This document shows, one piece after another, positions 1 through 64,000 of a stretch of 64,000 bases of DNA (within the stretch, counting starts at the first letter, position 1; each line of letters opens with the position of its first letter). Where the stretch lies: the NCBI GenBank assembly GCA_025360645.1, contig JANYBT010000056.1, forward strand, positions 1-64,000. Reading direction: 5' to 3'. The notes beneath the pieces were generated by a model. The model had not been told where the DNA came from and ran no database searches. It saw only the letters and a program-made list of their open reading frames with translations. The translations under genes and the position numbers were made by a program. This DNA comes from Acidobacteriaceae bacterium. GTDB taxonomy: Bacteria > Acidobacteriota > Terriglobia > Terriglobales > Acidobacteriaceae.

Positions 1-4
1 AACT

Positions 5-20
5 TTCCCAAAACTGGGAA
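5..20. promoter_or_regulatory. Inverted repeat upstream of the flagellar regulator operon
   Basis: TTCCCA-AAAC-TGGGAA is a perfect 6-base inverted repeat with a 4-base centre, 74 bases before the first gene. It could be an operator for the regulatory operon or the stem of a weak terminator of an upstream gene outside the window; the following TGTTTTG is a poor U-tract. Function is unproven. Confidence 0.3.
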
Positions 21-93
21 TGTTTTGCCCACCTAAGAATCTTCTAATGGTTCTCTCATCTCCTTCTAACCTTCTCCGCCTTTAATCGGTAAC

Positions 94-1269
94 ATGACCA
101 GCGCAGCCATCCTTCCTCAGTGCACCGGAGTTCTGATCGCCAGCCCCAACGACATGCTGCGCGAGCGGGTGCGGCAAAATCTGCCGGAGCGGGACTGCCG
201 GGTGCAACAGGCCACCGGCGGGGCCGACGCTCTGGTGAAGCTGGAGACCGGCGACTGGCAGGTGCTGTATCTCGACCGCCGCCTGCCCGATCTGGACGCC
301 GAAGAACTGATGGCGACGATTCGGCAGCGCTTTCCCGGAATTGAAGTGGTGATGGTGGATTCCGACAGCGGCCAGGACTTCGGACTGCCGCTACGGAAGC
401 GGACGGCAAAACTGGAAGTGGTGGCGCCGGTGCGGCGTGCGAGCCCAGAGCAAGCAGAAGCACGTCCCGCGGGAATCGACCCGTTGCCGGGAATGATTGG
501 TGACGCGCCGGCCATGCAGCGTGTGTATCGCCTGACCCGGCTGGTGGCGCAGCGCACCACCACGGTGTTGATCACGGGCGAGACCGGGACCGGCAAAGAA
601 CTGGTGGCGCGGGCCATTCATGAATTGAGCCCGAGAGCGGGACGGCCGTTCGCGGTGGTGAATTGCGCGGCGATTCCCGAGGCGCTGCTGGAGTCGGAAT
701 TGTTTGGCCACGTCCGGGGAGCCTTTACCGGGGCAGTGCAATCGCACGTCGGACGAATTCAGGCGGCGCAGGGGGGCACCCTGTTTCTCGATGAGATTGG
801 CGAGATGCCACTCGGGATGCAGGCCAAGCTGTTGCGTTTTCTGGAGCAGAAAGAAGTGCAGCGCCTGGGGAGTTGCGAGACCGTGCGGGTGGATGTGCGG
901 GTGGTGGCGGCGACCAATGCGTCGCTGCCCCAGCTGGTGAAGCAGGGCAAGTTTCGCGCCGACCTGTACTTCCGGCTAGCCGCGTTTCCCATCGCTTTGC
1001 CAACGCTGGCCGAGCGCAGACAGGACATCATCGCGCTGGCCGAGCATGGCCTGGAAAAACTGGCCGATGGCGCGCGGGTCCCGGCTTTGACCGCCGATGC
1101 CATGCGGGGGCTGCTGGAGCAGGCGTGGCCGGGCAATGTGCGCGAGCTGCAGTATGTGATGGAGCGGGCGCTGATTCTGGCGGAGGGAAGCGCGGAGATC
1201 AGGCCGGAGCATTTGTACTTTGGTCCCGCCGGGGACGCGCCCTTTGGTGCGAGCGACTTGGATAGTTAA
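94..1269 (+). CDS. Sigma-54-dependent activator without DNA-binding domain (FleQ/FlrA/FlgR-like)
   Basis: Cytoplasmic enhancer-binding-type ATPase expected to remodel sigma-54 RNA polymerase at flagellar promoters. Residues 10-105 form a receiver-like domain with Asp61 at the usual phosphorylation position, but the N-terminal acidic pair is replaced by a Ser-Pro-Asn-Asp stretch, so the receiver looks degenerate. The AAA+ domain (about 130-375) has a Walker A GETGTGKE at 162-169 and the sigma-54 contact loop GAFTGA at 209-214. The protein stops at residue 391 just after the AAA+ domain, and no Fis-type helix-turn-helix follows. It heads the operon with the kinase and FlrC-like genes. Helicobacter FlgR is a known activator lacking this domain. 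Regulator class is sure; the exact orthologue is not. Confidence 0.85.
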   Translation: MTSAAILPQCTGVLIASPNDMLRERVRQNLPERDCRVQQATGGADALVKLETGDWQVLYLDRRLPDLDAEELMATIRQRFPGIEVVMVDSDSGQDFGLPLRKRTAKLEVVAPVRRASPEQAEARPAGIDPLPGMIGDAPAMQRVYRLTRLVAQRTTTVLITGETGTGKELVARAIHELSPRAGRPFAVVNCAAIPEALLESELFGHVRGAFTGAVQSHVGRIQAAQGGTLFLDEIGEMPLGMQAKLLRFLEQKEVQRLGSCETVRVDVRVVAATNASLPQLVKQGKFRADLYFRLAAFPIALPTLAERRQDIIALAEHGLEKLADGARVPALTADAMRGLLEQAWPGNVRELQYVMERALILAEGSAEIRPEHLYFGPAGDAPFGASDLDS

Positions 1270-1331
1270 GCGATTTCTCAGTTAAATCGAACGGAGATGG
1301 ACAAGATCTTGCAGCGATGAGGTTCGAAGCT

Positions 1332-2198
1332 ATGTCCACGGTATTGACAGCACCGGTCCACGAGTTGTCGCAAGCGTTTTCCAGCTTCGCCGAAGTGGCG
1401 GGATCGCTGGAGCGCTCCTACGGCCAACTGCAAACCGAAGTGGCGCAGTTGCGGCGGGAACTGGATGCCGCCAATCGCGATCTGGACCGGGAGCGGGAAC
1501 GGTTGCGGCGGCAGCAGGCGATGGTGGAGATGTCGGCGGTGCTGGCGCATGAAATTCGTAATCCGCTGGGCAGCATGGAGCTGTTTGCCGGATTGCTGGC
1601 GGAATCCGCGCTCGACCGCGACAGCCGCAGTTGGGTGGAGCACTTGCAGGCGGGGCTGCGCACTCTGGCGGCGACGGTGAACAACGTCCTGCACCTGGAC
1701 CGGCTGCCGCGGGCGCAGATGTCGCCCACCGATTTCGGAGAGCTTTTAGGCTGGGCGCAAGGATTCTTACAGCCGCTGGCCAGGCAGTCGCGGGTGCAAC
1801 TCGAAGTGGTCAACCGCTGGCAAGGGATGCAAGGGAGCGCGGACCGGCATTGCCTGGAACAGGTGGTGTTGAACCTCGCCCTCAACGCCTTCCGCTCGAT
1901 GCCCGGCGGCGGCTGGCTGAGATTGCGGGGCCGGCGCAGCGGGGACGGGTCGGCGGCGGAACTGGAAGTGATCGACAGCGGGCCGGGGATCGCGCCGGAA
2001 AACTTGCAGCGGGTGTTTGAAGCGGGCTTCAGCACCCGTCCGGGAAGTCCGGGGCTGGGCCTGGCGGTGTGCCGCGAGGTGGTGGAGCAACATGGGGGAA
2101 CGATTACGGTCGAGAGCCGTCCGGGACGGGGAGCGCGATTCCTGGTGCGCCTGCCTTTGTTCCACTCGGCCAACCAGGCCAGGGAGAACGCATGTTGA
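1332..2198 (+). CDS. flrB: Sensor histidine kinase of the flagellar two-component system (FlrB/FleS-like)
   Basis: Soluble histidine kinase expected to phosphorylate the downstream FlrC-like activator. A coiled-coil-rich N-terminus (residues 20-65) precedes the H-box LAHEIRNPLG, with phosphorylated His73 in this numbering. The C-terminal ATPase domain shows an N-box-like NLALNAFRSM, DSGPGIAPENL and a GLGLAVC segment. There are no membrane segments, so it senses something internal, probably assembly status as proposed for FlrB/FleS. ATG 1332 is preferred to ATG 1317 because TGAGG lies 9 bases upstream. The end overlaps the next start by 7 bases (ATGTTGA), suggesting coupled translation. Confidence 0.85.
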   Translation: MSTVLTAPVHELSQAFSSFAEVAGSLERSYGQLQTEVAQLRRELDAANRDLDRERERLRRQQAMVEMSAVLAHEIRNPLGSMELFAGLLAESALDRDSRSWVEHLQAGLRTLAATVNNVLHLDRLPRAQMSPTDFGELLGWAQGFLQPLARQSRVQLEVVNRWQGMQGSADRHCLEQVVLNLALNAFRSMPGGGWLRLRGRRSGDGSAAELEVIDSGPGIAPENLQRVFEAGFSTRPGSPGLGLAVCREVVEQHGGTITVESRPGRGARFLVRLPLFHSANQARENAC

Positions 2199-3523
2199 AC
2201 CGGGTGTTGGTGGCGGACGACGATGCCGGAATGCGGGCGGCGCTGGAAGCGCGCTTTCTGCGCCGGGGATGGAATGTGGATACGGCCGCCGGAGCCGAAG
2301 AAGCGGTGACCCGGTTCCGGCGGGCGCGCTATCCCCTGGTGATCACGGACATCCGCATGCCGGATGGCGACGGATTTGGAGTGATGCGCCAGGTGCGGGC
2401 GATGGCGCCCCAGACTGCGGTGATTCTGCTGACCGCATTCGCCAACGTTCCCGACGCGGTGGAGGCAATGAAGAGCGGCGCTTGCGACTATCTGGTGAAG
2501 CCGGTGTGCTTCGAGCAGTTGGAACAGGCGATGGAACGGGTGATGCGGGCGGCGCATCCTGAGGTCCGGGAGCGGGACGAGATGGTGGGTCAATCGGCGG
2601 CTTGGCGGCGGGCCTGTGAACTGGCGGGGCAAGCCGCGGTGAGCGATGCCGACATTCTGATTGAAGCCGAGAGCGGTACCGGCAAAGAGCTGGTGGCGCG
2701 GATGATTCACCGGCTCAGTCCGCGGCGCAAGGGGCCCTTTGTCGCCGTCAATTGCGCCGCCTTTCCCGAGAGCCTGCTGGAGAGCGAGCTGTTCGGCTAC
2801 GCCAAGGGCGCGTTCACCGGGGCGGTGGCGGCCAAGCCGGGGAAATTCGAATTGGCGGATGGCGGCACCCTGCTGCTGGATGAAGTGGGCGAGATGCCGC
2901 TGGTGCTGCAACCAAAATTGTTGCGCGCGCTGCAGGAACGGGAGTTCGACCGGCTGGGATCGATCGAGAGCGTGAAGGTGGACATCCGGGTGATTGCCAC
3001 CACCAACCAGCCGCTGCAAGCGATGGTGAAGGCGGGACAGTTTCGGGCGGACCTGTATTACCGGCTGAACGTGATTCCACTGGCGCTGCCGGCGCTGCGC
3101 GAACGGCGGGAAGATATCGCCGAACTGGCGGGACATTTTGCCGTCCTGTACACCCCTGCGGGAAAGTGCATTCGGCTGTCGCCGGAATTTCTGGCCGGGC
3201 TGGGGCAACACGCCTGGCCGGGAAACGTGCGCGAGCTGGGAAATTTCATTCGCCGGGTGGTGGCGCTTTCCTCCGCGTCCGACATTGGGCCGGAGGCGCT
3301 GGCGGGACTGGGGCCGATCCCTGCAGCGGCCAAACTGTCGGACACTCTGCGCGCGGGCATTTCCCTCGAAGAAGCCGAACGGCGGTTGCTGGAGATGACA
3401 TTGGCTTCGACCGGAGGTAACCGCTCGCGCGCGGCCGAAATGCTGGGCGTCAGTTTGCGGACGGTGCGCAACAAAGTGCGCGACTATGGGCTGCCATCGT
3501 GGAGGAGCTATGCCGCTGAATAG
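2192..3523 (+). CDS. flrC: Sigma-54-dependent response regulator, flagellar class (FlrC/FleR-like)
   Basis: Full-length 443-residue NtrC-family activator. The receiver domain (1-120) has the acidic cluster VADDD, phospho-acceptor Asp53 and Lys103. The AAA+ domain (about 130-365) has ESGTGKE at 160-166 and GAFTGA at 206-211. A Fis-type helix-turn-helix closes the protein (GNRSRAAEMLGVSLRTVRNK, about 404-425). It is expected to drive the sigma-54-type promoters before fliK, the first SpoA gene and flgF, after phosphorylation by the overlapping kinase gene. ATG 2192 is chosen because the receiver begins immediately there. The end overlaps flgB by 14 bases. Confidence 0.9.
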   Translation: MLNRVLVADDDAGMRAALEARFLRRGWNVDTAAGAEEAVTRFRRARYPLVITDIRMPDGDGFGVMRQVRAMAPQTAVILLTAFANVPDAVEAMKSGACDYLVKPVCFEQLEQAMERVMRAAHPEVRERDEMVGQSAAWRRACELAGQAAVSDADILIEAESGTGKELVARMIHRLSPRRKGPFVAVNCAAFPESLLESELFGYAKGAFTGAVAAKPGKFELADGGTLLLDEVGEMPLVLQPKLLRALQEREFDRLGSIESVKVDIRVIATTNQPLQAMVKAGQFRADLYYRLNVIPLALPALRERREDIAELAGHFAVLYTPAGKCIRLSPEFLAGLGQHAWPGNVRELGNFIRRVVALSSASDIGPEALAGLGPIPAAAKLSDTLRAGISLEEAERRLLEMTLASTGGNRSRAAEMLGVSLRTVRNKVRDYGLPSWRSYAAE

Positions 3524-3863
3524 TATCGACACCCCGCTGCTGGCCAGCCTGGGACGGTTTTTGGATGTGAGTGCGTTCCGACAGGGCGTGATTGCCGCGA
3601 ACCTGGCCAACGTGGACACGCCGGGCTACCGGGCGCGCGACATCAACTTCCGCAGGGAACTGGAGCGGGCCGGGGGAGACAGCGAGTTGCCGCCGCTGGT
3701 GCACGAGGTGGCGGGGCTGATGGAACGGCCGGACGGCAACAACGTCAGCGTCGAGCGCGAGGGCCTGCTGATGGCGCAGAACCAACTCAAGTTTCAGGCC
3801 GGTATCCAGTTGCTGCGCCTCGAATTCCGGCGGCTGTCCACAGCCATCCGCGAAGGCAAATAG
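3510..3863 (+). CDS. flgB: Flagellar proximal rod protein FlgB
   Basis: 117-residue rod subunit, exported by the flagellar type III apparatus. The N-terminal region has the axial-protein signature AANLANVDTPGYRARDINFR, and the C-terminus is the usual amphipathic helix. The ATG at 3510 follows GGAGG at 3501-3505 and lies inside the end of flrC, coupling rod synthesis to the regulatory operon. It is followed by flgC and fliE in the common order. Length is slightly below the usual 130-140 residues. Confidence 0.95.
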   Translation: MPLNSIDTPLLASLGRFLDVSAFRQGVIAANLANVDTPGYRARDINFRRELERAGGDSELPPLVHEVAGLMERPDGNNVSVEREGLLMAQNQLKFQAGIQLLRLEFRRLSTAIREGK

Positions 3864-3877
3864 AAGGAGAACGGACC

Positions 3878-4312
3878 ATGAATTTATTCGGCATGCTGGA
3901 GATGAGCGGAGCGGCGCTGGGAGCGGAGCGGATGCGGGCCGAGATCGTGACTGCGAATATGGCCAATGCGCAGGTGACGCGCACCGAGGAAGGCGGGCCC
4001 TACCGCCGCAAGATGGTGGTGTTCGCGGAGCGGCGGGTGCCGCACTTCAGTCTGGCCCTGGCCGGGGCGGCGGGGACAGCGGCAGAAGGAGTGCGGGTGA
4101 CCCAGATTGTGACCAGCAATGCAGCGCCGCTGCAACGCTATGAGCCGGGGCATCCCGATGCGGACGCGCGCGGGTTCGTAGCCTATCCCAACATCGATCC
4201 AATGGAAGAGATGACCGATCTGTTGGGGGCGTCGCGGGCTTACGAGCTGAACGCGTCGGCCATCCAGACCGCCAAAGCCATGATCCAGCAGTCGCTGGAC
4301 CTGTTGCGATAA
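3878..4312 (+). CDS. flgC: Flagellar proximal rod protein FlgC
   Basis: 144-residue rod protein. The N-terminus contains the axial motif TANMANAQVTRTEEGGPYRRK, and the C-terminus has the FlgC pattern YPNIDPMEEMTDLLGASRAYELN, continuing into the terminal helix. AAGGAGAA lies just before the ATG. It sits between flgB and fliE, consistent with joint export and assembly of the proximal rod. Confidence 0.95.
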   Translation: MNLFGMLEMSGAALGAERMRAEIVTANMANAQVTRTEEGGPYRRKMVVFAERRVPHFSLALAGAAGTAAEGVRVTQIVTSNAAPLQRYEPGHPDADARGFVAYPNIDPMEEMTDLLGASRAYELNASAIQTAKAMIQQSLDLLR

Positions 4313-4329
4313 GCAGAGAAGGAGTTGCC

Positions 4330-4626
4330 ATGAACCAAGCGATCTCGTCCATTCGAATTCTTCCGGCGGAGATGGAAGTTGGGCGTCCCGCGGCGGGAGG
4401 AGGGAAATCGGAATTTCTGAACACCCTGCACAGCGCCATGGACCAGGTGGAGGGCTTGCAGAGCGAGGCGCAGGGCAAAGTGACGGAGATGCTGGCGGGC
4501 AATGGCATGGATGTGCATCAGGCCATGATTGCGGTGGAGAAAGCGGACTTGTCGTTCCAACTGATGATGCAGGTGCGGAACAAGATCGTGGAAGCGTACC
4601 AGGAAGTGGCGCGGATGCAGTTTTAG
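4330..4626 (+). CDS. fliE: MS-ring to rod junction protein FliE
   Basis: 98-residue FliE. The C-terminal half carries the family pattern GNGMDVHQAMIAVEKADLSF followed by a QVRNKIVEAYQEVARMQF ending, typical of FliE. It links the FliF ring to the rod and is the first axial protein exported. An AGAAGGAG-type ribosome-binding site precedes the ATG. Length is normal for the family. Confidence 0.95.
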   Translation: MNQAISSIRILPAEMEVGRPAAGGGKSEFLNTLHSAMDQVEGLQSEAQGKVTEMLAGNGMDVHQAMIAVEKADLSFQLMMQVRNKIVEAYQEVARMQF

Positions 4627-4636
4627 GGGTTTCCAG

Positions 4637-4667
4637 GTTCAAGTGTTGAACAGTTGAACGGTTGAAC
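4637..4667. repeat. Short GTTGAAC repeat cluster between fliE and fliF
   Basis: Three GTTGAAC copies start at 4645, 4653 and 4661 with an 8-base period. A reverse-complement copy, GTTCAA, lies at 4637-4642 and can pair with the first repeat. The array fills half of the only sizeable gap in the flgB-fliJ operon. It could be an mRNA structure, a protein site or a neutral microsatellite; nothing in the sequence decides. Confidence 0.6.
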
Positions 4668-4690
4668 GTTTCACCATTAGGGAGCAAGGC

Positions 4691-6304
4691 GTGGCGGAAA
4701 CCAAATCCATGCAGCGGGCGGCGGACCAGATCACAGTCTTCTGGCGCGGGCTGACGGCGCAGCAAAAGTGGTTGATGGGCGGCGGGGTGGCGCTGGTGGC
4801 GGCGACCCTTTGGGTGTTTGTGGGGCTGCTGGGGACCCCCAAGTACGCGACGCTCTATTCCGGGCTGCGTCCGGAGGAGGCCCAGGCCATGGGAAGCCGG
4901 CTGGCGGCCAAGAATCTGGCGTACCAGTTGTCGTCCGATGGCTCGAGCGTGCTGGTGCCGGTGGAGAAGCTGGACGCAAGCCGTCTGGAAACCGCGGCCC
5001 AGGGGCTGCCGCGCAACGCGCGCCTGGGGTTTGAGCTGTTTGACACCCCGAACTGGGCGGGCAGCGACTTCACCGAGCGGGTGAACTATCAGCGCGCTCT
5101 CGAAGGCGAGCTGGAACGCACTCTGCAGACGCTGCACGACGTGGAAACAGTGCGGGTGCATCTGGTGCTGCCGCGGGAGTCGGTGTTCACCGAGCAGGAG
5201 CACGAAGCCAAGGCCGCGGTCATCGTCAAGACCCGCGGCGGACGCTTGCCCGAAGAGGCCCAGCGCGGCATTCCGCAACTGGTGGCGAGCGCGGTCGACC
5301 GGCTGCGTCCGGAGAACGTGACCGTGGTGGACGCGGACAGCAACGCCTCGCTGACCTCGCCGAAGGGCACGGGCGGAGGCGCGGGCACGCCCGATGAAGA
5401 ACTGGCGCAGACCCTGGTCGCGACGTTGGGACCGGTGGTGGGATCCGACCAGGTGCGGGCTAGCGTGCACGTGGAATATGACCTGAGCAGCAGCGAAAAC
5501 ACCGAAGAGACTTACGATCCCAAGGCCGCGGTCCCCCTCACTACGCAGCGTTCGGAAGAAAATTCAGGAGGCCGGAGCGCGGGGGGAATTCCGGGCACCG
5601 CGTCCAATGTGCCGGGGACCACCGCGGGGACCACGGCGGCGCTGGCTGCGGATGCGGAATCGCAAGGGTCGCGGACCGAGACTTCCACTTATGCGGTGAG
5701 CAAGAGCGTGCGCCATATGGTGCAGCCAGCGGGCCGGGTCAAGCGCATGGCCGCGGCGGTGCTGGTGGACGATGCGGTGGAGTGGAAAGACGAAAACGGG
5801 AAGCGCGTGGCCAGTCGGCGCAAACGCACCGCCGAGGAGATGAAAGACCTGGAGAAGCTGGCCCGCGCCGCGATTGGCGTGGATGAGCAGCGCGGGGACT
5901 TGCTGGCGGTGGAGAATCTGTCGTTCCAGACCACGCCGCCCGAGACGCAGTCGGCGGTTGGACGGGCGGAGAAAATACAGAACGCGCTGCGGCCATGGCT
6001 GGGGACGCTGCGGTATGGCGGAGTGGTGCTGCTGTTTCTGGTGGTGTACGGGCTGGTGTTGCGTCCGGTGAAAAAACAGGTGCTCACCGCGTTGCGGGAG
6101 TTGCCGGCGCGGATCGGCAAGAGCGCCGGCCCAGCTGCGGCAGAGAGCGGGCTGATGCTGGAGGGCGCGGGCCTCGAGGCCCTGGGCGGGGGAGACGAGT
6201 CGCGACGGGCGGCCTTGCTGAAACGGCAACTCACCGAAAGAGTGCAGCAGGAGCCGGAGTTGGCGAACCGCCTGGTACAGAGGTGGATCCGGGAGACCCG
6301 ATGA
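4691..6304 (+). CDS. fliF: Flagellar MS-ring protein FliF
   Basis: 537-residue inner-membrane ring protein. A first membrane segment lies near residues 27-45 (WLMGGGVALVAATLWVFVGL). Ring-building motifs follow (YSGLRPEEAQAM, LDASRLETAAQGLPRN, VRVHLVLPRESVF). A low-complexity Gly/Thr/Ala linker covers about 290-325. A second membrane segment lies near 437-455, before a cytoplasmic tail that binds FliG. The start is GTG 4691 behind AGGGAGCAAGG. The final codon overlaps fliG by 4 bases (ATGA). Length is close to that of well-studied FliF. Confidence 0.95.
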   Translation: MAETKSMQRAADQITVFWRGLTAQQKWLMGGGVALVAATLWVFVGLLGTPKYATLYSGLRPEEAQAMGSRLAAKNLAYQLSSDGSSVLVPVEKLDASRLETAAQGLPRNARLGFELFDTPNWAGSDFTERVNYQRALEGELERTLQTLHDVETVRVHLVLPRESVFTEQEHEAKAAVIVKTRGGRLPEEAQRGIPQLVASAVDRLRPENVTVVDADSNASLTSPKGTGGGAGTPDEELAQTLVATLGPVVGSDQVRASVHVEYDLSSSENTEETYDPKAAVPLTTQRSEENSGGRSAGGIPGTASNVPGTTAGTTAALAADAESQGSRTETSTYAVSKSVRHMVQPAGRVKRMAAAVLVDDAVEWKDENGKRVASRRKRTAEEMKDLEKLARAAIGVDEQRGDLLAVENLSFQTTPPETQSAVGRAEKIQNALRPWLGTLRYGGVVLLFLVVYGLVLRPVKKQVLTALRELPARIGKSAGPAAAESGLMLEGAGLEALGGGDESRRAALLKRQLTERVQQEPELANRLVQRWIRETR

Positions 6305-7314
6305 CGGCACGGGCAGCGAGCGCGAGCGGATTGCAGAAGGCGGCGATCCTGATGGTGATGCTGGGAGAAGATGCGGCCAGCCCCATTTGCCGCAGCCTGG
6401 CAGAGACAGATTTGCGGCGCCTGGCGCAGGAAATCGCGGGGTTGCCGGAATTGTCGCCGGCGGCCGCCAGCAGCGTGCTGGAAGAGTTCCACCGGCTGGC
6501 CCGGAGCCAGAGCCGGGTGGCGCAGGGAGGGGTGGAGTTTGCGCGCAAGTTGCTGGCCAGGAGCTGTGGCGAAGAGGTTGCGCGGCAATGGCTCAACCCG
6601 GCCTCCGCGGCGGGGGCCGCGGTCCCGGCGGAGGTGCTGCGCCAGGCGGACCCGCAGCAACTGGCCAAGTTTCTGGCCCTGGAACATCCTCAGACCGTGG
6701 CCTTGACCCTGGCCCATCTGGACCCAAAACAGGCGGCGGGACTGCTGTTGCGCCTGCCCGACGCGGCGCGGGCGGAGGCGGTGAAGCGGCTGGCACAGTT
6801 ACGCCAGTTTTCTCCCGAAGTGGCGCAGAAGGTAGCGGCAGTGCTGCAACGCAAGTTGCAGACACTGGGAGAGCAGCACCGGCGCTCCTATGCCGGCTTC
6901 CAGGGAGTGGCCGACCTGATGAACCAGCTGGATCCGGTCTCCAGCAAATCCATTCTGGAAATGATTGAGGGCGAGGATCCGAGCCTGGCGCTGGCCATCC
7001 GCAACCTGATGTTTACCTTCGAAGACCTGCTGACGGTGCCCGAGATCGGCATCCGCGAGTTGCTGGGGGCGCTGGATAAGAAGACGCTGACCCTGGCGCT
7101 GCGGGGCGCGTCGGAGGAACTGAAGCATCTGGTGTTCAAGTCCATGTCGTCGCGTGCGGTGGAGATGCTGAAGGAAGACATGGAAGTGCTGGGGCCGGTG
7201 CGGGCGCGGGAAGTGCAGGCGGCGCAGCGGGAAGTGATTGAAGTGGCGCGCCGGCTGGAAGCCGACGGCAAACTGATGTTGAGTGCGGAGGGGGACGATG
7301 AGTTGCTCGTCTAG
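6301..7314 (+). CDS. fliG: Flagellar motor switch protein FliG
   Basis: 337-residue rotor protein of the C-ring, which transmits torque from MotA. The N-terminal domain begins LQKAAILMVMLGEDAA. The middle domain has EHPQTVALTLAHL. The C-terminal domain includes FEDLLTVPEIGIRELLGALDKKTLTLALRG with the charged residues that face MotA. Start ATG 6301 overlaps the fliF stop. The gene overlaps the start of fliH by 17 bases, so the operon is tightly coupled. Confidence 0.95.
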   Translation: MTARAASASGLQKAAILMVMLGEDAASPICRSLAETDLRRLAQEIAGLPELSPAAASSVLEEFHRLARSQSRVAQGGVEFARKLLARSCGEEVARQWLNPASAAGAAVPAEVLRQADPQQLAKFLALEHPQTVALTLAHLDPKQAAGLLLRLPDAARAEAVKRLAQLRQFSPEVAQKVAAVLQRKLQTLGEQHRRSYAGFQGVADLMNQLDPVSSKSILEMIEGEDPSLALAIRNLMFTFEDLLTVPEIGIRELLGALDKKTLTLALRGASEELKHLVFKSMSSRAVEMLKEDMEVLGPVRAREVQAAQREVIEVARRLEADGKLMLSAEGDDELLV

Positions 7315-7921
7315 TGCGGTGGCGCGGGCGCGCGAGGCGGCGCGACCCTACGTGTATCCGGAAGCCCGGGCCGAGGGCAGCCGGGAAGGGCCAGCGGGGC
7401 CATCGCTGGAGGAGTGCGAACAACGCGCTCACCAGCAGGGGCGGAGCGAGGGCCGCAGCGAAGCCGCTGAAACCTATTCCCTGGCCTTGCAAAGCGAGCG
7501 TGCGGCGGTGGGCGAGGCGCTGCGCGAATTTGCCCGGCACCGGGAGAAATATTTTCAGCAGGTCGAGACCGAAGTGGTGCAACTGGCGCTGGCGGTGGCG
7601 CGCAAGATCCTGCACCGGGAGGCACAAGTGGATCCCATGGCGCTGGCCGGTATTGCGCGGATCACGCTGGACCAGTTGCAGGCAGGTACCACGGTGACGG
7701 TGCGGGTGCATCCGCAGCAAGCGGCAGAATGGCGGCACTATTTTGCCTGCCAGGAAGACGATCGCAGGTTGGCCGAGGTGAAGGAAGACGCTTCGGTTGC
7801 GGTCGAGGGTTGCGTGCTGGAAACCTCGGTGGGCAGCGTGGAGCTGGGCTTTGCGGTGCAGTTTAAAGAGATTGAGACGGGGCTGCTGGATTTGTTGGCG
7901 CAGCGTCCGGCGGGCGGCTAA
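7298..7921 (+). CDS. fliH: Flagellar export ATPase regulator FliH
   Basis: 207-residue FliH. An N-terminal region with spaced Arg/Glu and Gly (SEGRSEAAETYS) precedes a helical section and the conserved C-terminal domain resembling a V/F-ATPase peripheral-stalk subunit (VETEVVQLALAVARKILHREAQVDP, then a Glu-rich end). It ties FliI to the export gate and C-ring. ATG 7298 is preferred to an upstream GTG because GGAGGGGG precedes it. Position between fliG and fliI is canonical. Confidence 0.9.
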   Translation: MSCSSSAVARAREAARPYVYPEARAEGSREGPAGPSLEECEQRAHQQGRSEGRSEAAETYSLALQSERAAVGEALREFARHREKYFQQVETEVVQLALAVARKILHREAQVDPMALAGIARITLDQLQAGTTVTVRVHPQQAAEWRHYFACQEDDRRLAEVKEDASVAVEGCVLETSVGSVELGFAVQFKEIETGLLDLLAQRPAGG

Positions 7922-7928
7922 GAAAACC

Positions 7929-9233
7929 ATGACGGCGTTGCTGCATCCCTACTTCGAGCATCTGGCAGCCTGCTCCGGCCTGCGCTGGCAGGGCAGCGTC
8001 ACCAAAGTGGTGGGGCAGATGGTGGAATCGCAGGGGCCGTTCTGTTCGGTGGGCGAAGAATGTGCGGTGCTGGGGGAAACCGGCGAGAAGGTGCGGGGAG
8101 AGATTGTGGGCTTTCGCGGCGCGACCGTGCTGGCGATGCCGTTGCAGCGTCCGGGGGGGATCCGCTATGGCGACCGGGTGGTGACCTGGGGAGGGCGGCC
8201 GCGGCTGCGGGTGGGGGAGGAGTTGCTGGGGCGGGTGATCGACGGCGCGGGAATCCCGCTCGATGGAGGCGACGGGTTTACCGGGCGGGAGTATCGCGGG
8301 TTGGATGCGGATCCCCCGCTGGCTTTGCAGAGGACCCCGATCCAGGAGCCGCTGAGCTGCGGGATTCGGGCAGTGGATGCGTTTCTGACCTGTGGGCGAG
8401 GACAGCGGGTGGGCATTTTTGGCGGTAGCGGAGTGGGCAAGAGCACGCTGATTGGAATGATGGCGCGCAATACCAGCGCGGATCTGACCGTGCTGGGGCT
8501 GGTGGGAGAGCGGGGGCGGGAAGTCAACGAATTTCTGGCCACCCTGGGCGAGCAAGGGCGGCGGCGCTCGGTGGTGGTGGTTTCGACCTCCGACCAGTCG
8601 CCGCTGTTGCGCATTCGGGCGGCGCTCGCGGCCACGACGGTGGCGGAATATTTTTGTGCGCGAGGAAAACAGGTTCTGCTGGTGGTGGACTCGCTGACCC
8701 GGTTGGGGATGGCGCAGCGCGAAATTGGGTTGGCGGCGGGCGAGCCGCCGACTGCGAAAGGCTATACGCCTTCGGTGTTTTCCATGCTGGCGCGTTTACT
8801 GGAACGCGCCGGACGTTTTCGCCAAGGCAGCATCACCGGGTTCTATACCGTGCTGATGGAAGGCGACGATCTGCAGGACCCGCTGGTGGATGGAGCGCGG
8901 GCGTTGCTGGATGGACACATTGTGCTTGACCGCAAGTTGGCGGCGCAGAACCACTATCCCGCGATAGCGGTGCTGGACAGTGTGAGCCGCATCATGCCGG
9001 CGGTGACCTCGCCCGAGCATCTGGCGAAAGTCCAAGACTTGCGGCGATTGCTGGCGGCCTACACGGCGTCGCAAGACCTGATCCGGATCGGGGCGTACCA
9101 GAAGGGCGGCGATGCCGAGCTGGACCGGGCGCTCGCGGTGTTGCCGCAACTGAACCAGCTGCTGATGCAGACGTCCGGCGAGCAGGCTCCTCTGGAAGAC
9201 ACGGTGGCGCGGCTGTTGGCCTTGGCGGGGTAA
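7929..9233 (+). CDS. fliI: Flagellar type III export ATPase FliI
   Basis: 434-residue hexameric ATPase energising export. The P-loop is GGSGVGKST. Further family signatures are GERGREVNEF, LVVDSLTRLGMAQREIGLAAGEPPTAKGY and the downstream SITGFYTVLMEGDD segment. ATG 7929 follows the fliH stop by 7 bases. Length matches FliI. Partners encoded next door are FliH and FliJ. Confidence 0.97.
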   Translation: MTALLHPYFEHLAACSGLRWQGSVTKVVGQMVESQGPFCSVGEECAVLGETGEKVRGEIVGFRGATVLAMPLQRPGGIRYGDRVVTWGGRPRLRVGEELLGRVIDGAGIPLDGGDGFTGREYRGLDADPPLALQRTPIQEPLSCGIRAVDAFLTCGRGQRVGIFGGSGVGKSTLIGMMARNTSADLTVLGLVGERGREVNEFLATLGEQGRRRSVVVVSTSDQSPLLRIRAALAATTVAEYFCARGKQVLLVVDSLTRLGMAQREIGLAAGEPPTAKGYTPSVFSMLARLLERAGRFRQGSITGFYTVLMEGDDLQDPLVDGARALLDGHIVLDRKLAAQNHYPAIAVLDSVSRIMPAVTSPEHLAKVQDLRRLLAAYTASQDLIRIGAYQKGGDAELDRALAVLPQLNQLLMQTSGEQAPLEDTVARLLALAG

Positions 9234-9236
9234 ACC

Positions 9237-9704
9237 ATGACCTTCCATTTCTCGCTTGCGCCTTTGCTGCGCTTGCGGCGGAGCCTGGAACATCAGAGCG
9301 AGCTAGCGTTGCAAGCCGCGAGCCTGGAGTTAGGGCGGGCGCAGCAGGAATTGCGGGAAGGGGAAGCCTGTCTGCAGGGTTCGCGGCGGGCGGCAAGGCA
9401 GACCCTGCAGCGGGGCAGCCATGGGGCCGAGATGCAGTTTGAGGCTGGCTGCGAGAGAGTGTTGCGCGACTACTGTGAGACCCTGCGAAATCAGATGGTG
9501 GCGCTGCAAGCCACGCGAGACCAGCGAACGGCGGAATTTCAGCAAGCCCATGGGGAGCGGGAGACGTTGGAAAGCCTGCGGGAACACGAATTCGAAACTT
9601 TCCGCGCCCAGGAATTGCGGCGCGAGCAGAGGGAGCTGGATGAAGCCCATCTGTTACGGCTGTGGGCAAGCTGCTTGGAACCAGCGCTGTCTCCGATTGC
9701 CTAG
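9237..9704 (+). CDS. fliJ: Flagellar export chaperone FliJ
   Basis: 155-residue highly charged, almost wholly helical protein with the FliJ start pattern FHFSLAPLLRLRRSLEHQSELAL and a long coiled coil rich in Glu, Arg and Gln. FliJ is the central stalk of the FliI hexamer. The assignment rests on coiled-coil character, size and position directly after fliI. It is the last gene of this transcription block; 167 bases without a gene follow. Confidence 0.85.
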   Translation: MTFHFSLAPLLRLRRSLEHQSELALQAASLELGRAQQELREGEACLQGSRRAARQTLQRGSHGAEMQFEAGCERVLRDYCETLRNQMVALQATRDQRTAEFQQAHGERETLESLREHEFETFRAQELRREQRELDEAHLLRLWASCLEPALSPIA

Positions 9705-9705
9705 C

Positions 9706-9735
9706 CTCTCGGCAGCGGTTGCCTACCCGCGAGAG
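9706..9735. promoter_or_regulatory. Inverted repeat upstream of fliK promoter
   Basis: CTCTCG at 9706-9711 pairs with CGAGAG at 9730-9735, with a nested GGCA/TGCC stem inside. It starts at the end of fliJ and its centre lies about 120 bases upstream of the sigma-54-like element before fliK, the distance at which enhancer sites often lie. It may be an enhancer for the FlrC-like activator or a small terminator after fliJ; no U-tract follows. Confidence 0.3.
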
Positions 9736-9832
9736 ACGAGGGCTCCCGGTCCGTCCCGCCCGCCAAACCCAACCTGCAAGCGGCTCAATGACTTACGCGG
9801 AATCTGGACCGTGCGCTCCGGTGGCCACGGTT

Positions 9833-9848
9833 TGGCCCCGCCAGTGCA
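9833..9848 (+). promoter_or_regulatory. Sigma-54-type promoter before fliK
   Basis: TGGCCCCGCCAGTGCA has the GG-N10-GC spacing of -24/-12 elements (consensus TGGCACG-N4-TTGCA), with one mismatch in the -12 TTGC. The last A is 24 bases before the fliK ATG, the same spacing as in two other flagellar transcription units here. An overlapping GG-N10-GC reading begins at 9823 but lacks the TTGC-like end. Confidence 0.5.
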
Positions 9849-9871
9849 GGGAGTGAAGCTGAGAAGCCGCT

Positions 9872-11446
9872 ATGCAGATTCCATCGGTTGAAAGCGGAAA
9901 GAACTTGAGCGCGGTGAAGGCGGCGGGACCGGGGAGTGGCTTTCTGTCCGTGCTGGAGAACGCGGTGGCCGCGGCGACCCCGGAGAGTGGAAAGACGAGT
10001 GTGGTGAAAACCAGCGCGGAGGCTGGCGGAATTCCGGTGATAAGCAAGCCGGAATCGAAGCCTGGGGTAGCGGCGGGCCAGGCAGGCGATAGCGTGTCCA
10101 AGGCAGAGAAGGACGATGCGGAAGAGCCAACCTTGGTTGCGGTGCCCATGGTTGTGCTTTCCGTTCCGGTAATCCTACCCGCGGGTTCTGCGCCAGCGCT
10201 GCAGGATCTGGCAGCCCCAGCCGAGGCAGCAACTCAGGGCGCAGTACCGCTGGGCGGGAACCCTGGCAAGGCACCAGCGCCGAACCCAGCGGGAGCGAAC
10301 TCCGAATTGGATCGGCTCACCACGAACATCCCGGGAAGCGACACTAACGACCTGGGGCTGGCGCAGGAAAGCGTACTCCAGTCAGGGGTAAGCCACCCCG
10401 CTAAGACGCAGACGCCGGATCTTACGACGGCAAGCAAACCGGCAGAGGGACGGGATCATCCGGCGCTTCCGGAGCTGCAAAACAATCAGCCAGAATCGGC
10501 CTTCGCTGCATCGGGACGGGCGAAAGAAACCGCTTCTCCCACTCCAGCGTTGACCCCGGCTGCAGCGGCGATCACAGCTGGCGAGGCGTGGCCAGCCGCT
10601 TGGAGTGCAGCGCTCGAGAATGCCAGCGGGCACCAGGGTGGAAAGCGCGAGAACGCGGCAAAGGAGAACACAGAGCCGACCCTCGCGAGACCGCCAGCAA
10701 GTAGAGCCGTGGCGGGGGAAGCCAAGGCGGTGGCGGGTGGCCCGCTGGGGACGGCTCGGCCGGCCCCAGAGAACCAGCCGGGAGAAGCGATGCCGAAATC
10801 GGCAAAAGACTCCGCTCCCAAGAGCGAGAATGCGCAGCCGGTTGCGAGCGCGACCGCGGTGCACTCCGCGCCCGGGGACGCTCCCGTTCCCGCCGCCAGC
10901 CCCTCGCGAACCAGCGAACTCCCGTCCGGAGCAGTCGAGGGAATGCCGGCGGAGCGGACACTCTCACCCTCCGCGGGCCAGATTCTGGATGCCGTGCCGC
11001 CCCTGGAGAGCGTCGCGGCGCCTGTGACCGCCTCCCACTGGGCGCGTGCGGCGCAGGCCGAGATGAATATCGATCTGCATACTTCCGCCTTTGGCAACGT
11101 CGAGGTACACACCTCGGTGCGGGGCAATCAGGTGGGGATTCTGGTGAGCAGCGAGAGGGGCGGGCTGCAGCCGCTGCTGTCGACAGAATTGCCGATCATG
11201 GAAGCGAGTTTGCGCCGCGCCGATCTGCACCTGGAGAGTGTGCGCATGGTGGAGACAGGAAACGGGGACAGTGCGGGGATGCAGATGGGAAGCGAGCAGC
11301 ATCCGCGAGACGGGCGGGCTCAGCCTGGGGGGAGGAACCAGCCGCAGTGGCCCCAGCCGATTTTGGGTGGGCCACCCCTTGCAAGCGAGGAACCGCAGCT
11401 TCTAGCGACGCGCCCGAGCTGGGGGAGATTGAGCATTCACGCGTAG
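9872..11446 (+). CDS. fliK: Flagellar hook-length control protein FliK
   Basis: 524-residue Ala/Pro/Ser/Glu-rich protein. Residues 1 to about 385 are low-complexity and act as a ruler in FliK proteins. The C-terminal hook domain (about 395-460) reads IDLHTSAFGNVEVHTSVRGNQVGI and continues SLRRADLHLESVRM, matching the substrate-switch domain. The tail is Gln/Gly/Pro-rich. It precedes flgD and flgE, the hook cap and hook. ATG 9872 is supported by the spacing to the promoter-like element. Confidence 0.85.
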   Translation: MQIPSVESGKNLSAVKAAGPGSGFLSVLENAVAAATPESGKTSVVKTSAEAGGIPVISKPESKPGVAAGQAGDSVSKAEKDDAEEPTLVAVPMVVLSVPVILPAGSAPALQDLAAPAEAATQGAVPLGGNPGKAPAPNPAGANSELDRLTTNIPGSDTNDLGLAQESVLQSGVSHPAKTQTPDLTTASKPAEGRDHPALPELQNNQPESAFAASGRAKETASPTPALTPAAAAITAGEAWPAAWSAALENASGHQGGKRENAAKENTEPTLARPPASRAVAGEAKAVAGGPLGTARPAPENQPGEAMPKSAKDSAPKSENAQPVASATAVHSAPGDAPVPAASPSRTSELPSGAVEGMPAERTLSPSAGQILDAVPPLESVAAPVTASHWARAAQAEMNIDLHTSAFGNVEVHTSVRGNQVGILVSSERGGLQPLLSTELPIMEASLRRADLHLESVRMVETGNGDSAGMQMGSEQHPRDGRAQPGGRNQPQWPQPILGGPPLASEEPQLLATRPSWGRLSIHA

Positions 11447-11467
11447 GAACGCGAGAGGAGCAGCACC

Positions 11468-11743
11468 ATGAACCTTGGACAGATGCCAGCGGTGGCAGCG
11501 CAGCAGACGACCGGGACGACGACGACCCCATCGCCTACCACGGGACAGGCCATGAGCGACACCTTCCTGCAATTGCTGGTGGCGCAACTCAAGAGCCAGA
11601 GTCCGATCGATCCGGTGGATCCCAATCAATTCATTGGGCAACTGGCGCAATTCAACAGCTTGAGCGAACTGATTCGCATCCGGGAGATCTTGCAGGGGGT
11701 CCCGGCCAAAACCGCGGCGAATGGCGCGGTCAAAACTTCTTAA
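11468..11743 (+). CDS. flgD: Hook-cap protein FlgD, short form
   Basis: 91-residue protein with the FlgD N-terminal domain: DTFLQLLVAQLKSQSPIDPV, then DPNQFIGQLAQFNSLSEL. Typical FlgD is about 220 residues and carries C-terminal tudor and Ig-like domains; here the protein ends about 25 residues after the conserved core. The export and hook-tip binding part is kept while the large globular part is missing. It lies between fliK and flgE with a GAGAGGAG ribosome-binding site. Confidence 0.85.
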   Translation: MNLGQMPAVAAQQTTGTTTTPSPTTGQAMSDTFLQLLVAQLKSQSPIDPVDPNQFIGQLAQFNSLSELIRIREILQGVPAKTAANGAVKTS

Positions 11744-11753
11744 GGAGAACACC

Positions 11754-12989
11754 ATGCCGGTATTTTCGATTCCACTTTCGGGGCTGACGGCGAGTTCGAT
11801 CGCGCTGTCCACCATCGCCAACAACCTGGCCAACCTGAACACGGTGGGCTACAAAGAGACGCGGGTGCTGTTCCGCGATTTGTTTTATCAGACGCTGGGC
11901 TCGAACGGTGCAGGAGACCCGTTGCAGCAGGGGGCGGGCACGGCGATCAGCGCCATGCCGTCCATGTTCACCCAGGGCAACATCGATCCCAGCGGGGTGG
12001 CGACGGATGTGGCCATCACCGGCGAGGGCTTGTTTGTGACCCAGAAGGATGGCGTGGTGTCGTACACCCGGGCGGGAAATTTCGAGGTGGACAAGAGCGC
12101 GCAACTGGTGACTGCCGAGGGCGCGCAGGTGATGGGGTATCCGGCGGTGAATGGGGCGATCAGCCGCGGCCAAGGGCTGGCGCCGCTGGTGTTGGGGACG
12201 GGCACCATCAGTCCCGCGGTGGCCACCGGCAACGTGCAGGTGCGGACCAACCTGAATGCGGCGGCCAGTGTAGGCGACAGCTATTCGACCCCGCTGACGG
12301 TGTACGACTCGCTGGGCGCCAGTCACGTGCTGAAGTTCACCTTCACCAAGGCGGCGGCGAACCAGTGGGGGTATGCGATTACGATTCCGGCGGCGGACGT
12401 GGGCGGGACGGGGGCGGCCACCTCGATCGGCAGCGGGACCTTGAGCTTTGATGGGAGTGGAAACCTGACCTCTCCTGTGGCGGATGTTGCGGGCATCGCG
12501 GTGAGCGGGTTGGCGGACGGCGCGTCCAGCATGTCGTTCAACTGGAAGCTGTATGACGGCAGCAGCGGGCTGTTGACTCAGGTGGCGGCGCCCAGCAGCA
12601 CGGTGTCGAGCTTGCAGGACGGCAGCGGCAGCGGGGCGCTGGTGAGCTTTGCCATCGGAGCGGATGGCACCATCACCGGCACCTTCAGCAACGACAAGAC
12701 TGCCGTGCTGGGACAACTGGCGCTGGCCAAGTTCGGCAACGTGGAAGGGCTGTTGCGCAGCGGGCGAAACAGCTTCATCGCGACCCTGGCTTCGGGCGAC
12801 GCCGTGATTGGGGCGGCGGGCACGGGAGGGCGGGGATCGCTTTCGGGCGGGGCGCTGGAGCTGTCGAATGTGGACATCGCCAAGGAATTCGCGGCGCTGA
12901 TTGTGGCGCAGCGGGGATTCCAGGCCAATGCCCGGGTGGTCACGACGTTTGACGAAATCACTCAGGACACCATCAACCTGAAGCGGTAA
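11754..12989 (+). CDS. flgE: Flagellar hook protein FlgE
   Basis: 411-residue hook subunit. The N-terminus has ASSIALSTIANNLANLNTVGYKETRVLFRD-type axial features. A D1-like segment DVAITGEGLFV with YTRAGNFEVDKSAQLV follows. The C-terminus has ELSNVDIAKEFAALIVAQRG, then FQANARVVTTFDEI. ATG 11754 sits behind AAGGAG. It completes the fliK-flgD-flgE hook unit, whose export switch FliK controls. Confidence 0.95.
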   Translation: MPVFSIPLSGLTASSIALSTIANNLANLNTVGYKETRVLFRDLFYQTLGSNGAGDPLQQGAGTAISAMPSMFTQGNIDPSGVATDVAITGEGLFVTQKDGVVSYTRAGNFEVDKSAQLVTAEGAQVMGYPAVNGAISRGQGLAPLVLGTGTISPAVATGNVQVRTNLNAAASVGDSYSTPLTVYDSLGASHVLKFTFTKAAANQWGYAITIPAADVGGTGAATSIGSGTLSFDGSGNLTSPVADVAGIAVSGLADGASSMSFNWKLYDGSSGLLTQVAAPSSTVSSLQDGSGSGALVSFAIGADGTITGTFSNDKTAVLGQLALAKFGNVEGLLRSGRNSFIATLASGDAVIGAAGTGGRGSLSGGALELSNVDIAKEFAALIVAQRGFQANARVVTTFDEITQDTINLKR

Positions 12990-13039
12990 GCTTGGCCGGG
13001 GCCGCGCCGCAGGGAGCGGCCCGGGCTGAGACTGCTTTC

Positions 13040-13055
13040 ATGAGAGCGCTCTCAT
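13040..13055. promoter_or_regulatory. Perfect 16-base palindrome, operator or enhancer candidate
   Basis: ATGAGAGCGCTCTCAT is perfectly palindromic. It resembles LacI-family operators of the TGAGAGCGCTCTCA type, and its centre lies about 124 bases upstream of the sigma-54-like element at 13164-13179, so it could also be the enhancer for the FlrC-like activator. A second short inverted repeat, GCGGCC-GA-GGCCGC, follows at 13059-13072. Confidence 0.5.
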
Positions 13056-13163
13056 CGGGCGGCCGAGGCCGCGCGTCCGGACGTGTACCGCACTGCGAAG
13101 GGCGTTTTCCGCCGCTAGCACACTCGCTTCCCCCACCTTTGGTAACCCTCCCCCGTCTTCCGT

Positions 13164-13179
13164 CGGCCCCCGTGTTGCA
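13164..13179 (+). promoter_or_regulatory. Sigma-54-type promoter before the SpoA-fliO-fliP unit
   Basis: CGGCCCCCGTGTTGCA keeps GG-N10-GC spacing and an exact TTGCA -12 element. Its last A is 24 bases before ATG 13203. A start site about 12 bases downstream of the GC would leave a very short leader that still contains the GGGGCAGG-like ribosome-binding site. Confidence 0.55.
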
Positions 13180-13202
13180 TGAGTTACGGGGCAGGCACTG
13201 AG

Positions 13203-13484
13203 ATGGCCACCTCACAAATGGCGCCGCGACCCGCTCCGGAGACTTCCGCTGTGGCCGACGTATGGGCCCATTTGCAGGATGTGCCCTGCGAGTTGACGGT
13301 GGAGATTCCGGCGCCGCAATTCAAGCTGGCGGACTGGCTGGGGCTGGGTCCGGGCTCGATTGTAAACACGCACTGGGCGGTGGGCCGGGAGATCCCGTTG
13401 CAAGTGAACGGGGTAGTGGTGGGATGGAGCGAATTTGACGTTTCCGCAGGGCATTTGGCGGTGCGGCTGACCGAGCTGGCGTGA
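13203..13484 (+). CDS. Short SpoA-domain motor switch protein (FliN/FliM C-terminal type)
   Basis: 93-residue protein consisting of a Pro/Ala-rich leader and one SpoA domain (about residues 22-93). Visible features are DVPCELTVEI, a LGLGPGSIV turn and an ending HLAVRLTELA. SpoA domains form the lower C-ring of the motor. A second, more canonical FliN lies at 19418, and no full FliM is present, so this protein may supply the FliM C-terminal role or be a FliN paralogue. ATG 13203 is chosen over 13179 because of GGGGCAGG upstream and the promoter spacing. Confidence 0.75.
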   Translation: MATSQMAPRPAPETSAVADVWAHLQDVPCELTVEIPAPQFKLADWLGLGPGSIVNTHWAVGREIPLQVNGVVVGWSEFDVSAGHLAVRLTELA

Positions 13485-13494
13485 AGGAGGAAGC

Positions 13495-13707
13495 ATGAGC
13501 GAAACCGTGGCGGCGTGGTGGAAATGGCTGGGACGGGCGCGCCGGGGAGAGCGGCAATTGCAGTTGTGCGAGAGCTTGTCACTGGGAGAACACCGGTTTG
13601 TGGCGGTGATCCGGTGCCAGCAACAGCGCTTTCTGGTGGGCGGCACCGGCCACTCGATGGCGCTGCTGGCGGCGCTTCCGGAAATCCCGGAAACGGACAA
13701 CCGATGA
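13495..13707 (+). CDS. fliO: Minimal FliO-like export protein without membrane segment
   Basis: 70-residue protein with the FliO cytoplasmic-domain pattern: a LQLCESLSLGEHRFVAVIRC strand region, then QQQRFLVGGTGHSMALLAAL. Normal FliO has an N-terminal membrane helix that helps FliP assembly; here the N-terminus (SETVAAWWKWLGRARRGERQ) is short, charged and not obviously membrane spanning. Strong AGGAGG precedes the ATG, and the stop overlaps the fliP start by 4 bases. Assignment depends on position before fliP and the C-terminal pattern. Confidence 0.7.
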   Translation: MSETVAAWWKWLGRARRGERQLQLCESLSLGEHRFVAVIRCQQQRFLVGGTGHSMALLAALPEIPETDNR

Positions 13708-14450
13708 GGGTGGGAAGCATTTTGCGGGCGGCGAGTTGGGCGGTGCTGGTGGCAGGTCCAGCGGCGGCGTGGGCCAAACCGCAAGGCTGGTCCTCTCTGA
13801 ACCAGTCGTTGAACCACTTGAGCGGAGGCACGGCGCCCTGGAACATCATGGTGCTGTTGACCTTGCTGACGCTGTTGCCAGCCCTGTTGCTTTCGATGAC
13901 GCCGTTTGTGCGACTGCTGGTGGTGTTTCACTTTTTGCGCCAGGCCCTGGGGACACAGACGACGCCGAGCAACCAGACGCTGATTGGGCTGGCGCTGTTG
14001 TTGACCTATTTCCTGATGCAGCCGGTGGGAGTCGCCATTCAGCAACAAGCCCTGGTGCCGTTTGAGAACAACCAGGTGAGCGCGCTGGAGGCGGTGGCGC
14101 TGGGAGCGGGACCGCTGCGCCACTTCATGTTGAAGTACACCCGGGAAAAAGATTTGGGGCTGTTCCTCGAGCTGGCCAAGCAGCCGCGGCCGGGCCGGCC
14201 TGAGGACGTCCCTATGCGGATTGTCGCCCCCGCCTACCTGCTGTCGGAGTTGCATGCCGGATTTCAGATTGGGGCGGCGCTGTTCCTGCCGTTTCTGGTG
14301 ATTGATCTGGTGGTGGCGGCGGTGACCACTTCGGTGGGCATGTTGCAGTTGCCGCCGGTGGTGATTTCCACGCCGCTGAAGATCCTGCTGTTCGTGATGG
14401 TGGACGGGTGGAACTTGCTGGTGGGTTCGTTGATGCGCAGTTTTTCCTGA
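13704..14450 (+). CDS. fliP: Flagellar export gate protein FliP
   Basis: 248-residue polytopic protein. A signal-peptide-like N-terminus ending AAAWA precedes four hydrophobic segments. Family motifs include MTPFVRLLVVFHFLRQALGT, PSNQTLIGLALLLTYFLM and APAYLLSELHAGFQIG, and the C-terminal STPLKILLFVMVDGWNLLVG. FliP pentamers form the core of the export pore. ATG 13704 gives the signal peptide directly. Confidence 0.97.
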   Translation: MRVGSILRAASWAVLVAGPAAAWAKPQGWSSLNQSLNHLSGGTAPWNIMVLLTLLTLLPALLLSMTPFVRLLVVFHFLRQALGTQTTPSNQTLIGLALLLTYFLMQPVGVAIQQQALVPFENNQVSALEAVALGAGPLRHFMLKYTREKDLGLFLELAKQPRPGRPEDVPMRIVAPAYLLSELHAGFQIGAALFLPFLVIDLVVAAVTTSVGMLQLPPVVISTPLKILLFVMVDGWNLLVGSLMRSFS

Positions 14451-14459
14451 GGAGCCGGA

Positions 14460-14726
14460 ATGAGCGCAGAGCAAATTGTCGAGTTGATGAGGAAGACGCT
14501 GGAGATGGCGTTATGGCTGGGCGCGCCGCTGCTGGTGGTTGCGACCGTGGTGAGCCTGCTGATCAACATCGTGCAGGTGCTGACCTCGCTGCAGGAGGCG
14601 ACCCTCTCGACGGTGCCGAAGCTGGCGGCGGTGGCGGTGGCGGCGCTGCTGTTGATGCCGTGGATGGTGAAGAAGCTGGGCGCATTCACGGTGGCGCTGC
14701 TTTCCGACTTTCACTGGATGCACTAA
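14460..14726 (+). CDS. fliQ: Flagellar export gate protein FliQ
   Basis: 88-residue protein with two membrane helices and the FliQ pattern PLLVVATVVSLLINIVQVLT followed by SLQEATLSTVPKLAAVAVAA. It packs around FliP/FliR in the export gate. TGAGGAGC precedes the ATG, and fliR begins 4 bases after the stop. Confidence 0.96.
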   Translation: MSAEQIVELMRKTLEMALWLGAPLLVVATVVSLLINIVQVLTSLQEATLSTVPKLAAVAVAALLLMPWMVKKLGAFTVALLSDFHWMH

Positions 14727-14730
14727 GGCA

Positions 14731-15504
14731 ATGACGATCGAAACCCTGGGACCGATGCTGACCATGGGAGTGCTGACGGGAGCGCGGGTGAGCGGCGTGA
14801 TGGTGTTCGCTCCGATGTTGAACAGTCCTGCGATCCCGGCCCGGGTGAAAGCCGTTCTGACTCTGGCCCTGACCTTTCTGCTGACGCCGTTGGGAAAGCC
14901 GCCAGGGCTTGCGGAGTTGACGCTGGCGGGTGGGGCGGGCGCGATCTTGAGCGAAATGCTGGTGGGGCTGCTGCTGGGATTGACTCTGCAGTTTGTGTTT
15001 GAGGCGGCCCAGTTTGCGGGACAGATTCTGGGCTTTCAGATGGGATATTCGCTGGCCAGCGTGTTCGATCCGCAGAGCCAGGCGGAGACGCCGGTGCTGG
15101 CCACGCTGAATCAGTTGGTGGTGCTGATGATTTTCCTGCACCTCAACGTGCATCACTGGCTGTTGCGCGGCCTGGCGCGCAGTGTGAGCTATGTGCCGCT
15201 GGGCAGCGCGACCTGGAAGGGGCCGGCGCTCCACGAGCTGTTGCGTTCGAGCGCGGGGCTGTGGCTGGCGGGAGTGCAGATCGCGGCGCCGGCTCTGGCG
15301 GCCACTCTGCTGGCCGATGTGGCATTGGGGTTTTTGGGAAAAGCGTCGCCGCAGTTGCCGGTTTTGTTCATCGGACTGCCGGTCAAGAGCATGTTGGGCA
15401 TGGTGGTGCTGACGGGCGCGGTGGCCTACTGGCCGCGATTTTTTGAAAGCCATTTTCTGACCGCGATCGGCCAGGGAGAGCGGTTGCTGCAGTTGGTGCG
15501 TTAG
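14731..15504 (+). CDS. fliR: Flagellar export gate protein FliR
   Basis: 257-residue membrane protein with about six hydrophobic segments. Family features are a GARVSGVMVFAPMLNSPAIP segment near residue 20 and FAGQILGFQMGYSLASVFDP near 105. FliR caps the FliP pentamer in the pore complex. It lies in the standard fliP-fliQ-fliR-flhB-flhA order, with flhB starting 4 bases downstream. Confidence 0.96.
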   Translation: MTIETLGPMLTMGVLTGARVSGVMVFAPMLNSPAIPARVKAVLTLALTFLLTPLGKPPGLAELTLAGGAGAILSEMLVGLLLGLTLQFVFEAAQFAGQILGFQMGYSLASVFDPQSQAETPVLATLNQLVVLMIFLHLNVHHWLLRGLARSVSYVPLGSATWKGPALHELLRSSAGLWLAGVQIAAPALAATLLADVALGFLGKASPQLPVLFIGLPVKSMLGMVVLTGAVAYWPRFFESHFLTAIGQGERLLQLVR

Positions 15505-15508
15505 AGAT

Positions 15509-16561
15509 ATGGGAAGCGACAACAAGACCGAGAAAGCGACCCCGCGGCGACGGCAGAAAGCGCGCGAAAAAGGACAAGTCACGCGCAGCCGGGACTTGAT
15601 CGCAGCGGTTTCCGCGATGGGTGCGATTGTCGCGTTGGGAGTCCAGGCTCCAGGATTTGCCAAGGCCTGGCGAGGGTTCCTGCGATTTCTGCTGGACCAG
15701 GCGGCGACCTCGGAACTCCACACCCACTTGGGTGCGCCTGCCTATCCCGCGCTGTTTGGCGGGGTGGGGCTCACTCTGGCACTGGCGTGGGCGTTGGCGA
15801 TGGGCGTGGCGGTGGCCCAGGGCGGGCTGGTGATGGCGCCGTCGGCCCTGGCCCCGCAACTATCGCGCTTGTCACCGGCGACCCGGGCCAAGCAGTTGTT
15901 TTCGATGAACGCGGTCAAAGGAGTGTTGAAGTCGCTGCTGCCCGCCTGCGCGCTGGTGGGCGTAGGAGTGAGCATCCTGCGGCGGGACTGGCAGACAGTG
16001 CTGGGACTGAGCGAACGGCAGTCCGCGGCGGTGATGGCGTTCGTGCTGGGCCGCGGTTTTGAGATTGCGTGGAAGTCGGCGCTGATCCTGCTGGCGTGGG
16101 CCGGGGTGGACTACCTGTTTGAGTGGCGCAAGAACGAAGGCGATCTGCGCATGAGCCGGCAGGAGTTGGTGGATGAATACAAGGAGAGCGAGGGCAATCC
16201 GGCGGTGAAGGGGCGGATCCGGCGGCTGCAGCGGCAGTTGCGGCGGCGGCGGATGCTGGAGGACGCCAAGCGGGCCAGCGTGGTGGTGACCAATCCGACG
16301 CAGTATGCGATTGCAATTGAATACACCACGGAAATGGGAGCGCCGGTGGTGGTAGCCAAGGGCAGAAACCTGTTGGCGACGCAGATCAAGGAAGTGGCGC
16401 GTTGGCAGGGCATCCCGCTGGTGGAGAACGTGCCGCTGGCGCATGCGTTGTATCGCGCGGTCGAGGTGGGGCAATCCATTCCGCCGAAACTTTATATCGT
16501 GGTGGCGGAAGTGTTGGCGGCCATTTACCGCGCCCAAGCCCGCGCCGCAGGAGGGCGATAG
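15509..16561 (+). CDS. flhB: Flagellar export switch protein FlhB
   Basis: 350-residue protein with an N-terminal charged start (DNKTEKATPRRRQKAREKGQ), four membrane segments and a cytoplasmic domain. The self-cleavage motif is Asn262-Pro263-Thr264-Gln265, where most homologues have NPTH. Cleavage between Asn and Pro drives the switch from rod/hook to filament export together with FliK. The downstream part (MGAPVVVAKGRNLLATQIKE and NVPLAHALYR) is normal. The His-to-Gln change may alter cleavage speed but leaves the scissile pair. Confidence 0.96.
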   Translation: MGSDNKTEKATPRRRQKAREKGQVTRSRDLIAAVSAMGAIVALGVQAPGFAKAWRGFLRFLLDQAATSELHTHLGAPAYPALFGGVGLTLALAWALAMGVAVAQGGLVMAPSALAPQLSRLSPATRAKQLFSMNAVKGVLKSLLPACALVGVGVSILRRDWQTVLGLSERQSAAVMAFVLGRGFEIAWKSALILLAWAGVDYLFEWRKNEGDLRMSRQELVDEYKESEGNPAVKGRIRRLQRQLRRRRMLEDAKRASVVVTNPTQYAIAIEYTTEMGAPVVVAKGRNLLATQIKEVARWQGIPLVENVPLAHALYRAVEVGQSIPPKLYIVVAEVLAAIYRAQARAAGGR

Positions 16562-16564
16562 AGC

Positions 16565-18598
16565 ATGGTCCGCAACTCCGTTTCGGATTGGATTGTGCCG
16601 GTGGCGGCGGTGGGGATGGTGTTCGTCATGCTGGTGCCGGTGCCGGCGATTCTGCTGGACCTGCTGCTGGCATTGAGCATCACGGCGTCGGTGCTGGTGT
16701 TGCTGTCGGCGATTCACATCCAGCGTCCCGCCCAGTTCTCGGTGTTCCCCAGCCTGCTGCTGTTGTTGACGCTGTTCCGCTTGTCGTTGAATCTGGCTTC
16801 GAGCCGGCGGATTCTGCTGCATGGCGGAGAAGGGGCGTCGGCCGCGGGGCGGGTGATTGAGGCTTTCGGACAGTTTGTGGTGGGGGGAAATTATGTGGTG
16901 GGGTTCGTGCTGTTCCTGGCCCTGATTGCGATTCAGTACATCGTAGTCAGCCACGGCGCGGTGCGGACGGCTGAAGTGACGGCGCGATTCACTCTCGATG
17001 CCCTACCCGGCAAGCAGATGGCGATTGATGCCGACCTGAATGCGGGCATGATTGATGAAGCGCAGGCGCGGGCGCGCCGCGAACAGGTGGCGCACGAAGC
17101 GGAATTCTATGGCGCGATGGACGGAGCGGCGCGCTTTAATCAGCGGGACGCGCTGGCCACAGTGCTGATTACGGCCATCAACATCGTCGCCGGGTTTCTG
17201 ATTGGGGTGTTTCAACTCGATATCCCCTTTCGCGAGGCCCTGCAGACCTACACCGTGCTGACGGTGGGCGATGGACTGGTGACCATGATCCCCTCGCTGC
17301 TGGTGTCGATGGCGGGCGGCATGGTGGTGACCCGGGCCTCGTCCGACTTCACGCTGTCGCAGGATTTAGGCCGGCAATTGTTGTCGCGGCCGCGGCCGTT
17401 GTGGATTACCGCGGGAGTGATGCTGGCGTTGGCCGCGATTCCGGGCTTGCCAAAGGGGTCGTTCGTGCTGCTGGCCGCGGGAGCGGGAGTGCTGGCTTGG
17501 CGGGCGGGCAAGACGCTGGCTGCTACCGCAGTCTCAGAGACACCGGGCGAAGCGGGCAAGCCGAAGACGGGTTCGGAAGCGCTCGAAGACTTGCTGAAGC
17601 TGGACGAGCTGGGTCTGGAAGTTGGCTACGCGCTGGTGCCTCTGGTCGATGCCAACCAGGGGGGTCAATTGCTGGGCCGGGTGCGGGCGCTGCGCAACCA
17701 TCTGGCGTTGCAGTTGGGTTTCGTGGTCCCGCCGGTGCATATCACCGATAACGTGCGGCTGAAACCGCGCGAGTATGTGATCGCCATGCGGGGGGTGGAA
17801 GTGGCGCGTTGGGAAATGCTGGACGACCAAATGCTGGCCATCAGTTCAGAGCTAGCGCTTCCGAAATTGCCAGGCACTCCGACGCAGGAACCGGCCTTTG
17901 GGGTGGCCGCGTTGTGGATCGCCAGGAATCTGGAGAGCCAGGCGTTGGCGCAGGGCTGCGCGGTGGTGGACCAGACTTCGGTGCTGGCCACCCATCTGGC
18001 GGAAGTGATCAAACAGCATGCCTATGAATTGCTGAGCCGGCAAGAGACCAAGCGGCTGCTGGACCGGCTGTCGGAGAGCCATCCCAAGCTGGTCGAGGAA
18101 CTGGTGCCCAAGGTGCTGAGCCTGGGGGAAGTGCAGAAGGTGTTGCAGGCGTTGTTGCGGGAGCAGGTTTCGGTGCGCGATTTGCCGCTGATTCTGGAGG
18201 CCCTGCTGGAAGTGACGGGGAGCACAAAACATCCGGTGCTGCTGGTGGAGGCGGTGCGGCAAGCGTTGGGGCGGGCGCTGGTGCGTCCCCTGCTGAGCGA
18301 CGACGGCGGCCTGCGGGTGCTGACCCTCGACGAGGAACTGGAAGAGCAGCTGGGACGGGGGTTCGATCCCAAGGGGAGTACGGGGCTGCAGCCGTCGTTG
18401 GCGCGGCGGATTCTGGAAGGGTTGCGGCAGCTGGCGGGAGAACAGGTGGCGGCGACCGCACCGGTGCTGCTGTGCTCGACGCCGGCGCGCTTTCACTTGC
18501 GGCGGATGCTGGAGCCATTTCTGCCCAAGGTGGTGGTGCTTTCGCCGCTGGAAATTCCGCCGCGGATCGCGGTGCAGTCGTTGGGAGTGGTGCGGTGA
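16565..18598 (+). CDS. flhA: Flagellar export gate protein FlhA
   Basis: 677-residue export platform protein. The N-terminal membrane domain has about eight hydrophobic segments. The FHIPEP signature region is visible as FPSLLLLLTLFRLSLNLASS with RILL, followed by GGNYVVGFVLFLAL and an ARFTLDALPGKQMAIDADLN loop. The C-terminal cytoplasmic domain (about 330-677) docks export chaperones. flhF and flhG, which often follow flhA, are absent; fliA starts 31 bases downstream. Confidence 0.97.
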   Translation: MVRNSVSDWIVPVAAVGMVFVMLVPVPAILLDLLLALSITASVLVLLSAIHIQRPAQFSVFPSLLLLLTLFRLSLNLASSRRILLHGGEGASAAGRVIEAFGQFVVGGNYVVGFVLFLALIAIQYIVVSHGAVRTAEVTARFTLDALPGKQMAIDADLNAGMIDEAQARARREQVAHEAEFYGAMDGAARFNQRDALATVLITAINIVAGFLIGVFQLDIPFREALQTYTVLTVGDGLVTMIPSLLVSMAGGMVVTRASSDFTLSQDLGRQLLSRPRPLWITAGVMLALAAIPGLPKGSFVLLAAGAGVLAWRAGKTLAATAVSETPGEAGKPKTGSEALEDLLKLDELGLEVGYALVPLVDANQGGQLLGRVRALRNHLALQLGFVVPPVHITDNVRLKPREYVIAMRGVEVARWEMLDDQMLAISSELALPKLPGTPTQEPAFGVAALWIARNLESQALAQGCAVVDQTSVLATHLAEVIKQHAYELLSRQETKRLLDRLSESHPKLVEELVPKVLSLGEVQKVLQALLREQVSVRDLPLILEALLEVTGSTKHPVLLVEAVRQALGRALVRPLLSDDGGLRVLTLDEELEEQLGRGFDPKGSTGLQPSLARRILEGLRQLAGEQVAATAPVLLCSTPARFHLRRMLEPFLPKVVVLSPLEIPPRIAVQSLGVVR

Positions 18599-18629
18599 TG
18601 CAGGCAAGGCAGGAACAGAGAGGACAAAG

Positions 18630-19421
18630 ATGACGACCGAGATGCTGGAAGCGTATGCCGGAGTGCAGGACGAAGGGGAGCGGGAACGCATTCTGCTGGA
18701 GCAATTGCCGCAGGTGAAGTACATCGCGCGGCGGGTGCATGCGAGGCTGCCGCGGCACGTCCCGCTGGAAGACCTGGTGCATGCCGGAGTGGTGGGCCTG
18801 ATTGATGCGCTGAACAAGTTTGATCCCGGCAAGCATGTGCAGTTTCCGTCCTACGCCAAGTTCCGCATCAAGGGCGCGATTCTGGACAGTCTGCGGGACC
18901 TGGACTGGAGTCCGCGGGAACTGCGGCGAAAGGGGCGGCGGGTGGAGGAAGCGTATCAACGCCTGTCGCAGCGCCTGGGACAGGTGCCCACCGAACCGGA
19001 GTTGGCGGCGGAGTTGGGAATGGAACTGGGGCAGTTGCAGGGGTTGCTGGGCGAGCTGGATGGGCTGGAGTTGGGCAGCCTGCACTTTGAGTCGCCGCGC
19101 GACGGCAAAGAGGAAGACCTGAGCGAGTCTCTGCCTGCGGCGCCAGAGGACACGCCCTACTTCCAGTGCCTGCGGGCGGAGATCAAGGAAGTGCTGGCTC
19201 GGGCCATCCGAGAACTGCCGGAAAAAGAGCAACAGGTGTTGTCGTTGTACTACTACGAGGAGCTGACCATGAAGGAAGTGGGGGCCGCATTGGGCATTGG
19301 AGAGTCGCGAGTATCGCAAATCCATTCTCTGGCCATGCTGCAATTGCGGGCGCGCTTGCGGCTCAAGTTGCCCGAAGCGGGCCAAGCGCTGCGGGCCCAG
19401 GCAGCGGGAGCGGGACGATGA
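18630..19421 (+). CDS. fliA: Flagellar sigma factor FliA (sigma-28)
   Basis: 263-residue FliA/WhiG-type sigma factor. Region 2 contains PLEDLVHAGVVGLIDALNKF, then a FPSYAKFRIKGAILDSLRDL core for -10 recognition. Region 3 has VPTEPELAAELGM, and region 4 has LPEKEQQVLSLYYYEELTMK followed by a GIGESRVSQI helix-turn-helix. It should read the TAAA/GCCGAT promoters found before flgM and fliC and be held by FlgM until hook completion. Its last bases overlap the fliN start (ATGA). Confidence 0.96.
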   Translation: MTTEMLEAYAGVQDEGERERILLEQLPQVKYIARRVHARLPRHVPLEDLVHAGVVGLIDALNKFDPGKHVQFPSYAKFRIKGAILDSLRDLDWSPRELRRKGRRVEEAYQRLSQRLGQVPTEPELAAELGMELGQLQGLLGELDGLELGSLHFESPRDGKEEDLSESLPAAPEDTPYFQCLRAEIKEVLARAIRELPEKEQQVLSLYYYEELTMKEVGAALGIGESRVSQIHSLAMLQLRARLRLKLPEAGQALRAQAAGAGR

Positions 19422-19666
19422 GCGAAATGGATTCTTTTCTGGACGTGGAGTTGGCGGTGAGTCTGCGCTTTGGCGGACGCCGGATGCGGCTGGGAGAAGT
19501 GCTGGAGCTGGGCGCGGGCGCGGTGGTGGAACTGGACCGCGCGGTTGAGGCCCCGGTGGACTTGCTGCTGGAGGGCCGCGTGATTGCGCGCGGCGAAGTA
19601 GTGGTGCTGGACGGGAATTATGGGTTGCGGATCACCGAAGTGGTGGCAGCGGAGCCGGGCCGATGA
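19418..19666 (+). CDS. fliN: Flagellar motor switch protein FliN
   Basis: 82-residue protein, essentially one canonical SpoA domain: VELAVSLRFGGRRMRLGEVL, GAGAVVELDR, then GRVIARGEVVVLDGNYGLRI-TEVV. It forms the base of the C-ring. ATG 19418 overlaps the fliA stop, and the stop overlaps the next gene, so it is translated within a coupled chain. The usual N-terminal extension of FliN is almost absent. Confidence 0.9.
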   Translation: MSEMDSFLDVELAVSLRFGGRRMRLGEVLELGAGAVVELDRAVEAPVDLLLEGRVIARGEVVVLDGNYGLRITEVVAAEPGR

Positions 19667-20511
19667 GGCTGGGAGAAATTTTGCGGCAAGTTTCGCCGGC
19701 GCTGGTCCCGCCCTGGTTCGGGCTGCGCTGCGCCGATTCCGCCTGCGTGCGGGGAGGGGGTTGGGCAGGTCGGAGGAGTCGAGGTTTAAAAATGGAGGGC
19801 GACTGGTATTGCAGCGGGGAGTGTTTGGAAGCGGCGGTGCGGCAACGCTTATCGCGGCTGCAGCCTTGGACACCATTGCCGCGGTCCTACCGGGTGCCGC
19901 TCGGTTTGCTGCTGGTGGCGCGCGGACAGATCAGTTATCAGCAAGTGAGGCAAGGGCTGGAGGCGCAACGCCGGGCAGGCCGGGGACGGTTGGGCGAGTG
20001 GATGCAGGAACTGGGTCTGGCCCGGGAGGAAGAAGTGACGGCGGCGCTGGCGGCGCAGTGGGGATGTCCGGTCTTTCCTCTGGCTGGCAACCGGATTCCG
20101 GAGTGCGCGTCCTTGTTGCCGCTGGCTTTGATGGAGCGCTATGGGGTGTTGCCGGTGCATTATGCGGCTGGCCGCCGGGACTTGTATCTGGGGTGTGCGG
20201 AGCGGAGGGAACACTCGTTGTTCTATGCCGTGGAGCGGATGCTGGGGTGCCGCACTCATGCGGCGGTGGTGGGCGGAAAAGTCATGAAGGAAATTCTGGA
20301 GCGGCTGCATCAGGTCGCCCGGCCACGCGAACTGGTGTTCGGCAACGTGCGCGACCCGGCGGAACGGGCCCGCATCACGCGCAGTTATGCGCAACGGGTG
20401 GGTGCGGAAGAGGTGGCGTTGACCCAGGCGGCAGAACTGGTGTGGGTGCGGCTGAGTTCGGCGCAGGGGCCTACCGATTTGCTGTTCGGCAGCGAAGGCG
20501 TACGGGGATGA
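19663..20511 (+). CDS. Zinc-ribbon plus MshEN-type (GspE N-terminal) protein
   Basis: 282-residue soluble protein of unassigned role. The N-terminal part has Cys23, Cys28, Cys50 and Cys54, spaced like a zinc ribbon. Residues 77-138 hold two back-to-back GspE-N/MshEN motifs: PLGLLLVARGQISYQQVRQG ending in Gln102, and RLGEWMQELGLAREEEVTAA ending in Gln132. MshEN domains bind cyclic di-GMP in several ATPases. The C-terminal 140 residues resemble GspE-N family proteins, but no ATPase follows. Coupled by ATGA to fliN, it is a candidate c-di-GMP input to the motor or switch. Ligand binding is inferred only. Confidence 0.6.
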   Translation: MRLGEILRQVSPALVPPWFGLRCADSACVRGGGWAGRRSRGLKMEGDWYCSGECLEAAVRQRLSRLQPWTPLPRSYRVPLGLLLVARGQISYQQVRQGLEAQRRAGRGRLGEWMQELGLAREEEVTAALAAQWGCPVFPLAGNRIPECASLLPLALMERYGVLPVHYAAGRRDLYLGCAERREHSLFYAVERMLGCRTHAAVVGGKVMKEILERLHQVARPRELVFGNVRDPAERARITRSYAQRVGAEEVALTQAAELVWVRLSSAQGPTDLLFGSEGVRG

Positions 20512-20603
20512 GGGACTCAAGCCCGGAGCCGGACCGGTCGATCTATGCAGTGCAACTTGCCTTGAGGAAGTTGGGCCTGTTCTTCCGCGCAGGCTGGAAC
20601 AAT

Positions 20604-20634
20604 TTTGCCGGGCGGCTTCGGCCTGCCCGGCAAA
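20604..20634 (+). other. Strong hairpin with UUCG tetraloop upstream of flgF
   Basis: A ten-pair outer stem (20604-20613 with 20625-20634), a single bulged T at 20624 and a GGC/GCC inner stem close a cUUCGg tetraloop at 20617-20620. A second stem, GTTGC 20643-20647 with GCAAC 20662-20666, and a terminator follow. The arrangement suggests a structured RNA 3' end or a regulatory leader. It matches no riboswitch family I can recognise by eye. Confidence 0.6.
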
Positions 20635-20668
20635 GTCTTCCCGTTGCTTTCCGCAGCGCAGGCAACTT

Positions 20669-20689
20669 CCGGCTTAGGTCGGTTTTTTT
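20669..20689 (+). terminator. Intrinsic terminator between the MshEN gene and flgF
   Basis: The stem CCGGC-TTAG-GTCGG (one G-U pair) is followed directly by seven T residues. It ends the long fliN-side transcript, and the flgF unit has its own promoter-like element 34 bases downstream. Confidence 0.65.
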
Positions 20690-20722
20690 GCTCCCTTCGG
20701 TGACCATTCTTCCTCCTCTCTG

Positions 20723-20738
20723 TGGCGGTCCGCTTGCA
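20723..20738 (+). promoter_or_regulatory. Sigma-54-type promoter before flgF
   Basis: TGGCGGTCCGCTTGCA matches the -24 TGGC and -12 TTGCA elements with exact GG-N10-GC spacing. The last A is 24 bases before ATG 20762. It lies after a terminator, consistent with independent transcription of the flgF-flgG-flgA-flgH-flgI-flgJ unit by sigma-54 polymerase and the FlrC-like activator. Confidence 0.6.
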
Positions 20739-20761
20739 TGGCTGTTTCCCGGAGGATGTTC

Positions 20762-21493
20762 ATGAATACCGGATCCTACGCAGCCTGTGCGGGATGGAAG
20801 GCGCAGGCCCAGGCGCTGGAAATAGTGGCGCACAATCTGGCCAATCTGAATACCAGCGGCTACCGGGCGCAGCAGGCGACTTTCCGCTCGCTGGTGGTGG
20901 CGCGCACCGGCGGTTTGAGCGCGATGAACCGGGCAGCCAACCAGTTTGGCGTGTTGAGCGGTGCGCGCCTGGACCTCTCGGCCGGCAACCTGGAAAAGAC
21001 CGGCAACCCGCTCGATCTGGCGATTGAGGGGAGCGGCTATTTCGTCCTGCAAACCCCGCGCGGTACGGTTTACAGCCGCAACGGCGGCTTTCAGATTTCG
21101 CGAGAGGGGAAGCTGGTGAATGGAAGCGGAGACCAGGTGATGGGCGAGCAGGGTCCGATTTCGGTCCCTTCGGGCGAAGTGACGATCAGCGGGAATGGGA
21201 TGTTGTCGGTGAACGGCGCGGTGGCGGGCAAGTTGAAGCTGGTGGACTTCGCGGCGGAATCCAGCCTGGCCGCCGCGGGCGATGCCGGGTTTTCGGCTGC
21301 GGCCGGAGACGAGCGGGTGGCGGCGCAGGCAGCGGTGTTCCAGGGCATGCGGGAATCGTCGAACGTGAATGCCATCTCCGCAGTATCGGAATTGATTGCG
21401 GTGCAGCGCCAGGCCGAGATGCTACAGCGCGCTCTCTCGATTTTTCACAGTGAATTTGACCGGGTGGCGGCGGCGGACTTGCCGCGGGTGTAG
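20762..21493 (+). CDS. flgF: Flagellar proximal rod protein FlgF
   Basis: 243-residue rod protein of the FlgF/FlgG family. The N-terminal axial motif is VAHNLANLNTSGYRAQQATF. The central part has LDLAIEGSGYFVLQTPRGTV-YSRNGGF. The C-terminal end reads SNVNAISAVSELIAVQRQAE. ATG 20762 is chosen because GGAGG at 20751-20755 lies 6 bases upstream and because of the promoter spacing. flgG follows after 21 bases. Confidence 0.93.
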   Translation: MNTGSYAACAGWKAQAQALEIVAHNLANLNTSGYRAQQATFRSLVVARTGGLSAMNRAANQFGVLSGARLDLSAGNLEKTGNPLDLAIEGSGYFVLQTPRGTVYSRNGGFQISREGKLVNGSGDQVMGEQGPISVPSGEVTISGNGMLSVNGAVAGKLKLVDFAAESSLAAAGDAGFSAAAGDERVAAQAAVFQGMRESSNVNAISAVSELIAVQRQAEMLQRALSIFHSEFDRVAAADLPRV

Positions 21494-21514
21494 ACCGAAG
21501 ACAGGAGGACGAAG

Positions 21515-22306
21515 ATGTTCCGGGCGTTATATACAGCGGCGAGCGGCATGACGGCACAACAATTGAATCTGGACAACATTGCCAACAATCTGGCGAACTC
21601 CAGTACGGCGGGGTTCCGCAAACGGCGGTTGCAGTTTCAGGATTTGCTGTATCAGAACCTGGTGATGCCGGGAGCGGCGGCGACCCAGCAGACCACGGTT
21701 GCGGCGGGGCTGCAGGTAGGTTTGGGAACCCGGTCGGCGGCGTCGGAGATCATCCCGTTGCAGGGCGACTTCAGCCCGACCGGCAATCCGCTGGATCTGG
21801 CCATCGAGGGCCAGGGATTTTTCCAGGTCACGCTGCCCAGCGGCGAGATTGGCTACACCCGCAGCGGATCGTTTCATCTGGACGCGCAGGGCAATGTGGT
21901 GACTGCCGAAGGCAATCCGCTGGAGCCTTCGATCACCGTACCCGCGGGGGCCAGTTCGGTGACGATCGGCAGCGACGGCACGGTGAGCGTAACCCAAGCC
22001 GGGCAGACTGCGGCACAACAGGTGGGCAGCGTGCAACTGGCGCTGTTTCCCAACCCGGGCGGCCTGAACAGCATCGGCAAGAACCTGTTCCTGGCGACCA
22101 CCGCCTCGGGAGATCCGATTGTGGGGACTCCCGGAGGCAGCGAAGGACTGGGCACGCTGCAACAGGGAACCCTGGAGCAGTCGAACGTGAACGTGGTGGA
22201 GGAATTCATCCAGATGATTCTGGCGCAGCGATCCTACGAAGCCAATTCGCGGGTGGTGAAGGCAGCCGATGAAATGTTTCAACAGGTTAATCAACTGGGC
22301 CGGTAA
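21515..22306 (+). CDS. flgG: Flagellar distal rod protein FlgG
   Basis: 263-residue distal rod protein, the driveshaft through the P and L rings. It starts MFRALYTAASGMTAQQLNLD, continues NIANNLANSSTAGFRKRRL, and has LDLAIEGQGFFQVTLPSGEI-GYTRSGSF. The C-terminus EQSNVNVVEEFIQMILAQRS is characteristic of FlgG. AGGAGGACG precedes the ATG. The 3' end overlaps the only ATG start of flgA. Confidence 0.96.
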   Translation: MFRALYTAASGMTAQQLNLDNIANNLANSSTAGFRKRRLQFQDLLYQNLVMPGAAATQQTTVAAGLQVGLGTRSAASEIIPLQGDFSPTGNPLDLAIEGQGFFQVTLPSGEIGYTRSGSFHLDAQGNVVTAEGNPLEPSITVPAGASSVTIGSDGTVSVTQAGQTAAQQVGSVQLALFPNPGGLNSIGKNLFLATTASGDPIVGTPGGSEGLGTLQQGTLEQSNVNVVEEFIQMILAQRSYEANSRVVKAADEMFQQVNQLGR

Positions 22307-22880
22307 GGCCAGGACAACCAAGATTGGGCTGCGGCGAGCACTGCGGTGCGGGCTGTGGTGCGGGCTGATCCTGCTGCGGGCCGCCTCCGCGGGCGCGCAG
22401 GAGAGTTCCATCGCAGGGACGGAAATTCTGGCTGCGGTGCGTTCAGCACTGGCGCAGGCAGGCGTAGCGGAAGCGGATTGGCCGAGCTTGCCGGACCTGA
22501 GCTTGCCGGTCGCATCCCGGTGCGGGACGTTCGTAGTGGACCAATTGCGTTGGGATCCGGTGCTGGAGCGGGAACTGGTGCGGATCCGTTGCGCGAGCCG
22601 CGGCGAGGGCGCGCCATTTCTGGTGGTGGTGCAGATGCATCCTCCGCCCTCCTCGCGAACCGGGATTCGGCGGCTTGCGCCGCAGCTGAACGGACCGGAC
22701 CTGGTCCGTCCCGGAGAACGCGCGACTTTGATCCTGCACCGGGATGGGATGCAGCTTTCGGTCGCGGTGACCTGCATGGAGCGCGGAAAGCTGGGCGCCA
22801 CCATCCGGGTGAGGGTGGGCCAGGGACCCATGTTTCGGGCGCGAGTGGCGGGAGCGGGACGGCTGGACGCGGTTTTGTAG
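22269..22880 (+). CDS. flgA: P-ring assembly chaperone FlgA
   Basis: 203-residue periplasmic FlgA-like chaperone. A hydrophobic signal segment (about residues 28-43) ends ASAGAQ. The middle has DLVRPGERATLILHRDGMQL near residues 144-163, and the C-terminus has LGATIRVRVGQGPMFRARV, the SAF-type FlgA domain. The only in-frame ATG, at 22269, lies inside flgG and gives an unusually long stretch before the signal peptide; a non-ATG start after 22306 is possible but not evident. FlgA escorts FlgI, encoded two genes downstream. Confidence 0.8.
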   Translation: MKCFNRLINWAGKARTTKIGLRRALRCGLWCGLILLRAASAGAQESSIAGTEILAAVRSALAQAGVAEADWPSLPDLSLPVASRCGTFVVDQLRWDPVLERELVRIRCASRGEGAPFLVVVQMHPPPSSRTGIRRLAPQLNGPDLVRPGERATLILHRDGMQLSVAVTCMERGKLGATIRVRVGQGPMFRARVAGAGRLDAVL

Positions 22881-22892
22881 GGAGGAGATGAA

Positions 22893-23588
22893 ATGAAGCG
22901 ATGGGCAAGAACGCTGGGGTTAGTGGGGCTGGTGCTGCTGATCGCAGCGGGCGCGGCGGGACGGCAGAAATCGCCGCCGCGAGACTCGTTAGCGAACTAC
23001 CTCGAGAAGATGCAGCAGCAGGACAGCGTCGCCTCCGCGAATACCGCCGGCAGTCTGTGGCAGGACCATGGGCGTCTGGCCAGTATCGCGGCCGATGCCA
23101 AGGCGTCGCGGGTGGGGGACCTGCTCACGGTGCAGGTGGTGCAGGATGTGACGGCGCGCAATAGCGGGTCGGTGGCAACCGACCGCAGTTTGAAGGCGAG
23201 TTCGGGAATCGATAGCGTCGCAGGGCAGCCCGACTTGTCGGCGGTGCAGAACCTGCTGGGGCTGCACTCGTCGCAGACCCTGGCCGGGAAAGCGTCGGCT
23301 TCGACCAACTCGAGCTTGCGCACGGCCTTGTCGGGGCGGGTGATGGCGGTGCTGCCCAGCGGTAATTTGGTGGTGGAGGCGGAGCGCACGGTCAGCATGA
23401 ACCACGAGCGGCAAACCGTGTTGGTGCGGGGAGTGGTGCGTCCGGCGGACATCAGCGCACTGAATTCCGTGCTATCGAACCAGATGGGGAATCTGGAGCT
23501 GGAACTGAAGGGCAAAGGCGTGATCAGCGATGGCACGCGTCCACCCAACAAGGTGGTGGCCTTCATTTTGAAACTGGTGGGTTTCTAG
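22893..23588 (+). CDS. flgH: Flagellar L-ring protein FlgH
   Basis: 231-residue outer-membrane ring protein. A signal peptide (residues 1-22) ends near AAGAAG. Conserved FlgH parts are SLWQDHGRLASIAADAKASR-VGDLLTVQV, then a SGRVMAVLPSGNLVVEAERT segment and VRGVVRPADI near the end. Most FlgH proteins are lipoproteins, but no lipobox cysteine is present, so anchoring may be by ring interactions alone. GGAGATGAA precedes the ATG. Confidence 0.93.
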   Translation: MKRWARTLGLVGLVLLIAAGAAGRQKSPPRDSLANYLEKMQQQDSVASANTAGSLWQDHGRLASIAADAKASRVGDLLTVQVVQDVTARNSGSVATDRSLKASSGIDSVAGQPDLSAVQNLLGLHSSQTLAGKASASTNSSLRTALSGRVMAVLPSGNLVVEAERTVSMNHERQTVLVRGVVRPADISALNSVLSNQMGNLELELKGKGVISDGTRPPNKVVAFILKLVGF

Positions 23589-23597
23589 GAGGAAGAC

Positions 23598-24704
23598 ATG
23601 AAGCGATGCCTGGGCCTGATGCTGCTGGGGTGTGTGGCAGCGATGCAGGCGCAATCCGGGGGCGCGGAGAAGAAATCGCTCATTCGGGACGTGGTGCAGG
23701 TGGAAGGGGTGCGGGAAAATCCGTTGCTGGGCTACGGCATGGTCGTGGGACTGGCGGGCACGGGCGACAAGCAGCAGACGCTGTTCACCACCCAGACCCT
23801 GGCCAGCATCCTGTCGCGCATGGGGGTGCAGATCCCCGCGGGAGCGGTGAAGGTTCGGAATGTGGCGGCGGTGTTTGTGACTGCGAGCTTGCCGGCATTT
23901 GCTCGTCCGGGGACCCAACTCGATGTCACCGTGTCGTCGATGGGCGATGCCAAGAGCATTGAAGGCGGGTTGTTGTTGCTGACCCCGCTGTACGGGGCGG
24001 ACGGGCAAGTGTATGGGGCGGCGCAGGGGCCGGTGGCGGTGGGCGGATACAGCGTGGGGGGGAGTGGAAATAGCAAGCAGCTGAACCATCCCACGGTGGG
24101 GCGCATCCCCTCAGGAGGGTTGGTGGAACGCGGCTTGAATCTGGATCTGGAGCAGCAGCCGCTACTGACGTTGTTGCTGCGCGATCCGGATTACGGTACG
24201 GCCGAGGAAGTGGCGCGTACCATCAACCTGGCGCTGGGCAGCGGCGTAGCCCGGGCACGGGATGGGCGGCGCATTGAGCTGACTCGCGCGGCGGTTAGCG
24301 CGGGGGCCAACGCGCTGCTGGCGCGCATTGAGGCCTTGCCGGTCGAAGTCCATCGCCGGGCCAAGGTGGTGGTCAATGAGCGCACCGGCACGGTGGTGCT
24401 GGGCCGGGATGTGAAGCTGGGGGCGGTGTCGATTTTGCATGGCAGCTTCTCGGTGGAGATCTCGACCGAGCTTCAGGTGTCGCAGCCCGAGCCCTTTTCG
24501 CGCGGGGAAACCACGGTAGTTCCCCAGACCAGCGTGGCGGCGGCGGAAGCGAAGGCCCGCAAGGTGGAGTTGGGCGAAGGCGCCAGCGTGGAGCAACTGG
24601 TCAGCGGGTTGCAGAGTATGGGGGCGACCGCGCGGGATGTGATTTCGATCCTGCAAGCCATCAAGGCAGCGGGCGCTCTCGAAGCGGACTTGGAGGTGAT
24701 TTAG
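23598..24704 (+). CDS. flgI: Flagellar P-ring protein FlgI
   Basis: 368-residue periplasmic ring protein with a signal peptide ending near QAQS. Typical motifs are GVRENPLLGYGMVVGLAGTG, then QTLASILSRMGV, a TVSSMGDAKSIEGGLLLLTP segment and GPVAVGGYSV. The C-terminus has DVISILQAIKAAGALEADLE, as in FlgI generally. It partners with FlgA and FlgH. AGGAGGAAGAC precedes the start. Confidence 0.97.
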   Translation: MKRCLGLMLLGCVAAMQAQSGGAEKKSLIRDVVQVEGVRENPLLGYGMVVGLAGTGDKQQTLFTTQTLASILSRMGVQIPAGAVKVRNVAAVFVTASLPAFARPGTQLDVTVSSMGDAKSIEGGLLLLTPLYGADGQVYGAAQGPVAVGGYSVGGSGNSKQLNHPTVGRIPSGGLVERGLNLDLEQQPLLTLLLRDPDYGTAEEVARTINLALGSGVARARDGRRIELTRAAVSAGANALLARIEALPVEVHRRAKVVVNERTGTVVLGRDVKLGAVSILHGSFSVEISTELQVSQPEPFSRGETTVVPQTSVAAAEAKARKVELGEGASVEQLVSGLQSMGATARDVISILQAIKAAGALEADLEVI

Positions 24705-24977
24705 GTGGACGCGATCACCGGGGTCGGGCATGGCGAAAAGGCGGCGGAGCCCGCTCGGCTGGCGAAGGCGGCCCAGGAATTCGAGGCGGTGCTGCTGGGA
24801 ACCCTGTTGAGTTCGTTGCGGCAGAGCTTAGGAAGTGCGCCGGGAGACACTGGGGAAAGCGGGGACGACGATTACAGCTTCATGGGAGTGCAGGCCCTGG
24901 CCACGGCGCTGGCGGCACGCGGGGGATTAGGAATCGCCAAGTCGGTGCTGCAACAGTTGCCGGGGAATCGAAAGTGA
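24705..24977 (+). CDS. flgJ: Rod-binding protein, FlgJ N-terminal domain only
   Basis: 90-residue protein matching the rod-binding domain of FlgJ: KAAQEFEAVLLGTLLSSLRQ, then FMGVQALATALAARGGLGIA. The muramidase half of enterobacterial FlgJ is missing, as in many non-enteric bacteria, so peptidoglycan drilling must use another enzyme. The start is GTG 24705, immediately after the flgI stop codon. Confidence 0.9.
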   Translation: MDAITGVGHGEKAAEPARLAKAAQEFEAVLLGTLLSSLRQSLGSAPGDTGESGDDDYSFMGVQALATALAARGGLGIAKSVLQQLPGNRK

Positions 24978-24997
24978 TGGGCGAAGAAAAATCCGGC

Positions 24998-25025
24998 TAA
25001 AGTTCTGCCAGCATTTGGCCGATGA
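24998..25025 (+). promoter_or_regulatory. Upstream sigma-28 (FliA) promoter of flgM
   Basis: TAAAGTTC at 24998-25005 and GCCGATGA at 25018-25025 match the FliA consensus TAAAGTTT/GCCGATAA, with 16 bases between TAAA and GCCGAT (one more than optimum). It is the first of two tandem sites before flgM. Confidence 0.7.
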
Positions 25026-25063
25026 GAACTAAGACGTTTGCTGTCCCTGGCAGGCGGCAAGAT

Positions 25064-25090
25064 TAAAGAATTCTAACCAACTGCCGATCC
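25064..25090 (+). promoter_or_regulatory. Downstream sigma-28 (FliA) promoter of flgM
   Basis: TAAA at 25064-25067, a 15-base spacer and GCCGATCC at 25083-25090 give the exact FliA spacing. A start near 25097 leaves a leader of about 35 bases before the flgM ATG. It fits FliA-driven expression of its own anti-sigma factor. Confidence 0.8.
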
Positions 25091-25131
25091 TGAAATTGCA
25101 GGGGAAATAGACGGCAGGAGAGGTGACAGTG

Positions 25132-25413
25132 ATGAGAATTGACTTAACGACGTGCCGGCTGGACGCGGTCCCGAATCCGGAAAATGGGAAAGCGGGGAGT
25201 AAGGCCCCGGCGTCCTGCGGGGCGCTGGGGGCTGATCGCGCCAGTCTCCAATTCGATCGAACCCGGGTGCAAGCCCTGGTGGCGAAGGTGGCGGAGGTTT
25301 CCGACTCCCGCGCCGACCGGGTCGCCGGGCTCGGGCAGGCCATCCGCGAGGGCCACTATGCCATCGATGCGGAGGGGATTGCGGGTGCCATGCTGCAGGC
25401 GGCGCGGGGCTGA
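25132..25413 (+). CDS. flgM: Anti-sigma-28 factor FlgM
   Basis: 93-residue FlgM. The C-terminal half carries the sigma-binding region: VQALVAKVAEVSDSRADRVA, then GLGQAIREGHYAIDAEGIAG-AML. The N-terminal half is disordered-looking, as expected for export through the flagellum. FlgM holds FliA until the hook is complete and is then secreted. ATG 25132 follows GGAGAGG. It is preceded by two FliA promoters and followed by a small ORF and flgN. Confidence 0.9.
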   Translation: MRIDLTTCRLDAVPNPENGKAGSKAPASCGALGADRASLQFDRTRVQALVAKVAEVSDSRADRVAGLGQAIREGHYAIDAEGIAGAMLQAARG

Positions 25414-25428
25414 GCGGGGAGGATCGCC

Positions 25429-25620
25429 ATCGAAACCCTGGGCCCAGAACGGTTGGAGCGGGCTGCACCGGGACGTCTCATTGAGGGCCGTCGCGAACCG
25501 CCCGAAGCTGGCGCAGGCAGCCGTCGGCGGCCGGTGCCGCGGCCAGTGAAGACGAACCCGGAAACAGAAGATCGGGAATTGGAGCCGGATCCGCCACACC
25601 GGTTGGACCAGTTGGCGTGA
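25429..25620 (+). CDS. Possible small ORF with non-standard start between flgM and flgN
   Basis: An open frame of 63 codons runs from an ATC at 25429 to a TGA that overlaps a GTG start in the flgN frame (GTGA, 25617-25620). GGGGAGG lies 6 bases before the ATC, ideal for a start codon there. The product would be charged and Pro/Arg/Glu-rich with no recognisable domain. ATC starts are rare, so this may be a former gene, a leader, or noncoding. Confidence 0.3.
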   Translation: METLGPERLERAAPGRLIEGRREPPEAGAGSRRRPVPRPVKTNPETEDRELEPDPPHRLDQLA

Positions 25621-25637
25621 CTCCCAGGAGCGAGGCT

Positions 25638-26009
25638 GTGGACCACAAACAATGGTTGGGGGCGCGACTTGAGGCGATGCGCAGGCTGGCGGAATCGCTG
25701 GAACAGGCCAATGACGCGCTCCTGCGCCGGGACGTCGAGGCCATTCTGAGTCGCGCGGAGCACCAGTTGAGGTTGTGCGAAGAGATTCGGGAACTGGATC
25801 AACGCGGCGCAGGAATGCCGAAGCAGGCGGAAGAGAACCAGCCTGTGATCCGGGAAGTGGGGGCGGCCGAAGCCCGGGTCCGCTATGCCAACCGGGTGCA
25901 GGCGGCATTGGTGAAACACGGCGCGCAATGGCTGCAAGTGCTGGCCCGGATCGTGGACAGTGCGGACCTCACGTACGCACCGCCTCAAATCAACCGCGGC
26001 CCGAGGTAA
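25638..26009 (+). CDS. flgN: FlgN-like chaperone for hook-filament junction proteins
   Basis: 123-residue helical, charged protein. Coiled-coil-like sequence covers most of its length (LEAMRRLAESLEQANDALLR, then a Glu/Gln-rich section). Position directly before flgK and flgL strongly suggests FlgN, their export chaperone; sequence conservation in this family is low. GTG 25638 is preferred for its AGGAG 7 bases upstream; GTG 25617, overlapping the previous stop, is an alternative. Confidence 0.65.
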   Translation: MDHKQWLGARLEAMRRLAESLEQANDALLRRDVEAILSRAEHQLRLCEEIRELDQRGAGMPKQAEENQPVIREVGAAEARVRYANRVQAALVKHGAQWLQVLARIVDSADLTYAPPQINRGPR

Positions 26010-26015
26010 GAAGAA

Positions 26016-27386
26016 ATGTCGAGCTTGTTTGGAATTATGTCGGTGGCGTTAGGCGCTCTGCGCGCCAGTCAGGGAGCGTTGGAAGCGACCTCCAACAACG
26101 TAGCCAACGCCAACACGCCAGGATTTTCACGGCAGCGTGCGGTGCTGGTTCCCGGCGATCCGGTGACGGAGGGCTCTTTGACCTTTGGCACGGGAGTGAT
26201 GTTGCAGCGGCTGGAGAGCGTGCGGGATCCCTTGCTGGAACTGCGGCTCGATCAGGAGTCGCAACACAATAGCCAGCTGGATTCGCTAGTCTCGTCGTTG
26301 CAACCAATCGAAGTGATGTTCAGCGACAGCAACAGCGGCCTAGGCGACGGCATCACCAAGTTCTTCAACAGCTTGAACCAGCTCTCCACCGACCCGGCCA
26401 GCCTGACCTTACGGCAGGGGGTGTTGGCCGCGGCCTCCAATTTGGCCAATGTGTTTCACTCGACGGCAAGCAATATGCAATTGCAGCGCAGCAATCTGGA
26501 CTTGAACGTGGGGCAAGCCGTGGTGCAAGTCAACCAGTTGACCATCCAGATTGCGCAGTTGAACCACCAGATTGGGACGCTGGAACATGTGGGTCAGGAT
26601 GGGGGCGCGTTGGTGGACAAGCGGACGCAAGCCATCCGGCAACTGGCGCAGTTGATTGATGTTTCGACGATTCAGACGGGGAATGGGATTGCGCTCACCA
26701 CCTCGAATGGAACGGCGTTGGTGGCGGGAGACCAGAGCTTAGCCTTGACCGCGCAGCTCCAGCCGGACGGCATGTTGCACGTGTTCTCGCAGGCACAGGA
26801 CCTGACCGCGCAACTGACCGGCGGAAAACTGGCGGGACTGCTGCAAGTTCGAGATCAGAGTATCCCCTCGCTGCTGGGCAATCTGGACACGCTGGCCGCA
26901 GGGCTGGCCAATGGACTGAACTCGGCCAATCGTGGAGGCTTCGACTTGAGCGGCGCGGTGGGTGGAGACTTGTTGGTGCCGCCGCCCGCATCGGGAAGAG
27001 GCGCGGCGGCAAGTTTCGCGCTGGCGATCAACGACGCCTCGCTGCTGGCGGCAAGTTCGGATGGCAGCCCGGGCAGCGGGGGCAATCTGGCTGTACTGTC
27101 CGCGGTCCACGATCAGGCAACGATTCAAGGCCGCACTCCGACCGAGTTCTATGCCGACCTGGTGGCTTCGGTGGGGAGCGAGGTTTCCAGTGGGACGGCA
27201 CAACTGGACGCGTCGCAACTGATTTTGCGGCAATTACAAGACCAGCGTGGCGCCATCTCGGGAGTCTCGTTGGACGAGGAGGCAGCCAACCTGTTGCAGT
27301 ATCAGCGCGCCTACCAAGCGGCGGCCCGAGTGATTACGGCAGTGAACGACATTCTGGATAGTGCCATCCATCTGGGGAAAGACTAA
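26016..27386 (+). CDS. flgK: Hook-filament junction protein FlgK (HAP1)
   Basis: 456-residue junction protein. The N-terminus has GALRASQGALEATSNNVANA-NTPGFSRQRAV, and the middle has LDLNVGQAVVQVNQLTIQIA and a later DKRTQAIRQLAQLIDV. The C-terminal domain reads GVSLDEEAANLLQYQRAYQA-AARVITAVND, the HAP1 signature. It begins 6 bases after flgN, and flgL follows at once. Confidence 0.95.
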   Translation: MSSLFGIMSVALGALRASQGALEATSNNVANANTPGFSRQRAVLVPGDPVTEGSLTFGTGVMLQRLESVRDPLLELRLDQESQHNSQLDSLVSSLQPIEVMFSDSNSGLGDGITKFFNSLNQLSTDPASLTLRQGVLAAASNLANVFHSTASNMQLQRSNLDLNVGQAVVQVNQLTIQIAQLNHQIGTLEHVGQDGGALVDKRTQAIRQLAQLIDVSTIQTGNGIALTTSNGTALVAGDQSLALTAQLQPDGMLHVFSQAQDLTAQLTGGKLAGLLQVRDQSIPSLLGNLDTLAAGLANGLNSANRGGFDLSGAVGGDLLVPPPASGRGAAASFALAINDASLLAASSDGSPGSGGNLAVLSAVHDQATIQGRTPTEFYADLVASVGSEVSSGTAQLDASQLILRQLQDQRGAISGVSLDEEAANLLQYQRAYQAAARVITAVNDILDSAIHLGKD

Positions 27387-27389
27387 GTG

Positions 27390-28277
27390 ATGCGCGTAAA
27401 TCCCTACCTGACGGCAGACTTGCTGGCCGCGTTGCAGCGTACCCAGCAGGAAGAGCAGACCGCGTTGTTGCAGTTGTCTTCCGGCAAACGGATCAACCAG
27501 CCTTCCGACGACCCGGCGGGAACCGCGATATTGCTGCGGTTGCAGGACCGCCTGGACAGCTCGGACCAGTATTTGCAGAGCATCGGAAGTGTGCGAGGGC
27601 AGCTGCAGACGGCGGATTCGGCGTTAAACTCGGTGGGTCTAGCGCTACAGCGCGCCGTCTCGTTGGGGATCGAGGGGGCCAATGGAACGCTCTCCGACTC
27701 GAACCGCGCCTCGATTGCCACCGAACTGCAAGGAATTCAGGATCAGGTGGTGAGTCTGGCCAACACGTCGTTTCAGGGACGGTATTTATTTTCCGGAACC
27801 GCGACCCTGACCCAACCCTACACTCCCGACCCCAACGCGGCGTTGGGGATTCGCTATGACGGCAATGCGGGGACCAACCAGGTGGAGATTGGCGATGGGT
27901 TCCGCCTTCAGACCAACCAGCCCGGATCGCAGGTGTTCGGCACCGGCGGCAACAGCATGTTCCAGGCCATGCAGAACCTGATACAGGCGATGCAGTCGGG
28001 GACGGGAATCGACGCGGCGGTGAGCGGGGTACGGGCCAGCTATGATTCCATCTCGCAGCACCGGGTGTTTTACGGAAACGCGGTGAACCAACTGGATGCG
28101 CAAACCACTTCCTTGAAGAGCGAGAAGGTGGAACTCAGCAGCCAGCAAGAGGCGGTGGCGGGGGCGGATCCAATCGCTGCGGCATCCCAGCTCAGTAACG
28201 CCCAGAACTCGCGGCAAGCCACTCTGCAAGGCATGGCGAAAGTTATGCAAGTGAATCTGTTCGATTACCTTCGTTAG
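27390..28277 (+). CDS. flgL: Hook-filament junction protein FlgL (HAP3)
   Basis: 295-residue flagellin-like junction protein. The N-terminus has QQEEQTALLQLSSGKRINQP-SDDPAGTAILLRLQ. The middle contains LANTSFQGRYLFSGTATLTQ, a typical FlgL segment. The C-terminus is the usual helical half-hairpin. ATG 27390 is 3 bases after an alternative GTG. It is the last forward gene before the convergent fliC-fliT block. Confidence 0.94.
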   Translation: MRVNPYLTADLLAALQRTQQEEQTALLQLSSGKRINQPSDDPAGTAILLRLQDRLDSSDQYLQSIGSVRGQLQTADSALNSVGLALQRAVSLGIEGANGTLSDSNRASIATELQGIQDQVVSLANTSFQGRYLFSGTATLTQPYTPDPNAALGIRYDGNAGTNQVEIGDGFRLQTNQPGSQVFGTGGNSMFQAMQNLIQAMQSGTGIDAAVSGVRASYDSISQHRVFYGNAVNQLDAQTTSLKSEKVELSSQQEAVAGADPIAAASQLSNAQNSRQATLQGMAKVMQVNLFDYLR

Positions 28278-28378
28278 AAGCCGGCGGTCGTTCGTGGTCG
28301 TTGGCTGTTGAGTGGCCGGGAATTTGTGGGCGCGGGCTTCGCTGTAGGGTTGGCTTGCAGGGTTCCTCGATCGGCAAC

Positions 28379-28708
28379 TCAGGTGGTAGCCTGCATGGCG
28401 CGCGTCCAGTCCGCAGCCGCGTTCAAGTGTGCGCGCACGGCGTAATTTCGCTCGCGTTCGCGGAGCAGGCGGGGTTGAAGCGCGGCAAGTCTTTCCTGCA
28501 GTTCTACCAGGCACTGGCGGTAGTGATCGCATGGCTGGTGTTGGCCGGATGCCCAAGCGCTGTCGACCGAGGCAGGAGCTGCGGAAAGCAGGGGCTGCAA
28601 GCGGGCAAACTGAGTGGCGAGGGTGCTGAGTTCTGGAGCGTCGCCCGCGAAGGACTGAAGGATCTCATCCAAGGTCTGATTGATTTCGCAGAGAGAGCGT
28701 GGAGCCAT
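28379..28708 (-). CDS. FliT-like putative flagellar chaperone
   Basis: 109-residue mostly helical protein. It follows fliS on the same strand, where fliT is commonly found; FliT is the FliD chaperone. The sequence (ending DWTRAMQATT) has no firm motif, and helices with Leu/Gln/Arg heptads dominate. ATG 28708 has GGAGGG 9 bases upstream, inside the end of fliS. The identity is positional. Confidence 0.45.
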   Translation of the reverse strand: MAPRSLCEINQTLDEILQSFAGDAPELSTLATQFARLQPLLSAAPASVDSAWASGQHQPCDHYRQCLVELQERLAALQPRLLRERERNYAVRAHLNAAADWTRAMQATT

Positions 28709-28712
28709 AGAG

Positions 28713-29177
28713 TCACGCCCTCCAATCGGCGGCACTGCGGCTGCTACCGGATTCTGCATCGGCAGGAGAGCTGGCAGCTTGGAAGGCTGCGGTCGGCTGG
28801 GGAACCTGACGCACGTTGCCGCGTTCGACTACGCGCCAGGCTTCATGAAGCGAGAGCACGTTGGCGATCTGCTGTTCCAGCAGTTGCCGCGAAGCGTTGA
28901 CTTGGGCGGCGAGCAAGGCGGAGCGGAGCAAGCCGTAGAACTGATCAAGATTCTGCGCCACTTCGCCTCCATGTTCGAGATCGAGGGTGGCCTGGAGATG
29001 TCCGGCGACTGCCAGCGCGTGGTCAAGTTCGTGAGTGCGCCCAACAATGTCGTTACGATCACAGGCTTCGAGGGCGCGTCGCAGGTCTTGCAGCAACTGC
29101 TCGTAGAGCAAGACCACCAGCCGGATTGGGTTGCTGCTCCGGGCTTCCGACTCGCGATATGCCGTGCAGATATCCAT
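28713..29177 (-). CDS. fliS: Flagellin chaperone FliS
   Basis: 154-residue protein; residues 1-120 match the FliS four-helix bundle: AYRESEARSSNPIRLVVLLY-EQLLQDLRRAL, then a later LDQFYGLLRSALLAAQ. FliS caps the flagellin C-terminus before export. The last 25 residues are a disordered Ser/Ala tail. It begins 2 bases after the fliD stop and precedes the FliT-like gene. Confidence 0.9.
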   Translation of the reverse strand: MDICTAYRESEARSSNPIRLVVLLYEQLLQDLRRALEACDRNDIVGRTHELDHALAVAGHLQATLDLEHGGEVAQNLDQFYGLLRSALLAAQVNASRQLLEQQIANVLSLHEAWRVVERGNVRQVPQPTAAFQAASSPADAESGSSRSAADWRA

Positions 29178-29179
29178 AG

Positions 29180-30520
29180 CTATTTGGTCGAAGTCGTATA
29201 GCCGAGTTGCGCCTGAATTTGGGCCAGGATCAGCGGGGTTTGGCGCAGCAGGGCGTCGATTTGACTGTATTCTTTGACCAGTTCCTGTTGCCGCACCACC
29301 AGGCGATCTTCCAGGTCGTTGATTTGATGGGTGAGAGTGGACTGGTTGCTCTTGTTTTGCGTGAGTTCGAGGTTGAGGACTCCGGCGGTCGAGTCGGTGA
29401 GCGATTGCAAGTCAGTGCTGAAGTGGGTGGCAAACCCGCTGCCCAGAGATTGAAAGAAACTCTGGAAGTCCGAAAAGTGGCTGGAGATGGCAGTGCTAAG
29501 GGCCGAATTGTCCACACTCAGGGTGCCGTCGTTGGCCATGTTGATACCCAGCGACGCCAGGTTCACAAACGAACTGTTGCCGGAGACGGAGAACGTGACA
29601 TCGGCGAGCAGCGAAGATTGCAAGGCGCGCAGAGAACTGTTGGAAGCCAGGGGCCCGGCGGTGTTGCTGCTTCCACTCACAGCAAACTGGTTATTGATCG
29701 CCGTCATGACCGAGTTGTAGCTGGAAACGAAGTCGTTGATGGCCTGGGTCACCGCGCCAGCATCCGGTCCGATGTTCAGTATGACTGGAGTCTGCGGAGC
29801 CGCGGCCAGCAAATTTAGAGTGACTCCAGGAAGAATGGAGCCGGCGGTATTGGTCGCGCTGTTCAGGGGCACGCTGTCCAGGGTGAACGAGGCGTCGAGA
29901 CCCGTGGCGGAGTGCTGCAGCACCAGGCTGGAGGAGTTGGCGGAAATCAAGAGATCGCCGGCACTGCCGCTGGTCTTGCTGACCAGGACCAGGCGTGCGC
30001 CGTTGAGGTCTTGCAACAGGCTGGCGTTCACGCCGAAGTCGCGGCTGTTGATGTAGGAGGTCAGGCCATCGAGGGTGTTGTTGCTGGAGTCGACGACAAT
30101 ATCTTGCGCCGGCGCGCCCCCGACATTCAGGGAGAGCGTGCCGAGACCGAGCGGCGTGCTACTGCTGGCCACCGGTTCGCTATAGAACGATCCGGTCGAC
30201 GCCAGATTATTGACCACGAGAGTATGGATTCCAGAGACCGCGCTGGGATCGGCGGTGGCGGTGGCAATATTGGCTTGGGAGGAGGTTACGGTTTTGGAAG
30301 TGAGTGCGCCCAAAATGTCTCGCAAGGCGTTGACTTTCTCGGCCAGCGTGGAAAGCCCGGTGTTGATGCTGGTGAGGGAGGTGGCGGCGAGGCTGAGTTG
30401 GGTTTGCTGATCCTGCCAAATGCGCTCGGGCGCGCGGGCTGCATCAAGAAGCTGGTTGACCACAGAGGTAACGTCAATCCCCGATCCGGAGGTGGGGGTG
30501 GTGGGGTTGAGAGAGATCAC
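29180..30520 (-). CDS. fliD: Flagellar filament cap protein FliD
   Basis: 446-residue cap protein (HAP2). The N-terminal domain has GSGIDVTSVVNQLLDAARAP near residues 12-31. Central parts include LSLNVGGAPAQDIVVDSSNN and TLDGLTSYIN. The C-terminal region has NDFVSSYNSVMTAINNQF and ends in a coiled coil. GTG 30520 is chosen because AGGAG precedes it and the protein starts with the usual short leader; a longer upstream frame to 30574 lacks a good site. Confidence 0.93.
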   Translation of the reverse strand: MISLNPTTPTSGSGIDVTSVVNQLLDAARAPERIWQDQQTQLSLAATSLTSINTGLSTLAEKVNALRDILGALTSKTVTSSQANIATATADPSAVSGIHTLVVNNLASTGSFYSEPVASSSTPLGLGTLSLNVGGAPAQDIVVDSSNNTLDGLTSYINSRDFGVNASLLQDLNGARLVLVSKTSGSAGDLLISANSSSLVLQHSATGLDASFTLDSVPLNSATNTAGSILPGVTLNLLAAAPQTPVILNIGPDAGAVTQAINDFVSSYNSVMTAINNQFAVSGSSNTAGPLASNSSLRALQSSLLADVTFSVSGNSSFVNLASLGINMANDGTLSVDNSALSTAISSHFSDFQSFFQSLGSGFATHFSTDLQSLTDSTAGVLNLELTQNKSNQSTLTHQINDLEDRLVVRQQELVKEYSQIDALLRQTPLILAQIQAQLGYTTSTK

Positions 30521-30709
30521 GATTTCTCCTTTGTTCCGGGCGAGACCGCCACGCCGCAGGGTGTGGATGCCCAAGAGTGGAAGCAGGCGCGGGACTCGAG
30601 TATGGTCGGGATTGGAGCCGCTCCCCGCGATCTCACAATCTCCCGATCAATCCCGAATCCCGCGCTTGTCACCCACTCCACGAACACGTTGCCTTTCCTG
30701 GCGAATTCT

Positions 30710-30737
30710 GCCGGAGGAGACCTGCGCCTCCTCTGGC
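30710..30737 (-). other. Ten-pair hairpin between fliC and fliD
   Basis: GCCGGAGGAG (30710-30719) pairs with CTCCTCTGGC (30728-30737) over ten positions with one G-T pair and an 8-base loop, starting 7 bases after the fliC stop on the reverse strand. No U-tract follows in the direction of transcription. It probably stabilises the fliC message or partly terminates it, giving far more flagellin than cap. Confidence 0.6.
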
Positions 30738-30744
30738 GTCCGGT

Positions 30745-31587
30745 TTACCGCAACAGGGTGAGGACACTCTGCTGCATTTGGTTGGCTTGGGCCAGTGCGG
30801 CAATGCCGGTCTGGTTCAAGATGTTGAACTTGGTCATGTTGGCGACTTCCTGCGAGATGTCGGCTGCGCGAATGCTATCTTCCGCGGAAGTGAGGTTCTG
30901 GGTCTGGTTGTTGATGACGTTGACCGCGCTCTGCAGGCGGTTGATACCAGCGCCCAGGTCGCCACGCGTGCCGGCGACGTTGGCGATGGCTTGGTTGATG
31001 TCGGTCAGTGCCGCCTGGGCCGTGGTGGCGCTGGTGAGGTCGTCGGCGGACAGGTCAACGGATTTCGCGCCATGGTTCAGAGTGGCCGCCCCGAGAGCGC
31101 CGGTGGTCACGGAAACGGTGCTGCTTCCCGTGGCGGTGGAGTCGCTGAGATAGACATCGGAGGCGGTGGCGCTGAATACGGCGGCTCCGTTGTAGTTGGT
31201 GTTGGATCCGATGCGATCAATTTCTGCCTTGATCGCGATGAACTCGGCATCCAGGGCACCACGCTGCGCGTCGGAGACGGTTCCGGTCGAGGATTCCGTC
31301 GCCAGAGTGACGGCGCGATTCAACAGGGTGGTCACCTGGGCGAGAGCACCGTCAGCGACCTGCAGCTTGCCCACGCCGTCGTTAGCGTTGCGGGCAGACT
31401 GGGTGAGGGCGCTGATGTTAGCGCGGAGGCCATCGGCGATCGCCAGGCCGGCAGCATCATCGGCACCGCTGTTGATGCGCGATCCAGAAGAGAGGCGGAA
31501 TAGAGTTCGCTGCAAGTTGGCCCCTGTCATGGCCAATTGGTTTTGGGCAGCCAGGGAAGGAATGTTGTTCAGAATGCTCATCGACAT
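30745..31587 (-). CDS. fliC: Flagellin FliC
   Basis: 280-residue flagellin. The N-terminal D0/D1 has LSSGSRINSGADDAAGLAIA followed by ALTQSARNANDGVGKLQVAD. The C-terminal D1/D0 has AEDSIRAADISQEVANMTKF-NILNQTGIAALAQANQ and ends QQSVLTLLR. The middle D2/D3 part is short, so this is a compact flagellin. AAGGAG precedes ATG 31587. A sigma-28 promoter lies about 105-130 bases upstream. Confidence 0.97.
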   Translation of the reverse strand: MSMSILNNIPSLAAQNQLAMTGANLQRTLFRLSSGSRINSGADDAAGLAIADGLRANISALTQSARNANDGVGKLQVADGALAQVTTLLNRAVTLATESSTGTVSDAQRGALDAEFIAIKAEIDRIGSNTNYNGAAVFSATASDVYLSDSTATGSSTVSVTTGALGAATLNHGAKSVDLSADDLTSATTAQAALTDINQAIANVAGTRGDLGAGINRLQSAVNVINNQTQNLTSAEDSIRAADISQEVANMTKFNILNQTGIAALAQANQMQQSVLTLLR

Positions 31588-31603
31588 TGTGAAGCTCCTT
31601 TTT

Positions 31604-31623
31604 GGTTCCGTCTTTCTGGAACC
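31604..31623 (-). promoter_or_regulatory. Hairpin in the fliC leader
   Basis: GGTTCC (31604-31609) and GGAACC (31618-31623) form a perfect 6-pair stem with an 8-base loop, just upstream of the AAAAAGGAG ribosome-binding region of fliC. It may protect the 5' end of the flagellin mRNA or tune its translation. Confidence 0.45.
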
Positions 31624-31692
31624 GCCCCATTCGTCTTGCCCAGAGGTCGTATTCCTACGTTCTGCTGCGGAACCTTCATGTGTTCAATGCGC

Positions 31693-31719
31693 ACATCGGC
31701 ATTCCGAGGCGGGGCTTTA
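31693..31719 (-). promoter_or_regulatory. Sigma-28 (FliA) promoter of fliC
   Basis: Read on the reverse strand: TAAA (31719-31716), a 15-base spacer, then GCCGATGT (31700-31693). This matches the FliA consensus with exact spacing. A start near 31686 gives a leader of about 100 bases including the hairpin at 31604-31623. It probably drives fliC-fliD-fliS and the FliT-like gene. Confidence 0.8.
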
Positions 31720-31853
31720 GGGGAGCGGCTTGGATCGGTACCTCGGTCACGCGAGCATCCGGCAGGATCCGAGGTCTGCGGTCTGGGTGCCGATAGTCCC
31801 CCTTGGAGAGCGGGCATCGGCATTCGCCTCCACCAAAGCCAAAGAGGATAGGC

Positions 31854-32084
31854 ATGATCCGGCTCACTCGCTTGAATGGTCATCCGCTAGCGCTGAACTC
31901 CGATTTGATTAAATTTGTGGAACAAGCGCCCGACACGGTCATCACCTTAGTGAGCGGCGAAAAGATCCTGGTTCGCGAAAGTGCAGAAGAAATCCTGCAA
32001 CGGGTGGTCCAATTTCGCCGCGCCGTGTTGCAAGGCACAGCACTTTGGTCGGATGCCGGCATGAGGGGCGAAGAGAAAGGCTGA
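31854..32084 (+). CDS. flbD: FlbD/SwrD family flagellar protein
   Basis: 76-residue protein of the FlbD/SwrD family: MIRLTRLNGHPLALNSDLIK at the start, with a conserved FVEQAPDTVITLVSGEKILV core. In Bacillus, SwrD raises motor power and its gene also sits next to motor genes. Here it precedes motA by 4 bases, consistent with a stator-related job. AGAGGATAGG precedes the ATG. Confidence 0.85.
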   Translation: MIRLTRLNGHPLALNSDLIKFVEQAPDTVITLVSGEKILVRESAEEILQRVVQFRRAVLQGTALWSDAGMRGEEKG

Positions 32085-32088
32085 AGTT

Positions 32089-32871
32089 GTGGACAAGGCC
32101 ACGCTGGGCGGAGTGGTGCTGGCGGTGGGAGGAATTCTTGCCGGGCTGCTATTGGAAGGCGGCAACCTGGGCCAGATCGTCCAACCCACCGCAGCCATGA
32201 TCGTGTTTGGAGGCACGTTGGGGGCCATCCTGATTCAGTTTCCTTTGGCGGTGGTGTGGCGCGCGCTAAAACAACTGGCTCACATTTTTTCGGAACCTCA
32301 AAATAATGAGCCCGCGCTCATTCGGGACCTGGTGGGTTATGCGCAGCGCGCCCGCCGAGTGGGGATCGTCGCCCTGGACGATGAACTGGACAGGATTACC
32401 GACCCCTTTCTTAAGAAATCTCTGATGCTCGCCGTGGACGGCACCGAACCCCAGGAGCTGCGCGAGATGATGGAACTCGAACTGGACAAGCAGGCGGAGC
32501 ATGAAGAAAAGACTCCCCAGGTATTTGAGTCCGCGGGCGGTTTTTCGCCGACCATCGGCATCATCGGCGCCGTGCTGGGGCTAATCCAAGTCATGCAGCA
32601 CTTGGACAAGATTGACGAAGTGGGACGGGGCATCGCGGTGGCGTTTGTGGCCACGATTTACGGGGTGGGGGCCGCCAACCTGTTTTTCCTACCGGCGGCG
32701 GGCAAGTTGCGGTTTCGCATCCGGCAACAACAGCTCACGCACGAGATGATGATTGAGGGCGTGGTCTGCATTCTGGAAGGGATGAACCCGAGGGTGCTGG
32801 AATCGAAGTTGCTTGGGTTCCTGGCGGAGCCAAGCACCCAAGCCGCCCCTGCGGCGGAGGCGGAACCGTGA
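32089..32871 (+). CDS. motA: Flagellar motor stator protein MotA
   Basis: 260-residue stator protein with four membrane segments. It starts MDKATLGGVVLAVGGILAGL, continues PTAAMIVFGGTLGAILI, and has the conserved SAGGFSPTIGIIGAVLGLIQ third-helix region and GVGAANLFFLPAAGKLR near the fourth. The cytoplasmic loop carries the charged residues facing FliG. Start GTG 32089. The stop overlaps the motB GTG by 4 bases. Confidence 0.96.
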   Translation: MDKATLGGVVLAVGGILAGLLLEGGNLGQIVQPTAAMIVFGGTLGAILIQFPLAVVWRALKQLAHIFSEPQNNEPALIRDLVGYAQRARRVGIVALDDELDRITDPFLKKSLMLAVDGTEPQELREMMELELDKQAEHEEKTPQVFESAGGFSPTIGIIGAVLGLIQVMQHLDKIDEVGRGIAVAFVATIYGVGAANLFFLPAAGKLRFRIRQQQLTHEMMIEGVVCILEGMNPRVLESKLLGFLAEPSTQAAPAAEAEP

Positions 32872-33665
32872 AGCAGAGAAGGCGACGATCTCCGGTCACG
32901 AATCATGACCGCTGGCTGGTTTCTTATGCCGATTTCATCACCTTGCTCTTTGCCTTCTTCGTGGTCCTGTACTCCTCGGCCCAAGTGGACCATCGCAGGG
33001 TAGGCAAATTGGCGGTGGCGATTCAGCAGGCTTTTCAAGATCTCGGAGTATTTCCAACCGGCAAGGGCAGGGTTCTCGCCCACGATATGCCGCCTCCGCC
33101 GGAAGAGTTACGGGAGGAGGTCCGGAACACGGTGTACGACTTGATGAAGACGACGCCCATGGTGCCGGCCGGCAAAGACCAGCCGGACCTAAGCGAATTG
33201 CAACAGGAGCTCGAACAGACTCTGGCGCAACAAATCGAGCACGATCAGGTGAACTTGCGTCCCCAGGTGGACGGGCTAGCGATCAGCCTGCGGGAACTGG
33301 GTTTTTTCGACAGCGGCTCGGCGCAGATTCAACCGAGCGCCGAGGCCGCGCTCGACAAGATTGCGACACTGCTGGCGCGCCGGAATTATCGGGTCCGAAT
33401 CGAAGGGCATACCGATAACCGGCCGATCCGCAGTTCGCAGTTTCATTCCAACTGGGAACTTTCCACTGCCCGGGCTACGGAAATCGTGCGCCTGTTCATT
33501 GTGAGCTATGGCTTCGCTCCCGACCGGCTGTGCGCGGGAGGATATGCGGAATACCATCCGGTGGCTTCCAACGATACCGCAGAGGGGCAGGCCCAAAACC
33601 GCCGGGTGGACATCGTCGTGCTCGGCAGGGCCAGCCCCAAAGTCATGCCTCCTCCCGCGCCTTAA
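32868..33665 (+). CDS. motB: Flagellar motor stator protein MotB
   Basis: 265-residue stator protein. A basic N-terminus precedes the single membrane helix WLVSYADFITLLFAFFVVLY, with proton-carrying Asp22. The C-terminal OmpA-like peptidoglycan-binding domain shows YRVRIEGHTDNRPIRSSQFH, NWELSTARATEIVRLFI and GQAQNRRVDIVV. Start GTG 32868 overlaps the motA stop. It works with MotA and FliG in torque generation. Confidence 0.96.
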   Translation: MKQRRRRSPVTNHDRWLVSYADFITLLFAFFVVLYSSAQVDHRRVGKLAVAIQQAFQDLGVFPTGKGRVLAHDMPPPPEELREEVRNTVYDLMKTTPMVPAGKDQPDLSELQQELEQTLAQQIEHDQVNLRPQVDGLAISLRELGFFDSGSAQIQPSAEAALDKIATLLARRNYRVRIEGHTDNRPIRSSQFHSNWELSTARATEIVRLFIVSYGFAPDRLCAGGYAEYHPVASNDTAEGQAQNRRVDIVVLGRASPKVMPPPAP

Positions 33666-33677
33666 ATCCCTCCTGGC

Positions 33678-33704
33678 TACAGTTGCTGCCAGCCCCGCCG
33701 ATGA
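33678..33704 (+). promoter_or_regulatory. Weak sigma-28-like site before cheR
   Basis: TACA at 33678-33681, a 15-base spacer and GCCGATGA at 33697-33704 match the FliA pattern with one mismatch in the -35. A start near 33711 would leave only about 11 bases before ATG 33722, so the site may be fortuitous. Confidence 0.3.
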
Positions 33705-33721
33705 ACCGAGAGGAGTTGCTT

Positions 33722-34621
33722 ATGAGCGCTGGCGTGATGACCGCGGCCGCCGGACCCGAACGAGCCCGGGCGTTGGACCCACAGCTGTTTCGGATTCGCG
33801 ACTCGATCTACCAAACCACTGGCATGTTCCAGCCGGACCACACGCTGCGCCTGCTCGAGGAGCGGGTTATGCGCCGCATGCAGGCGATCCAGGTCAGGAC
33901 CCTCCGCGAGTACCGCGAACAACTCAGCGGAAGCCCGACCGCTCCAGCAGAGGTGGCAAAACTGCTGCAGGAGATCAGGGATGGGAGCCAGGGCTTCTTT
34001 CGCCACCCCGAGCAACTGCAGGCCCTGCGCAAGATCGTGTTGCCTCGCCTGGTGTTGGACCCCTCCCGCAAGGAACCGCGAACCCTCCGCATCTGGAGTG
34101 CAGGATGTTCGACCGGGGAAGATGCCTACACGCTGGCCATGGTCTTGATGGAGGAAAGCGCAGACCGGCTGAAGGAATTTCGTTGCGAGGTTCTGGCGAC
34201 CGATGCCGACGAAGCGGTATTGGAGCGCGCCAGAGCCGGCATCTATGACGATCCCAGCGCCAGCCAGCTGACGCCCCATTTGCGGGAGAAATACTTCACC
34301 CCACTGGAAGACAGGTGGCAAGTGACCAGCCCGGTGAAAGCGCAGATCAAGTTTTCCCAATTTCACCTGCTACGGGACAGCCCGACCGAGCAGATGAAGG
34401 GCATCGACGTGATCTTCTGCAAGGATGTCCTGATTTACTTGGATGGGCTGGACAAGCGCCGCATTCTGCATCATTTTTCCCGGAGTCTCCTGCCCCACGG
34501 CTACATTTTTCTGGGCTCGGGCGAGTCGCTGCACGGAATCCAGGAGGAATTCCACCTGGTCCATCTGCCGTCCACGATTGCATATGTGCGACCCAATTCC
34601 ACTCTCGAGGCGGGGAACTGA
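33722..34621 (+). CDS. cheR: Chemotaxis-type protein methyltransferase CheR
   Basis: 299-residue S-adenosylmethionine-dependent glutamate methyltransferase. The N-terminal helical domain has RDSIYQTTGMFQPDHTLRLL. The catalytic domain has SQGFFRHPEQ, the SAM-binding WSAGCSTGEDAYTLAM, then LATDADEAVLERARAGIY and IFCKDVLIYLD. It would methylate chemoreceptors, but no other che gene is in this window, so it may belong to a separate sensory system. ATG 33722 follows AGGAG; ATG 33701 is an alternative. Confidence 0.92.
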   Translation: MSAGVMTAAAGPERARALDPQLFRIRDSIYQTTGMFQPDHTLRLLEERVMRRMQAIQVRTLREYREQLSGSPTAPAEVAKLLQEIRDGSQGFFRHPEQLQALRKIVLPRLVLDPSRKEPRTLRIWSAGCSTGEDAYTLAMVLMEESADRLKEFRCEVLATDADEAVLERARAGIYDDPSASQLTPHLREKYFTPLEDRWQVTSPVKAQIKFSQFHLLRDSPTEQMKGIDVIFCKDVLIYLDGLDKRRILHHFSRSLLPHGYIFLGSGESLHGIQEEFHLVHLPSTIAYVRPNSTLEAGN

Positions 34622-34623
34622 CT

Positions 34624-35526
34624 ATGCTGCTCACGCCTTCGCAAACCAAAGAGTCCTTGCTGCGCAAGCTGCGCGGGGTGAACCAGGTACCGGACCTGCC
34701 CATCGTGCTCGCGCCGCTGCTGAACTATCTGCAACAGCCGGTAGACAGCATGCAGGTGGCGGAGGTGGTGCGGCTGATTTCGCGGGACAAGGCGCTCACC
34801 GCACAGTGTCTGCATCTGGCCAACTCGCCACTGTTCGGGCGCTGGCAGCCAGTGGACACAGTGCACGGTGCAGTGGTCGCGCTGGGCCTGCGACGGATGC
34901 GAGAAATCGCCACCTCGTGCTGCCTGCTGAACCTGACTCCTCGCGCCTCCAAGCTGGATCCGGTGGTGTTCTGGGAACACGCGTTGGGATGCGCCCTCGC
35001 CTCACGCCACTTGGCGCGGGCCGTCGGGTTTGCCGATCCGGAAAAAGCTTATTTGGCCGGCCTGTTGCATGACTTCGGCATCCTCATGCATCTGTGGTTG
35101 GCGCCGCGTGAATTTCAAGAGGCATGGGAGAAAGCGAGGGCGGCGCACATCCCTCTGCAAGACGCAGAGGAGGAAGTTCTGGGGGTGGGCCACTCCGAGA
35201 CGGGGCGAATGTTGGCCGAGCGGTGGAGGTTTGGCGACCCACTGGTCGCGGCCATCGGGGGCCACCACGACGTCGCGAAAGTTACGGCCCACCGCTCCCT
35301 GGTGGCGATCGTTGCCTTGAGCGATGTACTTTGCCGTATGGGTGGGCTCAACCACGGATACAGCGAAGAGCGCCAGGTGGACATGGTGGAGGAACCGGCG
35401 TTTGCGGTGCTATCCGAGGAATTTCCTGCAATTCACACCTTGGACTGGGAGCGGCTGACATTTGAGCTGGACACTTTTGTAGTGGAAGTCCACCAACTGG
35501 TGAACGTGGTGTCTTGTCCGAAGTAG
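34624..35526 (+). CDS. HDOD domain protein
   Basis: 300-residue protein with the HDOD domain over most of its length. Visible are LRGVNQVPDLPIVLAPLLNY, RLISRDKALTAQCLHLANSP, a GLLHDFGILMHL segment retaining His-Asp, and AIGGHHD. HDOD proteins are signalling outputs related to HD phosphodiesterases and are often encoded near flagellar and chemotaxis genes; their activity is mostly unknown. It starts 2 bases after cheR and ends the forward motility block, 8 bases from the convergent receiver gene. Confidence 0.85.
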   Translation: MLLTPSQTKESLLRKLRGVNQVPDLPIVLAPLLNYLQQPVDSMQVAEVVRLISRDKALTAQCLHLANSPLFGRWQPVDTVHGAVVALGLRRMREIATSCCLLNLTPRASKLDPVVFWEHALGCALASRHLARAVGFADPEKAYLAGLLHDFGILMHLWLAPREFQEAWEKARAAHIPLQDAEEEVLGVGHSETGRMLAERWRFGDPLVAAIGGHHDVAKVTAHRSLVAIVALSDVLCRMGGLNHGYSEERQVDMVEEPAFAVLSEEFPAIHTLDWERLTFELDTFVVEVHQLVNVVSCPK

Positions 35527-35534
35527 GGCACTGC

Positions 35535-35918
35535 TCAAGACGGCGATTGTCCCGCAGCGGCACTTCGAGCCCGGGAAGCGAGCATTTCCCGGACCTTGGC
35601 GATGAGGGAGCGGGTGGAAAACGGCTTGGGAAGATAGGCAATGCCGGGGATGCGCTGATCGTCATAACCGGAAGTCAACAGCACCGCTATCTCAGGCCGG
35701 AGAGCGCGCACTGCCGAAGCCAACTGGTGGCCACTCTCGCCCGGCATCACAAGATCACTGACCAGAAGATCCACGCCGCCCGAATTCTCTTGAAACAGCT
35801 TCATTGCCTCGCGAGCGTTTTCAGCCGGCAAGACCGAGAACCCCTGGGAGCGCAACACTTCGCATTCCACTTCCCGGACAAACGCTTCGTCTTCCACGAG
35901 CAGTATGGTTGTTGCCAT
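35535..35918 (-). CDS. Single-domain response regulator
   Basis: 127-residue lone receiver domain. LLVEDEAFVREVECEVL holds the acidic pocket, Asp55 (LLVSDLVMPGESG) is the phospho-acceptor, TSGYDD carries the conserved Ser/Thr, and YLPKPF carries Lys98. This receiver style is common at the end of hybrid kinases or as stand-alone relay proteins. Start 35918 is chosen because GGAGGGTC precedes it. Its kinase is not in the window. Confidence 0.88.
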   Translation of the reverse strand: MATTILLVEDEAFVREVECEVLRSQGFSVLPAENAREAMKLFQENSGGVDLLVSDLVMPGESGHQLASAVRALRPEIAVLLTSGYDDQRIPGIAYLPKPFSTRSLIAKVREMLASRARSAAAGQSPS

Positions 35919-36199
35919 GACGACCCTCCTGGGACCGTTGATCGCTCGGCTACACCTTAGGTCGTGCAGTTCGGGGGCCATCAAAAACATGGTTGCGCCG
36001 ACTCTCGGAACACCGAGCGGTGGAATCGCTGCGCAAACAGTTATTGACGGCAACTCCGTGATTGGCAGGGCCTTAGAGCAAAGTGGCGCGGAGATTGGCA
36101 GGACTCTCAAGTCAGGAAGCGGGGATAACGAAAGCGGCGAGTCGCGCTGCGTTTCAAATCGGGAATGCCATTTTGGGAATTAGCGAATCAGACGGGAAA

Positions 36200-38800
36200 C
36201 TACTTCAGTCTGGACAGGATGGTCTGGTTGGGATCCAAAACGATTTTCTGCACACCCGCAGGCGCGCTGAAGCGAAAGGTTGTTTCCGGCCCATCGGCGA
36301 AGACTTGTCCCAGCAACACCAAATTCTTGGCCGTGGTGACGCCATAAACCGGAATCAATGTGACCATATCTTTCGGAGCTTCTTCTTGCAGGATGGTGCC
36401 GGTCGCGGTCAGTGTCGAATCTTTGGGGAGGATACGGACACCTTGTAGTTTGTAGTGCGGTATGGCGGTGCCGCGGACCCAGCTTTCCGAGAACCAGTCC
36501 AGTGACTTACGGTTCTCATACCACAGCGAGCGCGGCAGAGCGTCCTGAAAAGCGTGCACAACGTCTGGAGTGGTGATGATCTTGCCCTCAAAGTCATCGC
36601 GCAGTTTGCGGAGCACGCTGAGGAACAGCTCGGCATCGGCGTCGCCGGGGGAGCGCAGCTTGCCGCGTGTGGCTTGGGTGTCGCGGAGCATGCAGCGCAA
36701 CATGTGGAGGAGCCAGGTTCCCCGACCATAAGTAATCGCGTCGTAGCCGGACGGGAAATGAGAGGAAGAGAGGCGTTGTCCCAAAGTCACGGGCCCCGCG
36801 GTCATGACCTCTTCGTTCTCTTTGTTCTTACCCAGAAGATCTTCGCGGTATTTTTCAAGGACGGCGCGAAAGGCCTGCGGATCGCGTTTTTCTAAAAGCA
36901 GGAGCGAAGAGTAGTTGGCCAACGCCTCGACCAGCCACTGGTCGTGATAGCTGTCCCAGGTCACCAGGTCGCCCCACCACTGGTGAGCAGTTTCATGGGC
37001 CAAAACCTGGGCGCTCAGAATGGAGTCGACCGAGGAGAGGCGGGCGTCAGTCCTCTCCCGGGAGTCGAGGAAGCCATAGCTGGAGAGAAAAACCAAACTG
37101 GGCCAACCCTGACTCAATTCTCCCGGCATCTGGGTCAGAGAAAGCGAACGGTAGGGGTAGCTGCCGAACCACTGGGAGAAAACTCCAACGGCACGGGCAG
37201 CGTCGTCGGCCACTCGCTGGCCATGTTGAGCTGGCGAGGGCGGCGCCGTGGGCACGGATACACTCTCACTTCGTCTGCCGCCTTCCGGACCCGTCGGCTT
37301 GGGCAACTCGATGGCTGTGGCGGAGGACGACGCGGGAAAACTTCTCTCCACGCCGCGTGTGGCGTAGCTCCGCACCTGCACAGTGCCAGCGAGAGCGTCG
37401 GCTCGAACGTATTTTCCAAGATTGAAGCCGGCCACCGGGATGGGCCGGTCGGAAACCCAGTGCGACACGGAATCGCCGGGAGCGGCGAGATCGGTTGCTG
37501 TCTCCGGCGCGGTGGACACCGGAGTCTGGGTTCCGGTGGCGAGCAGCGTCCAAGCGGGCGGATAGTGGAACTCGAGATCGAAGGAGGCCAGGGAAAATCC
37601 TCGATTCGGGTACCAGGTGCCACGAGCTCCCACATAGAACAGACCCGAACCGGCATCGGAGAGGACGTCACCAGAATATTTGAATCGTAATTCGACGGTC
37701 TGGCCGGCTTGCAGAGGCGAGGGAAAGACGACGGCCACCAGGTCATTGCCGCGCCGGTTCAGTTGCGTACCCTCGAGGGATGGATTCTGGATGAACTCAA
37801 GGGCATGACCGTCCGCCTGCAGGCTGTGAATCTTCAACGCGCGGGAAAGCTCGAAGAGAAACGCTTTGTGGCCGCCTCGGTTCACATGCAGTTGCACTCG
37901 GGCATCAGCGGTCAATTCGGAGGGAGGACGCACGCGGGCTCGAATCTTGTAGTTCGTAATGGTCAGATCTTCGCGTCGGGAATAGGTTTTGGACCCGGAC
38001 GAGAAGGAAGTCCAGACATCGAAGAAAACTGCTCCATCTTTGGTATCCGCTTTGCCTGCGGAGAGTTGCTCGACAGCGTTGGAGTCGAAGTACACCTCGA
38101 AGCTGCCTAGTTTCCGCCCCTGAATCCGAGCGTGTAGAAATCCGTCGTTCTCCGACTGCGTCTCGACGGCGGGACGAGGACCAGTGCTGCAAGGAAGATA
38201 GCGGCTGAAATTGAGCACGAGACGCAGGGCATCGAGGCTTGCTAAAGAGCGCGCCGAGGGATCCCACTGATTCACAAACAGGTCTGCGTTTTGCGGCAAG
38301 GGACTGAGTGCGGGTTGCAGTTGAGAGAGCGTGTCATCGTCGAAACGGAGGTAGCTGGTAACAAAATGCTCCTCCAGAATAGCCCCGCCCGTAAATAGCG
38401 CCAGTGAGTTGCGCTCGACCGAGTCCGGGGGACGGAGGAGAATCTCGCCATCTCCCTCGAAAAAAGCGCCGGTGACGCGACCGCAGACGTCGTGGGTGAA
38501 AGCCAGGGTGCCATCCTCGAAGTCGAGGGTGAGGTTGGGGCGAATGATCTCGCCATCGCGGATGCGGTAGACGCGTGCAGGATCAAGGCCGACACTCTCC
38601 AGCTGGGCGTAGAGAGCGACCGCAGTGGCCGGAGGCGCTGGCGGCAAGGTAGCGGGGGCCTCTGCGCCAAAGCAGCAAAGAGACAGGAACCCGCGCCCCG
38701 CCAGCACGAACCCATGGCAAAACAGAGTGCGGAAGAAATCGAGCAGGCGACTGCTCACAGCGCTGCGTAACCGATGGGTCGCCATATTATGCATCGCCAT
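36200..38800 (-). CDS. M1-family zinc aminopeptidase with long N-terminal extension
   Basis: 866-residue peptidase. A hydrophobic N-terminal segment (about 24-46) suggests export. The catalytic gluzincin site is HETAH at 602-606 with the third ligand Glu625 in WLVEALANY, exactly the HExxH-X18-E spacing of M1. Residues 50-300 are a non-catalytic region, 300-480 the beta-saddle type domain, and 630-866 a helical and C-terminal part. It starts 1 base after the M49 gene, so both are probably cotranslated, giving a paired peptide-degrading function. Confidence 0.88.
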   Translation of the reverse strand: MAMHNMATHRLRSAVSSRLLDFFRTLFCHGFVLAGRGFLSLCCFGAEAPATLPPAPPATAVALYAQLESVGLDPARVYRIRDGEIIRPNLTLDFEDGTLAFTHDVCGRVTGAFFEGDGEILLRPPDSVERNSLALFTGGAILEEHFVTSYLRFDDDTLSQLQPALSPLPQNADLFVNQWDPSARSLASLDALRLVLNFSRYLPCSTGPRPAVETQSENDGFLHARIQGRKLGSFEVYFDSNAVEQLSAGKADTKDGAVFFDVWTSFSSGSKTYSRREDLTITNYKIRARVRPPSELTADARVQLHVNRGGHKAFLFELSRALKIHSLQADGHALEFIQNPSLEGTQLNRRGNDLVAVVFPSPLQAGQTVELRFKYSGDVLSDAGSGLFYVGARGTWYPNRGFSLASFDLEFHYPPAWTLLATGTQTPVSTAPETATDLAAPGDSVSHWVSDRPIPVAGFNLGKYVRADALAGTVQVRSYATRGVERSFPASSSATAIELPKPTGPEGGRRSESVSVPTAPPSPAQHGQRVADDAARAVGVFSQWFGSYPYRSLSLTQMPGELSQGWPSLVFLSSYGFLDSRERTDARLSSVDSILSAQVLAHETAHQWWGDLVTWDSYHDQWLVEALANYSSLLLLEKRDPQAFRAVLEKYREDLLGKNKENEEVMTAGPVTLGQRLSSSHFPSGYDAITYGRGTWLLHMLRCMLRDTQATRGKLRSPGDADAELFLSVLRKLRDDFEGKIITTPDVVHAFQDALPRSLWYENRKSLDWFSESWVRGTAIPHYKLQGVRILPKDSTLTATGTILQEEAPKDMVTLIPVYGVTTAKNLVLLGQVFADGPETTFRFSAPAGVQKIVLDPNQTILSRLK

Positions 38801-38801
38801 A

Positions 38802-40583
38802 TCAATGGCTGGTCTTGGCCGCGGACAACAGTTGGTTCGCGGTCACGAAGTCTGGCTCGATGTCGGTGGGCAGATCCTTGAGCCGTTCCAAAGATTTGGC
38901 CAGCGCGGGACGGATCACTCCCATTTCATCGAGCAACTTCCTGGCTCCGGCGTAGTCGCCTTCCGCTTCCAAGGTCAGGAGGACGTGGTCCAAATCGCGC
39001 ACCGTCTTCTTCATCTTGGGAATGTCGACGGAGAAGGTGCCGTCAGGATGAGGAATAAACGCGCCATGGTCGAGGTAGTAGTTGAATTGCACCGCCATGC
39101 CCTTGCCATGAGCATCGTTGAGGCCGAAACGCAAAGTGCGGAACGAGGACGCCAAATAAGTGACGTAGAGTTGGCGCTGCGCGGCCTCGTCAGACGCCAG
39201 GGTCTTGCCGAGGTTCCACTCTTTGGCGTGGTCCATCAGGAGTTGCAGGGCAAACAGGCCAGTCACGTCCGCCTTGGCTTCTTCGATGGCGCTGAACAGC
39301 TCTTTCATTTCCTCGCGAACAGTTGTATCCCGGCCATTTACCTTGATCTGGTGTGGACCCAAGCCGTGCATGAGTTCATGGGCCAGGATGTGAGTGAAGA
39401 AGGGCTCAAAGCTGACGTCCGCCATCGCGCTCTCTGACAACATACGCCGGGCGATGGGGACAAGCGCACTACGGAACTTGGCTTCCTGGACATTTTTCAG
39501 CAGGACGCGTTTGCTCCCCTTTTGCGCTACCACGCGATCATCGTTGGGCAGATTGTAGGCTGCGGTCTGCACCCCATGGGCCCCGTCTCCGGCGCCCAGG
39601 ATTTGATCCACCACCCGGATGGGCGCCGCCGCACCCAGTCTTGGATTGCGATAGCTGGGATCCATGGGGAGGTTATTTTCGATTTCCTGCAGATGGTGAG
39701 TGAAGGCAGTCAGCTTGCTGGTTTCCTCTTCATCGCGGAGGTTGATGTAGGCCTCAAACGCGGCCTTATAGCCGAACAGTTCGTCGTTGTAGGTTTCGTA
39801 AGGGCCGATGGTGATGTCGAGTGGGGCGTCCAAATCCATCCACGCCAGGTCGCTCGCATAGTAATCGTTGGAGAGAAATGCTTCGGCGCGCAGGGTGAGG
39901 AATTTTTTCAGCGATGCGTTATCTGTCAGCGAGGCCGCCTGTTTCAACAGGGTAGCCGCCTTGCCCAGTTCCTCCTTGTATTCCTCGCTGTAGAGGACGG
40001 TGCGCAGGGAATCGCTCAATTTTTCGGGCGGCCCGAGGAACCCTTTGGGTTTGGGCACGGGGATCTTCCGGCGGATGACCGTGAAAAAACCCTTGGCACG
40101 CTCTTGCTGGTCCGCAGGAATCGTTGCCAGCCAGCGCTCGAAATCGTCCTTGGACATATCGTCGGGATAGAAATTCGCACCGGGAAGCTTGCGGGCTGGA
40201 ACACCCGGGAGGAACGCCTTGTAATCGTCGAGGTCGGACCAAGGGCCTTTGTTGAGCCAGAAATAGTGAAGGCGGGCTTTGCCCAACGACGAGGCATCCT
40301 GCTGCAACCGGACATAGAGCGAGGGATTGCCGGCCCAAAGCTGTTTCAGAAAAATGTCATCGATTAGCTTGCCGGCTTCCAGAAGCTTGACCAGGGCTTG
40401 GCGGTCGCCTGGGGAGAGATGCGAAACGTCCACGCGGAGAGGTGCGCGGGCAAATCGTGCGGTCATTGCCTGCAACTCCGCAATAGCGGGCAGGCTGAAG
40501 GCCGATGATTCCTGGGCCTCAGTTGGGTAGGCGAGTAAAACGAAGATGAAGAAAAAGGAAGCCACAACTCCAACCAATTTCAT
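38802..40583 (-). CDS. M49-like (dipeptidyl-peptidase III type) metallopeptidase
   Basis: 593-residue secreted peptidase with a signal peptide ending near PTEAQ. The zinc motif HELMH lies at 402-406 within HILAHELMHGLGPH, and the second motif EEAKAD at 434-439. This HExxH plus EEAKAD layout is that of bacterial and plant M49-like proteins rather than the classical HELLGH form. Substrate is unknown. It is followed at once by the M1 gene, suggesting successive trimming of peptides outside the cytoplasm. Confidence 0.75.
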   Translation of the reverse strand: MKLVGVVASFFFIFVLLAYPTEAQESSAFSLPAIAELQAMTARFARAPLRVDVSHLSPGDRQALVKLLEAGKLIDDIFLKQLWAGNPSLYVRLQQDASSLGKARLHYFWLNKGPWSDLDDYKAFLPGVPARKLPGANFYPDDMSKDDFERWLATIPADQQERAKGFFTVIRRKIPVPKPKGFLGPPEKLSDSLRTVLYSEEYKEELGKAATLLKQAASLTDNASLKKFLTLRAEAFLSNDYYASDLAWMDLDAPLDITIGPYETYNDELFGYKAAFEAYINLRDEEETSKLTAFTHHLQEIENNLPMDPSYRNPRLGAAAPIRVVDQILGAGDGAHGVQTAAYNLPNDDRVVAQKGSKRVLLKNVQEAKFRSALVPIARRMLSESAMADVSFEPFFTHILAHELMHGLGPHQIKVNGRDTTVREEMKELFSAIEEAKADVTGLFALQLLMDHAKEWNLGKTLASDEAAQRQLYVTYLASSFRTLRFGLNDAHGKGMAVQFNYYLDHGAFIPHPDGTFSVDIPKMKKTVRDLDHVLLTLEAEGDYAGARKLLDEMGVIRPALAKSLERLKDLPTDIEPDFVTANQLLSAAKTSH

Positions 40584-40728
40584 TTCAACCCCTCGGGAAC
40601 CAGCTCAATGCTAGAACGAATGACTTCTTCCCATGATAATCGCCTGGCAGGTGAGTGGGATACCCGACAATCGCTCGGCCCAGAGGGCAGTCCTGGGAGG
40701 TTCTGGCCGCATCTTAATCAGGAGAGTT

Positions 40729-40755
40729 ACAATACAGGTTCTGCCACAATACAGG
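40729..40755. repeat. Two 10-base direct repeats upstream of the SurA-like gene
   Basis: ACAATACAGG occurs at 40729-40738 and 40746-40755, a 17-base period, in the shared upstream region of the divergent M49 and SurA-like genes. Such spacing on one helix face can mark a regulator site; part of it (TACAAT) could also be a -10 element. Confidence 0.4.
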
Positions 40756-40795
40756 CGTTCTGGGCCAGATTGAGTCTGGCGAGTCGAGAATTTCC

Positions 40796-41956
40796 ATGAA
40801 AAAAACCGTTGCTTCACTGGCGCTCATAATTGCTTTGATGCTTCCCGGCCTCCTCCACGCGGATGGGGTGGTGGAGGAAATCATCGCCCGGGTGAACACC
40901 CAGATTGTGACTCGGACGGAGTACCTCCGCAGCCGAGAGCAGATCAAGCAGGAATTGCAGCAGCAATCGCCCACCGATGCCGACAAGCAGTTCGCGGAAA
41001 AGCAGCGTGATGTTTTGCGGGACCTGATTGATCAGCAACTGTTGCTGGAAAAAGGCAAGGACCTCGGCATGACTGCCGACACCGAACTAATCAAGCGCCT
41101 GGACAAGATGCGAAAGGAGATGAAGCTGGACTCCATGGAAGAGCTGGAGAAAGCGGCGCAAGGTCAGGGCGTGGCGTTCGAGGACTTCAAGCAGAACATG
41201 CGCAACCAGATCATCACCCAGGAAGTCATCAGCAAGGAAGTGGGATCGCATCTGTCGATCAACAAAGAAGATGAGCAAAGGTTCTTCGAGGAACATAAGG
41301 CGGACCTGAACCAGCCCGAGCGGGTGCGATTGAGCGAAATTCTGGTGGCGCCCAAGGCGCCCCCGGTGGAAGCGTCCGCACCGAAGCTGTTGACGCCCAA
41401 TGCCCCGGACCTGCAAGCACCAGCACCAGGCTCGGCGCCCTCGGCGGAAAGCGAGGCGAAGGCGCTTGCAGTCGCGCAAGCCAAAGCCGAAGATCTGGAA
41501 GCACAGCTGAAGAAGAGCGCCAAGTTCGAGGACCTGGCCAAGACCAGCTCGGATGGCCCCACCGCCGCCCAGGGAGGCGACCTGAATTACTTCACGCGCG
41601 GCATGCTGGCTAAAGAACTAGAAGACAAAGTGTTTGCCATGAAAGCGGACGAAATCAGCGAAGTGATCCGCACCAAACAGGGCTACGTGATTTTGAAAGT
41701 GACCGAGCACCAGGCCGCCGGCATTCCCAGCCTGAAAGAAGTGGAGCCGCGCATTCAGGAAGCGATTTATGTGCAAAAGCTGAATCCGGCCTTGCGGGTT
41801 TATCTTACGAAACTACGCGAGGACGCTTACATCGACATCAAGCCGGGGTATGTGGATACCGGGGCCAGCGCCGCCCAGACCAAGCCGGTGGAAACCAGCG
41901 TGAAGCAGGCGTCGGCTAAAGAACTCAAGAAAAAGAAGAAGTTGGGAGTGTTTTAG
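40796..41956 (+). CDS. SurA-like periplasmic peptidyl-prolyl isomerase
   Basis: 386-residue exported chaperone/isomerase. A signal peptide ends LLHADG. The N-terminal SurA-type helical domain (20-170) starts VVEEIIARVNTQIVTRTEYL. A parvulin domain (about 178-315) includes RVRLSEILVAPKAPP, then AQGGDLNYFTRGMLAKELED and EISEVIRTKQGYVILKV, interrupted by an Ala/Pro-rich insert near 190-220. The C-terminus is a Lys-rich tail. It probably assists outer-membrane protein folding. Confidence 0.88.
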   Translation: MKKTVASLALIIALMLPGLLHADGVVEEIIARVNTQIVTRTEYLRSREQIKQELQQQSPTDADKQFAEKQRDVLRDLIDQQLLLEKGKDLGMTADTELIKRLDKMRKEMKLDSMEELEKAAQGQGVAFEDFKQNMRNQIITQEVISKEVGSHLSINKEDEQRFFEEHKADLNQPERVRLSEILVAPKAPPVEASAPKLLTPNAPDLQAPAPGSAPSAESEAKALAVAQAKAEDLEAQLKKSAKFEDLAKTSSDGPTAAQGGDLNYFTRGMLAKELEDKVFAMKADEISEVIRTKQGYVILKVTEHQAAGIPSLKEVEPRIQEAIYVQKLNPALRVYLTKLREDAYIDIKPGYVDTGASAAQTKPVETSVKQASAKELKKKKKLGVF

Positions 41957-41961
41957 AGCAG

Positions 41962-43008
41962 ATGCGGCAAGACGATCTTCAACTCCAAGGCTCCATGAAA
42001 GATTTTTTTCTCAGCGACTGCGCCCAGCACGAAAACAAGGTTATTACCTCTTGTTTCCTGGTTCTCTCCAAGCAAGTCAAGTCCAAGAAGAACAGCGGCG
42101 AGCCTTATCTGGCGCTGGCTTTGGGCGACCGCACCGGGCAGATTGACGCCAAAATGTGGGATAACGTTGCCCAAGCCATGGAGGCGTTTGATCAGGACGA
42201 CGTCCTCAAAATTCGCGGGCTCCTTAACAAGTACAACAACCGGTTTCAGATCACCATTGAGAGATTACGAAAAGTCGAGGAAGCCGAGATTGACTACGCC
42301 GACTTCCTGCCCAAGACTACCAAGAACATTGACGAACTCTGGCAGACCTTAACCGACTTTGTAACGACGTTTCAAGATCCGCGCCTCAAGGCGTTGATCG
42401 AGGCATTTCTAGCGGACCCGGAGATCGTGCGCAGCTACCGGAATGCCCCGGCGGCCAAGACGCTGCACCACGCATGCATTGGCGGGCTGCTCGAACATGT
42501 GGTGTCGCTCTTCCGTTCCTGCGACCTGATGTGCCGGAACTATCCTCAGATCAATCGTGACCTGCTGTTGAGCGGGGCGTTTCTGCACGATATCGGCAAG
42601 ATCCATGAACTCACGTACAAGCGCTCGTTTTCCTATACCACGCGGGGCCAACTCCTGGGACACATGGTCATCGAACTCGAGATGCTGCATGAAAAGATCG
42701 CTCAGGTGCCGGGGTTTTCCGACGAAGTCAAGATCCTGCTGGAACACATGATCATCAGCCACCATGGCCAGTACGATTTTGGCTCGCCCAAATTACCGAT
42801 GTTCCCCGAGGCGCTGATGCTGCACTACCTGGACGATCTGGATTCCAAGATGGAGAACATGCGGGCCCAGTTTGAACGCGAGGCCGCGACGGGTCCCTGG
42901 ACCACCTACAACAACTCGATGGGGCGGTCGCTACTGAACAGTGCGGAGTTCCTGAAAAAGGCCGAGGCAAAGAAGGAACCAAGCGAGGCCTTGAAGGAAG
43001 AATTGTAG
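41962..43008 (+). CDS. OB-fold/HD 3'-5' exonuclease, YhaM-like
   Basis: 348-residue protein. An N-terminal OB-fold (about 20-120) reads VITSCFLVLSKQVKSKKNSG and LGDRTGQIDAKMWDN. The HD domain (about 160-300) has HHACIGGLLEHVVSLFRSCD, FLHDIGKIHEL and a later ISHHGQYDFGSPKLPMFPEA. This is the architecture of YhaM/Cbf1, which trims RNA or single-stranded DNA. A start at ATG 41995 (MKDFFLSDC) is also possible and would match the family start better. Confidence 0.85.
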   Translation: MRQDDLQLQGSMKDFFLSDCAQHENKVITSCFLVLSKQVKSKKNSGEPYLALALGDRTGQIDAKMWDNVAQAMEAFDQDDVLKIRGLLNKYNNRFQITIERLRKVEEAEIDYADFLPKTTKNIDELWQTLTDFVTTFQDPRLKALIEAFLADPEIVRSYRNAPAAKTLHHACIGGLLEHVVSLFRSCDLMCRNYPQINRDLLLSGAFLHDIGKIHELTYKRSFSYTTRGQLLGHMVIELEMLHEKIAQVPGFSDEVKILLEHMIISHHGQYDFGSPKLPMFPEALMLHYLDDLDSKMENMRAQFEREAATGPWTTYNNSMGRSLLNSAEFLKKAEAKKEPSEALKEEL

Positions 43009-43107
43009 CGGGTTCTGCGGCCTGAAAATTCCCGCTTCCACGGCACTTTTCTCGCCATTGCGCTCCCAAGCCACTTTCTGCGGCGTATTGAATTACAATC
43101 CATCTTC

Positions 43108-44280
43108 ATGTTGCGGTATTTCACAGCCGGCGAATCTCATGGCGAGGCCCTGGTGGCGTTTCTCTCCGGGCTGCCCGCCGGACTGACTTACGAAGCCGAG
43201 TTCGTCAACCGCGAGTTGTGGCGCCGCCAGCAGGGCTATGGCCGGGGCGGCCGAATGAAGATCGAGCGTGACTCCGCCCATGTCCTCTCCGGAGTGCGCC
43301 ATGGCAAAACGATTGGGACTCCGATTGCGATGATGTTAGAGAACCGCGATTGGCAGAATTGGAAGGAGGCCCTGCCGGTCGAGACGGGGGAACCGGGCAA
43401 ACACAAGCCGGTGTCTTCCCCGCGCCCTGGACACGCCGACCTGGCGGGCGCGCTGAAATTTAATTTCACGGACGCGCGCTATGTATTGGAACGCGCCTCA
43501 GCCCGCGAGTCGGCCGCTCGCACGGCTCTGGGTGCGCTGGCTAAACTATTTTTGCGCGAGTTGGAAATCGAAGTGTTGAGCCACGTCCGGACGGTGGGTG
43601 AGGTTACGCTGGAGCGCGAAGTCTCCTGGAGCCAGATTTGCGAGTTGGCCCAGCAGCCGGAAATTCTCTTGAGTTGCGCTGACCCTGAAACCGAGCAGCG
43701 CATGAAAGCGGAAGTGGACGTGGCGTTGAAAACCGGCGATTCCGTGGGCGGAGTATTTGAAGTAGTAGCGCACGGCGCGCCTCCGGGCCTGGGAAGCTAC
43801 GCCCAGTGGGACGAACGGCTGGACGCACAACTCGCAGCCGCCGTGATGTCGCTGCAAGCGGTCAAGGCGGTAGAGATCGGCGCGGGGATCTCGGCAGCCA
43901 GATCGCCGGGATCGGCGGTCCATGACGAAATCGGATACTCGGAAGGCACCGGGTTCGCTGGCTTCACGCGCATGAAGAACAACGCCGGGGGCATCGAGGG
44001 CGGCGTCTCCAACGGCGAAGAAATTCGCGTCCGCGGCTACCTGAAGCCGATCTCGACCTTGCGGCGGCCGTTGCAATCGGTGGACTTCTCTTCGCGCGAG
44101 GTGGTGAAGGCGGCCTACGAGCGTTCCGACGTTTGCGTGGTCCCCGCTGCCGGAGTCGCCGGAGAAGCCATGGTGGCGTTGACTTTGGCCCGCGCTGCGC
44201 TGGAGAAGTTCGGGGGTGACTCCATGCCTGAAACTCTGCGAAACTACCAAGGGTACCTGCAACAATTGCGGAACTACTAA
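43108..44280 (+). CDS. aroC: Chorismate synthase
   Basis: 390-residue enzyme converting 5-enolpyruvylshikimate-3-phosphate to chorismate, the last step of the shikimate pathway, with reduced FMN. Signatures are FTAGESHGEALVAFLSGLPA near the start, GYGRGGRMKIERDSAHVLSG, ARESAARTALGAL, and the C-terminal NNAGGIEGGVSNGEEIRVRG. Length is normal. def follows after 16 bases. Confidence 0.97.
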   Translation: MLRYFTAGESHGEALVAFLSGLPAGLTYEAEFVNRELWRRQQGYGRGGRMKIERDSAHVLSGVRHGKTIGTPIAMMLENRDWQNWKEALPVETGEPGKHKPVSSPRPGHADLAGALKFNFTDARYVLERASARESAARTALGALAKLFLRELEIEVLSHVRTVGEVTLEREVSWSQICELAQQPEILLSCADPETEQRMKAEVDVALKTGDSVGGVFEVVAHGAPPGLGSYAQWDERLDAQLAAAVMSLQAVKAVEIGAGISAARSPGSAVHDEIGYSEGTGFAGFTRMKNNAGGIEGGVSNGEEIRVRGYLKPISTLRRPLQSVDFSSREVVKAAYERSDVCVVPAAGVAGEAMVALTLARAALEKFGGDSMPETLRNYQGYLQQLRNY

Positions 44281-44296
44281 CGGACGACTGCCACCC

Positions 44297-44806
44297 ATGA
44301 TTTATTCCATCGTGAAATTCGGCGACCCGGTGCTGGAAAAGCCCGCCCAGCCGGTCACTCAGTTCGACGACAGCCTTAAAACGCTGGTCGCGGACATGTT
44401 TGAGTCCATGTATGCGGCGCATGGAGTGGGACTGGCGGCGCCTCAGATTGGAATTTCCCTGCGGCTGGCGGTGATTGACATCACTTTTAAGGAAGACCCA
44501 AAAGCGAAACTGGTCCTGGCCAATCCCGAGATTATCGAGGTCGAAGGACGACACCGGCAGAGCGAGGGCTGCCTGAGCATCCCCGAATTCCGTGAAGATG
44601 TGACCCGCGCGAAGTACGTCACCGTGCGGGCCCAGGGTATCGATGGCAAGTGGTATGAGAAGACCGGCGAGGACTTGTTGGCCCGAGCCTTCCTGCACGA
44701 AACCGATCACCTCAACGGCAAGCTTTATATTTCTCACATCAGCGCGTTGAAGCGGGACCTGATGAAGCGCAAGATCCGGAAACTGGTGAAAGCGGGAGAG
44801 TGGTAG
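44297..44806 (+). CDS. def: Peptide deformylase
   Basis: 169-residue metalloenzyme removing the formyl group from nascent proteins. The three motifs are present: GVGLAAPQIG (44-52), EGCLS with Cys92, and HETDH at 134-138 (metal ligands His134, His138). It pairs with the fmt gene downstream, as usual. ATG 44297 gives the normal start; GG-rich bases upstream are modest. Confidence 0.96.
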   Translation: MIYSIVKFGDPVLEKPAQPVTQFDDSLKTLVADMFESMYAAHGVGLAAPQIGISLRLAVIDITFKEDPKAKLVLANPEIIEVEGRHRQSEGCLSIPEFREDVTRAKYVTVRAQGIDGKWYEKTGEDLLARAFLHETDHLNGKLYISHISALKRDLMKRKIRKLVKAGEW

Positions 44807-44850
44807 CCCGGCGGTGGTTCCCGATGCGCTTGCACTCGCGCTTGCGGTAG

Positions 44851-45810
44851 ATGAGACTGGTTGCAATGGATCTAGTATTTTGCGGTACCCCGCGTTTCGC
44901 TGTGCCCACCCTGGAAAGGCTGGTGGAGGCTGGATTCCATGTGCAGTTGGTGGTCACTCAGCCCGACAAGCCGCGCGGACGGGGCTTGGAACTCGCTGCC
45001 TCGCCGGTGAAGCTGTGCGCCATGACCCTGGGCTTGCCCATCACTCAGCCCGATAAGATCAAGAAGAATGAAGAGCTCCAGGCGCAACTGGCAGAGTTGA
45101 ATCCTGAAGCCATCATCGTGGTTGGCTATGGGAGGATCATTCCGCAGTGGATGATTGATCTGCCCCGCTTCGGCAACCTTAACTTGCACGCGTCGCTGTT
45201 ACCGAAATACCGCGGCGCGGCGCCCATTCAGTGGGCGATCGCCAGCGGCGAGACAGTGACTGGCGTGACCATCATGCGAATCGACGCCGGCTTGGACACG
45301 GGTGACATTCTGCAGCAGCGGGAAACGCCCATCGGCGATGACGATACCGCAGAAACGCTGGCTCCCCGGCTGGCTGCTATCGGCGCTACCCTGATGGTGG
45401 AGACCTTGCGCGGACTGCAGGCCGCAACGATGGTTGCCGTTCCGCAGGACCACGCCCTCGCCTCGCTGGCGCCGATCTTGAAAAAAGAGGATGGGTTGAT
45501 TGATTTCCGGCGTCCCGCCCGGCAGATTTGCGATCGCTTGCGCGGATTCCAGCCGTGGCCGGGAGGGTTTACCAGTTTCCGAGGGAAAGGCTTGGGAGTG
45601 GGCCTTGTCCGCAGCTTCATGCCAGCGGTAGGAAGCGCTGGTGGGCCAGGCTCTGTAACGATCACCGCAGATCACTTGCTGGTCGAGTGCGGCGCTGGCA
45701 CACAACTCGAACTTCTTGAAGTGCAGCCCGAAGGCAAGAAGCGAATGGCGGCTCGCGACTTCGTGCACGGCTACCACCCCAGTACCGGCGACCGCCTGGG
45801 CGGGCTCTGA
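44851..45810 (+). CDS. fmt: Methionyl-tRNA formyltransferase
   Basis: 319-residue enzyme formylating initiator Met-tRNA. The N-terminal domain starts VFCGTPRFAVPTLERLVEAG. The catalytic region has NLHASLLPKYRGAAPIQWAI and a SGETVTGVTIMRIDAGLDTG segment. The C-terminal tRNA-binding domain includes QICDRLRGFQPWPGGFT. It lies in the common def-fmt-rsmB order. ATG 44866 is an alternative start. Confidence 0.96.
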   Translation: MRLVAMDLVFCGTPRFAVPTLERLVEAGFHVQLVVTQPDKPRGRGLELAASPVKLCAMTLGLPITQPDKIKKNEELQAQLAELNPEAIIVVGYGRIIPQWMIDLPRFGNLNLHASLLPKYRGAAPIQWAIASGETVTGVTIMRIDAGLDTGDILQQRETPIGDDDTAETLAPRLAAIGATLMVETLRGLQAATMVAVPQDHALASLAPILKKEDGLIDFRRPARQICDRLRGFQPWPGGFTSFRGKGLGVGLVRSFMPAVGSAGGPGSVTITADHLLVECGAGTQLELLEVQPEGKKRMAARDFVHGYHPSTGDRLGGL

Positions 45811-45811
45811 G

Positions 45812-47191
45812 ATGCCAATCTCCCCCGCGCGCGTAGCGGCCTACGAAATCCTCTTGCGGGTGGAGCAGCAGAATTCCTACGCTTCGGAACTGTTGCACTC
45901 GACGCGCTACCAAACGTTATCCGGACTAGATCACGGTCTGGCCACGGAAGTTGTGCTGGGCGTGCTGCGCTGGAGGTCGCTGCTCGACTCGGAGATTGCG
46001 CAGGTTTCTTCCACTCTACTGCCCAAGCTCGACCGTGAAGTGTTGACCTCGTTACGAATGGCGGTTTACCAGCTGCTGTTTCTGGAACGAGTGCCGGGCC
46101 ACGCGGCTGTGGATGACAGCGTCGATTTGGTAAAACGCGCTCGCAAGCGCTCGGCGGTCCCATTTGTAAACGCGCTGCTCCGCAAAATTACGGGCTCCGG
46201 CGAGCGATTTGAAAGCTTGCGCCAGGAGATGCGGCTGCGGGCGGCAGGAGCGGAATCGGCTGACCCGCGTGCGGAAGAAGAATCTGCGGATCGGCTGGCT
46301 CAGCGTTACGCGCACCCATTATGGCTGGTGGAACGTTGGGCGGGAAGCTACGGCATGGAGAGAGCGCGGGCGATCTGCCGCCATGATCAGCAAGTTCCCG
46401 TGACAGCACTGCGTCTGCGCGATGCTGAAGCCGCGCGAGAGCTGGCCGATGCGGACGTGCTCTTGCGGCCCGGCCATCTGCTCTCGCGCGCGTGGACCGT
46501 CGAGTCGGGAGACGTAACCCACACGGCAGCTTTTCGCCAAGGCCGTGTCGCCATTCAGGATGAAGCATCGCAACTCGTCGCCCTGCTGGTTGGACGCGCC
46601 AATAGCATCCTCGATTGCTGTGCCGCTCCGGGCGGAAAGACGGCTCTAATTGCCGACCGCAATCCGAACAGCCGGATCACAGCCGTAGATCTGCATCCCA
46701 ATCGAGCTCTGCAATTGCGGCGGCTGGCCAATAATTCCAACGTGCGCATAATCGCGGCCGACGCTCGCGCTCTCCCTTTCAACGCGACCTTCGATGCGGT
46801 GTTGACGGACGTTCCCTGTTCGGGCACGGGAACGTTGTCGAGGAATCCAGAGATCAAGTGGAAGCTGCAGCCCGAAGACCTCGGCGAGCTGCAAACCCGC
46901 CAGCTCGCCATCCTAAGTTCGGCGATGGAGCGAGTCGCGAGCGGTGGGCGGCTGGTTTATTCAACCTGCTCTTTGGAGTCCGAAGAAAATGAAGCGGTGG
47001 TGGACAATGCACTCAAAAACCACCAGGGCTTTCGCTTGGGCGATTGCCGGATGGATTTGGAGGAGTTGCGCAGCGGCGGCGAATTGGCATGGCCCGACCT
47101 CGATTCCTTGCTGAGTGGGCCGTACCTGCGAACCATTCCAGGACTCCATCCCTGCGATGGGTTTTTTGCGGCAGTGCTCAAGAAAATCTGA
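45812..47191 (+). CDS. rsmB: 16S rRNA m5C967 methyltransferase RsmB
   Basis: 459-residue RNA cytosine methyltransferase. The N-terminal NusB-like domain (1-140) begins ARVAAYEILLRVEQQNSYAS. The catalytic domain shows ILDCCAAPGGKTALIAD for SAM, DVPCSGTGTLSRNPEIKW with one catalytic Cys, and YSTCSLESEENE with the other. ATG 45812 follows the fmt stop by one base. It is convergent with the PASTA gene. Confidence 0.95.
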   Translation: MPISPARVAAYEILLRVEQQNSYASELLHSTRYQTLSGLDHGLATEVVLGVLRWRSLLDSEIAQVSSTLLPKLDREVLTSLRMAVYQLLFLERVPGHAAVDDSVDLVKRARKRSAVPFVNALLRKITGSGERFESLRQEMRLRAAGAESADPRAEEESADRLAQRYAHPLWLVERWAGSYGMERARAICRHDQQVPVTALRLRDAEAARELADADVLLRPGHLLSRAWTVESGDVTHTAAFRQGRVAIQDEASQLVALLVGRANSILDCCAAPGGKTALIADRNPNSRITAVDLHPNRALQLRRLANNSNVRIIAADARALPFNATFDAVLTDVPCSGTGTLSRNPEIKWKLQPEDLGELQTRQLAILSSAMERVASGGRLVYSTCSLESEENEAVVDNALKNHQGFRLGDCRMDLEELRSGGELAWPDLDSLLSGPYLRTIPGLHPCDGFFAAVLKKI

Positions 47192-47197
47192 CGTGAG

Positions 47198-47914
47198 TTA
47201 TTTCAATTGCAGGTTGACGACCTCGCCGGCCAGCACCTTTTCGCCCGCGGCAGGCCTCTGGGCAGCGACCACGTCGCCGGAGAGGGAAGCCGCGTCCGAG
47301 GCAGCGGCTGGGTTGACCGGGCCCAGGCGCAGACCCGCTTGCTGCAAGGCTTCTTTGGCATTCGCCAGACTCTCGCCCACCAGGCTTGGCATCGCGAAAG
47401 CCTGCGGTCCAAGCGGCGCGCTCACCAGCAGACTGATCTGGGGCGAGGCCACGCCGTTCGCATTGGCGGGAGGATTCTGCGTAACCACCAGATTCGGGAG
47501 GATCCCTTCGATCTCGACTGTAGCCCCAGGCCCAACCTCCAGGCCGCGCCGGCGTATGTTCAACTCCGCAGCCCGCTGACTCTGGCCGGTGACGTCGGGA
47601 ATCGAAACTCGTTGCGGTCCCAGGCTCTCGGCAACTCGTACTTGCCAGCCGCGCCGGACGGTGGTGCCCGGCGGAGGCAGTTGCGACAGAATTCGTCCTT
47701 GAGCCACTTCTGCGCTATAGAATTGCCGCTCCACCAGAACGCGCAGGCCCAAAGCGGAGATGGCGCGATTCGCCTCGGTCCGGGTCATGCCCTCCAGTTT
47801 AGGCACGGTAACTTCGCGACCGTGGATGGCAACACGCATCGCCACCATCGCCGAGGCCAGCGCCACCGCGACCAACACCAGGGCAAGGAACACCAGGCGG
47901 AAAAAATGTCGCAT
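47198..47914 (-). CDS. Membrane-anchored protein with three PASTA domains
   Basis: 238-residue protein. An N-terminal membrane helix (about 5-25) is followed by three PASTA repeats (about 36-103, 103-171, 171-238), each beginning like VTVPKLEGMTRTEANRAISA, IPDVTGQSQRAAELNI and MPSLVGESLANAKEALQQAG. PASTA domains bind uncross-linked peptidoglycan or beta-lactam-like ligands. It is the third gene after the S41 protein and PBP1A on the same strand, so a cell-wall sensing or accessory role is likely. No kinase domain is attached. Confidence 0.85.
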   Translation of the reverse strand: MRHFFRLVFLALVLVAVALASAMVAMRVAIHGREVTVPKLEGMTRTEANRAISALGLRVLVERQFYSAEVAQGRILSQLPPPGTTVRRGWQVRVAESLGPQRVSIPDVTGQSQRAAELNIRRRGLEVGPGATVEIEGILPNLVVTQNPPANANGVASPQISLLVSAPLGPQAFAMPSLVGESLANAKEALQQAGLRLGPVNPAAASDAASLSGDVVAAQRPAAGEKVLAGEVVNLQLK

Positions 47915-47932
47915 GCAAGGATTCTACCGCTC

Positions 47933-50155
47933 TCAGTGAGCTTCCCCATCGCCCGGCGCCACGTCGGGCGTATCCAGTTTTTCTGCGGCTTGGAGCGACG
48001 CATCGGCGGGCAAGTCCTGGAACACTTCTTTTTCCTTGCCTGCCAGGGCCACGCTCATGAAATTCATCCAGATAGGCAAGGCCGCGCGTGCGCCGGTTTC
48101 TTTTTGCCCCAGCGTTTTTTTCTCGTCATAGCCAATCCAGACGCCACAAGTCATGGAGGGGGAAAATCCGACGAACCAGGCGTCGGTGAAGTCATTGGTC
48201 GTGCCCGTCTTGCCGGCGATCGCGTAGGGCATCTTGGCGGCGGCCGCAGCGGTACCGTGCAAGACCACTTCCCGCAGCATGGAGGTCATGATACGGGCCG
48301 TGCGCGCACTGATCACATCTTTGACTTCAGGAAAATCCTCTTCCAACACGCGCCCTTCGTAGTCGGTTACCCGAGTGATGTAGCGAGGCGCGACCCGAAC
48401 TCCGTCGTTGGGAAACGCACTGAAGGCCGAGGTTTGCTCCATCAGAGTAATCTCCGCCGCTCCCAGCGCCACCGGTAAGTACTCCGGGATATTGGAGGTG
48501 ATTCCGAAGCGGCGAGTGTATTCGATGACGGTATGGATGGTAAGCTTCTCCGCCAGCTTCAGAGCAGGAATATTGCGCGACTGCGCCAGCGCCCGCCGCA
48601 GCGTGATGCTGCCCTCGAACTTGCCATCGTAGTTGTGGGGCGAGTACGGGCCGGCAGAGGTTGCAAAAGTTACTGGTAGGTCCACAATTGTGTCCTCGGG
48701 ACTGGCGCCTTGGTCAATGGCTGCCGTGTACACATAGGGCTTGAAGGACGATCCCACCTGACGCAGGGCATGGATGGCACGATCAAACTTCGATTCGTCG
48801 AAATTCCTGCCTCCGACCAGTGCTTTAATTTCGCCGCTGTCATTGTCGAGCGCCACCAGCGCCCCTTGCGCGCCAGAGTTCTGTTCCAGACTCACTCGCG
48901 TCCGGCCTGCATCGCTGGAGAGAAGCTTCACGTACACCAAGTCGCCCACCGCGAGGATGTCAGCAAGTTTGCGGTTCGTCCACGCTCCATCTGCCTGGGT
49001 TAAGGTCGTGGTCCGCGTTCCCAGGCGCAACTTCGCGCCGTCTGCGTTGAATCCCGTGACCAACGCGTGGAGATAGGTTCCGGGGGAAGGATCCGTGTCT
49101 TCCCAGTCCGGGTCTTGATACCTGGCAGGGTCAATCCCCTCGGCGATAACGTTGAACAATTTGCCCTTCCAGCCGTGGCGCCGTTCATAGGCGGCGAGGC
49201 CGTCGAGGACCGCGCGGTTCGCGGCTTTCTGCAGATCCACATCGAGCGAGGTGTACACCCGCAAGCCGCCTTCATGCACTTCGCTGCTGCCGTATTTCGC
49301 CTCCAGGTAGCGGCGCACTTCTTCAATAAAGTATGGGGCCAGTGAGTTGGGATCATGTTGCAAGGTGAGCTGAAGCGGGCGGTCTTTGGCCTCCAGTGCC
49401 TGTTGCGCGGTAATCTTGCCATCTTCCAGCATGGCGTTGATGACCAGGTTTCGCCGCTTCAGCGCCCGCTCGGGATGCAGAATCGGAGAATAGTAGCCGG
49501 GCGCCTTCGGCAGGCCAGCCAGCAGCGCTGCTTCCGCGATCGTCAACTTCGCCGCGGGCTTGGAAAAGTAGTACTCGGAGGCAGCTTGAAAACCGTACAC
49601 GCCGGACCCAAGAAAAATTTGATTGGCGTAGAGAGTAAAAATCTGGGGCTTGGTGAACCGCCGCTCCATCTGAATCGCCAGCAACGCTTCTTGTATCTTG
49701 CGGTAAAACGAGCGGTCGGGCGACAAAAATAAATTGCGCGCCAGTTGCATGGTCAGCGTGGAAGCCCCCTGGACCTTGCCCCCGGAAGCGATGTCGCGAT
49801 AGGCGGCGCCGGCGATGCGCCAGAAGTTGATGCCGGAGTGAGCATAGAAGTCTTTGTCTTCGATGGAAACCAGGGCGTCACGCAACACGGGTGGATAGTC
49901 GTCATAAGAGGCGATGACGCGCCGCTGCAGCGCGAAGGAACCAACCACCCGACCCTTGGCATCGTAGAGCTCCGTAATGGTGCTGGGGCGGTAGTGCTGC
50001 AGTTCTTCGATCTGCGGGAGATTGGTGGAGTACACCAGCAGCAATCCGGCGGTGGCGCCGACCAGAGCGGCAATCAACACCAACATCCCAAACAGAACGC
50101 GGCCAACGATTTTTCTTCCCGCAACTTCCGCGTGCGTTGGCGACAATGTCTCCAT
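47933..50155 (-). CDS. Class A penicillin-binding protein (PBP1A)
   Basis: 740-residue bifunctional peptidoglycan synthase. The membrane helix is at about 20-42. The glycosyltransferase domain has EDKDFYAHSGIN (99-110) and QGASTLTMQLARNL (129-142). The transpeptidase has Ser469-Ser-Phe-Lys472, SRN at 526-528 and KTGTT from 649. It polymerises and cross-links glycan. It lies between the S41 pseudo-protease and PASTA genes on the reverse strand. Confidence 0.95.
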   Translation of the reverse strand: METLSPTHAEVAGRKIVGRVLFGMLVLIAALVGATAGLLLVYSTNLPQIEELQHYRPSTITELYDAKGRVVGSFALQRRVIASYDDYPPVLRDALVSIEDKDFYAHSGINFWRIAGAAYRDIASGGKVQGASTLTMQLARNLFLSPDRSFYRKIQEALLAIQMERRFTKPQIFTLYANQIFLGSGVYGFQAASEYYFSKPAAKLTIAEAALLAGLPKAPGYYSPILHPERALKRRNLVINAMLEDGKITAQQALEAKDRPLQLTLQHDPNSLAPYFIEEVRRYLEAKYGSSEVHEGGLRVYTSLDVDLQKAANRAVLDGLAAYERRHGWKGKLFNVIAEGIDPARYQDPDWEDTDPSPGTYLHALVTGFNADGAKLRLGTRTTTLTQADGAWTNRKLADILAVGDLVYVKLLSSDAGRTRVSLEQNSGAQGALVALDNDSGEIKALVGGRNFDESKFDRAIHALRQVGSSFKPYVYTAAIDQGASPEDTIVDLPVTFATSAGPYSPHNYDGKFEGSITLRRALAQSRNIPALKLAEKLTIHTVIEYTRRFGITSNIPEYLPVALGAAEITLMEQTSAFSAFPNDGVRVAPRYITRVTDYEGRVLEEDFPEVKDVISARTARIMTSMLREVVLHGTAAAAAKMPYAIAGKTGTTNDFTDAWFVGFSPSMTCGVWIGYDEKKTLGQKETGARAALPIWMNFMSVALAGKEKEVFQDLPADASLQAAEKLDTPDVAPGDGEAH

Positions 50156-50282
50156 AGGGCGGGCTGCGCTCAGAGTAGCAGTTGCGCGGGACGGGTGCTA
50201 GCGAGGGAGAGATTGGCGACGCCTTTATAGCAAAAAACGCGCTCTCGGAGGAACGCGTTCTGGCCTGCTGTTCTCTAAACTG

Positions 50283-51503
50283 TTAGCTCTTGACGTCCCG
50301 CTTCTTCAGGACCTCGATCGCCTTCTTCAACTGATCATCCTGCGACGGCTTAGGTTTGGCTGCGTCCGGCGCGGCTTGGGTGTCCGCATCTTCTTCGGTC
50401 AGGCCAGCGTCCTCGTTATTGTCGACGACCAGCACATTCGGGGTCACCGCCACATCCTGAATCGCCTTGCCGCCCGGGGAATAGTATTTGGCCACCGAAA
50501 GAATCAGCGCAGAACCGTCCGGCAGATCCATCAGCTTCTGGATGGCTCCTTCGCCAAAGGTCTTGTCTCCCACCACATCACCCCGCGCATTCTCCAGGAT
50601 CGCGGCCGCGATGATTTCCGCCGGACCGGCTGTCCCGCGATTCACCAATACCACCACCGGCAGGTCCGTGATCGCTTTTGCCGGATCCGCGTTAAACGCC
50701 TCTCGCGGATGCTTCTGTCCCTGCAAATACGTAATCGTGCCATGGTCAAGGAATAGGTTGGCGGTGGCAATGCCTTCCGCCTCGTCCCCGTCTGCCGCCT
50801 GCCGCAAATCCAGCACCAGCTTGTGCGCACCCTGTTTCTGCAAGGCCTTGATCTTGGCCGCGATCTCGACCGACTTGCCTTGCGGAAACGAATCTATTTT
50901 CAAATATCCGATTCCGTCTTCCATCATCTTGTCGGCGACGGGGGGGATGGTCACCGCATCGCGTGTCACCACGATCTTCTGCGGATCCGCTTTGCGCGGA
51001 CGCACCACTGACACCGTGACCGTGGAGCCGGTCTGCCCCCAAAGCATACTGCGAATCTGCACCAGTGACATTTCGTGCGTGCTTTTGCCGTCAATGGCCT
51101 CCAAAATATCGCTGCCTTCCACTCCCGCTTTGTCGGCAGGGCCACCAGGAATGACGGAAAGCACTGCCGCATAGCCAAAGCGCTTGGAAACCGCAGCGCC
51201 AATGCCCACCTTGCCGGCGTTGCCGGAACTTTTGTATTCCCTGTACTCGGCGGGCGTGAGGTAGCTCGAGTCAGCATCCAGCGACTCCAGCAGCCCGTGT
51301 AAAGCGCCCCCGGTCACAGCGGAGATGTTCGGCTCTTCCACGTACTCGCGCTGCACTCGAGTCAGAACTTCGCTGTATACCTGCATCTGACGGTAGGCGC
51401 CCTCATCCGACGAGGCTCGCACCCCGGAGAGAGTTCCAGCCACCGTAAACAGCAGGATGCCAAATGAGGCAACTAAAATCCCGACTTTTATTTTCATGGA
51501 CAT
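50283..51503 (-). CDS. S41 (CtpA/Prc-type) protease homologue with altered catalytic residues
   Basis: 406-residue exported protein. A signal anchor (8-27), an N-terminal S41 cap, a PDZ domain (about 96-170: GIGAAVSKRFGYAAVLSVIP) and the tail-protease fold are present. In active members the nucleophile is the middle Ser of a SASASE-type motif and the base is Lys in FGKG; here the segments are VNRGTAGPAEI (Gly293 at the Ser place) and TFGEGAIQ (Glu318 at the Lys place), while Gln322 is kept. The fold is intact but the dyad is lost, so it probably acts as a PDZ scaffold, perhaps for the PBP encoded next. Confidence 0.85.
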   Translation of the reverse strand: MSMKIKVGILVASFGILLFTVAGTLSGVRASSDEGAYRQMQVYSEVLTRVQREYVEEPNISAVTGGALHGLLESLDADSSYLTPAEYREYKSSGNAGKVGIGAAVSKRFGYAAVLSVIPGGPADKAGVEGSDILEAIDGKSTHEMSLVQIRSMLWGQTGSTVTVSVVRPRKADPQKIVVTRDAVTIPPVADKMMEDGIGYLKIDSFPQGKSVEIAAKIKALQKQGAHKLVLDLRQAADGDEAEGIATANLFLDHGTITYLQGQKHPREAFNADPAKAITDLPVVVLVNRGTAGPAEIIAAAILENARGDVVGDKTFGEGAIQKLMDLPDGSALILSVAKYYSPGGKAIQDVAVTPNVLVVDNNEDAGLTEEDADTQAAPDAAKPKPSQDDQLKKAIEVLKKRDVKS

Positions 51504-51666
51504 GAATTTGACGTCTTCCGGTAAGAGAAGGTCACTTCCTCAGAAACTGCTCCGATTATAACGCTATAGATGCCAGGCCCAGCGAATAAGTTGGTGGGAT
51601 GGAAAAGGAACTCGGCGGGCACAAAACGCAGCAAACCAGACTCTTCCCGAGTTACAATCTTGCGGG

Positions 51667-52170
51667 ATGGAAGCATTTTTCTACAGCCGAATGAATTCTC
51701 TGGCTGGCCCGCTTATTCTCGGGGCCAGCGCTAAGGGACTGATTCTGCTGGAGTTCGATCGCGGCAAGCTCCCTCCCGTCCCGACCCCGGCAGCGATATG
51801 GGAACTCTCGGACGCGAAGCTGGCCCCCTACCGCCATCAACTGGAAGAGTTTTTCGCGGGCGAACGCCGCGAATTCGACTTTCCGCTCGATCTGCGTGGC
51901 ACCGACTTCCAGCTTCAATGCTGGCGGGCACTGCTCAAGATTCCCTACGGCGAAACCCGCACTTATGCCGACATCGCTCGCGCGGTGAAGCGGCCGCAGG
52001 CCTTTCGCGCAGTCGGAATGGCCAATAATCGTAATCCGGTCGCGATTGTTGTGCCTTGCCATCGGGTGATCGCTTCAGACGGCACGCTCTGCGGCTATGG
52101 AGGCGGCCTCGAGGTGAAGCGCAAACTGCTGGAACTGGAAGGCGCCCTCAGCGCAAGCTTGGTCCACTGA
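51667..52170 (+). CDS. ogt: Methylated-DNA-protein cysteine methyltransferase (Ogt/AGT)
   Basis: 167-residue repair protein that removes alkyl groups from O6-guanine onto its own cysteine. The active site is IVVPCHRVI with Cys131. The helix-turn-helix with the arginine finger region is TYADIARAVKRPQAFRAVGM. The N-terminal domain is normal in length. The 3' end runs into a 15-base tandem repeat array. Confidence 0.95.
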   Translation: MEAFFYSRMNSLAGPLILGASAKGLILLEFDRGKLPPVPTPAAIWELSDAKLAPYRHQLEEFFAGERREFDFPLDLRGTDFQLQCWRALLKIPYGETRTYADIARAVKRPQAFRAVGMANNRNPVAIVVPCHRVIASDGTLCGYGGGLEVKRKLLELEGALSASLVH

Positions 52171-52221
52171 TCTTACGTCTACTGATCTTAAGTCTAGCGA
52201 CCTTGCGTCCACTGATCTTGC
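52162..52221. repeat. Four 15-base tandem repeats between ogt and the esterase gene
   Basis: Four consecutive 15-base units start at 52162, 52177, 52192 and 52207, with consensus GTCCACTGATCTTRC; the third is the most diverged. The first unit contains the ogt stop codon. In an overlapping open frame the array reads as repeated Leu-Ile-Leu pentapeptides, but that frame is not supported as a gene. Confidence 0.8.
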
Positions 52222-52250
52222 CGGCCCTTCCTGCGGTAAACTGGCAACCT

Positions 52251-53051
52251 ATGTCACCGAGACAATTTCTGGTTGCGTCCTTGCTCGCCATGCTTATAGC
52301 TGCACTTCCCGCTTCGGCCCGAAAGTCTGAGCCGAAGTTCTTGGCGCGCTCGGTTTCTATCGGGGGCACGATCTATCGCTACCAGGTGTTTGTGCCGGCG
52401 CACTTCAACCGACACCAGCAATGGCCAGTCATCCTGTTCCTGCATGGCTCAGAAGAGCGCGGAGAGGACGGTTTAGCGCAGACAAAAGTCGGACTCGGAC
52501 CTGCGCTGCGCCAGCGTCCCGCCGATTTCCCCTTCGTCGTGGTGATGCCGCAGTGCCTCAAGGACAAGTACTGGACTGACGCTGACATGGAAGCAATGAC
52601 CTTGGCGGCGCTCGATGCCTCAGTCAAGGAATTCCATGGCGATGCTTCCCGCATTTACTTGACCGGGGTCTCCATGGGCGGATACGGCACCTGGGACATG
52701 GCGGTGAAGTATTCCGGAAGATTCGCGGCCCTGGTGCCGGTGTGCGGCGGATTGCACGCCCCTGCCGACAGTCCCGGCATCCATGTTTCCATGGTGGATG
52801 ACCCCAAGATCGGCGACCCTTACGCGGAAACGGCGCGCATCATCGGGGAGACCCCGGTGTGGATTTTCCACGGCGCCGACGACCCCGCGGTGCCGGTGCA
52901 GGAATCACGCAAGATGGCCGCAGCGTTGCGGGTGGGCGACCCTTACGGGCAATACACCGAATATCCCGGCGCAGGCCACAATAGTTGGGACCGCGCCTAC
53001 GCCGAGCCTGACTTGCCGGGATGGCTGTTGCACAACAAGTTGAAGAAGTAG
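52251..53051 (+). CDS. Secreted serine esterase of the alpha/beta-hydrolase fold
   Basis: 266-residue protein with a signal peptide ending near ASA (20-24). FLHGSEERGEDG forms the oxyanion region. The nucleophile elbow is GVSMGG with Ser141, Asp210 or Asp211 lies in HGADDPAVP, and His243 in GAGHNSWD completes the triad. It resembles bacterial carboxylesterases of the phospholipase/LpqC type; the substrate is unknown. Start 52251 gives the signal peptide directly. Confidence 0.85.
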   Translation: MSPRQFLVASLLAMLIAALPASARKSEPKFLARSVSIGGTIYRYQVFVPAHFNRHQQWPVILFLHGSEERGEDGLAQTKVGLGPALRQRPADFPFVVVMPQCLKDKYWTDADMEAMTLAALDASVKEFHGDASRIYLTGVSMGGYGTWDMAVKYSGRFAALVPVCGGLHAPADSPGIHVSMVDDPKIGDPYAETARIIGETPVWIFHGADDPAVPVQESRKMAAALRVGDPYGQYTEYPGAGHNSWDRAYAEPDLPGWLLHNKLKK

Positions 53052-53053
53052 CC

Positions 53054-53509
53054 CTAGCTCTTCAAGTAGGCCAACACCTCTTCGGCGTGGCCCTCGGGCT
53101 TCACCTTGTCGAAGACGTGAGTAATGTTCCCGTCCGGCCCAATCACAAACGTGGTTCGCGCGATTCCCATCACCTTCTTGCCGTACATGTTCTTTTCCTT
53201 GATCACTCCAAAAGCCTCGCACACTTTGCGATCGCTATCCGCTAGCAAAGGGTAGGGTAAGCTGTATTTTTCCTGGAATTTCTTCTGCGCTTTGGAAGTG
53301 TCTCCGGAGATGCCCAGCAACACCGCCCCAGTCTTCTGCATCTGCTTGTATGCGTCGCGGAACCCGCACGCTTCGAGGGTTCAACCCGGCGTGTCGGCCC
53401 TGGGATAGAAAAACAGCACGACGGTCTTTCCCTTTAGGTCCTTGAGGGATACGTTCTCGCCGTTCTCGTCCGGCAAAGTAAAGGCGGGGGCTTTATCATG
53501 GACTTCCAT
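53054..53509 (-). CDS. bcp: Bcp-type peroxiredoxin with in-frame TGA, probable selenoprotein
   Basis: 151-codon thiol peroxidase. It opens MEVHDKAPAFTLPDENGENV with the usual FYPRADTPG before codon 43, where the peroxidatic cysteine of Bcp should be; here that codon is TGA (53383-53381). The same frame continues TLEACGFRDAYKQMQKTGAV, with the resolving Cys48 five residues later as in E. coli Bcp (45/50), and runs intact to the stop at 53054. A hairpin with a GUU apical loop begins 9 bases after the TGA. The best reading is selenocysteine insertion; a nonsense mutation is the alternative. A standard gene caller would split it into two pieces. Confidence 0.8.
53352..53371 (-). promoter_or_regulatory. 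SECIS-like hairpin downstream of the bcp TGA
   Basis: On the reverse strand an 8-pair stem with one bulged G (bases 53371-53364 with 53360-53352) closes a three-base loop GUU at 53363-53361. The loop is 18-20 bases after the TGA, within the range for bacterial SECIS elements, which carry a GU in the apical loop for SelB. Identified by eye only. Confidence 0.6.
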
Positions 53510-54782
53510 GGGGTTGTTTTCTCTCCGCTCATCGTTATATCGCACGGCCGAGCTTAGCGCCACTGTCCTGGCGCTGGCATTGATTCTCGCCCAAGCGCTG
53601 CCCGCCCAGTTGACGCCAAAAACAAAGCCGCGCACAGGCCCGCGTGCGTTGGCACTGATTCAGTTGTCCCCGAACGGCAAAGGGCATTTGGTCCCGATCG
53701 CGATTCTAGATGGTGGAAGGTTCTTTGACGCCAGCGTTTACAAAGCCACCCCCGTGCCGATGGCGCTGGAGCCGGGCACGGTGTACGAAGGCTTCAAAAC
53801 CGGAGTATCGCAGGGTCTGTTTACCATCACCGGGGTGCTGCAAGGACAACGGAGTTGGAGCGGCGAAGGGAAATGGATGCCGGCAGGCGAAAGGACCACC
53901 ACCACCGTCTCCAAAACCCAAGGTCCAGTGACCGACGACAACGAAGGACCCCCGGTGCTGCGACGGGCTGACAAGACACCGCCCGAGCCGGCGACGCCCC
54001 CGCCACCAGTGACATCCCCACCGCCGGCAATCCCTGCTCCTGCGCCGCCTCCCGCCGACGCAACTCCAGAGCCAGCGGAGGACCCCAACCGTCCGATGCT
54101 GCGCAGAGGAGGGAGTAAGAACGATTCGAAGAAACCGGCCGCTGCCTCGTCCGACCAAAAGCGTACTCCAACGATCCCAACCGAACCTGCACCAGCCGCG
54201 GTGCAGTGGATTCCTGCGATTTCCGATGCATCCGGCCCAAATCCACGCGCCTATACTTTTGACGCCAAGCCAGAAGAACTGGCGGACTACCGCATCAAGA
54301 TGCTTGCGCTGGCTACTGCTGAATTGCGTCGCCACCTCAAGGACGTCAGTCCGGCTCAGCCCCAGCCAGCGCCGGGAAGAAAAAGCACGCGACCGGTCGC
54401 GAGAAGTAGACCTGTTCAGCCGGCCTTTTCCAGCGACCAGTTGCGGATTTTCGACCTCACCTCCAGCAACGAGCCGGTGTTGGTGCTGTCCGGACAGGCG
54501 GAAATGCCAAGGTCCGGCACGAGTGCTCCTCCCACGGTATATTCGTTCACGCTGGTGGCCAGGACCAATCTTGCATTAGATGTGCGCAAGGTTTTCTACG
54601 CCCAGACCGACCTCGCACACCTCGACCTCACGCCGCGCCTGAAACTGATCGACGCCGTGGACGCCGACGGTGATGGCCAGGGCGAACTGCTGTTCCGGCG
54701 GATCACCGACGCCGGCAGCGCCTACTCCATCTACCGCGTCACTGGAGACCAGCTCTGGCCGCTTTTTGAAGGGACTCCATAG
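53508..54782 (+). CDS. Exported Pro-rich protein of unknown function
   Basis: 424-residue protein. A signal peptide (about 15-34: ATVLALALILAQALPAQ) begins the chain. A folded N-terminal part (35-145) is followed by a Pro/Ala/Thr-rich linker (about 150-245) and a C-terminal beta-rich domain ending LWPLFEGTP. A segment DAVDADGDGQGELLFRR resembles FG-GAP or calcium-binding repeats. No enzyme motif is seen. Its ATG (53508-53510) overlaps the divergent bcp ATG in the sequence CATG. Probably envelope-associated. Confidence 0.75.
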   Translation: MGLFSLRSSLYRTAELSATVLALALILAQALPAQLTPKTKPRTGPRALALIQLSPNGKGHLVPIAILDGGRFFDASVYKATPVPMALEPGTVYEGFKTGVSQGLFTITGVLQGQRSWSGEGKWMPAGERTTTTVSKTQGPVTDDNEGPPVLRRADKTPPEPATPPPPVTSPPPAIPAPAPPPADATPEPAEDPNRPMLRRGGSKNDSKKPAAASSDQKRTPTIPTEPAPAAVQWIPAISDASGPNPRAYTFDAKPEELADYRIKMLALATAELRRHLKDVSPAQPQPAPGRKSTRPVARSRPVQPAFSSDQLRIFDLTSSNEPVLVLSGQAEMPRSGTSAPPTVYSFTLVARTNLALDVRKVFYAQTDLAHLDLTPRLKLIDAVDADGDGQGELLFRRITDAGSAYSIYRVTGDQLWPLFEGTP

Positions 54783-54902
54783 ATCAGCGACGGCGCCCGA
54801 TTCGCGTGTTGGGTAAGTGACTGCGATCCGCGCGTTCTGCAAGACCGGCTGGGATGCGCATGCCCTTTTCCCCGCGTCCGGAACAGGCCTATACTTTTGA
54901 GC

Positions 54903-55691
54903 ATGGCAACCACCGACAAACACGCCCCTGGATCTTTCTGCTGGTTTGAACTGGCCACCACGGATCAAGCAGCAGCCAAAAAGTTTTACAACGGGATCTT
55001 CGGGTGGGCGGTTAGCGATTCGCCCATGGGCCCAGGCGAGTACTACACCATGTTCAAGCTCGAGGGCCGCGATGCCGCCGCCGCATACACCATGCGCTCC
55101 GATCAGCGGTCGCAGGGTGTGCCCCCGTACTGGGCCATCTATGTTGCCGTGACCAGTGCGGACGACACGGCGGCCCGCGCTCAGCAACTGGTCGGCACTG
55201 TTCTGGCCCCCGCCTTTGATGTGATGGACTATGGCCGCATGGCTGTAATTCAGGACCCCACCGGCGCCGTGTTTTCCATCTGGCAACCGCTGAAGCACCA
55301 CGGCACTGGCATCTCGGAGGTGGACGGCACCGTTTGCTGGGCTGACCTCAACACCTCCGACCCCGATAAGGCCGGCAAATTTTACAGCGATCTATTTGGA
55401 TGGAGCGTGAACCGAGAGGAGCATGACCCGTCCGGATATCTGCACATTAAGAATGGCGAGACCTTCATCGGAGGTGCTCCCCCGGCGAGTCGCTTCAATC
55501 CTAAAATGCCGCCCCACTGGCTGCTGTACTTCCAAACTTCCGACTGCGATGCCGTGGCCGCGAAAGCCAAAACCTTGGGCGCGAACATTTACATGCCGCC
55601 CATGACCATGGAGAACGTAGGCCGCATGTCGGTGATGGCGGATCCCCAGGGCGCTGTGTTCTCACTTTTCCAGCCGATGCCGAGGAAATAG
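54903..55691 (+). CDS. Two-domain VOC (glyoxalase-like) protein
   Basis: 262-residue cytoplasmic protein of two tandem vicinal-oxygen-chelate domains. The first has FCWFELATTDQAAAKKFYNG and ends AVIQDPTGAVFSIWQP. The second has VCWADLNTSDPDKAGKFYSD and ends MADPQGAVFSLFQP. The family includes hydroxylases, dioxygenases and small-molecule binders; the substrate cannot be read. ATG 54903 is preferred to TTG 54897. Confidence 0.88.
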   Translation: MATTDKHAPGSFCWFELATTDQAAAKKFYNGIFGWAVSDSPMGPGEYYTMFKLEGRDAAAAYTMRSDQRSQGVPPYWAIYVAVTSADDTAARAQQLVGTVLAPAFDVMDYGRMAVIQDPTGAVFSIWQPLKHHGTGISEVDGTVCWADLNTSDPDKAGKFYSDLFGWSVNREEHDPSGYLHIKNGETFIGGAPPASRFNPKMPPHWLLYFQTSDCDAVAAKAKTLGANIYMPPMTMENVGRMSVMADPQGAVFSLFQPMPRK

Positions 55692-55755
55692 CAGACTCCG
55701 CTTGCAGTGGGATGGGCATTTCGGATTAGAATAGGTCGCGGAGAGGGTCCCTCAC

Positions 55756-56253
55756 TTACTCCACAATCGCCACTACATCACCGGGATTGACATTCGCGCC
55801 CGCCGCCACCGGGAGCTTGCGCACTATGCCCTTCTTGGGCGACTTCAGTTCGTTTTGCATCTTCATGGCTTCCACCACCACCAGCGCTTGCCCGGCTTCG
55901 ACCAAGTCATTTTCCGCAACCAGCAGCCGCACCACCTTGCCCGGCATGGGCGCGACCAGTTTCTTCGGGCCTTTCTCGTCCTCGGCATCCACCTTGCGTC
56001 CGCGCAGCGAACGCGGGTCGCGCAGTTCAGTTTTATAACGGGAGTTGTCCACCCAAAGGTGAAGGTCTCCGCCTGCCAGTTCGCGCTTCACTTCGTAGGA
56101 GCGCCCGGTGATCAGGACCGACAAGACATCGGGGCGGGTCAGGATAGCATCTACGGCAACCGGTGCGCCGTCGAGTTGGCACACCCACTGGCCGTTTTTC
56201 CTCGCCAGCTCTAACTGGTACTGCTTGTCGTTAATCAGGACTTCGTAGGTCAT
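55756..56253 (-). CDS. Biotin carboxyl carrier subunit of an acyl-CoA carboxylase
   Basis: 165-residue protein. The C-terminal biotinyl domain (about 95-165) has LVAPMPGKVVRLLVAENDLV and the biotin site VEAMKMQ with Lys131. The N-terminal part resembles the linker/BT region of propionyl- or methylcrotonyl-CoA carboxylase alpha chains, so this looks like a split alpha subunit rather than the short AccB of fatty-acid synthesis. It follows the carboxylase gene by 9 bases. Confidence 0.88.
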   Translation of the reverse strand: MTYEVLINDKQYQLELARKNGQWVCQLDGAPVAVDAILTRPDVLSVLITGRSYEVKRELAGGDLHLWVDNSRYKTELRDPRSLRGRKVDAEDEKGPKKLVAPMPGKVVRLLVAENDLVEAGQALVVVEAMKMQNELKSPKKGIVRKLPVAAGANVNPGDVVAIVE

Positions 56254-56262
56254 AATCAGGGC

Positions 56263-57801
56263 TTAACGCAACGCCTCCGCGCGGCCGCGCACCTTCCAAT
56301 TGGACGTCGCCAAGGCGGGGGTGGACGTAGTTCCGCTTTGCCCAATCCCAGCCGTGCCGCTGCTGCGGGTAGCTGCGGAGGCATCCAGCGCGGCGAACAA
56401 TCCCGCGGCAATCGCCGCCACTTCCGGCGAGCCATGGTGCGCAATTGGATCGGCCTTGCCCTGCTTCATCAGCCGGTCCAGATACCCGGTGTCCAGCTTG
56501 CCAGCCTGAAAGTCGGGGTCGCTCAGAATCCTCTGGAACAATGAGATGTTAGTCTTGATTCCGGCCACAAAGTATTCGTACAGCGCTCGCTGCAAGCGCT
56601 GAATCGCTTGCGGCCGATCGGTTCCGTAGCCCACCAGCTTGGCCAGCAGCGGATCGTAGTCGATCGGCACCGTCCAGCCTTCGTACATGCCGCTGTCGCG
56701 CCGGATGCCCGGGCCGGATGGCGCCAACAACAACGTGATCTTACCTGGACTGGGAAAATAATTATTATCGGGATCTTCGGCGTAGATGCGGCACTCAATC
56801 GCGTGGCCGCGAATGGAAACATCCTCTTGCTTGAACGGCAGCGGCTCACCTTGCGCAATGTGGATTTGCAGATGCACCAGATCAAGCCCGGTGATGCACT
56901 CGGTGACGGGATGCTCCACCTGCAGCCGCGTGTTCATCTCCAGGAAGTAGAAATTCTTCTGTTGGTCCACCAGGAACTCGACGGTGCCAGCGTTGGTGTA
57001 ATTAGCCGCTTGGGCCACCCGCACCGCGACCTCACCCATGCGGCGGCGCATGTCGGGATCGACCATCGGCGAGGGCGCTTCCTCCAGCACTTTCTGGTGC
57101 CGCCGCTGGATGGAACACTCGCGCTCACCCAGCCAGACTGTGTTGCCGTGCTCGTCGGCCAGCACCTGCATCTCAATGTGGCGGGGATTGACGATGGCTT
57201 TCTCGATATAAACTTCGCTGTCGCCAAACGAGCGTTGCGCTTCGCTCTTCGCGCCTTCGACCGCCGCGCGCAAGTCCTCGCGCTTGTGGACCAGCCGCAT
57301 TCCCTTGCCGCCGCCGCCTGCCGCGGCCTTCAGCATGACGGGATAACCCACGCGCTCGGCCACTTGCTCGGCTTCCTCGATCGAGACCAGCCCTTGGGAT
57401 GTTCCAGGCACAAACGGCACCCCGGCCTTTTCCATTTCCTGCCGGGCGCGGGTCTTTGATCCCATCATCTCCATCGCGGCGGGAGTCGGCCCAATGAACT
57501 TGACGCCGGCATCGGCGCAGGCTTGGGCGAATTTTGCGTTCTCCGATAGAAATCCGTATCCGGGATGAATGGCGTCAGCGCCCGAGCGCTTAGCGACATC
57601 GAGAATCTTGTCCATCCGCAAGTAGGACTCGGCGGCGGGCGCCGGGCCAATGGGATAAGCCTCGTCGGCCTTGCGCACATGCAGCGCAGCGCGATCCACG
57701 TCCGAGAACACGGCGACCGACGGGATCCCCAACTCGCGGCAGGCGCGAATCACCCGCACTGCAATTTCACCCCGGTTGGCGATCAGAATCTTCTTGAACA
57801 T
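56263..57801 (-). CDS. Biotin carboxylase subunit of an acyl-CoA carboxylase
   Basis: 512-residue ATP-grasp enzyme that carboxylates biotin. It starts MFKKILIANRGEIAVRVIRA. ATP binding is at AAAGGGGKGMRLV. Further motifs are EMQVLADEHGNTVWLGEREC, SIQRRHQKVLEEAPS, and the catalytic EMNTRLQVEHPVTECITGLD. The C-terminal 60 residues are a longer tail, as in acyl-CoA carboxylase alpha chains. The carboxyltransferase beta gene is not in the window. Start 57801 gives the standard N-terminus. Confidence 0.95.
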   Translation of the reverse strand: MFKKILIANRGEIAVRVIRACRELGIPSVAVFSDVDRAALHVRKADEAYPIGPAPAAESYLRMDKILDVAKRSGADAIHPGYGFLSENAKFAQACADAGVKFIGPTPAAMEMMGSKTRARQEMEKAGVPFVPGTSQGLVSIEEAEQVAERVGYPVMLKAAAGGGGKGMRLVHKREDLRAAVEGAKSEAQRSFGDSEVYIEKAIVNPRHIEMQVLADEHGNTVWLGERECSIQRRHQKVLEEAPSPMVDPDMRRRMGEVAVRVAQAANYTNAGTVEFLVDQQKNFYFLEMNTRLQVEHPVTECITGLDLVHLQIHIAQGEPLPFKQEDVSIRGHAIECRIYAEDPDNNYFPSPGKITLLLAPSGPGIRRDSGMYEGWTVPIDYDPLLAKLVGYGTDRPQAIQRLQRALYEYFVAGIKTNISLFQRILSDPDFQAGKLDTGYLDRLMKQGKADPIAHHGSPEVAAIAAGLFAALDASAATRSSGTAGIGQSGTTSTPALATSNWKVRGRAEALR

Positions 57802-58017
57802 AGATCCAACTGGCTGACGTCGGTGGTCGCGCGGCCAGCATCGTCGCTCCACGACTTTACTGTGCCGCCTAGTACTTTAGCAATTTGGGCTAACGGAGAG
57901 GTGTGCGCTGGGTCACAAAGGGGTGTGCTTGCGGGCCCGTCCCCGGTCAGCCGATGCCGTTGATCTGATATGCTGCCGTAGTGACGACGCAATTTCAATT
58001 TCGTAATGGAGTTTCCA

Positions 58018-59234
58018 TGCCACGCCTTTTGTTCGTTTTTGCCCTGGCCTTGTTGGCCATCAACGCTCCAGCGCAAGCGCAGCAGAAAGCGGGCGCCTCC
58101 GGGCACTACCTGTTTGCCTGGACCGGCGACGCGGCCAGCAAGGGCAATGATTTTCTGGCGGTGATTGATGCCGACCCAGCGTCGCCCTCCTATGGACACT
58201 TAGTGACCACTGTCACCACCGATCAGCAAACCATGTACGCCCATCACACCGAATACACCATGCCCGCCAGCGGGATGCTGTTTGCCAACGATCATGATGC
58301 GGGCCGGACGTTTATTTTCGATGTGCGCGACCCGCTACACCCCAAGGTGGCAACATCGTTCACCGATATGGACGGTTACATGCACCCGCACTCCTTCGTG
58401 CGGCTGCCCAACGGACACGTGCTCGGCACCTTCCAGCATGCGCATCACGACATGCACATAGGCGACGAGCACATGGGCACCAGCGGCGCACTGGTCGAGA
58501 TCGACGACACCGGCAAGGTGATTCGCTCCAGCAGCAACGCCGATCCCGCGTTTCGCGACTCCCTGCTCTCCCCCTATGGACTCGTCGTTCTGCCCGAGCT
58601 TGACCGCATCGTCACGACCAACTCATCCATGCACGACGACGACATTCTTCGCGGCGTGACCTACCAGGTGTGGCGGCTCAGCGACCTCAAGCTGCTCAAG
58701 ACCGAATACCTCGACACCGGCGACAACCACTATGGCCAGATCAGCCCCGAGGAGCCGCGTCTCGGCCCCGATGGCGCGGTCTATATCCAGACCCTCGGCT
58801 GCGGCATCGAGCGCATCACCGCCATCAAGAGTGATGCGCCCAAATCGCAACTGGTGTACACCTTCCCCGGCAACTGGTGTGGAGTTCCCACCATCGTTGG
58901 ACACTACCTGGTGCAGAGCGTGCCCGCGATCCAAAGTATCGTGGTGATCGACATCGCTGACGGGGCAAAGCCGATCGAGGTGTCGCGCCTGAAGGTCAGC
59001 GACACTTTCAAGCCCCACTGGACAAGCTGGGACGCCAAGACTCAGCGCCTGGTGGTCACGGGCCGGGAGCCTCGGCTGTTCCTGTTGAAGCTCGATACCG
59101 CAGCCGGCGCTATCACGATGGACGAGACGTTTCACGACACCGACGGCAAGCCTGGCTTTAACTTCGAAGACCGCGCGTGGCCGCACGGCTGGAAGGGAAC
59201 CGGGAAGCCCCACGGAGTGGTGTTTTCACGCTAG
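58018..59234 (+). CDS. Exported beta-propeller protein, distantly like selenium-binding protein (SBP56)
   Basis: 405-residue secreted protein with a signal peptide ending near AQAQQ. Several His-rich turns occur: TMYAHHTEYTMP, GYMHPHSFVRLPNGHVLGTF and QHAHHDMHIGDEH. The repeated strand pattern suggests a seven-bladed propeller, and the HHTEY and C-terminal PHGWKGTGKPHG resemble SBP56/methanethiol-oxidase relatives. The catalytic role is uncertain. GGAG lies 6 bases before ATG 58018. The 3' end abuts a truncated toxin gene on the other strand. Confidence 0.55.
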
Positions 59235-59363
59235 GTTGCCCAAAAGAAGAATGTCGAGTCTGAACTCTTGCTCGGCCACTTCCAGCCCTGCGTGTTCTTC
59301 CAGATACTCCAGGTCGGCGTTGATTTCGCGCCAAGCGAGCGGACGAACCGTAAATTTTGGCAT
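59226..59363 (-). pseudogene. Truncated ParE-type toxin
   Basis: 45-codon frame starting with ATG directly after the antitoxin stop codon. The start MPKFTVRPLAWREINADLEY, then LEEHAGLEVAEQ, resembles the first two helices of ParE/RelE-type toxins, but the frame ends after about half the normal length (95-100 residues), inside the 3' end of the propeller gene. It is therefore a toxin remnant, probably inactive. Confidence 0.65.
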
Positions 59364-59627
59364 CTAGTGCGAGGCTTTGCGTTTGGCCGCTCGGGCACGG
59401 AGTTTTTGCCGAACTTCCTCGACCATCGCGGGGGTCACCTCAAGTGGAGGACCTGAATTGATGGCACGAAGCAGGAGTTGTTCAAGCTGCTCTTTGGCCT
59501 TGCGCTTTTGATCGGCTCGCACCAATTCGCGGACGTATTCGCTGGCACTACTGTAGGCCCCCTCGCGCACCTGCCCTTCCACATATTCCTTCATGGGATC
59601 GGGAAGAGAGATATTCATGGTTTGCAT
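59364..59627 (-). CDS. parD: ParD-type antitoxin
   Basis: 87-residue antitoxin. The ribbon-helix-helix start is MNISLPDPMKEYVEGQVREG, then AYSSASEYVRELVRADQ, and the C-terminal toxin-binding part is RALRATKRK-like and basic. ATG 59627 follows GAGGAA by 6 bases. The downstream toxin frame is broken, leaving a stand-alone antitoxin that may still repress its promoter or neutralise related toxins. Confidence 0.85.
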   Translation of the reverse strand: MQTMNISLPDPMKEYVEGQVREGAYSSASEYVRELVRADQKRKAKEQLEQLLLRAINSGPPLEVTPAMVEEVRQKLRARAAKRKASH

Positions 59628-59771
59628 AACGAATTCCTCATCCAAATACCTTAGCGGAAATGGCAGTTTTTGTCAGTTATTGGCAAGATGCTGGGCACCC
59701 TTCGCCTCCCCACCGCCCCGACAGGTTTTTTCGTCCTGCAACCTCCCGGCGCAGAGCGCGAGTCGGGTAGG

Positions 59772-61319
59772 ATGAAGAGCTTGGGGCTTCCCGATCAAAA
59801 CAGTCAACCGAGCGATCCGAAGGACCGCACCGCGAGAGCGGTGCGCCAGGCTAGTTCGTCCGCAGCGGCGTGGGAGTTTTCCGCGGTTGGGTTGATCACG
59901 CTGGTCGCGGCCCTGCTGCGGTTTCTGTCGTTAAGCCAGAAGTCGTTCTGGTTCGACGAAGGCGTGAGCGTTGCCATCGCGCGGCTGCCGCTCTATGACT
60001 TCCTGCGCATTCTTTGGCGCCGCGAAGCCAACATGTCGCTGTACTACCTGCTGCTGCGGGGATGGCTCTACCTGGGCCACAGCGAGGGTTGGGTTCGCAG
60101 CCTGTCGGCCCTGTTCGCCATCGCCACCGTTCCACTGGTGTATTGGCTGGGGCGGAAAATGTTCGACGCCCGCACCGGAGCGATCGCAGCGGCTTTGCTC
60201 GCCGTCAATGCGTACCACATCCGCTACGCACAGGAGGCCCGCAGTTATGCGCTCTTCACTCTCCTCGCAACTCTCTCCGTGGGCTTCCTTTGGAATTGCG
60301 CCACCAGCAACTCGGCGAGCAGTCGGCGCTGGCACATCGTCACCAGCGTTCTAACAATTTACGCCCACTTCTATGGGGTTCTGCTGGTGGTATCGGAGTG
60401 GGCGTGGGCGCGGTTTGGGTCGGGATTCGCGTTGATGGTCCATCGCAACTGGCGGCGCATCCTCGTCTTCGCCTCTCCGACCCTGCTCTTCGTAGTGCTG
60501 ACTGGCGTCGGACCGCTGGCATGGATTCCCCGACCGGGGTTTCGGGAAATGTATCAGTTCTTGCTGGCCCTTTGCGGAAACGGCGGAAGGATCCTGCTTC
60601 TGCTCTACGTCGTATGCATCACAACGGCGAGCGTTTCATCTCGCACGGCCGCGGAGCCGACTGATATCGGCAGATCCGCAACTCGATTGCTGCTGCTCTG
60701 GCTCGCGCTGCCGCCTCTGCTTATTCTGTTGGTATCCCAGGCCAGGCCCGTGTTCCTGGGCCGCTATTTTGTGTTCACCCTGCCCGCGTTAGTCCTGCTC
60801 GCTGCCTGCGGCATCACACGAATGTCCGGACGATGGATTTCGCCTCTCCTGCTGGTAATCATGCTATCTCTCTCCCTGCGCGGCACACAGTCCTACTACG
60901 CCCACGATTTCGATATTGAGCGTGAGGATTGGCGCGGCGCTACTAGTTATGTGCTGGCCAATGCGCAACCCGGAGACGCCGTGATTTTTTATACCGTCAT
61001 GGGTCGCATGCCTTACGAGTACTACCGCTGGAACCAACCTGGACCGGAGGTCCTGTGCCCACGCCACGGCGACGCCGTCAGCTTTCGCGACTTCCTGGGC
61101 CATCCGGATCTCGCAATTCTTCAGCCGTCTTTCGCCCAGCATGCACGAGTGTGGCTCATCCTCAGCCATAATCAACGAGGCCTCGGCCAAGGGTCTGACG
61201 CTGCCACAGCATTGCTGGCGTGGGCGCTGGCGAACGCCTATCCGAAGGCTCAACCGCTGGAGTTCCCTGGCGTTCAAGTGCGGCTTTATGCTTCCGCACC
61301 GGCGAACGGAGGTCGCTAG
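59772..61319 (+). CDS. GT39-type membrane glycosyltransferase (first copy)
   Basis: 515-residue polytopic protein of the GT-C class. The first loop has the catalytic-type acidic pair FWFDEGVSVAIARLPLYDFL. About ten hydrophobic segments follow, with AYHIRYAQEARSYALFTLLA near residue 160. A soluble C-terminal tail (about 400-515) probably faces the periplasm. GT39/ArnT-like enzymes use polyprenyl-phosphate sugars to modify lipids or proteins. Start ATG 59772 is preferred; a TTG frame opens earlier at 59670. Confidence 0.82.
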   Translation: MKSLGLPDQNSQPSDPKDRTARAVRQASSSAAAWEFSAVGLITLVAALLRFLSLSQKSFWFDEGVSVAIARLPLYDFLRILWRREANMSLYYLLLRGWLYLGHSEGWVRSLSALFAIATVPLVYWLGRKMFDARTGAIAAALLAVNAYHIRYAQEARSYALFTLLATLSVGFLWNCATSNSASSRRWHIVTSVLTIYAHFYGVLLVVSEWAWARFGSGFALMVHRNWRRILVFASPTLLFVVLTGVGPLAWIPRPGFREMYQFLLALCGNGGRILLLLYVVCITTASVSSRTAAEPTDIGRSATRLLLLWLALPPLLILLVSQARPVFLGRYFVFTLPALVLLAACGITRMSGRWISPLLLVIMLSLSLRGTQSYYAHDFDIEREDWRGATSYVLANAQPGDAVIFYTVMGRMPYEYYRWNQPGPEVLCPRHGDAVSFRDFLGHPDLAILQPSFAQHARVWLILSHNQRGLGQGSDAATALLAWALANAYPKAQPLEFPGVQVRLYASAPANGGR

Positions 61320-61322
61320 TCC

Positions 61323-62924
61323 ATGCCGTCAGGGGTTCGCAGGTTGATGCCGGGCACGCTTGACGAGTGGTTGCCGCCATCCATTCTGGCCGCCGGTTTT
61401 CTCGCCCGCCTCTATCTCGCCCACCTCACTTTTCTTAACCCAGACGAGTGCCTGCACTACTTGTTGGCAGTACAACTGTCCCTGGTCGATGTTTACAAAG
61501 CCACGCTCACTACGGCGCATCCTCCGCTGCTGATCTTCTTGCTCTATTACTGGCGTGGACTCGGACATTCCGAACTCGTACTTCGACTGCCCAGTGTCCT
61601 CGCCGGCACGGCTTCCTGCTGGTTCGCATTCAAGTGGCTGGAGAACCTAGCGGGCCGCCGAACCGGCACCATCGGTCTATTTTTGCTGGCATTCTCGCCG
61701 TCGTTAATTGACGTCTCTGCTGAGGTCCGGCAGTACGCGCTATTACTCTTTTTCATAGCGGCGGCGCTGTTTCTGTTCGACCGCGCCATGGCCCGCAACT
61801 CGCCTCGCGGGATGATGCTATTTTCGCTCGCGCTCTACGGCGCGCTGCTCTCGCATTACTCCTCCCTGGTTTTTGCGCTGAGCATTGGCCTCTACGCTGT
61901 GGTGCGGTTCTTTCGAGAAGAAAGACAAGTGAGGGTCTTGGCGGTCTGGTTGGCGGGACAGGCGGCTGCGCTGGCGCTGTGCGGGTGGTTGTTCATCAGC
62001 CATGTCGCTCGAATTCGAAGCCTCGGCATGCCGCAGGAAATCGCTGACACCTGGCTCCGCAAGTCGATCTTCCACGCCGGCGAAGACAGCCTGCTGCCTT
62101 TTGTGCTTCGCGAGACTATCCGCCTGTTTCGCTACTTGTTTGGCAATGGTTTCGTAGGCGCCTTGGGACTATGCCTAGGTTTGGCCGGTGTGGTCTGGCT
62201 CGTGCGAAACCGGCGCGCATTGCCGCAACATTCCCGTCAACTTGCCTGGCTTCTAACTCTACCGTTTCTGATTACCGCCACGGTCTCGGTCGCTGGATTC
62301 TATCCCTACGGCGGCACCCGGCACGACGTGTTTCTCTCGCTGTTCGCCATGGCGGCGGTGGCGGTTGGGATGGCCGCCTGGACACCGCCGCGACGGTGGG
62401 TAACGCCGCTGCTACTCACGGTGGCCGTGGGGATAGCGAACTGGTCGCCATCGCCCGGCGGGCCCTACATCCGGCCGCGCGACCAGGCCCAGACGCAGAT
62501 GCAGCAGGCGCTTTTGTTCGTCCGCCCTCAGCCCGGCCGCGACTCGGTTATCTTCACCGACTACCAGAGCGGCCTACTGCTGAGCTACTACCTGTGCGGA
62601 CGCTCTATCGTGCAGTTTGAAGGTCCTTTTCAGCCGTTTCAAGATGCGACATGCGGTCAGACCCGGATCGTGGTCTGGCAGTCGCCGGATTGGATGTTCC
62701 ACGCCGAGGAATTTCCGCGGATTCTGCGGGATGCCGAACCGGCTTTTGCCCTCTCGGGTAAGCGAGTCATGCTGTTTCAGGCGGGATGGACGGTAAATGC
62801 AGAACCCGACTTTCGCCAGTTGCTGCAACACTATGGCTGTCCCGCACCTGCCAATTTCGGGAACAACATTCTGGCTTGCGAGATCACTGTGTCTAGCGCT
62901 GCTGGCGACACCACCCGCAACTAA
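61323..62924 (+). CDS. GT39-type membrane glycosyltransferase (second copy)
   Basis: 533-residue polytopic protein related in layout to its neighbour. The first loop has FLNPDECLHYLLAVQLSLVD with an Asp-Glu pair, and TTAHPPLLIFLLYYWRGLGH follows. SAEVRQYALLLFFIAAALFL matches the EARSYAL region of the first copy. It starts 3 bases after the first gene, so the pair is probably an operon or a tandem duplication with divergence. Substrate unknown. Confidence 0.82.
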   Translation: MPSGVRRLMPGTLDEWLPPSILAAGFLARLYLAHLTFLNPDECLHYLLAVQLSLVDVYKATLTTAHPPLLIFLLYYWRGLGHSELVLRLPSVLAGTASCWFAFKWLENLAGRRTGTIGLFLLAFSPSLIDVSAEVRQYALLLFFIAAALFLFDRAMARNSPRGMMLFSLALYGALLSHYSSLVFALSIGLYAVVRFFREERQVRVLAVWLAGQAAALALCGWLFISHVARIRSLGMPQEIADTWLRKSIFHAGEDSLLPFVLRETIRLFRYLFGNGFVGALGLCLGLAGVVWLVRNRRALPQHSRQLAWLLTLPFLITATVSVAGFYPYGGTRHDVFLSLFAMAAVAVGMAAWTPPRRWVTPLLLTVAVGIANWSPSPGGPYIRPRDQAQTQMQQALLFVRPQPGRDSVIFTDYQSGLLLSYYLCGRSIVQFEGPFQPFQDATCGQTRIVVWQSPDWMFHAEEFPRILRDAEPAFALSGKRVMLFQAGWTVNAEPDFRQLLQHYGCPAPANFGNNILACEITVSSAAGDTTRN

Positions 62925-62958
62925 CGCGCGAGGGATTTCATAGCAGCACCTTGCGCCC

Positions 62959-62993
62959 AAAAACAAACAGGCCCCAACCTTTCGGACGGGGCC
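62959..62993 (-). terminator. Terminator of the TPR lipoprotein gene
   Basis: Read on the reverse strand, GGCCCC (62993-62988) pairs with GGGGCC (62975-62970) with an inner CC/GG pair, followed by TGTTTGTTTTT. It lies 22 bases past the stop of the TPR gene and could also serve the convergent glycosyltransferase gene. Confidence 0.75.
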
Positions 62994-63014
62994 ATTTCCT
63001 GAGGAGGAAAGCCT

Positions 63015-63833
63015 CTACTTCTGATCGAGTTGAATACCACCCGCGGCCGGCTGCTTCTCTGCTTTGGCTTTCTTGGTGGCCATGGTCTTGTCCACCCATT
63101 CGTCGGCAGCCTTCAGGTCGGCGCTCCGCGCGGCCGGATCGTCGCATTCCAGATCGGCCCTTTCCCGGTACATCAGGTTCAGATAGGCCATCGCATCATC
63201 GTAATCCGGACGCAGATCCAAAGCTTTCTTCAGATTGTCAATGCCATCCTGAACCACTGCGCCGTTTTTGGCTTTCAACTGGCCGCAGACCTTCTTGTCT
63301 TTCAACGGCTCTTCCGGCTTCAGGCCCAGCTTGACGCGTTCTTCCATCCGAGGCTGATACGACTCGGTCCAATCAATGACCCCGATGGAATAGTAGGTCT
63401 CGGGATCGTTGGGGTCCACCTCCGCCACCTTGTTGTGAAATTGCTTCGCGTCGTCCATTTTCTTCATGTTGAAGTAGAGGGACGCAATGCCCTTCAAGCT
63501 GGTGGTCTGCTGGTCCCGCTCCGGGTTCATTTCCAGCACTTTCTTGAACTGATCGATGGCCTGATTGGCCAAACGGTTATTGTCTTCCGTGTCGGCGCCG
63601 GGAATGTACTGATTGGCATAAGCGGTCGCCAGATACAGCCGGGCGTTCAGCAAGCTTGGATCCAGGTCCACCGCCTTCTGAAAACGGTTGATCGCCTCTT
63701 CGTACTTGGCGTTCTTATACGCCTGCACGCCCTTGTTCAGGTTGTCGCGCGCCTGTAGCTTGGCGCAGCCGGTGCCCGCGAGAAGCGCGAAGCCAGCGGC
63801 CACAATTATCAGCAGTCTCATGCCGTTTTTCAT
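63015..63833 (-). CDS. TPR-repeat lipoprotein
   Basis: 272-residue lipoprotein. The signal peptide ends in a lipobox LLAGTGC (Cys at about residue 23). Three to four TPR units follow: GVQAYKNAKYEEAINRFQKA, QAIDQFKKVLEMNPERDQQT, AKQFHNKVAEVDPNDPETYY and GIDNLKKALDLRPDYDDAMA. The tail is Lys-rich. It is probably a periplasmic scaffold on the outer or inner membrane. Start 63833 is preferred to 63899 because it places the signal peptide correctly. Confidence 0.85.
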   Translation of the reverse strand: MKNGMRLLIIVAAGFALLAGTGCAKLQARDNLNKGVQAYKNAKYEEAINRFQKAVDLDPSLLNARLYLATAYANQYIPGADTEDNNRLANQAIDQFKKVLEMNPERDQQTTSLKGIASLYFNMKKMDDAKQFHNKVAEVDPNDPETYYSIGVIDWTESYQPRMEERVKLGLKPEEPLKDKKVCGQLKAKNGAVVQDGIDNLKKALDLRPDYDDAMAYLNLMYRERADLECDDPAARSADLKAADEWVDKTMATKKAKAEKQPAAGGIQLDQK

Positions 63834-63962
63834 TGCGTCAAAATTCTCCCTTGCCACGGTGTCCGAATCGTTCTTGACCGGCTGCGAGCCCAAGGACATG
63901 GAACCAACGCCGCGATCGATGTGACTCGCCAGCCCTCCCTGGAACAGGCTGACGCCAACATT

Positions 63963-64000
63963 CTAATTGCCGGCTTCAATCTTGGCAGTGATCAAACCCA
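63963..64000 (-). CDS. C-terminal end of a gene continuing beyond the window
   Basis: Only about 11 codons are visible on the reverse strand (ending GLITAKIEAGN and a TAG). Nothing identifies the product. It would lie upstream of the TPR lipoprotein gene in the same direction. Confidence 0.3.
   Translation of the reverse strand, partial: GLITAKIEAGN

Follow-up and report, generated by a model that had tools for sequence, protein, structure and literature searches.

A protein of 282 amino acids encoded in an acidobacterial flagellar gene cluster, here termed X, is best explained as a cytosolic receptor for cyclic di-GMP (c-di-GMP) that in many Acidobacteriota serves the flagellum specifically, a reading to which we give somewhat better than even chances. 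The gene lies at 19663..20511 on the forward strand of the window, which is the whole 64-kb stretch of DNA analysed and part of a 96-kb acidobacterial contig. The open reading frame, its conserved family and the AF2 model together define a product composed of a four-Cys ribbon, an MshEN/GSPII domain and a beta-alpha-beta-beta-beta module.

Domain architecture, predicted fold and origin

The N-terminal ribbon (residues 23-54; 19729..19824, + strand) has the pattern C23-x4-C28 ... C50-x3-C54 and was delimited by Cys conservation. C23, C28, C50 and C54 are kept in 48, 48, 49 and 49 of 49 X family members, respectively, and all four are invariant across 21 divergent members. The two Cys pairs kept in 48-49 of 49 members bear out the four-Cys ribbon of the preliminary description, which is a probable metal site. 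Comparison of the ribbon with named zinc families gave no match.

The MshEN/GSPII domain of X spans residues 77-216. It begins with two motifs, each a predicted c-di-GMP half-site: motif I (residues 79-102, PLGLLLVARGQISYQQVRQGLEAQ; 19897..19968, +), recognized from the consensus given in PMC5013675, and motif II (residues 109-132, RLGEWMQELGLAREEEVTAALAAQ; 19987..20058, +), located by sequence comparison. The C-terminal subdomain of MshEN (residues 133-216; 20059..20310, +) was delimited by PF05157 and by a structure match to 5htl that extends up to residue 216. It is followed by the beta-alpha-beta-beta-beta module seen in AF2 models (residues 219-282; 20317..20508, +), which carries an invariant W261-x-R263, both W261 and R263 being present in 49/49 members.

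Taken alone, the window protein scores below the cut-offs of both PF05157 (16.7 bits; cut-off 23.1) and NF053729 (33.7; cut-off 38), and the MshEN assignment is therefore carried by the family evidence. NF053729 matches 29 of 30 X family members, and the family profile finds MshE (5htl) with an E value of 1.5e-16, PilF with 1.6e-35 and PilB with 9e-22. The AF2 model built from 30 homologues has a mean pLDDT of 90.5. Its best match among solved structures is MshE with bound c-di-GMP (5htl; Z 12.4, rmsd 3.0, 135 residues), followed by the N-terminal domain of Xanthomonas PilB (Z 12.0) and by c-di-GMP-bound PilF-GSPIIB (8pdk; Z 11.6); Foldseek also returns the c-di-GMP complexes of MshE and PilF-GSPIIB, and unrelated structures drop to Z 4.4. 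The MshEN-type domain first proposed for X is thus upheld by the profile match to 5htl and by the Z score of the model, and the model, as a prediction, shows the MshEN fold with its two subdomains.

The proposal that X has no ATPase also stands, as no match to T2SSE was found, no RecA-type ATPase domain follows MshEN, and the 282-aa frame ends about 65 residues past that domain. Searches of X for PilZ, PilZN and PilZNR gave no match at E <= 1, and a search for REC gave none. In its layout X resembles the N-terminal regulatory part of a PilB/MshE-type ATPase, with a ribbon gained and the motor lost, and an origin from such ATPases is possible. The tree of MshEN domains, which has long branches, agrees equally with X having arisen once, separately from the ATPases, and with other histories. 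A relationship between the C-terminal module and the ATPase N2 domain is no more than suggestive: the highest-ranking ATPase windows cover SDIH, at a probability of 8%, which is not significant. The N2 domain is absent among the fold-search matches of the module; those obtained are common beta-alpha-beta-beta-beta lookalikes (such as glyoxalase folds; Z up to 6.7) and were not taken as relatives.

The homology of the MshEN domain to the N-terminus of PilB, and the weak alignment of the C-terminal module with the start of the N2 domain, would also suit a truncated, decaying type IV pilus or type II secretion ATPase that has come to lie in the cluster by chance. This is hardly credible, because the architecture and synteny of X are kept over many families and its Cys, Trp and Arg residues are invariant, which argues against a decaying gene.

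Flagellar neighbourhood and distribution

The start codon of X shares the tetranucleotide ATGA with the stop codon of fliN (19418..19666, +), and fliN starts in the same manner on the stop of fliA (sigma-28; 18630..19421, +). The upstream gene was identified as fliN by TIGR02480 (E 6e-26, above the cut-off); its product, at 82 aa, is a short FliN. The frame at 19663-20511 therefore opens on the ATGA that ends fliN, just as the overlap had been described. Downstream, flgF (20738..21493, +) is a neighbour kept in most X loci. We also note that fliN frames in relatives often encode about 250-300 aa. A second protein with a FliN/FliM C-domain (101 aa) is encoded at 13179-13484 of the window, upstream of fliP, and many relatives have such a second switch-like gene too; the fliM-like match (G000:C113:13101-13304) is not in the flagellar cluster but on a different contig.

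The gap of 226 nt between X and flgF (20512-20737) is predicted to fold more stably than its shuffles (z -2.3) and contains a terminator-like hairpin with a T run at 20669-20682, the number of such sites being not above chance. The gap is possibly an attenuator; no Rfam match was found in it or near X.

Co-occurrence of X with fliN in related genomes had been put forward as a check and was run. In a set of 101 genomes, made up of that of the window and 100 relatives, full-length X is present in 32 of 41 genomes with fliN versus none of 60 without (p = 1.7e-18). In a phylum-wide sample, where 6 candidates per genome were scored and absences of X are provisional, except for some verified by reading the loci, X is found in 55 of 113 fliN genomes versus 1 of 283 others. 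In that sole genome (G303), X is at a contig end with flgF downstream. The association extends to gene order. When the surroundings of 88 distinct X genes were read, G340 being excluded from this count, 87 proved to have fliN upstream on the same strand, and the order fliA-fliN-X-flgF is kept in family f1 as well as in 8 distant ones. G027 and G044 each possess two flagellar clusters, and in both genomes an X stands beside each fliN. X therefore travels with the flagellar cluster, and a flagellar function is very likely.

The distance between the two genes differs with lineage. A start of X at -16..+60 nt from the fliN stop (67/87) is typical of close relatives, whereas X is separated from fliN by 120-2036 nt and at least one gene, usually one or two small ones, in 16 loci of eight distant families; 4 are undetermined. 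The small protein encoded between fliN and X in the distant families (L066-L081) begins with a membrane anchor and carries an HTH-like repeat at its C-terminus, and one such protein matches DUF2802 weakly (E 4.7e-6, below the cut-off). The window has no small membrane-anchored gene between fliN and X.

This arrangement bears on which part of the flagellum X would serve. Zinc ribbons frequently bind nucleic acid or protein. X may be a c-di-GMP receptor for flagellar assembly or protein export rather than rotation, as a checkpoint for the type III export gate or for rod and hook genes, or may control expression by way of its ribbon. Since X is located between the switch gene fliN and the rod gene flgF, rod assembly is as near as the C-ring. 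However, the short fliN-X distances place fliN closer to X than its other neighbours, and a role in assembly, export or expression is considered unlikely.

X was found in the cultured species Edaphobacter modestus, Granulicella rosea and Acidipila rosea when a one-genus alignment was used for the scan; named genomes scanned with the single window protein gave no matches. A Paracoccus match over 60 residues (L163; E 1e-4) was not counted as X. Many flagellated acidobacteria (f4, f6, f18, f24, f30, f32 and others) showed no X at their fliN locus, and neither did two flagellated genomes of X's own family, one of them G333. A three-part X with a canonical RLG motif I occurs in G340 (L085 4246-5070, - strand) outside the flagellar cluster, in the order secD-secF-(gene)-X-tatD. 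Because of this locus and the flagellated genomes without X, we regard X as neither essential for flagella nor strictly bound to the cluster.

In G333, which belongs to a genus otherwise carrying X, an HDOD-domain gene (L118 3787-4473, -; Pfam E 7.5e-14) fills the fliN-flgF interval in place of X. HDOD genes also occur after fliN in G084 and, in several distant families, before X in the stretch that separates it from fliN; the fliN-flgF interval seems to serve as a slot for genes of motility signalling.

The predicted c-di-GMP site

The twelve positions that contact c-di-GMP in MshE have a mean entropy of 0.75 bits across 49 X proteins, versus 2.22 bits elsewhere in residues 77-133; of 20,000 position sets drawn at random, none had an entropy as low. 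The core ligand positions compared are Gly11/40, Gln32/61, Leu25/29/54/58 and Arg38 (MshE numbering). The equivalents of Gly11, Gly40 and Gln61 are invariant in the 49 proteins, Gln32 is retained as Q in 41/49, and 46/49 have R or K for Arg38. The 21 divergent members keep both Gly and both Gln without exception. The window protein has G81, G111, Q102, Q132, R109, L99 and L129 in its core, with V95 and V125 instead of Leu. Motif I and motif II are separated by a spacer of 6 residues in the window protein, 5 in MshE and 5-6 across the X family.

One departure concerns Arg9 of MshE, whose equivalent is Pro in 33 of 49 members, including the window protein (P79); 13 members have R or K. Since the distant families that were aligned also show R or K here, Pro looks derived. 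Arg77, two residues before the Arg9 equivalent, is kept in 38/49. In MshE, changes of Arg9 reportedly lowered the affinity by about fivefold at most (PMC5013675). The window protein fits the published relaxed motif in neither half, agreement being confined to six core positions. Position 1 of motif I in the relaxed motif permits R, K, P or N, and the deviations of the window protein are at other, hydrophobic positions. As judged from these residues, c-di-GMP is likely to be bound by most X members.

X may alternatively be a structural or assembly partner of FliN/FliM, with the MshEN fold serving as a protein-binding module and no relevant sensing of c-di-GMP. The loss of the motif-I Arg in most of the family is in keeping with such a role, as is a protein encoded beside fliN (G042:C19; not among the 49), in which the Cys ribbon and the place are kept and the ligand site is lost. 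There is also a precedent in GSPII-A of Thermus thermophilus PilF, which keeps the fold and does not bind c-di-GMP (PMC12002112); the fold alone is therefore no guarantee of binding. Nevertheless, conservation within the domain is highest at the side chains that would contact the ligand, which would not be expected of a scaffold, and we regard a role independent of c-di-GMP as improbable. G042 has two copies of X (L165 3976-4893 and L164 4116-5327): one is the degenerate copy beside fliN, and the other is located directly after fliA and has a largely intact site, with no fliN detected.

Proposed function and relation to known receptors

In the favoured reading of X as a flagellar receptor, c-di-GMP would bind between the two 24-residue motifs in the four-helix MshEN_N half, as it does in MshE. 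Binding would alter how the ribbon, the C-terminal module or both are presented to the cytoplasmic face of the motor, where the target may be the C-ring (FliN/FliM) or the overlying export gate. At high c-di-GMP, flagellar function would then be slowed, biased or blocked. The C-ring as the direct target, for which only gene position speaks, is plausible at rather less than even chances. More tentatively still, X may act as a c-di-GMP-run brake, clutch or switch bias of the C-ring, derived from the regulatory domain of a secretion ATPase and independent of PilZ/YcgR and Cle, and may form the main link between c-di-GMP and the flagellum in much of the Acidobacteriota.

The genome of the window encodes two GGDEF and six PilZ domains, and the c-di-GMP signal is therefore likely to be present. 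No PilZN was found in this genome. Among the 100 relatives, PilZNR turned up in a single genome, one that lacks fliN, and it is absent from the X-bearing close relatives. With GGDEF and PilZ present and the N-domains of YcgR absent, X could fill the role of flagellar c-di-GMP receptor; the six PilZ proteins are alternative candidates for it. The suggestion in the preliminary description that X could be a new c-di-GMP receptor acting at the C-ring, as YcgR does elsewhere, is accordingly retained in part: the flagellar link is strongly supported, c-di-GMP binding is made likely by the conservation of the contact residues, and the absence of PilZNR from the X-bearing close relatives is compatible with a YcgR-like role, while Pro at the Arg9 position of the window protein and the placement at the C-ring from gene position alone weaken it.

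X resembles MshE of Vibrio cholerae (5htl) and PilF-GSPIIB of T. thermophilus (8pdk) in fold (Z 12.4 and 11.6), in the two 24-residue motifs, and in both Gly, both Gln and Arg38. Unlike these proteins, it has no ATPase, carries the N-terminal four-Cys ribbon, mostly has Pro at Arg9, has a spacer of 5-6 residues and is encoded in a flagellar operon. NfrB of Escherichia coli likewise has MshEN in a non-ATPase and corresponds to the NCBIfam profile that best matches X as a whole protein (E 3.5e-10; 29/30 members), whereas it is a non-flagellar membrane glycosyltransferase. NfrB is activated by c-di-GMP, which it binds with a Kd of about 1 uM (PMC8669469). MshEN also occurs outside pilus and secretion ATPases in PA3740 of Pseudomonas aeruginosa and in fusions to CheA, CheX and REC, with a link to motility or chemotaxis (PMC5013675). 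These proteins have other architectures than X, and their description contains neither a ribbon nor a linkage to fliN. YcgR, the PilZ flagellar brake, and Cle, a CheY-like protein of Caulobacter, are c-di-GMP receptors working at the motor (PMC12713396, PMC5677366). They are similar to X in its proposed role and differ from it in having unrelated domains.

MshEN is thus a known, widespread c-di-GMP module, found also on CheA, CheX, REC and glycosyltransferase domains, and what is new in X is the architecture and the context in which this receptor domain is placed. The openly accessible papers that were searched contain no description of a ribbon-MshEN protein encoded in a flagellar operon or of a fliN-linked MshEN protein.

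Flagellar control by c-di-GMP has been worked out in few lineages, by way of PilZ and CheY-like receptors. If the proposed function is true, the motor has become linked to c-di-GMP on more than one independent occasion, here with another receptor fold and in a major soil phylum, and an unannotated gene found throughout these genomes would gain a function. X may tie swimming to the swim-or-settle decision in soil Acidobacteriota that are without the usual flagellar brake protein.
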